Positions 1 through 21,295 of a stretch of DNA of 21,295 nucleotides are shown here, one piece after another. The notes under the pieces are model-generated. The model saw only the letters and a program-made list of their open reading frames with translations. It made no database searches and was not told where the DNA came from. The translations under genes were made by a program, and so were the position numbers. The stretch is from the IMG/VR virus record IMGVR_UViG_3300046010_006818, positions 1 to 21,295 of that record, one strand, 5' to 3'. Source of the stretch: a virus. Positions within the stretch are counted from its first letter, which is position 1; each line of letters begins with the position of its first letter.

Positions 1-221
<221 letters not shown>

Positions 222-227
222 TCCAAC

Positions 228-243
228 AGAAGCCGCCTACGCA
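228..243 (+). terminator. Left arm of the lysS intrinsic terminator, split by the IS
   Basis: The 16 bases here pair with 1845-1860 on the far side of the insertion sequence. The match has one A-A mismatch (239/1849) and two G-U wobbles (232/1856 and 238/1850). The arm lies seven bases after the lysS stop codon, where an intrinsic terminator is expected. The loop is now occupied by the entire IS. That this was the lysS terminator is inferred from position, stem quality and the T-rich stretch after the right arm. Confidence 0.65.
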
Positions 244-257
244 GGCTGTGTGAAAAC
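244..257 (+). repeat. Left terminal inverted repeat of the IS
   Basis: GGCTGTGTGAAAAC matches the reverse complement of 1831-1844 at 13 of 14 positions, with position 245 differing. Identity stops at 258, which marks the inner limit of the repeat. Such ends are the transposase recognition sites. Confidence 0.8.
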
Positions 258-281
258 CTAGCCAGCTGAAGGCGAGTTGAA

Positions 282-315
282 GACAATGCCCGTATCGTTC
301 GATACGGGCATTGTC
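282..315 (+). promoter_or_regulatory. Perfect 15-bp hairpin directly upstream of the transposase
   Basis: Bases 282-296 and 301-315 are exact reverse complements around the tetraloop GTTC. The right arm covers a possible TTG start at 311 and ends four bases before the ATG at 320. In RNA this would be very stable and would occupy the ribosome-landing region of the transposase message. Many IS elements use a hairpin at this place to stop translation of transcripts reading in from a neighbouring promoter such as that of lysS; that role is inferred here. No Shine-Dalgarno motif is visible between the hairpin and the ATG. Confidence 0.7.
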
Positions 316-319
316 GTTT

Positions 320-1741
320 ATGGGCTATATCCAAGGCGAAGGTCGCCAGCAGAGCAGTCTGTTTCCACCCACGTTGGAAGAGTTGGTTCCCGAAGATCAC
401 CTGGTGCGGGTCATTGAGGCCTATGTGGCCCGGTTGGATCTCCAGGTTTTGGGCTTCAGCAAAGCCCAGCCGCTCAAGACCGGGCGCCCGGCCTACGACC
501 CCGCAGATCTGCTCAAGCTTTACCTGTACGGCTACTTCCAGCGTATCCGTTCCTCGCGCCGGCTGGAGACTGAGTGCCAGCGCAATATCGAGGTGATGTG
601 GCTGCTCGGTCGTTTGGCGCCTGACTTCAAAACCATCGCAGACTTTCGCAAGGACAACAGCGCAGCCTTTCAGGCGACATGCAAAGCGTTCGTGCAGTTC
701 TGCCGCCAGGTGGGGTTGATCAGCGGGCAGCTGGTGGCCATCGATGGCAGCAAATTTCAGGCGGTCGCCTCCGCGCGCAAACACCTGAACCTCAAGCAGC
801 TCAAGCGCCAACAAGACACACTGGAAAAACATATCGCGCAGTACCTGGCCCAGTTGGATGCAGGCGATGCAGCGCAGAGTTCTGAGCCAATTGACCGGGT
901 CGCAGTCAAGCAGGCCCTGCAGCAGTTGCGGCACAAGCACGACAACAACCTGACCACCCAGGCACTGATGGAGGCGCAAGGGCTAGAACAGTTCGTGGTG
1001 GGCGAAGCCGATGCCAAGATGATGCGCACACATCTGGGCCCGCGCGTGGCCTACAACGTGCAGACGGCAGTCGACAGCAAACATTGCCTGATCCTGCATC
1101 ACGACGTAACCGATGCCAGCACCGACAACCAACAACTGGAGCCAGTGGCTACGGCGGCCAAGGCTGTGCTGGAGCAAGAAACGTTGGATGTCACAGCCGA
1201 TGCGGGTTACTCCAATGGCGAACACTTCCAGTCCTGCGAGGACGCCAAGATCACCGCTTATGTGCCACCGAACCGCGCGATTAACACCCAGGGTGACGGC
1301 CAGCACTTTGAGCGCAGCGCCTTTACCTATGACGAGCAAAGCGACTGCTATCAATGCCCAGCAGGCAAAACGCTGACACTCAAACAGCTCAACCGAGGCA
1401 GTCGGATTTACGCGGCAAACCCGCAAGACTGCGCCGCCTGTCCACTGAAAGCCAACTGCACGCAGGCCAAGCAACGCTACCTCTCACGGCACGCCCATGA
1501 GGCGGCGTTCGAGCGCATGGAGCAACGCCTGGCAGCCCACCCGGAGATGATGCTCAGGCGCCGCTCTATCGTTGAGCACCCTTTCGGCAATCTCAAACAA
1601 TGGCTGTTCGGCAACGGCCGCTTCCTCATGCGCCATTTCAGCGGAGCAAGGGCGGAAATGTCACTGGCGGTGCAAGCCTATAACCTTAAACGAGCCATCA
1701 ACGTGCTAGGCGCGCGCAGAATGATCGAGTTGCTGGCCTAA
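320..1741 (+). CDS. IS1182-family DDE transposase
   Basis: This 473-residue protein catalyses excision and insertion of the surrounding element. The N-terminal domain holds the family opening GYIQGEGRQQSSLFP, and DPADLLKLYLYGYFQRIRSS is typical of IS1182/IS5-like N-termini. The probable catalytic residues, counted from the ATG at 320, are Asp142 (AIDGSKF), Asp294 (VTADAGYS) and Glu419 (IVEHPFG). Between the second and third lies a cysteine cluster, CYQC and then CAACPLKANC, probably a zinc site and common in the family. The C-terminus has the usual FSGARAEMSL...AYNLKR helix. I chose ATG 320 because the alternative TTG at 311 lies inside a perfect hairpin. The frame is uninterrupted, so the enzyme could be active. 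Confidence 0.92.
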   Translation: MGYIQGEGRQQSSLFPPTLEELVPEDHLVRVIEAYVARLDLQVLGFSKAQPLKTGRPAYDPADLLKLYLYGYFQRIRSSRRLETECQRNIEVMWLLGRLAPDFKTIADFRKDNSAAFQATCKAFVQFCRQVGLISGQLVAIDGSKFQAVASARKHLNLKQLKRQQDTLEKHIAQYLAQLDAGDAAQSSEPIDRVAVKQALQQLRHKHDNNLTTQALMEAQGLEQFVVGEADAKMMRTHLGPRVAYNVQTAVDSKHCLILHHDVTDASTDNQQLEPVATAAKAVLEQETLDVTADAGYSNGEHFQSCEDAKITAYVPPNRAINTQGDGQHFERSAFTYDEQSDCYQCPAGKTLTLKQLNRGSRIYAANPQDCAACPLKANCTQAKQRYLSRHAHEAAFERMEQRLAAHPEMMLRRRSIVEHPFGNLKQWLFGNGRFLMRHFSGARAEMSLAVQAYNLKRAINVLGARRMIELLA

Positions 1742-1769
1742 ACAGGCTTGCACTGAGATTTTCGGCCGC

Positions 1770-1808
1770 AAAAGCAAACGCCCCGAACCAGTCGGGGCGC
1801 TTGCTTTT
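1770..1808 (+). terminator. Intrinsic terminator after the transposase
   Basis: AAAAGCAA (1770-1777) pairs with TTGCTTTT (1801-1808), and CGCCCCG (1779-1785) pairs with CGGGGCG (1793-1799), leaving a seven-base loop and one mismatched pair. The A-rich left arm and T-rich right arm allow it to work in both directions. It lies 29 bases after the transposase stop and inside the IS, so it may keep IS transcription out of the prophage and phage dam transcription out of lysS. Confidence 0.8.
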
Positions 1809-1830
1809 GTATCGTCGCCAGCAACACAGA

Positions 1831-1844
1831 GTTTTCACACAGTC
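1831..1844 (-). repeat. Right terminal inverted repeat of the IS
   Basis: GTTTTCACACAGTC is the reverse complement of the left repeat with one mismatch. It lies 89 bases after the transposase stop and directly against the right arm of the split terminator. Confidence 0.8.
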
Positions 1845-1860
1845 TGCGAGGGCGGTTTCT
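1845..1860 (+). terminator. Right arm of the split lysS terminator
   Basis: TGCGAGGGCGGTTTCT pairs with 228-243 and is followed by TTGTTGGTGCTG, a T-rich run that fits a terminator read in the lysS direction. Only 16 bases separate it from the stop codon of the phage methylase, so the host-prophage junction must lie close by or within this element. Confidence 0.6.
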
Positions 1861-1876
1861 TTGTTGGTGCTGTTGA

Positions 1877-2638
1877 CTACCAGTTGAAGTAGATCAACTC
1901 GTTGGCCTGCTTACCGCCATGCCCACCGACCGTGTGACGAAGTGGGACTTCTTTGAGGCGCAGCCCCGCGAACACCTCGCGGATCTGTGGGTGGTCATTG
2001 ATCGAGATAACCATCCGCCCCTTTATCGAACCGGCCAGCTCAGCCATGGCTTGGTACTGCTCGAAGTTGAACGCACCAGGTGCGTACCCAGCCGTCTCCC
2101 AGTAAGGCGGGTCCAGGTAAAAAAGCGTGTGCTCGCGGTCATAGCGCCTGATGCATTCCTTCCAGTCCAGGTGCTCGATGGTTGTCCGCGCCAGCCGAAG
2201 GTGTGCCTCGCTGAGTTTCTCCTCAATGCGCAGCAGGTTCAGTTTGGGCGGTGACGTGGTCGCGGTACCGAAGGTGCGCCCGGTCGGCTTGGCCCCAAAG
2301 CATGACTGCTGCAGGTAGAAGAACCGCGCCGCCCTCTGGATATCGGTCAGCGTCGCCGGGATCTGCATGTTGGCCCAGTCGAACATCACCCGGCTGACCA
2401 GCGACCAACGGAACTGGCGCACCAGTTCCTCCAGGTGATGAGCCACCACCCGGTAAAGGTTCACCACCTCACCATCGAAGTCGTTGATAACCTCAACCCG
2501 GCTGGGCTCTTTCATAAAGAACAATGCCGCGCCGCCGCAAAACGGCTCGACGTAGCACTCATGGTCTGGGAACTCCGGGAGAATGTGTTTAGCCATGCGG
2601 CGCTTGCCGCCCATCCAGGGAAAAATCGGTGTAGACAT
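1877..2638 (-). CDS. dam: Phage-encoded DNA adenine methylase, D12 class (Dam-like)
   Basis: This 253-residue protein should transfer a methyl group from S-adenosylmethionine to N6 of adenine, probably in GATC. Motif I is FPWMGGKRR (residues 6-14), with EPFCGGAALFF at 31-41. Motif IV, which holds the target adenine, is DPPYW at 176-180. A C-terminal segment with SINDHP and ELIYF completes the D12 fold. The length is normal for a phage Dam. The start is supported by AAGGA a few bases upstream on the minus strand. It is read in the same direction as P and Q but separated from Q by 158 bases. In phages such enzymes commonly protect DNA from host restriction or affect packaging and timing; which applies here is unknown. 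Exact sequence specificity cannot be read from the protein. Confidence 0.92.
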   Translation of the reverse strand: MSTPIFPWMGGKRRMAKHILPEFPDHECYVEPFCGGAALFFMKEPSRVEVINDFDGEVVNLYRVVAHHLEELVRQFRWSLVSRVMFDWANMQIPATLTDIQRAARFFYLQQSCFGAKPTGRTFGTATTSPPKLNLLRIEEKLSEAHLRLARTTIEHLDWKECIRRYDREHTLFYLDPPYWETAGYAPGAFNFEQYQAMAELAGSIKGRMVISINDHPQIREVFAGLRLKEVPLRHTVGGHGGKQANELIYFNW

Positions 2639-2639
2639 A

Positions 2640-2720
2640 AGTGATCCTTGTTTTCAGCTATTGGATTCGCTTAGGCTCCGCACCCCCTGCGCAGTGGGGC
2701 GAGGCCTTGGTTGGATCACT
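2640..2720. other. Candidate cos (packaging) region between dam and portal gene
   Basis: In P2 the cohesive-end site lies just beyond the 3' end of Q, which is this gap. GGGGCGAGGCC at 2696-2706 shares the core GGCGAGGC with the P2 cohesive end as I remember it. The block is flanked by an 8-bp perfect inverted repeat, AGTGATCC at 2640-2647 and GGATCACT at 2713-2720. Both the position and the motif are suggestive only; the nick sites cannot be placed by eye. Confidence 0.3.
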
Positions 2721-2744
2721 CGGCGTGCTCGAGTGGTTCGACGT

Positions 2745-2770
2745 CGAGCCGGTGTTAGCGCACCGGCTCG
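2745..2770. repeat. Perfect 10-bp stem-loop downstream of portal gene Q
   Basis: CGAGCCGGTG (2745-2754) and CACCGGCTCG (2761-2770) pair perfectly around TTAGCG. On the minus strand it follows the Q stop codon by 26 bases but has no T-run, so it is not a textbook intrinsic terminator. It could end or process the P-Q transcript, or belong to the packaging site. Confidence 0.6.
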
Positions 2771-2796
2771 TCGCCTCGTTTACTGCGCGGGGGCTT

Positions 2797-3849
2797 TCAC
2801 CCCTTCGCCGGTAGTTCAAACGGCCGGAATGTGATCACCTCCTCCCCCACCCAGTCATTCAGCTGGGCCAGGCGGGCTTGCATCGGTTCCAGTTCATTCA
2901 TCGCCCACACCTCAGAGGCCTCGCGCAGACTGCCGAAGCCGCCCGCGTTTTGCGGGACGATGCCCAGCAGTTGAGGTGGGATGCGCAGCGCCGCGAGCAA
3001 GTCGTCGCGGCTGATGTTCTTGATGGCGGCGAAGTCATCCTTGGCCGCCACCTCACTGATCGGGATGAGTTGGATGCCGTCCTTCTTCCCACCAGGTGCA
3101 TACATGAACAGGTTGCGGAAATTGCCGGGGCCTTTGCTGTTCTTCATCGCGTTGCGCAGATCGCCGACGAAGTCCTCATTCTGCGCCGCGTCCGTCATGT
3201 ACAAGATGAACCCGGCGTGTGAGCCGTTGTTGTAATACTTACGGCGGAACAACGTGGCCGACTCATTCAGCAGCGCGCTTTGCAACGCCGCAAACCATTC
3301 CGGCAGGCCATACACCTCCTGGTTGATATCCGCCTCGCGCAAGTGGCACACGCTGCCCGCCTTGAAGACGTGCTCATCCTTGAACCCGCGCACCTGGTAA
3401 TAGGTCTGCAGATCCTCCCCGCGCCGCATGTACTTCGCCAAGCACGGCAGCAAGGCCAGCGGCTGGCCCAGCATGTTCTCGCGCCGCTCCACATACGCCT
3501 GGCCGAACGTCACCCAGTCCAGCGCCAGTTGCCCGAAGGCCGCCCGCCCCAGCAGCTTATGCGGGATGAAATGCCGCTCCAGCATGTTGCGTTTGAATGT
3601 CAGCCCGCTCTGCAGGTACACGCTGGCCTTGGTCGACTTCGCCAGACCTTCCAGCGATATCGGCGGCTCAAACCAGCGGCCATTGCTCCAGCATTCCAGG
3701 TAATCGAGGATCTCCCGACCATCCAGCACCGGCGTGGGGTCGCCAAAGGTGAACGCCTCAGCATGGCCTGACGCCGCACTCATCACCTCACCCTCAGCGG
3801 GCGGCGTTTGGGTGGCCACTTGCTGGCCTTGATTGCGACGCTTACTCAT
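2797..3849 (-). CDS. Q: Phage portal protein (P2 gpQ family)
   Basis: This 350-residue protein should form the ring at one capsid vertex through which DNA is packaged and to which the tail attaches. Its size is close to P2 gpQ (about 344). Recognisable family segments are a central FRRKYYNNGSHAGFI-type stretch near residues 202-215 and RIPPQLLGIVPQNAGGFG near 289-306, which resembles the conserved HRVPPQLLG segment of this portal family. Translation begins at ATG 3849, whose A is the last base of the TGA stop of the terminase gene; GGAG lies eight bases upstream. A longer frame reaching back to 3930 would overlap P by 82 bases and is unlikely. The P-Q pair read away from the capsid genes is the classic P2 arrangement. 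Confidence 0.95.
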   Translation of the reverse strand: MSKRRNQGQQVATQTPPAEGEVMSAASGHAEAFTFGDPTPVLDGREILDYLECWSNGRWFEPPISLEGLAKSTKASVYLQSGLTFKRNMLERHFIPHKLLGRAAFGQLALDWVTFGQAYVERRENMLGQPLALLPCLAKYMRRGEDLQTYYQVRGFKDEHVFKAGSVCHLREADINQEVYGLPEWFAALQSALLNESATLFRRKYYNNGSHAGFILYMTDAAQNEDFVGDLRNAMKNSKGPGNFRNLFMYAPGGKKDGIQLIPISEVAAKDDFAAIKNISRDDLLAALRIPPQLLGIVPQNAGGFGSLREASEVWAMNELEPMQARLAQLNDWVGEEVITFRPFELPAKG

Positions 3850-5606
3850 CAGTAGATCTCCATAATGGCCGTATTGGAGGACGTCTGGCCCTCCAATGGC
3901 TCGTTGTGCAGTGCATGGAATAAGGCCCACGCCAAGTCGGCATGGCCCGTGTTGTCATTGCGCCCGGCGGTGTACGTGAACTGCCGCCCGCTCGCGGTCA
4001 CGGTTTTGCGGATGGCCATCAGCGACGACGCCAAGTCCGTCCAGCCCGCGTCAAACTCCAGCCGCCCGTTGCTGATCACCGACCACGCCTTGAGCACCAG
4101 GCGCGTCTTCACCTCCGGCGAATAGCTGAACGTCTTGAGGCCGGGGAAGAACTGCCGCACCAACTGCGCCACGCCGCTGCCCATGCCCGTCACATCGATG
4201 CCGATGTAAGTCACCCAATAGCGCATCGTCACCTGGCGGATCGTCTCGGCCTGCGCCTCGTAATCCATCCCCCGGAACTGATGCCGCTCCAGCACGCGGA
4301 ACTTCCCGCCCGGTACCATCGGCGGGGCCACCACAATCAAACCGGCAGAGTCGCCCGTCTCGGCGGGGTCATACCCCACCCACACGGCCCGTTCAGCGAA
4401 TGGCCGCTGGGCGAATGGCTTGTAGTCCTCAGCCCACTCCACCCAACTGTCCACCATGCACGGCTGCAGCATGTTCAGCGGGAAGATGCTCGCCCCGTCG
4501 TCGACGAACTCGCACATCAGCAGGTTTTGGAAGGCCTCGGCCGCGTACTCAAGGCGCAGCTCATCGATATCGAACAGATCGCAGCCGCCCGCCTCGGCAT
4601 CCAGAATCGTGACGATCTGCCGCCACAACCGGTCCTCGCACAACCGGCCCTGCTGCAGCGCGCCGTGGCTCACATCCAACTTGATGTGCTGCGCGCTCGG
4701 TTTGCCCTTGTTAAAGCGCTCACCCGTCCAGAACGTATACGCCTCATGCGCCATCGAACTGGGCGTTGAAAAGTACGTGCGGCGGTATTGCTTCTGCATG
4801 GCCATGCCGCTGGCCACCTTGTTCAACTCGTTAAACTTGAACGTCCAGAAGAACTCATCGAAGTAAAAGTTGCCGTGGTACCCCTGCGCCGTGCGCGCGT
4901 TGGTACCCAAAAAGTGCAGCTCGGCACCGTTGGGTAGAATGATCGGATCCCCCGTCAACTCAACGCCCACCACATCACGGGCAAACGCCTGGATGTAAGC
5001 CTTGAAGATGTGCGCCTGATTTTTCGACGCACTGAGGAAGATCTGATTGCGCCCCGTCGTCAGCGCATCAATCAACGCCTCGCGGGCAAAGTAGTACGTG
5101 GCCCCGATCTGGCGAGACTTGAGAATGGCCCGCGTGCGCTGATTGCCCGCCCGGTACCAGTCTTTTTGATAATCGAAGCAACCGTCTAGAAACGCCTCGA
5201 CCAGCTTCTCGACGTGTTCCTCTCCAATTTCATTGCGTTTCGGCTTACGCTTCTCCCCAGCGTTGCGCTTGGTTATCTCCGGGTTTAAGTCCGCCTCGGT
5301 GCCGCCGTCCTGGTACCGCGCAATGCGCGCCTGGCGTTCCAATTGCCGGCCCAGCAGATCGATCTCCTTGAAGTCCGTCCCGGTCTTCGGATCTTTCAGC
5401 AACAGTTGCACCAACCGCGCCTCGGTCGCCGCCTGCACCCGCTCCAGCGGCGTGGCCCGGTCCCACTCATCGCGGGCTTTCCAGCTGTGCAGGGTTTTTT
5501 CCTTCTCCCCAATCAGCTCGGCGATCTCGCACACGCGGTAGCCCTGCCAATACAAGTGTTTGGCATGGCGGCGGTGGTCAGTGGGTAACTCAACGAGTGC
5601 ATTCAT
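3849..5606 (-). CDS. P: Terminase large subunit, ATPase and nuclease (P2 gpP family)
   Basis: This 585-residue motor protein cuts phage DNA at cos and drives it into the procapsid using ATP. P2 gpP is about 590 residues. An N-terminal helix-turn-helix-like segment (CEIAELIGEKEKTLHSW, about 26-42) may bind DNA. The ATPase has the Walker A-like LKSRQIGAT (162-170) and the Walker B block FYFDEFFW (247-254). The C-terminal RNase H-like nuclease shows acidic positions in VGYDPAETGD (410-419), IGIDVTGMGSG (468-478) and NTGHADLAWA (552-561). I chose ATG 5606 over an upstream GTG at 5627. The ATG lies in a sequence also found at the start of gene V, and neither start has a clear Shine-Dalgarno site. 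It overlaps Q by one base, so the two are probably translationally coupled. Confidence 0.95.
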   Translation of the reverse strand: MNALVELPTDHRRHAKHLYWQGYRVCEIAELIGEKEKTLHSWKARDEWDRATPLERVQAATEARLVQLLLKDPKTGTDFKEIDLLGRQLERQARIARYQDGGTEADLNPEITKRNAGEKRKPKRNEIGEEHVEKLVEAFLDGCFDYQKDWYRAGNQRTRAILKSRQIGATYYFAREALIDALTTGRNQIFLSASKNQAHIFKAYIQAFARDVVGVELTGDPIILPNGAELHFLGTNARTAQGYHGNFYFDEFFWTFKFNELNKVASGMAMQKQYRRTYFSTPSSMAHEAYTFWTGERFNKGKPSAQHIKLDVSHGALQQGRLCEDRLWRQIVTILDAEAGGCDLFDIDELRLEYAAEAFQNLLMCEFVDDGASIFPLNMLQPCMVDSWVEWAEDYKPFAQRPFAERAVWVGYDPAETGDSAGLIVVAPPMVPGGKFRVLERHQFRGMDYEAQAETIRQVTMRYWVTYIGIDVTGMGSGVAQLVRQFFPGLKTFSYSPEVKTRLVLKAWSVISNGRLEFDAGWTDLASSLMAIRKTVTASGRQFTYTAGRNDNTGHADLAWALFHALHNEPLEGQTSSNTAIMEIY

Positions 5607-5652
5607 GGCGCAGATGCTGCCGCGCACGCGCGAAGGCTACCCGCCCCCCGCA

Positions 5653-5673
5653 TTGTCAGCCCCTGCCTAACAA
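5653..5673. promoter_or_regulatory. Late-activator dyad serving divergent P-Q and O units
   Basis: TTGT at 5653-5656 and ACAA at 5670-5673 are separated by 13 bases, forming a symmetric site between the divergent genes P and O. In P2 the zinc-finger activator Ogr binds a TGT/ACA dyad centred near -55 of late promoters. Read toward O, the block GCGCGCGG follows 21 bases after the box. Read toward P, CGCGCGTGCG follows 20 bases after it. The same arrangement recurs upstream of V and FI. One box may therefore serve both directions. No sigma-70 -35 hexamer is obvious on either side. Confidence 0.7.
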
Positions 5674-5757
5674 CACCGCCGCGTTGCCGCCCATGCGCGC
5701 GGTGCCGACCATGCCCTCAACGCAATGGCACCGCCACCGCATCGAGGACAAGCCCCC

Positions 5758-6600
5758 ATGAAGAAATTCCGCTCCAAATGGTTCCGCGTCGCCGTAGAGG
5801 GTGCGACCACCGACGGCCGCACCATCGAACGTCAATGGATCGACGAAATGGCCGCCAGCTACGACCGCGCAAAATACGGTGCCCGTGTCTGGATGGAACA
5901 CATTCGCGGCGTCCTGCCGGACTCACCATTCCGCGCCTACGGCGACGTCCTCGCGCTGAAAGCCGAAGACGTCCAAATCGACGGCCAAACAGTGCGCGGC
6001 CTGTACGCCCAAATTGAGCCCACCGACGACCTGGTCACCATGGTCAACAAGCTCAAGCAAAAAATCTTCACCAGCATTGAGGTGCGCGAAAAGTTCGCCG
6101 CCACCGGCAAGGCCTACTTCATGGGCCTCGGCGTGACCGACACCCCAGCCAGCCTGGGCACTGAAATGCTCACCTTCGCAGCCAAGCACCCGGACGCCAG
6201 CCCGCTCAAAGCGCGCAAGCAAGATGCCTCCGACCTCTTCACCGTCTGTGAAGAAGTCGAAATGGAGTTCGAAGAAGTCACCGAGCAACCGAGCAAGACC
6301 GACGCACTGTTCAGCCGCGTGCTGGGCATTCTCGGCAAAGTTAAGGAAAAAACGGTCAAGGATGACGCCCAATTCTCCGACCTGACCAACGCAGTGGAAG
6401 CGCTGGCCAACCACGCAAAGGAACAGGGCGATGCATTCAGCGCAGAAGCCGCCGCCCGCCAGGATCTGGCAACCAAGGTGGACACGCTCTCCAACGACTT
6501 CGCCGCCCTGGTCAAAAAACTGGGCGACACCGAACACCACTCGCACAAGCCGCGCCCCCACGTCGCCGGCGGTGACCCAGCCGCCCTCACCGACTGCTGA
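5758..6600 (+). CDS. O: Capsid scaffolding protein and prohead protease (P2 gpO family)
   Basis: This 280-residue protein should have an N-terminal serine protease that matures capsid proteins and a C-terminal scaffold that guides prohead assembly. P2 gpO is about 284 residues. Starting at ATG 5758, the residues corresponding to the gpO protease triad fall where expected: Asp19 (TTDGR), His48 (WMEHIRG) and Ser106 (FTSIE). This agreement fixes the start, since the in-frame ATG at 5725 would shift all three by eleven. GAGGA lies upstream. The C-terminal half is charged and helical, typical of a scaffold, and ends with a His- and Pro-rich tail. It is the first gene of the rightward head operon. 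Confidence 0.94.
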   Translation: MKKFRSKWFRVAVEGATTDGRTIERQWIDEMAASYDRAKYGARVWMEHIRGVLPDSPFRAYGDVLALKAEDVQIDGQTVRGLYAQIEPTDDLVTMVNKLKQKIFTSIEVREKFAATGKAYFMGLGVTDTPASLGTEMLTFAAKHPDASPLKARKQDASDLFTVCEEVEMEFEEVTEQPSKTDALFSRVLGILGKVKEKTVKDDAQFSDLTNAVEALANHAKEQGDAFSAEAAARQDLATKVDTLSNDFAALVKKLGDTEHHSHKPRPHVAGGDPAALTDC

Positions 6601-6642
6601 TCCCAACGGACAAGCCCTAGCCAAGGAATACCGGAGAACACA

Positions 6643-7659
6643 ATGCGCAACGATACCCGCCACCACTTTGACGCCTACCTGAGCCAACTCGCCAAGCTCA
6701 GCGGCGTATCCGACGCCACCAAAACTTTTGCTGTAGACCCAACCGTCCAGCAGCGCCTTGAAACCCGCATGCAGGAATCAAGCGAGTTCCTAACCCGCAT
6801 CGGCATGCCCGGCGTCGACGAGCTAAAAGGCGAAAAAGTCGGCCTTGGCGTCAGCAGCACCATCGCCGGTCGCACCGACACCACCGGCTCCGGCGTCCGT
6901 ACGCCGCGTGACGTATCCGATCTGAGCAAGGACGGCTACGAATGCCGTCAAACCGACTTCGACACCGCCGTGCGTTACTCGCAATTGGACGCCTGGGCCA
7001 AGTTCCCCGACTTCCAGGCCAAGTTGCGTGATGCCATCCTCAAGCGCCAGGCGCTCGACCGCATCATGATCGGCTTTAACGGCACCAGCGCCGCCGCCAC
7101 TACCAACCGCGTCGCCAACCCACTGCTGCAAGACGTCAACATCGGCTGGCTGCAGAAGTACCGCACCCATGCCGCCGCCCGCGTGCTCAAAGACGGCAAG
7201 GCCGCCGGCAAGATCCTGATCGGCACCGGCGCAGCAGCCGACTACAACAACCTCGACGCCCTGGTCTTCGATGCCGTCGCCAACCTGATCGACCCCTGGC
7301 ACCGCAAAGACCCCGGCATCGTCGTCATCCTCGGCAGTAACCTGGTGCACGACAAATACTTCCCGCTGATCAACAAGGACCAAGCAGCCTCCGAGAAGCT
7401 GGCCACCGACATGATCATTTCCCAGAAGCGCATGGGCGGTAAGCAACCGGTAGAAGTGCCCTATGTGCCAGACAACGCCATGCTCATCACCAGCCTGGAA
7501 AACCTCGCCATCTACTGGCAGATCGGTGGCCGCCGCCGTCACGTCCAGGAGAACCCTGGCAAGAACCGCATCGAGAACTTCGAGTCCAGTAACGACGACT
7601 ACGTCGTCGAGGACTACGGCCTCGGCTGCCTGGTTGAAAACATCGAGCTGGAGGCCTAA
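6643..7659 (+). CDS. N: Major capsid protein precursor (P2 gpN family)
   Basis: This 338-residue protein builds the icosahedral shell; P2 gpN is about 357. The opening RNDTRHHFDAYLSQLAKLSGV is the family's N-terminal signature and contains the part removed by the O protease during maturation in P2. The middle holds VGLGVSSTIAGRTDT and the ECRQTDFDTAVRY segment seen in P2-type capsids, and the C-terminus has NDDYVVEDYG. CCGGAG lies just upstream of the ATG. It follows O by 42 bases and precedes M by five, preserving the P2 order O-N-M. No frame damage is visible. Confidence 0.95.
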   Translation: MRNDTRHHFDAYLSQLAKLSGVSDATKTFAVDPTVQQRLETRMQESSEFLTRIGMPGVDELKGEKVGLGVSSTIAGRTDTTGSGVRTPRDVSDLSKDGYECRQTDFDTAVRYSQLDAWAKFPDFQAKLRDAILKRQALDRIMIGFNGTSAAATTNRVANPLLQDVNIGWLQKYRTHAAARVLKDGKAAGKILIGTGAAADYNNLDALVFDAVANLIDPWHRKDPGIVVILGSNLVHDKYFPLINKDQAASEKLATDMIISQKRMGGKQPVEVPYVPDNAMLITSLENLAIYWQIGGRRRHVQENPGKNRIENFESSNDDYVVEDYGLGCLVENIELEA

Positions 7660-7664
7660 CCGCC

Positions 7665-8456
7665 ATGGCCATGAGTCCAGCCAAGCGCCATTTTCTGCAG
7701 GTGACTGCAGCCCAGGAGGCCGCCGCCGTTGCGCCGGCCGCCACCATGGCCGGTGCCAACAGCTACGAGCTGCAACTGGCCCAACTGGCCCAGCACCGTG
7801 CGCGCCTCAAGCAGGTGCAATCCAATCAGGGCAAGGCCGAGCTCAAAAGCGTGCTGCTGCCCGAATACCAACCCTACGTGCAAGGCGTTCTGCAATCCGG
7901 CAACGGAGCCCAGGACGAAGTCCTCACCACCGTCATGCTGTGGCGCATCGATGCCGCCGACTACCCCGGCGCGCTGGAGATTGCCGACTACGTCATCCGC
8001 CACAACATGAAAATGCCCGACCGCTTTGAGCGCACCACCGGCACCCTCGTCGCCGAGGAAATCGCCGAGGCTGCCCTCAAAGCGCAAAAGGCTGGCAACA
8101 GCTTCGCCCTGGATATCCTGGAGCGCACTGCACAAGTCACCGCCGAGCAAGACATGCCCGACGAAGTCCGCGCCAAGCTGCACCTCGCACTGGGCAAAGG
8201 CTACTTCGCCCTGGTGGATGCCGAAGCGCCCGCCGAACTGGACCACGTCCACCTGCAGGCCGCCCAAGCGCACCTCAGCAAAGCCATCGACCTCAACAGC
8301 AGCTGCGGTGGCAGAAAAGATCTGGAGCGCGTTGAGCGCCTCCTCAAGAAATACGCTGTGCCATTGGAAAACCCCGGTGATCAGGGGCCACAAGAGAACC
8401 CGGCAACCCCGGCAACTCCTGCAGCCGAAGATAACCAGGCAACCCCGGCCAGCTAA
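7665..8456 (+). CDS. M: Terminase small subunit (P2 gpM family)
   Basis: This 263-residue protein should recognise cos DNA and present it to the large terminase subunit; P2 gpM is about 247. Family features include an opening SPAKRHFLQV, then an ELQLAQLAQHRARLKQVQS helix, then SVLLPEYQPYVQGVL near residues 62-76. The C-terminus is a low-complexity tail rich in Pro, Ala, Thr and Asn, probably disordered. The ATG at 7665 is chosen, with GGAGG overlapping the end of N; ATG 7671 is an alternative two codons later. About 104 non-coding bases follow before the next gene, the largest gap in this operon. Confidence 0.93.
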   Translation: MAMSPAKRHFLQVTAAQEAAAVAPAATMAGANSYELQLAQLAQHRARLKQVQSNQGKAELKSVLLPEYQPYVQGVLQSGNGAQDEVLTTVMLWRIDAADYPGALEIADYVIRHNMKMPDRFERTTGTLVAEEIAEAALKAQKAGNSFALDILERTAQVTAEQDMPDEVRAKLHLALGKGYFALVDAEAPAELDHVHLQAAQAHLSKAIDLNSSCGGRKDLERVERLLKKYAVPLENPGDQGPQENPATPATPAAEDNQATPAS

Positions 8457-8560
8457 CCGAGCGTCCCCACGCACCCCGGCGGCTCGGGGATGCTCAGCCG
8501 GGTGACTCCTTCCCGCACTGAGCAGCCCCGACCACCGCCGACCTATTCGAGTGGCCAGCA

Positions 8561-8851
8561 ATGCAGCAATTCGCCGACCAGTACCTGTGCGAGTTCAAGC
8601 CGACCCCAGCAGACGAGTTTCTATTTGAGGTCGCCAAACAATACGTGCGCGACACAGAAGCCTACGACCGCACTGTATGCAGTGGCCCGATCATCAACGG
8701 CAGCATCATGCCGGCAACATCTCATCAGGCCGGTTTGAGCAGCCGTAACGCCTCTAAGCTTTTTGCCACTTTGCTCAATCAAAACGCTGGCAGCTTCACA
8801 GCCAAAGAGCTTCGCCAAGAGATCTGGCGCATCGAGGCTCGCGGACTATGA
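8561..8851 (+). CDS. Unrecognised 96-residue phage protein between M and L
   Basis: I do not recognise this protein. It is 96 residues, mostly soluble and probably helical (DEFLFEVAKQYVRDTEAYDR near 19-38, ASKLFATLLNQN near 64-75), with no signal peptide or membrane segment. It sits between M and L, where P2 has no gene. Its stop overlaps the start of L as ATGA, so it is built into the head operon and probably translated with it. Its codon use looks somewhat less GC-rich than that of its neighbours, which hints at a later insertion. Upstream, bases 8457-8560 hold no gene, only a short inverted repeat (CCGAGC at 8457, GCTCGG at 8482). Possible roles are a head accessory protein or a moron. Confidence 0.7.
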   Translation: MQQFADQYLCEFKPTPADEFLFEVAKQYVRDTEAYDRTVCSGPIINGSIMPATSHQAGLSSRNASKLFATLLNQNAGSFTAKELRQEIWRIEARGL

Positions 8852-9312
8852 GCGGATTCATCGCCAACGGCGCAACCAGCACAGCCCACCCCATCACCCA
8901 AGGCGGGTTTTGGCCAGACCTGGACGGCACCCACCTGCGCGCCGCCATGCGCCTCACCTCAGCCGTCACCGATGCACGGCTGGAGGTCGCCACCTTCAAC
9001 GCCATCATCGAAGCCAACCGCGAGCTGGCCACCTACCGCGCCGCCCGTGAGGCCGAAGGCCACACCACCCTGGCCGCCGTCCCGGCTGAACAACTCAAAA
9101 ACGAAAGCGCCCTGGTGCACCTCTACCGGCGCGTCATCTACTGCAACACCTCCGCCGAACTGATCGAGCGCTACCAGGGCTTCGACGCCACCAACAGCGG
9201 CGACCAACGCGCCAGCGAAGAAGAAAGCAGCCCCGACCAGCTGCGCCGCGACGCCCGCAAAGCCTTGCGCACCATCCTCGGCATCAGCCACGCCACCGTG
9301 GAGTCGCTGTAA
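8848..9312 (+). CDS. L: Head completion/stabilisation protein (P2 gpL family)
   Basis: This 154-residue protein should act after DNA packaging to complete the capsid and prepare the vertex for tail joining; P2 gpL is about 169. Family-like features are an N-terminal TAHPITQGGFWPDLD segment, RLTSAVTDARLEVA, and a C-terminal helix with RRDARKALRTILGI. It starts at ATG 8848 inside the stop of the preceding gene (ATGA) and ends in TAATG with gene X, so it is coupled on both sides. Position and composition support the call. Confidence 0.9.
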   Translation: MSGFIANGATSTAHPITQGGFWPDLDGTHLRAAMRLTSAVTDARLEVATFNAIIEANRELATYRAAREAEGHTTLAAVPAEQLKNESALVHLYRRVIYCNTSAELIERYQGFDATNSGDQRASEEESSPDQLRRDARKALRTILGISHATVESL

Positions 9313-9521
9313 TGACCACCCTGCGCGCCCACCAAGGTGACACCGTCGACGCCATCTGCTGGCGCTACTACGGCCGCACCGCTGGCGTGGTCGAGCAGGT
9401 GCTCGAAGCCAACCCCGGCCTGGCCGACCTCGGCCCCGTGCTGCCCAACGGCACCCTCATCACCCTGCCAGCGGCTGCCACCCAAGCCGCCCAACGCCAA
9501 GTGGTCAACCTATGGGACTGA
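9312..9521 (+). CDS. X: Tail protein X (LysM-like)
   Basis: This 69-residue protein is an essential small tail component in P2 (about 67 residues). It has a LysM-like fold signature: THR-like opening TLRAHQGDTVDAICWRYYG, then EQVLEANPGL and LPNGTLITLP. LysM-like modules in this family probably act at the tail tip or in the tube rather than binding cell wall directly. Its ATG shares a base with the stop of L, and its end overlaps the following hydrolase gene by ten bases. Confidence 0.93.
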   Translation: MTTLRAHQGDTVDAICWRYYGRTAGVVEQVLEANPGLADLGPVLPNGTLITLPAAATQAAQRQVVNLWD

Positions 9522-9994
9522 TCTACCTCGCCCTCTACAAAGGCAAAGGCACCCTGTTCAACCGCCTCATTCGCCTCTGGACGGGCTCCAAATACAGCCA
9601 CTGCGAACTGGTCATGCAGGGCGGCCAGTGGCTGTCCGCCTCAGCCATGGACGGTGGCGTGCGCCTGAAAATGATCGAACTCAACCTCGAACACTGGGAC
9701 CTGATCCCGCTGCCATGGGCCAAGCCAATCCCTATATGGGATCTATACGAGCGGCACGAAGGCAAAGGCTACGACTGGCTCGGCTTGTTCTTCAGCCAAC
9801 TGCTCGCCAGCGGCCTGCACAGCCAGCGCCGCATGTTCTGCAGCGAGTTCTGCGCCGCAGCCTTGGGGTTTTCTAGCCCGCAACGCTACTCCCCGGCGCT
9901 GCTCGGTGAAGTCGTAAACCGCATCAACCGCCTGCCGTTTGTGCAACTCGCTCACGGCCTGACCGACCGCCAAGAAAGGACGCCCCATGGCTGA
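9512..9994 (+). CDS. Permuted papain-like (NlpC/P60-type, YiiX-like) cysteine hydrolase
   Basis: This 160-residue protein resembles circularly permuted papain-fold hydrolases, in which the catalytic histidine precedes the cysteine. The candidate pair is His30 in SKYSHCELV and Cys110 in MFCSEFCAA, with YDWLGL at 87-92 matching the usual segment before the cysteine. Cys114 is a second candidate. No signal peptide or clear membrane helix is present. The gene is wedged between X and the first holin, overlapping both by a few bases, at the entrance to the lysis cassette. P2 has no counterpart there. Possible roles are peptidoglycan or lipid cleavage during lysis, processing of a virion protein, or host modification; the substrate cannot be inferred. 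Family confidence is moderate. Confidence 0.65.
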   Translation: MGLIYLALYKGKGTLFNRLIRLWTGSKYSHCELVMQGGQWLSASAMDGGVRLKMIELNLEHWDLIPLPWAKPIPIWDLYERHEGKGYDWLGLFFSQLLASGLHSQRRMFCSEFCAAALGFSSPQRYSPALLGEVVNRINRLPFVQLAHGLTDRQERTPHG

Positions 9995-10352
9995 GCCCAC
10001 CACCAGCACCGTTATCGCCACCGCCGCCGCCGGCGTTGGCCTGGCCACCCTCATGCCCGCCCTGGATGGCAACGCCCTGTTCGGCGCCATCATCGGTGCC
10101 GCCCTGATCGCCATGAACCAACGCGACCTCAAAGCCTGGCAGCGCTGCACCGGCCTCATGGTTTCCGTGGGGGCTGGCTACGTCAGCGCCGCCGAAATCG
10201 TCGCGCAAACCCCCATCACCCAAACCGGCCCCGGTGGTTTTGTCGGGGCCATCATCGTCGTGCCCATCGCCCTCAAGGTGCTGGAACTGATCGAAAAGAC
10301 CGACTTCGCCGCCCTGGTGCCCGCGTGGTTCAAGCGAGGCAAAGGAGAGTGA
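9987..10352 (+). CDS. Putative holin, 121 residues, multiple membrane segments
   Basis: This protein is predicted to sit in the inner membrane and release or activate the endolysin. Hydrophobic stretches lie at about 8-26, 29-43, 54-72 and 84-102, separated by the polar loop NQRDLKAWQR. The C-terminus is positively charged (WFKRGKGE), as in many holins. It overlaps the papain-like gene by eight bases and precedes a second small membrane protein by two. The holin call rests on topology and location beside an endolysin; there is no catalytic motif to confirm it. It could instead be the antiholin partner of the next protein. Confidence 0.75.
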   Translation: MAEPTTSTVIATAAAGVGLATLMPALDGNALFGAIIGAALIAMNQRDLKAWQRCTGLMVSVGAGYVSAAEIVAQTPITQTGPGGFVGAIIVVPIALKVLELIEKTDFAALVPAWFKRGKGE

Positions 10353-10354
10353 CC

Positions 10355-10636
10355 ATGCTAGCCAACCTCAGCAGCCTGTTGCCGCTGCTCGCCGCCGTCG
10401 CCTACATCGCCTCAGCCATGCGCCTGGTGTGTTTCCAGCGCAACGGCGCGCGCATCCGCCGGGGCATATCCCTGCTCGCCTGCCTGCTCATCGCCGCCCT
10501 GCTCTGCGCCGGGCTGGAAATCCTGCTCTACCACAAGCCCGTCAGCCCCTGGCAAACCGCCGTGGCCGTGCTGTTGTGCATCATCGTTTACCGCTCACGC
10601 GGCAACCTCGCCGCCCTACTGAGGCCCACCCCATGA
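10355..10636 (+). CDS. Putative second holin or antiholin, 93 residues, three membrane segments
   Basis: The protein has three hydrophobic segments at about 5-24, 38-58 and 66-80, with a basic cytoplasmic loop (FQRNGARIRR) between the first two and a basic tail. This resembles the LydA-type three-helix holin superfamily and, in size, the P2 holin Y (about 93). ATG 10355 is chosen because AAAGGAG lies just upstream; a longer frame from 10325 would overlap the previous gene. Its stop overlaps the endolysin start as ATGA. Two adjacent small membrane proteins suggest a holin/antiholin pair; which is which cannot be told. Confidence 0.75.
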   Translation: MLANLSSLLPLLAAVAYIASAMRLVCFQRNGARIRRGISLLACLLIAALLCAGLEILLYHKPVSPWQTAVAVLLCIIVYRSRGNLAALLRPTP

Positions 10637-11487
10637 CCCAGTCCCAACGCCTGCGCCACGGCTCCAAAGGCCAAGCCGTGCTGCAACTGCAACGCGCCCT
10701 CAACGCCAACGGAGCCAAGCTGTTTGCCGATGGCGACTTCGGCGACGAAACCGAGAAAGCCGTGCGCGCCTATCAGCTCAAAGTCGGCCTGGTTGTGGAT
10801 GGCATCGCAGGCCCCAAAACCCTCGCCGCCCTCGCTGGTTACAGCTGCCGGCAAATGTTGCGCAATACCACGCTGGTCGCCGCCGCCGAGCGCCTGGGCG
10901 TTGAGCTGGCCGTGGTCTACGCCGTCAACGAGGTGGAAAGCAGCGGCGTGGGTTTCATCGACAACGGTAAGCCGAAGATTCTGTTCGAGCGCCACCAGAT
11001 GCACCGCCTGCTGGCCACCCCCCAGCACAAAGACGACGATGCCGCCGCACTCAAAGCCCACGCCGACCAACTCGCCCAACTGCACCCCAACCTGGTCAAC
11101 ACCCGCCCCGGTGGCTACGCAGGCGGCACCGCCGAACACCAGCGCCTGGCCAATGCCAAAATGATCGACGCCCTTTGCGCGCCGCAGGCCTGCAGCTGGG
11201 GCGCGTTCCAAATCATGGGCTACCACTGGCAGCACCTGGGCTACAGCAGCCTCGACGACTTCCTCACCCGCATGGCGCAGGACGAAAACCAGCACTTCGA
11301 GGCCTTCGTGCGCTTTATCGAAGCCGACTCCGCCCTGCACAAAGCCCTCAAAGCCAAAAAGTGGGCCGAGTTCGCCCGCCGCTATAACGGCCCAGCCTTC
11401 GCCCGCAACCTCTACGACGTGAAGCTGGAGCGCGCTTACGAGCGGCATGCGGCATGCGGCTGTGGTGGCCAGCAGGTGGCCGCGTGA
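10633..11487 (+). CDS. Endolysin: peptidoglycan-binding domain plus N-acetylmuramidase
   Basis: This 284-residue enzyme should cut the glycan strands of the cell wall at the end of infection. Residues about 7-68 form a PG_binding_1 repeat (LRHGSKGQAVLQLQRALN, FADGDFGDETEKAVRAYQ, GIAGPKTLAAL). Residues about 75-270 match the N-acetylmuramidase (DUF3380) domain: the probable catalytic Glu lies in VNEVESSG (Glu100 or Glu102), followed by ILFERHQM and the SWGAFQIMGYHW block at 188-199. P2's own endolysin K is a different, smaller enzyme. No signal sequence is seen, so export depends on the holin. It starts inside the stop of the holin-like gene and ends in GTGA with Rz. Confidence 0.93.
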   Translation: MTQSQRLRHGSKGQAVLQLQRALNANGAKLFADGDFGDETEKAVRAYQLKVGLVVDGIAGPKTLAALAGYSCRQMLRNTTLVAAAERLGVELAVVYAVNEVESSGVGFIDNGKPKILFERHQMHRLLATPQHKDDDAAALKAHADQLAQLHPNLVNTRPGGYAGGTAEHQRLANAKMIDALCAPQACSWGAFQIMGYHWQHLGYSSLDDFLTRMAQDENQHFEAFVRFIEADSALHKALKAKKWAEFARRYNGPAFARNLYDVKLERAYERHAACGCGGQQVAA

Positions 11488-11927
11488 CCACCCTGCGCCA
11501 AATCGGCTACGGCCTCGCCCTGTTCGCCGCCCTCGGCCTGCTGTTCTGGGGCCAGTACCAGCAAGGCCAAGCCGTGGCCGCCCGCGAAACACTGGCCGCC
11601 GAGCGTCAGCAGCACGCCGAGCAACGCATCCAGCGCCAAGCCGTCACCATCACCACCCTCACCGATGCCCTGGAAGCCGAGCGCACTGCGCAAGCCTCCC
11701 TGCGCAGCACGCAACACCTGCTGCGCCAAGGCCTCACCCAACGCGAACACCAGATCAAGGAGCTGCAACGTGAAAACGCCGAACTGCGCCATTGGGCTGA
11801 TCAGCCTCTCCCTGCTGCTGCTCGCCGGCTGCGCGAACGCCCCGCCATCACCGGAGCCGCTGGTTATCGAAACTGGCTGTCCGGCAGTGGTGCCGTGCCT
11901 GCTGCCAGCAACCAGCCCGAGCACTAA
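11484..11927 (+). CDS. Rz-like inner-membrane spanin subunit (i-spanin)
   Basis: This 147-residue protein should span from the inner membrane into the periplasm and, with Rz1, fuse the two membranes at lysis. It has an N-terminal membrane anchor (about residues 7-23) and a long coiled-coil region at about 30-105 rich in Ala, Gln, Glu and Arg. It corresponds in position to P2 LysB. The start is taken as GTG 11484, which overlaps the endolysin stop as GTGA; ATG 11454 would add ten residues encoded by the end of the endolysin gene. A second reading frame, encoding the lipoprotein partner, begins inside it at 11770. Confidence 0.88.
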   Translation: MTTLRQIGYGLALFAALGLLFWGQYQQGQAVAARETLAAERQQHAEQRIQRQAVTITTLTDALEAERTAQASLRSTQHLLRQGLTQREHQIKELQRENAELRHWADQPLPAAARRLRERPAITGAAGYRNWLSGSGAVPAASNQPEH

Positions 11928-12033
11928 CGGCGAGCTGCTCACCGAACTGGAACGCGCCGAACTGGCCTGGTCCGAATGCGCCGCCCAGGTCGACATGATC
12001 TACAACCACCAACAGCCGCGAGCAGACCCATGA
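11770..12033 (+). CDS. Rz1-like outer-membrane lipoprotein spanin (o-spanin), embedded in Rz
   Basis: This 87-residue lipoprotein begins at GTG 11770 in a different frame from Rz, with AAGGAG seven bases upstream. It has a short signal peptide ending in the lipobox LLAGC, so Cys21 would be lipid-modified and anchored in the outer membrane. A Pro-rich segment (APPSPEP) follows, as in known o-spanins such as P2 LysC. The C-terminus extends about 100 bases beyond Rz and contains a helical NGELLTELERAELAWSECA segment. Its stop overlaps the start of R as ATGA. The nested arrangement is the usual one for spanin pairs. Confidence 0.88.
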   Translation: MKTPNCAIGLISLSLLLLAGCANAPPSPEPLVIETGCPAVVPCLLPATSPSTNGELLTELERAELAWSECAAQVDMIYNHQQPRADP

Positions 12034-12509
12034 ACAAACCCGAATCCCTGCGCGCCCACCTGCTGGCCAGCGTGCGCGACCTCAACGCCCAGCCCGACCG
12101 CCTCATGGTCTTTATTGACCAGGGTGTGATCCGCAGCACCGCCGCGCCGGGGCTTTCGTTTGAATACAGCTACACGCTCAACATCATCCTCACCGACTAC
12201 CCCGGCCACCCGGATGCCGTCGCCATCCCGTTGCTGGCATGGGTACTGGTCAACCAACGCGACCTGATCGAGAACCTCGAAAAAGGCAAAGACGCCATCA
12301 GCTTTGAGGCCGACGTGCTCGACAGCAGCAAAGTAGACCTCTCCATCAAGCTGCCACTCACCGAGCGCGTGATCGTCAAAAAGCAGGACGATGGCACACT
12401 GATCGTCACCCACCCCGAAGAACCCACCGTCGAAGAAGCCCTCACCCTCAGCGCCCTGCGCCTCGAAACGCCCGACGGCGAAGTGATCGCCCAATGGGGC
12501 ACGCCGTGA
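12030..12509 (+). CDS. R: Tail completion protein (P2 gpR family)
   Basis: This 159-residue protein should form part of the tail terminator or completion complex with S, needed to join tails to filled heads; P2 gpR is about 155. The family pattern is visible in MNKPESLRAHLLASV, FIDQGVIRST, YSYTLNIILTDYPGHPDA and VLVNQRDLIEN. The ATG at 12030 is inside the stop of Rz1; a frame reaching back to 11976 is ignored because it would overlap Rz1 deeply. It ends in GTGA with S, so Rz1, R and S appear to be translated as a coupled series. Confidence 0.92.
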   Translation: MNKPESLRAHLLASVRDLNAQPDRLMVFIDQGVIRSTAAPGLSFEYSYTLNIILTDYPGHPDAVAIPLLAWVLVNQRDLIENLEKGKDAISFEADVLDSSKVDLSIKLPLTERVIVKKQDDGTLIVTHPEEPTVEEALTLSALRLETPDGEVIAQWGTP

Positions 12510-12961
12510 GTGATGAACTAACCGCCCTGGAAGACTGGGCCGGCGCGCTGCTCGCCAAACTGCAACCGGCCGAGCGCCGTAAACTCAACCAAAGCGTGGC
12601 GCGTGAGCTGCGCCGCAGCCAGCAACAGCGCATCGCCGCCCAGCAAAACCCCGACGGCAGCGCCTACACCCCGCGCAAACCCCGGCAAAACCTGCGCGGC
12701 AAGCAAGGCCGCATCAAGCGCCAAATGTTCACCAAACTGCGCCAGGCCAAACACCTCAAACTGCGCAGCACGCCCGACAGCATCACCCTCGGCTTTATGC
12801 AGCGCACCGCCCGCCTTGCCCGCGTGCACCAATACGGCCTGCGTGACCGCCCCGGCCGCAACGCCCCCGACGTGCAATACCCCGAGCGGCAACTGCTCGG
12901 CTTCACCGATGCCGACCTCGATCAGATCCGCGACAGCCTCCTGCAGCACCTCATTCCCTAG
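12506..12961 (+). CDS. S: Tail completion protein (P2 gpS family)
   Basis: This 151-residue basic protein is the partner of R in tail completion; P2 gpS is about 150. Recognisable segments are LTALEDWAGALLAKLQPAER at the N-terminus, QQQRIAAQQNPDGSAYTPRK in the middle and LARVHQYGLRDRP with YPERQLLGFTDAD toward the end. I chose GTG 12506, which overlaps the R stop as GTGA and gives the family-like opening; ATG 12494 would add four residues. It is the last gene of the O-to-S unit, and the next late promoter box begins eight bases after its stop. Confidence 0.92.
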   Translation: MSDELTALEDWAGALLAKLQPAERRKLNQSVARELRRSQQQRIAAQQNPDGSAYTPRKPRQNLRGKQGRIKRQMFTKLRQAKHLKLRSTPDSITLGFMQRTARLARVHQYGLRDRPGRNAPDVQYPERQLLGFTDADLDQIRDSLLQHLIP

Positions 12962-12968
12962 CCGCCTG

Positions 12969-12989
12969 TTGTTTGCCCCACCCTGACAA
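12969..12989 (+). promoter_or_regulatory. Late-activator dyad for the V-W-J-I-H unit
   Basis: TTGT at 12969-12972 and ACAA at 12986-12989 are separated by 13 bases, the same geometry as the site between P and O. CGCGCGCGCG follows 20 bases after the box, then GGCAGCATC in the -10 region predicted from P2 spacing. The distance from box centre to the V start codon is 57 bases, exactly as for P. It corresponds in place to P2 promoter PV. No intrinsic terminator separates it from S, so read-through from the head unit is possible. Confidence 0.72.
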
Positions 12990-13035
12990 ACCTCGCGCCG
13001 TGCGCCACTCGCGCGCGCGGGGCAGCATCAACGGC

Positions 13036-13608
13036 ATGAACATCACCGACCTCGCCCGCCTGCTCGAAAACCTCATCCGCTTCGGTACAGTCGCAGCGGT
13101 ACAGATGCAGCCGCCCCGCGTAAAGGTCAAAACCGGCACCCTCACCACCACCTGGCTGCCCTGGCTCGCCCTGCGCGCCGGAGCCGACCGCGAATGGGAC
13201 CCGCCCACAGAAGGCGAGCAAGTCATCCTGCTCAGCCCATCCGGCATCCTCGCCCAGGGCGTGGCCATCACCGGCCTTTTTAGCGACCACATCCCCGCCA
13301 ACGGCGAGCGTGAAGCCCTCCACCGCCGCACCTACCGCGACGGCGCGGTGATCGAATACGACAGCGAAGCCCACCACCTGCGCGCCACCCTGCCAGAGGG
13401 CGGCATCACCGATATAACCAGCACCGGCGGTATCAACATCACCGGGCCGATCAACCATATCGGCGACTACACCCAGCAGGGCGACCAGAACGTCACCGGC
13501 ATAGTCACCGTCAGCGAAGACGTGATTGCCGCCGGCATCAGCCTGGTCAACCACCGCCATAGCGGCGTGCAAGCGGGTAGTGCCAAAACGGGAGGCCCCA
13601 CCCCATGA
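13036..13608 (+). CDS. V: Baseplate spike protein (P2 gpV family)
   Basis: This 190-residue protein should trimerise into the membrane-piercing spike below the tail tube; P2 gpV is about 211. It has an N-terminal OB-fold-like part (RFGTVAAVQMQPPRVKV, EGEQVILLSPSG, QGVAITGLF) and a repeating C-terminal beta region (ITSTGGINITGPINHIGDYTQ). A His-x-His motif (VNHRHSG, residues 173 and 175) lies near the end. In P2 gpV such an HxH set binds iron at the spike tip. ATG 13036 is preferred over a longer frame from 12973, which would run through the promoter box. No Shine-Dalgarno sequence is evident. Confidence 0.93.
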   Translation: MNITDLARLLENLIRFGTVAAVQMQPPRVKVKTGTLTTTWLPWLALRAGADREWDPPTEGEQVILLSPSGILAQGVAITGLFSDHIPANGEREALHRRTYRDGAVIEYDSEAHHLRATLPEGGITDITSTGGINITGPINHIGDYTQQGDQNVTGIVTVSEDVIAAGISLVNHRHSGVQAGSAKTGGPTP

Positions 13609-13958
13609 TCGGCATGAACGCCCAAACAGGCCGCACACTCACCGCTGCTGGCCACTTGGCCCAGTCGGTGGCCGACATTCTCACCACGCCCATTGGCACC
13701 CGCGTCATGCGCCGCGAATACGGCAGCCAACTGCCGGATCTGATCGACTGGCCCACCAACGCCGCCACGCGCCTGCAGGCCTACGCCGCCACCGCCATGG
13801 CCCTCATGCGCTGGGAGCCGCGCATCCGCCTCACCCGCGTGCAACTGTTCCTGGGTGATCAACCCGGCCAAGCCGTGCTCGACCTTGAAGGCACCGAGGT
13901 CGACAGCAACGCGCCCCTTAACCTGCGCGTGCCGCTCAGCCTGGGAGCCACAGCATGA
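13605..13958 (+). CDS. W: Baseplate wedge protein (P2 gpW, T4 gp25-like)
   Basis: This 117-residue protein should belong to the baseplate wedge and help start sheath assembly; P2 gpW is about 115. The gp25-like fold shows in QSVADILTTPIGTRVMRREYGSQLPDLID, with the conserved TPxGTR and REYGS segments, and in the WEPRIRLTRV strand. It begins in the stop of V (ATGA) and ends in the same way with J. Nothing is unusual about length or frame. Confidence 0.94.
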   Translation: MIGMNAQTGRTLTAAGHLAQSVADILTTPIGTRVMRREYGSQLPDLIDWPTNAATRLQAYAATAMALMRWEPRIRLTRVQLFLGDQPGQAVLDLEGTEVDSNAPLNLRVPLSLGATA

Positions 13959-14869
13959 CGACCTTCACCCCCATCGATCTGGCACAACTGCCCGACCCGC
14001 AAGTGGTTGAGGCCATCGACTACGAAGCACTGCTCGCCGAGCGCAAGGCCTACTTCATCAGCCTGCACCCCGTCGAGCAGCAAGCCGCCGTGGCCGCCAC
14101 CCTCGCCCTGGAATCCGAGCCCGTTACCAAGCTGCTGCAGGAGAGCGCCTACCGCGAAACCCTGCTGCGCCAGCGCGTCAACGAGGCCGCATTGGCCACA
14201 CTGCTGGCCAAAGCCAAAGGCCCTGACCTTGAGCAACGCGCCGCCAACGTCAACGTCGAAAGGCTGCTGGTAACCCCGGCCAACCCTAACGCCGTGCCGC
14301 CCGTGGCAGCGGTTTACGAAAGCGACGACAGCCTGCGCGAACGCGCGCAAATGGCGTGGGAAGGCTTGAGCACGGCAGGCCCGCGCAACGCTTACATCTT
14401 CCATGCGCGCAGTGCCGATGGCCGCATTGCCGACGCCACCGCTGAAAGCCCATCGCCTGCCGTAGTCGTGGTCACCGTGCAAGGGCTGCTGGGTGACGGC
14501 AGCGTGAGCCCCGAGCTGCGCGCCATCGTCAACGCCTACCTCAGCGACGAAGACCGCCGACCGCTGGGCGATCGCCTCACCGTGCAATCGGCCCAAGTGC
14601 TGCCCTACGCCGTCACCGCCTTGCTGCACCTGGCCACCACCGGCCCCGAGGCCGAACCCATCCGCGCCGCCGCTGAGGCCCGCCTCACCGCCTACGTGCA
14701 ACAGCGCCGCCGCCTGGGCGTTGAGGTCACCGAGTCCGCCATCCATGCCGCCCTGCATGTGGAGGGCGTGCGCAAAGTCAGCCTGCAGGGCTGGGTGGAT
14801 ATCACCCCAACCACCGCTCAGGCGGCGTACTGCACCGGCATCACCGTCAGCATCGGGGCGCAGGCATGA
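13955..14869 (+). CDS. J: Baseplate assembly protein J (P2 gpJ family)
   Basis: This 304-residue protein should form the baseplate wedge ring with W and I; P2 gpJ is about 302. Family features are the opening IDLAQLPDPQVVEAIDYEALL, ESAYRETLLRQRVNEAA near 65-81, VNVERLLVTPANP with YESDDSLRERAQMAWE, then GPRNAYIFHARSADGRIADA and PLGDRLTVQSA. It overlaps W at its start (ATGA). At its end the TGA is embedded in another ATGA, which opens a 25-codon frame reaching to the start of I. In P2, by contrast, J and I are directly adjacent. Confidence 0.95.
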   Translation: MTTFTPIDLAQLPDPQVVEAIDYEALLAERKAYFISLHPVEQQAAVAATLALESEPVTKLLQESAYRETLLRQRVNEAALATLLAKAKGPDLEQRAANVNVERLLVTPANPNAVPPVAAVYESDDSLRERAQMAWEGLSTAGPRNAYIFHARSADGRIADATAESPSPAVVVVTVQGLLGDGSVSPELRAIVNAYLSDEDRRPLGDRLTVQSAQVLPYAVTALLHLATTGPEAEPIRAAAEARLTAYVQQRRRLGVEVTESAIHAALHVEGVRKVSLQGWVDITPTTAQAAYCTGITVSIGAQA

Positions 14870-14943
14870 CGATTTTGCAGGACTGCAAAAGCGCACAGCC
14901 GCAGGCTGCCCGTAAGGGTGCCGCACAGGGAGGTGCGGCATGA
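14866..14943 (+). CDS. 25-codon linker frame between J and I
   Basis: This short frame begins at ATG 14866, whose last two bases lie in the TGA of J, and ends at TGA 14941-14943, whose first two bases lie in the ATG of I. It encodes 25 residues rich in Ala, Gln and Gly with no known motif. I doubt that the peptide matters. The exact ATGA overlap at both ends suggests that it keeps ribosomes moving from J to I and opens the hairpin that surrounds the I ribosome-binding site. A chance frame of this length with two perfect junctions is possible but not likely. Confidence 0.4.
   Translation: MTILQDCKSAQPQAARKGAAQGGAA
14919..14940 (+). promoter_or_regulatory. Hairpin presenting the gene I ribosome-binding site in its loop
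   Basis: TGCCGCAC (14919-14926) pairs perfectly with GTGCGGCA (14933-14940) around AGGGAG. The loop and first stem base make the purine run AGGGAGG, a strong Shine-Dalgarno sequence seven bases from the ATG. The right arm includes the A of that ATG at 14940. Folding would cover the start codon edge while leaving the Shine-Dalgarno in a tight loop. Confidence 0.65.
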
Positions 14944-15554
14944 CTCGCCTGCTGCCGCCCAATGCCCGCCAACTGGAAGTATTGGCGGCCCAAGCGCTCG
15001 CCCAGATCGAGCGCGTCCCGGTGCCCATCCGTGACCTGATCAACCCCGACCGCTGCCCGGTGGCCCTGCTGCCCTATCTGGCGTGGGCCTTCTCGGTGGA
15101 TCGCTGGCAGGAGTCCTGGTCCGAGGCCACCAAGCGCAAGGTCATTAAGTCCGCCTACTTCGTCCATTCCCGCAAAGGCACCATCGGCGCACTGCGCCGC
15201 GTGGTGGAGCCGCTTGGCTACCTCATCCGCGTGATTGAGTGGTGGCAAAGGGTGCCAGAAGGCGTGCCTGCCACCTTCGCCCTGGACATCGGCGTGCTCG
15301 ACAGCGGCATCACCGAGGACATGTACGAATCCCTGGTGCTGCTGATCGACGACGCCAAACCGCTGAGCCGCCACCTGATCGCCCTGGCCATCAGCCTGGA
15401 AGCCCGAGGCACCGTGCACCTCGGCGTAGCCGCCGTGGATGGCGAAACCCTCACCGTCTACCCCTACGCCCCCGGCCCTATCGAAGTGAGCAGCCCGGCG
15501 CTGCTGTTCGGCGGGGCTGAGCATTCCATCGACACCATGAGCGTCTACCCATGA
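14940..15554 (+). CDS. I: Tail/baseplate protein I (P2 gpI family)
   Basis: This 204-residue protein links the baseplate wedge to the tail fibres; P2 gpI is about 176. The family pattern is clear in LLPPNARQLEVLAAQALAQIERVPVPIRDLINPDRCP, LLPYLAWAFSVDRWQESWSE and HSRKGTIGALRRVVEPLGY. The extra C-terminal length holds a small strand-rich segment ending SIDTMSVYP. The start is ATG 14940, with AGGGAGG in the preceding hairpin. Its stop overlaps the tail fibre start as ATGA. Confidence 0.94.
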   Translation: MTRLLPPNARQLEVLAAQALAQIERVPVPIRDLINPDRCPVALLPYLAWAFSVDRWQESWSEATKRKVIKSAYFVHSRKGTIGALRRVVEPLGYLIRVIEWWQRVPEGVPATFALDIGVLDSGITEDMYESLVLLIDDAKPLSRHLIALAISLEARGTVHLGVAAVDGETLTVYPYAPGPIEVSSPALLFGGAEHSIDTMSVYP

Positions 15555-16873
15555 GCCAAACCTACTACGCCATCCTCACCGCCGTGGGCGAGGCCAAACT
15601 GGCCAACGCCACCGCCCTTGGCACCCCCTTGCAGATCAGCCGCATGGCCGTGGGCGACGGCAACGGCAACCTGCCCACGCCCAACCGCAGCCAAACGGCA
15701 CTGGTCAACGAACGCTACCGGGCCGATCTCAACAGCCTCACCACTGACCCGCTCAACAGCAGCCAGATCATCGCCGAACTGGTGATCCCGGAAACTGAGG
15801 GCGGCTACTGGCTGCGCGAAATAGGCCTATATGACGCCGCAGGGGCACTGATCGCCGTCAGCAACTGCCCGCCAAGCTATAAGCCCGAGTTAGCCGAAGG
15901 CTCTGGCCGCACCCAAGTGCTGCGCATGGTGCTCATCGTCAGCAGCACCACCGCCGTGCAGCTCAAGATCGACCCCAGTGTGGTGCTGGCCACGCGGGCC
16001 TATGCCGACGCCATCATGGTGCAGCACCTGGACGCAGCCGATCCGCACAAGCAGTACCAGCTGCGCGGTGCCTTCACCAATCTCAACGCAAACACCCTCC
16101 TCACAGTCGGCCATGAGGGTGTGATCGTGCTGGACGCCACAGCTGGTGACCGCACGCTAACCCTGCCAGTCAACGATGCCGTCTTCGGCGTGCGTGACCT
16201 ACTGCTTCGCCGGGCGGATAACACCGGCAACCGCGCAAAAGTTCAGGCATCCGGTACGGATAAAATCAAGTTTCACACCCACCTCAATGGAGCTGGGTAC
16301 GGCTTCCTGTACCTGATGGGCGCTGGCGACTGGTGGCACCTACGCAGTGACGGCGAAGGCGGCTGGTGGCCTGTTGCCCGGCGCGATGATTCGCCGCTTG
16401 GCCGCCTGAGCTTTGAAACATCAACCGCCATCCAGCCAGGCGGCTATGGCCTGCCTCATGGCGTGCTTTTTGTCCGCGCAGACTGGCCGTGGATTTGGGA
16501 TCACGCCCAAGCCAGCGGCATGCTGGTCGATGATGCCAATCGGGCAAATTTTATGGGCTGCTGGACGAGAGGTGACGGAGCTACGACCACCCGATCGCCC
16601 GATGTACGTGCTGAATTTCTTCGCGCGTCAGATGAAGGTCGCGGAGTTGATATTGGCCGTGTCTCTGGCAGCCGCCAAGACGACGCTTTTAAAAGTCACG
16701 TCCACTCTTTAGGGTCCGGATTCAACAACCTTCAAACCAGCGCAACGCCAAATTCTAACGATGTCGGTCGCACCGATAACCAGACATCTTCGGCATACAC
16801 CACCGCTGCCGCCGGCGGCACAGAAACCCGCCCCCGCAACATCGCCTATCCCGGTCGCATCAAACTGATCTGA
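15551..16873 (+). CDS. H: Tail fibre protein (P2 gpH-like N-terminus)
   Basis: This 440-residue protein should bind the host surface. Residues 1-150 are the conserved baseplate-attaching N-terminal domain of P2-type fibres (SQTYYAILTAVGEAKLANATALG, ISRMAVGDGNG, GGYWLREIGLYDAAGALIAV). The segment at 160-280 (HLDAADPHKQYQLR, then NTLLTVGHEGVIVLDA) is a beta-rich shaft. The C-terminal part contains GLPHGVLFVRADWP, DVRAEFLRASDEGRGVD, DAFKSHVHS and the ending RPRNIAYPGRIKL, a tail-collar-like tip common in pseudomonad fibres. It is shorter than P2 gpH (about 669). From about 16100 the GC content and codon use drop relative to the 5' part, consistent with a mosaic receptor-binding tip. Confidence 0.92.
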   Translation: MSQTYYAILTAVGEAKLANATALGTPLQISRMAVGDGNGNLPTPNRSQTALVNERYRADLNSLTTDPLNSSQIIAELVIPETEGGYWLREIGLYDAAGALIAVSNCPPSYKPELAEGSGRTQVLRMVLIVSSTTAVQLKIDPSVVLATRAYADAIMVQHLDAADPHKQYQLRGAFTNLNANTLLTVGHEGVIVLDATAGDRTLTLPVNDAVFGVRDLLLRRADNTGNRAKVQASGTDKIKFHTHLNGAGYGFLYLMGAGDWWHLRSDGEGGWWPVARRDDSPLGRLSFETSTAIQPGGYGLPHGVLFVRADWPWIWDHAQASGMLVDDANRANFMGCWTRGDGATTTRSPDVRAEFLRASDEGRGVDIGRVSGSRQDDAFKSHVHSLGSGFNNLQTSATPNSNDVGRTDNQTSSAYTTAAAGGTETRPRNIAYPGRIKLI

Positions 16874-16883
16874 GGAACCCACC

Positions 16884-17621
16884 ATGCACACCTACATCGC
16901 AGACAACGCGGGCGTTCTCACAGGCCCGGTCGAGCTTCCTGTTATCCCCGGCATTGGCATCCAAGTACCGGGAAACGCCATACAGGTGGCCAAAAAGCTG
17001 GCCAACCCCGTATTGGGAAAGGTATGGGCTTTGGTAGACGGCCAGCCTCAGCAACTGGCCGATCATCGCGGCACGGTTTACAGCACCGCTACTGGCGCAG
17101 AGCAGCAACACACCGAGCTGGGCGAGCTGCCCAGCGGCCTCACAACCGAGCCACGGCCATCTGCAGATCACAGTTGGACAGGCAACACCTGGGCCTTTGA
17201 TGCTGGCCTGCAGGCCAGCAACCGCATCGCCTTATCCGCGCAACTGTGCCAATCAGTAGACACTGCCGCCGACGCTGCCCGCCGTGCCGTAGCGGGTGAC
17301 CCGCTGCGCGCCGTGGAGTACGCCAACGCCGCCACCGAGGCTCAAGCCTTTGCCGCTGCTAGCTACCAAGGCACGGTGCCGCCCATGGTCGCTGCCTGGG
17401 CCATCAATGGCCGCACGCCCCAGCAAGCAGCCGACAGCATTCTGGCCGAGGCGGCGCAGTACAACGCCGCCCTGGTGCAACTGCGCACTGTGCGCCTGAA
17501 TGCCAAGGAGCTGATCCGTGCCGCCATGGCTGCCGGCAATGTCGAGCAGGCGCAGGATATCGCCGCCGAAACCATCGCCAGCATCGAGGCCGCTGTGGCG
17601 GGCATCGGCAACAACGCCTGA
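16884..17621 (+). CDS. Tail fibre-associated protein, probable fibre assembly factor
   Basis: This 245-residue protein follows the fibre gene by ten bases, where P2 carries the fibre chaperone G. It is not clearly gpG. Residues 1-110 are strand-rich with a possible phage fibre-assembly module (GSDHSWTGNTW-like: SADHSWTGNTWAFD near 93-106). Residues 120-245 are a long Ala-rich helical region (RAVEYANAATEAQAFAAASY, ADSILAEAAQYNAALVQLRTVRLNAKELIRAA, AQDIAAETIASIEAAVAG) that could chaperone fibre trimers or form a stalk. GAGGA lies upstream of the ATG. The function rests mainly on position. An intrinsic terminator follows 35 bases after its stop, so this is the last gene of the V unit. Confidence 0.72.
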   Translation: MHTYIADNAGVLTGPVELPVIPGIGIQVPGNAIQVAKKLANPVLGKVWALVDGQPQQLADHRGTVYSTATGAEQQHTELGELPSGLTTEPRPSADHSWTGNTWAFDAGLQASNRIALSAQLCQSVDTAADAARRAVAGDPLRAVEYANAATEAQAFAAASYQGTVPPMVAAWAINGRTPQQAADSILAEAAQYNAALVQLRTVRLNAKELIRAAMAAGNVEQAQDIAAETIASIEAAVAGIGNNA

Positions 17622-17656
17622 CCATCCCGCGCACCTGCTCACAATGGTCACTTTTC

Positions 17657-17681
17657 AAGCCCCGCACGTCGGGGCTTTTTT
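17657..17681 (+). terminator. Intrinsic terminator at the end of the V-to-fibre unit
   Basis: AAGCCCCG (17657-17664) pairs with CGGGGCTT (17670-17677) around CACGT, followed by TTTTTT at 17676-17681. It lies 35 bases after the fibre-associated gene and 18 bases before the next late promoter box, cleanly separating the two late units. Confidence 0.9.
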
Positions 17682-17699
17682 GTGCCCGCTGGCCTTACG

Positions 17700-17720
17700 T
17701 TTTCAGCCCCGTACCAACAA
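17700..17720 (+). promoter_or_regulatory. Late-activator dyad for the sheath-tube-tape measure unit
   Basis: TTTT at 17700-17703 and ACAA at 17717-17720 are separated by 13 bases. The left half differs from TTGT at one base. The inner bases CAGCCCC match those of the P/O site, and CGCGCGCGCG follows 20 bases after the box, as for V. It corresponds in place to P2 promoter PF. The transcription start would fall near 17765, leaving a leader of about 35 bases with GGAG before the FI start. Confidence 0.65.
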
Positions 17721-17801
17721 CGCCCGCGCCTGTATCAATACGCGCGCGCGCGTCACCCTCAAGGCTCACTGATCTGCACCGCGCCCCGCAGGAGCCACCC
17801 A

Positions 17802-18992
17802 ATGTCCACTGAATACCATCACGGCGTCCGAGTCCTTGAGTTAAACAACGGCACCCGCCCCATCCGCACAGTTTCCACCGCCGTGGTGGGCATGGTCTGC
17901 ACCGGCAGCGATGCCGACGCCACGGTCTTCCCACTCAACACCCCGGTGCTGCTCACCGACGTGCTGCGCGCCTCTGGCAAAGCTGGCGAGCTGGGCACCC
18001 TGGCGCAATCGCTGGACGCCATCGCCGACCAAGCCAGCCCCGTCACCGTCGTGGTACGAGTGGCCGACGGCGAAGGCGCAGACGATGCCGCCAAGCAAGC
18101 CGACCAAACCTCCAAAATCGTCGGTGGCGTAACCGCCAGCGGCCAATACACCGGCATGAAAGCCCTGCTCGCCGCCGAGGCTCAACTGGGCGTTAAACCG
18201 CGCATCCTCGGTGTACCGGGGCTGGACACCAACGCCGTCACAACCGAGCTGGTGGCCATCGCCCAAAAGCTGCGCGGCTTTGCCTACGCCAACTGCTTTG
18301 GCGCGCAAACCGTCTCCGAGGCCTTGGCCTACCGCGAGAACTTCGGCGCGCGTGAGCTGATGCTCATCTGGCCCGACTTCGTATCGTGGGACACCACAGC
18401 CAACGCCAATGCCCCCGCCGCTGCCGTCGCCCGCGCCCTTGGCCTGCGCGCCAAGCTCGACCAGCAAGTGGGCTGGCACAAAACCCTGTCCAACGTCCCG
18501 GTCAACGGCGTCACCGGCCTCAGCAAAGACGTGTACTGGGATCTGCAAAACCCAGCCACCGACGCAGGCCTGCTCAACGCTGGCGAGGTCACCACCCTGA
18601 TCCGCCGCGAGGGCTTCCGCTTCTGGGGCTCGCGCACCTGCAGCGCCGATCCGCTGTTTGCCTTTGAGAACTACACCCGCACCGCCCAGGTGCTAGCCGA
18701 CACCATGGCCGAGGCGCACTTCTGGGCCGTCGATAAGCCCATGCACCCGTCCCTGGTGCGCGACATCGTCGAAGGCATCAACGCCAAAATGCGCGAGCTG
18801 AGCCGCCTGGGATACCTCATCGGCGGCGAGTGCTGGTACGACGAGGCCGCCAACGACAAGGACACCCTCAAGGCCGGCAAGCTGTTCATCGACTACGACT
18901 ACACCCCCGTGCCGCCCCTGGAAGACCTCACCCTGCGCCAGCGCATCACCGACCGCTTCCTGGTCGACTTCGCCAGCCGCGTCAACGCCTAA
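17802..18992 (+). CDS. FI: Contractile tail sheath protein (P2 gpFI family)
   Basis: This 396-residue protein polymerises into the contractile sheath; P2 gpFI is also about 396. Matching segments include EYHHGVRVLELNNGTRPI at the N-terminus, TAVVGMVCTGSDADA with FPLNTPVLLTD, the central LGVKPRILGVPGLD, HKTLSNVPVNGVTGLSKDVYWD and FRFWGSRTCSADPLFAFENY. These are standard for the FI family. ATG 17802 is chosen because GGAG precedes it at a usual distance; a frame reaching 17682 would begin within the promoter. It opens the FI operon. The sequence is intact. Confidence 0.96.
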   Translation: MSTEYHHGVRVLELNNGTRPIRTVSTAVVGMVCTGSDADATVFPLNTPVLLTDVLRASGKAGELGTLAQSLDAIADQASPVTVVVRVADGEGADDAAKQADQTSKIVGGVTASGQYTGMKALLAAEAQLGVKPRILGVPGLDTNAVTTELVAIAQKLRGFAYANCFGAQTVSEALAYRENFGARELMLIWPDFVSWDTTANANAPAAAVARALGLRAKLDQQVGWHKTLSNVPVNGVTGLSKDVYWDLQNPATDAGLLNAGEVTTLIRREGFRFWGSRTCSADPLFAFENYTRTAQVLADTMAEAHFWAVDKPMHPSLVRDIVEGINAKMRELSRLGYLIGGECWYDEAANDKDTLKAGKLFIDYDYTPVPPLEDLTLRQRITDRFLVDFASRVNA

Positions 18993-19003
18993 CCCATTGC
19001 CCC

Positions 19004-19023
19004 GCGCGGCCTAACCGCCGCGC
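19004..19023 (+). other. Stem-loop between sheath and tube genes
   Basis: GCGCGGC (19004-19010) and GCCGCGC (19017-19023) pair perfectly around CTAACC, twelve bases after the FI stop. There is no T-run, so it is not an intrinsic terminator. It may stabilise the 3' end of the FI message. Confidence 0.5.
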
Positions 19024-19050
19024 CGCACCAAACACCAGGAGAGCCCAGCC

Positions 19051-19566
19051 ATGGCCCTGCCCAAAAAGCTCAAGAACATGAACCTGTTCAACGACGGCGT
19101 CAGCTACGTGGGCCAATGCCCCAGCGTCACGCTGCCCAAACTCAGCCGCAAGCTCGAAGACTTCCGCGCAGGCGGCATGGACGGCCCCGTCAAGGTCGAC
19201 CTCGGCCACGGTGACGACGGCATCCAGTTCGACTGGACCATGGGCGGCTGGGATCTAACCCTGCTGCGCCAATACGGCATGGTCAAAGCCGACGGCGTCA
19301 TGCTGCGCTGGGCTGGCTCCATCCAGCGCGACGACACCGGCGAAGTCAGCGCCGTGGAAGTGATCGCCCGTGGTCGCCATGAAGAGATCGACTTCGGCGA
19401 CGCCAAACCCGGCGAAGACACCGAGCAGAAAATCACCACCGTCTGCACCTATTACAAGCTGAGCATCGACGGCAACGTCGAAATCGAGATCGACCTGCTC
19501 AACTTCGTCTTCTTCGTCAACGGCAAAGACATGCTCGCCGAGCACCGCAAAGCCATCGGCCTTTAA
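19051..19566 (+). CDS. FII: Tail tube protein (P2 gpFII family)
   Basis: This 171-residue protein forms the inner tube through which DNA passes; P2 gpFII is about 172. Family features are the opening LPKKLKNMNLFNDGVSYVGQ, LPKLSRKLEDFRAGGMDGPVKVDLGHGDDGIQFDWTMGG-like strands, and the closing NVEIEIDLLNFVFFVNGKDMLAEHRKAIGL. AGGAGAG lies ahead of the ATG. It follows the sheath gene by 58 bases, as expected for two proteins needed in similar large amounts. Confidence 0.96.
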   Translation: MALPKKLKNMNLFNDGVSYVGQCPSVTLPKLSRKLEDFRAGGMDGPVKVDLGHGDDGIQFDWTMGGWDLTLLRQYGMVKADGVMLRWAGSIQRDDTGEVSAVEVIARGRHEEIDFGDAKPGEDTEQKITTVCTYYKLSIDGNVEIEIDLLNFVFFVNGKDMLAEHRKAIGL

Positions 19567-19574
19567 CCCCCCGC

Positions 19575-19595
19575 GCCGGTACCGCTGGTACCGGC
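19575..19595 (+). other. Perfect 9-bp stem with three-base loop between tube and E genes
   Basis: GCCGGTACC (19575-19583) pairs perfectly with GGTACCGGC (19587-19595) around GCT. It sits between genes whose products are needed in high copy (FI, FII) and genes needed in low copy (E, T). No T-run follows, so full termination is unlikely; transcript pausing, processing or mRNA stabilisation are possible. Confidence 0.65.
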
Positions 19596-19620
19596 TCACC
19601 CATCACCAAGGAGAACACCC

Positions 19621-19929
19621 ATGAAGCAACCCGCCTACAGCGACCCGATCACCCTGGAAACGCCAATCAAGTATGGCGAAAGCGAACACACCAGCATCCG
19701 CCTGCGCAAGCCAGCCGCCGGTGAACTGCGCGGCCTCAAACTGCTCGACCTGCTCAACGGCGACGTCAACGCCACCATTCGCCTGGTACCGCGTATCAGC
19801 GAGCCCACCCTCACCGAGCAACAAGTCGCCGCCCTGGAACCGGCCGACCTGCTGGGCTGCGCGGATGCCATTGCCGCTTTTTTGCAGAAGAAGGAAGCCG
19901 CGACGGAGCCGGGTTCCCCCACTGCATAG
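19621..19929 (+). CDS. E: Tail assembly protein E (P2 gpE, tape-measure chaperone)
   Basis: This 102-residue protein acts in tail assembly, probably as a chaperone on the tape measure; P2 gpE is about 91. It has the family's small beta/helix pattern: DPITLETPIKYGESEHTSIRLRKPAAGELRGLKLLDLL, then LVPRISEPTLTEQQVAALEPADLLGCADAIAAFL. AAGGAGA precedes the ATG. Near the end it contains the slippery heptamer T TTT TTG in the correct phase, from which a -1 shift enters the E' frame and gives a 146-residue fusion. The unshifted product ends at TAG 19927-19929 just beyond. Confidence 0.93.
   Translation: MKQPAYSDPITLETPIKYGESEHTSIRLRKPAAGELRGLKLLDLLNGDVNATIRLVPRISEPTLTEQQVAALEPADLLGCADAIAAFLQKKEAATEPGSPTA
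19878..19884 (+). promoter_or_regulatory. -1 ribosomal frameshift site in E (T TTT TTG)
   Basis: The heptamer TTTTTTG lies in E with the zero-frame codons TTT (19879-19881) and TTG (19882-19884), the X XXY YYZ arrangement that allows both tRNAs to slip back one base. After slippage the frame reads on without a stop into E', ending at 20060. The same heptamer drives the E/E+E' switch in P2, as I recall. Confidence 0.88.
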
Positions 19930-20060
19930 ACGACGCCATGGCCGATATCGCCATGGTTTTCCACTGGGGGCCTGAGCAAATGAATGCCATGACCCTCACC
20001 GAGTTGATTGAATGGCGCGAGCGCGCCCGCGAACGATGGGAGCGCATGCATGGCGCGTGA
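19884..20060 (+). CDS. E': E' extension, translated as the E+E' fusion by -1 frameshift
   Basis: This frame supplies 58 residues after the shift in E, giving a 146-residue fusion (P2 E+E' is about 142). The extension contains a Pro- and Gly-rich linker, then FHWGPEQMNAMTLTELIEWRERARERWERMHGA, whose WGP-x-x-(M/L)-x-x-(M/L) and LxxWRERA pattern is typical of the tape-measure chaperone extensions in P2, lambda (G-T) and related phages. An in-frame ATG at 19938 could start a 40-residue protein, but no good Shine-Dalgarno precedes it, so fusion is the expected product. The end overlaps the tape measure start at 20050 by eleven bases, placing its synthesis next to its client. Confidence 0.87.
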   Translation, partial: AEEGSRDGAGFPHCIDDAMADIAMVFHWGPEQMNAMTLTELIEWRERARERWERMHGA

Positions 20061-21295
20061 TCTACTGCTACGGGTTGGCCTAACCGCGCTGGATCGCGCC
20101 AGCCGCCCCCTACGCGCCATGGCCAACAGCAGCGTCGGCCTTGGCCGCTCGCTAAAAGACACCCGCGCTGAACTCAAGGGCCTGCAGGCCCAGCAGCGCG
20201 ACGTGTCCAGTTTTCGCGCACTTAAAAGCGAGGCCGTTAAAACCGGCAACGCGCTGGCAGCCGCTCAGCAAAAGGTCAAAGACCTCCGCTATCAACACGC
20301 GGCAAACACCACGGAAATGCGCAAGAACCAGGCGGCCTACAAGGCGGCCATCCGTGACGCCACCAACCTCAAGCAAAAGCACAGCGAGCAACAGCGCGAG
20401 CTGCAAGGCCTGCGCGGCAAACTTACCGCTGCCGGCATCAGCACCCGCAACCTCGGCCAGCATGAGCGCGAGCTGCGCAGCAAAATCAGCGCCACCAACC
20501 AGGCGCTCACCCAGCAAGAAAACCGCCTCAAGCGCGTCACCGCGCAGCAAAAGGCACTGACCAACGCCAAAGCACAGTACGAAAGCAGCCAGGATTTAGC
20601 CGGCAGCATGGCCGGCAGCGGCGCGGCAGGGCTGGCCACCGGCAGCGGTATTCTCTATGCCGGCGCGCAGATGATGGCCCCCGGCATGCAGTTCGATGCC
20701 GACATGAGCAAGGTGCAGGCACTCACCCGCCTGCAAGGTGACGACGCTCAACTGGCCGCCATGCGCGCTCAGGCGCGTCAGCTCGGTGCCGACACCATGT
20801 TCAGCGCCACCGATGCCGCCCAGGGCCAAGGCTATCTGGCCATGGCGGGCTTTGACCCGAAAGCCATCATGGCGGCCATGCCGGGCATGCTCAACGTCGC
20901 CAAAGCAGGCGACAGCGCACTGGCTGAAACCGCCGATATCGCCTCCAACATCCTCACCGGCTTCAACCTCAAAGCCAGCGATATGAGCCGCCTCGGTGAC
21001 GTGCTGGTGGGCACCTTCACCCGCTCCAACACCAACCTGCAAATGCTCGGCGAAACCATGAAGTATGCCGGCCCCGTAGCAGCGAGCGTGGGGCAAGACA
21101 TCGAAACCGTAGCCGCCATGGCCGGCAAGCTGGGTGACGCGGGCATCCAGGGCAGCATGGGCGGTACCGCACTGCGCGCCATCCTGGGCCGCCTCAGCGC
21201 CCCACCCAAATCAGCAGCCGACGCGCTGGAAAAACTCGGCATCAGCGCCAAGGATGCCGACGGCAACCTGCGCGACATGCCAACCGTGCTGCTCT
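20050..21295 (+). CDS. T: Tail tape measure protein, N-terminal part (cut by window edge)
   Basis: This frame is open to the end of the window, giving the first ~415 residues of the protein that sets tail length; P2 gpT is about 815. It opens MARDLLLRVGLTALDRASRPL. A long coiled-coil region rich in Gln, Lys, Ala and Arg follows at about 35-180, with LRGKLTAAGISTRNLGQHERELRSKI near 119-144 and LTQQENRLKRVTAQQKAL near 151-168. A Gly/Ala-rich hydrophobic patch lies near 185-215. The conserved TP901-type tape-measure core begins near 220 (MSKVQALTRLQGDDAQLAAM, LGADTMFSATDAAQGQGYLAMAGF, ADIASNILTGFNL, GDAGIQGSMGGTALRAILGRLS). The ATG overlaps the end of E' by eleven bases. Confidence 0.95.
   Translation, partial: MARDLLLRVGLTALDRASRPLRAMANSSVGLGRSLKDTRAELKGLQAQQRDVSSFRALKSEAVKTGNALAAAQQKVKDLRYQHAANTTEMRKNQAAYKAAIRDATNLKQKHSEQQRELQGLRGKLTAAGISTRNLGQHERELRSKISATNQALTQQENRLKRVTAQQKALTNAKAQYESSQDLAGSMAGSGAAGLATGSGILYAGAQMMAPGMQFDADMSKVQALTRLQGDDAQLAAMRAQARQLGADTMFSATDAAQGQGYLAMAGFDPKAIMAAMPGMLNVAKAGDSALAETADIASNILTGFNLKASDMSRLGDVLVGTFTRSNTNLQMLGETMKYAGPVAASVGQDIETVAAMAGKLGDAGIQGSMGGTALRAILGRLSAPPKSAADALEKLGISAKDADGNLRDMPTVLL

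Follow-up and report, generated by a model that had tools for sequence, protein, structure and literature searches.

Organization of the locus

The stretch of DNA analysed here (referred to as the window; 21,295 nucleotides of a virus record) begins with the 3′ end of lysS, the gene for lysine--tRNA ligase (positions 3-221, plus strand, stop codon at 219-221), which was identified by C-terminal matches to NCBIfam PRK00484.1 and TIGR00499. Next come the 5′ half of the intrinsic terminator of lysS (228-241, plus strand; AGAAGCCGCC and the loop copy TACG at 238-241), assigned by its match to a relative (L167), and an insertion sequence (IS) of 1605 bp (242-1846, plus strand), defined by its pair of terminal inverted repeats (TIRs) and its transposase. 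The left TIR (CAGGCTGTGTGAAAAC, 242-257, plus strand) belongs to a 16-bp sequence that recurs nearly unchanged as the termini of over 120 copies, and the right TIR (GTTTTCACACAGTCTG, 1831-1846, minus strand) was located by TIR comparison. Between them lies the transposase ORF (DDE_Tnp_1; 311-1741, plus strand; PF01609, PF13751, and PF05598), which opens with TTG at 311, the ATG at 320 being the likelier start. The IS is followed by one half of the terminator of a prophage dam gene (1847-1862, minus strand; loop copy CGAG at 1847-1850 and GGCGGTTTCTTT), which is intact in L197, L222, and L225. According to domain matches, a minus-strand P2-like prophage then continues with a dam-like methyltransferase, a portal protein, and a terminase; the gene for the first, a D12-class adenine methyltransferase, occupies 1877-2638 (minus strand; PF02086, with TIGR00571 below its cutoff) and that for the P2-like phage portal 2797-3930 (minus strand; PF04860). 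In the region 1-3930 the prophage dam gene adjoins lysS via the IS, and the sequence usual to the left of dam in the phage is absent here. This adjacency could be due to a deletion, to integration by IS homology, or to an assembly join.

Copies of the IS group were folded, and two internal hairpins were found, the first immediately before tnp and the second in the stretch from tnp to the right end. In the window the former is a strong hairpin at 282-315 (plus strand) that likely shields tnp from read-through, and the latter is a bidirectional terminator-like hairpin at about 1769-1809 (plus strand; AAAAGCAAACGCCCCGA..TCGGGGCGCTTGCTTTT) flanked by runs of A and T; similar hairpins were present in the other folded copies. 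Plausibly, the two stop transcription from either side and replace the terminator that the IS has split. The replacement terminator placed at 1770-1808 in a preliminary description of this DNA is real as a folded hairpin, and a terminating role is plausible.

Identity of the insertion sequence

The transposase matched NCBIfam NF033551 (transpos_IS1182) with 415.7 bits (cutoff, 270), and the element has the organization of the IS1182 family, with a DDE transposase of the IS1182 type and TIRs of about 16 bp (CAGGCTGTGTGAAAAC and GTTTTCACACAGTCTG) flanking one tnp ORF. An ISPpu20-like group was delimited within the family by a transposase identity of at least about 65% and the TIR CAG(A/G)CTGTGTGAAAAC. 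The window transposase is about 65-80% identical to those of the members and its TIR conforms to this sequence, and its protein identity to ISPpu20 itself is 69.7%, far from the near-identity of the same IS. The window element is a new member of the IS1182-family ISPpu20-like group with the TIR CAGACTGTGTGAAAAC. The flanking arms described below were also considered as parts of the IS, that is, of a long TIR, and this was rejected, since the arms vary between copies and the 16-bp TIR hardly changes. Both IS junctions of the window were searched in other viral contigs, and no exact match was found.

Insertion sites of the ISPpu20-like group

Copies were collected from named genomes and from 399 genomes of the genus Pseudomonas, their flanks were fetched, the TIRs were located, and the flanks were measured. 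The resulting set comprised 124 distinct sites with a transposase identity of at least 60%, and a hairpin centred on the insertion was called strong at a score of at least 8. Strong hairpins were found at 93 of the 124 sites; among 1992 positions drawn at random from the same neighbourhoods, 21 had one. Target duplications were of 4 bp (n = 84), 5 bp (n = 22), 6 bp (n = 5), or 3 bp (n = 1), and 12 copies had none; unlike in the stem-loop replacement of the IS1272 type, the stems were kept in the copies with a duplication (112/124). Of the 87 hairpin sites with a duplication, 57 had precisely the loop duplicated, and a run of at least four A or T was present in 50 of 52 such sites among the first 68 sites. 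Typical sites read AAAAAACCCGC-TTCG-[IS]-TTCG-GCGGGTTTTTTT (L115) and AGCCCCGC-AATC-[IS]-AATC-GCGGGGCT (L009). ISPpu20 on plasmid pWW53 also lies inside a terminator, with TTAAT duplicated, and the copies on two other Pseudomonas plasmids follow the same pattern, the IS beginning about 30 bp past the end of the upstream gene. As predicted from sequence, the targets have the features of intrinsic terminators, namely a GC stem, a short loop, and a T-tract at the end of a gene. By a crude test, which is only suggestive of an intergenic location, 74 of 123 insertions lay inside six-frame open frames, compared with 334 of 375 random positions. The remaining 31 of the 124 sites lacked a strong hairpin, and many of these belong to a genome with 35 copies (G388).

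The group almost always jumps into terminator loops, with the loop copied on both sides, and the survey of other copies for insertion in terminator-like palindromes strongly supports, as a habit of the group, the landing in a terminator-hairpin loop that was put forward in the preliminary description (three quarters of the sites, against about 1% of random positions).

A few copies (L026, L039, and L134, L135, and L295 of genome G240) are located in dispersed REP-like repeats (GAGCAAGCCCGCTCCCACA, CTGCCGAAGGCTGCGATCTTTTG), which are not terminators.

Empty sites were obtained by searching the joined flanks of the insertions of two genomes (G217 and G067) in relatives. Relatives carry the uninterrupted terminator with a single copy of the loop (L270, L272, L118, and L086; less closely, L110 and L283). 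For instance, the empty site L270 reads AAAGGCCACC-CGAA-GGTGGCCTTT and the occupied site L308 reads AAAGGCCACC-CGAA-[IS]-CGAA-GGTGGCCTTT, the two being 95% identical over the aligned stretch.

Origin of the two arms in the window

Bases 228-243 (AGAAGCCGCCTACGCA) and 1845-1860 (TGCGAGGGCGGTTTCT) are complementary but for one mismatch and two wobbles, and the T-rich sequence TTTCTTTGTT follows the right arm. This 16-bp stem, a few bases 3′ of the lysS stop codon (ending at 221), is present as it had been reported; the preliminary description is largely right in what it observed and half right in how it read this. The arms do run contiguously into the IS ends; because the TIRs set the bounds of the IS at 242-1846, the innermost two bases on each side (242-243 and 1845-1846) are IS bases and not target. 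The target-derived arms are accordingly 228-241 (AGAAGCCGCC and TACG) and 1847-1860 (CGAG and GGCGGTTTCT).

In the closest IS-free relative for lysS (L167; lysS 92% identical), CAGAAGCCGCC-TCCG-GGCGGCTTTTTG is located directly 3′ of lysS (in a longer stretch, TGATCCAGCAGAAGCCGCC-TCCG-GGCGGCTTTTTGTTG), so the left arm of the window is the lysS terminator's 5′ half. The closest prophage relative (L197 in genome G112; 90% identity over dam) is free of the IS, and its dam gene is followed by an uninterrupted terminator, AAAAAAACCGCC-CGAG-GGCGGCTTCCTTGTAGGTGCTGTTGACTACCAG (with a longer left stretch, CCACAAAAAAACCGCC-CGAG-GGCGGCTTCCTTGTAGGTGCTGTTGACTACCAG). The right flank of the window, CGAG-GGCGGTTTCTTTGTTGGTGCTGTTGACTACCAG, is the other half of a dam terminator of this type, and the right arm with the next 25 bases differs from the dam 3′ region of L197 at 3 of 33 positions. 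A hairpin after dam was also found in the phage contigs L222, L225, and L209, the terminator being intact in the first two. In G112, lysS (0.43 Mb) and the prophage (2.01 Mb) are about 1.6 Mb apart. The assignment of the right arm to the downstream arm of lysS was rejected, as it differs from the lysS sequence of L167 and matches the prophage dam terminator. The window copy has no target duplication (TACG on one side, CGAG on the other), which is explained by the joining of two loci by the IS.

A stem as good as that of the window occurs at about 1% of random positions. When left and right halves of the targets of this IS group were paired at random, a stem with a score of at least 8 was formed in about 20% of cases, so that the stem of the window is no proof of a common origin of its arms. 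What the pairing does establish is that each flank is half of a terminator, not that a single terminator supplied both. Intact hairpins do exist in IS-free relatives, as the preliminary description had anticipated, and they are the separate terminators of lysS and dam rather than one hairpin made of both arms. Insertion in a terminator loop fits each half of the window separately, and the copy itself is a hybrid without duplication.

Formation of the hybrid copy

In genome G388 the group is represented by 35 nearly identical copies (L089, L120-L122, and L239-L269), mostly on a 5.8-Mb contig, and many of the sites there are relaxed versions of the target motif. Six of the 34 copies analysed lacked a duplication, and five of these six could be re-paired with each other, L268 and L255 reciprocally and L264, L262, and L260 as a three-cycle. 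Each re-pairing restored a duplication of 4-5 bp and a terminator hairpin, while the chance that a cross-combination shares 4-6 bp is about 2%. These copies indicate that recombination between two IS copies yields exactly the signature of the window. One of the hybrids, L268, resembles a split terminator even when taken alone (score 10.5, compared with 10.0 for the window).

The hybrid in the window arose by such recombination or by misassembly across the repeat, its genome being known from a 21-kb virus record. The latter, in which two contigs ending in the same multi-copy IS were joined into an artificial lysS-IS-prophage junction, is quite possible, if somewhat short of probable: the assembly quality of the virus record is unknown, the repeat of 1.6 kb exceeds the length of short reads, and the flanks are unrelated loci in G112, but true recombinants with the same signature are found on the 5.8-Mb contig of G388.

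Sequence and structure at the target sites

A symmetric motif, A4-N6-C-[4-6 bp]-G-N6-T4, is common to the sites. At hairpin sites the half-site has C at -1 (88%) and A at positions -11 to -8 (87-94%), with GC-rich sequence in between. Whether 4, 5, or 6 bp are duplicated, the A-tract (positions -11 to -8, mostly 80-100% A) and the C/G at -1 keep a constant distance to the cut, and the length of the duplication is thus the spacing of the half-sites. Twenty-four of 111 duplicated sites (about 22%) are without a strong hairpin and retain the A-tract and the CC in weaker form; pairing is accordingly no strict requirement.

Once the motif score was matched, used sites had strong hairpins no more often than a background of 418 kb. 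Pairing in the exact register favoured the used sites in the three upper score bands (p = 0.001, 0.0003, and 0.02), in a test that is biased because its background was scanned with 4-bp spacing only. Non-hairpin sites showed a slight excess of pairing over shuffled sequences (4.0 versus 3.6 of 7, P = 0.018). The hairpin as sole determinant is unsupported by the motif-matched test, while the exact-register test, with its biased background, favours pairing. We take the terminator signature to be the target of the group; pairing may contribute but is not indispensable.

A second group of IS1182-family elements in Pseudomonas (ISPmo1/ISPa7-like; L077, L102, L142, L150-L165, and others), with transposases 41-45% identical to those of the window group, nearly always generates a 4-bp duplication of GGCC/GRYC within a symmetric motif (roughly GCTTTTGGCCGAAAGC), mostly with weak hairpins. 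These targets fit the reading of two half-sites in duplex DNA as a habit of the IS1182 family.

Alternatively, the transposase might recognise the extruded hairpin (cruciform) and cut at the edges of the loop, the size of which would set the length of the duplication. The identity of duplication and loop at most sites, the variation of its length from 4 to 6 with the spacing of the arms, the excess of exact-register pairing over the motif-matched background, and the structure-guided insertion reported for the related IS1272 (PMC4923244, PMC5678879) would agree with it. We nevertheless regard this as rather unlikely, since the frequency of hairpins is not raised at equal motif score, the A-tract and C/G persist where a duplicated site has no strong hairpin (24 of 111), few sites are REP-like palindromes devoid of A/T tracts, and the target used by the sister group is symmetric and GGCC-centred and forms little hairpin. 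If it did apply, and we hold this with equal doubt, it would be a real case of the loop-duplicating pathway drawn hypothetically for IS1272 (pathway c, PMC5678879). The choice of target by hairpin structure, as first proposed for this locus, is only partly borne out: in-register pairing exceeds the background in a biased test, but there is no excess of hairpins at equal motif strength and about one fifth of the duplicated sites have no strong one.

Proposed mechanism

The IS ends, the pattern of targets, the duplicated loops, the empty sites, and the hybrid flanks were observed, and from these sequence comparisons we consider it highly probable that an ISPpu20-like element targets terminator loops and that its copy in the window is a lysS/dam hybrid. 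The transposase would insert at the symmetry axis of intrinsic terminators, two symmetric half-sites, each with an A/T tract at 8-11 bp and C/G beside the cut, being read presumably by a transposase dimer. The ends of the IS would be joined to both edges of the loop, the 4-6 bp of which would become the target duplication, and the split host terminator would be replaced by the hairpins inside the IS ends. In the window, the left end would derive from a copy that had entered the lysS terminator (loop TACG), the right end from one that had entered the prophage dam terminator (CGAG), and the two would have been joined by homologous recombination of two IS copies or, wrongly, by the assembler. Recombination could have proceeded by deletion, by inversion, or by integration of the phage circle via IS homology. 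A single insertion in the lysS terminator with both arms derived from lysS, as stated in the preliminary description, is very improbable, because, although the arms pair and adjoin lysS and the IS group does target terminators, the right flank (CGAGGGCGGTTTCTTTGTTGGTGCTG) matches the prophage dam 3′ region of L197 and not the sequence downstream of lysS, and the loop copy on the left (TACG) does not agree with that on the right (CGAG), in a group where 112 of 124 copies show a duplication.

Genomes contain many terminators, which are palindromic and lie mostly outside genes. An IS that targets them, duplicates the loop, and brings its own terminators can reach many copies (35 in one genome) cheaply. 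The symmetric motif and the variable length of the duplication make the question of hairpin versus sequence reading directly testable, and mismatched loop copies are a simple marker of recombination between IS copies.

Comparison with known systems

ISPpu20 of pWW53 resembles the window IS in its transposase (70% identical), its closely similar TIR, and its terminator site with a duplicated 5-bp loop (TTAAT), but is too divergent to be the same IS. In a literature search with subscription literature and ISfinder outside its range, IS1272 was the sole direct precedent found for a terminator-targeting IS, and no description of loop duplication or of a motif was found for the ISPpu20-like group; the search found no paper on ISPpu20 by name.

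Group IIC introns, which insert behind intrinsic terminators (Robart et al. 2007, cited in PMC3240598), likewise spread by choosing such sites but are retroelements that recognise the stem-loop and have no DDE transposase. The REP-targeting ISs of Pseudomonas, ISPpu9, ISPpu10, and ISPa11, have a palindromic extragenic target (PMC1525189). They share with the window group the host genus and the palindromic extragenic location, but their targets, the REP elements, differ. These three belong to IS families other than that of the window IS.

Within the IS1182 family, palindromic targets are mentioned for some members by Siguier et al., as cited in PMC5678879. IS1272 and TnSha1 of staphylococci insert in hairpins, several of them terminators confirmed by RNA-seq (PMC4923244, PMC5678879), with part or all of the hairpin deleted, no duplication, and no sequence consensus (PMC5678879, PMC4923244); a loop-duplicating pathway was drawn as a theoretical alternative for IS1272 (PMC5678879). 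IS1272 and the window group thus have transposases of the same family and both use hairpins, but IS1272 deletes the stem-loop, whereas the window group duplicates the loop, keeps the stem, and has a clear symmetric motif. The targeting of terminator hairpins is already known from IS1272, and the loop duplication and the symmetric motif appear, within the literature searched, to be new. The ISPmo1/ISPa7-like group shares the IS1182 family (about 44% identity), a similar TIR, 4-bp duplications, and a symmetric target with the window group but differs in that its target is centred on GGCC/GRYC with GC boxes, is rarely a hairpin, and is no terminator. One family therefore displays three habits, namely deletion of the stem-loop (IS1272), duplication of the loop (window group), and use of a GGCC-centred sequence (ISPmo1-like).
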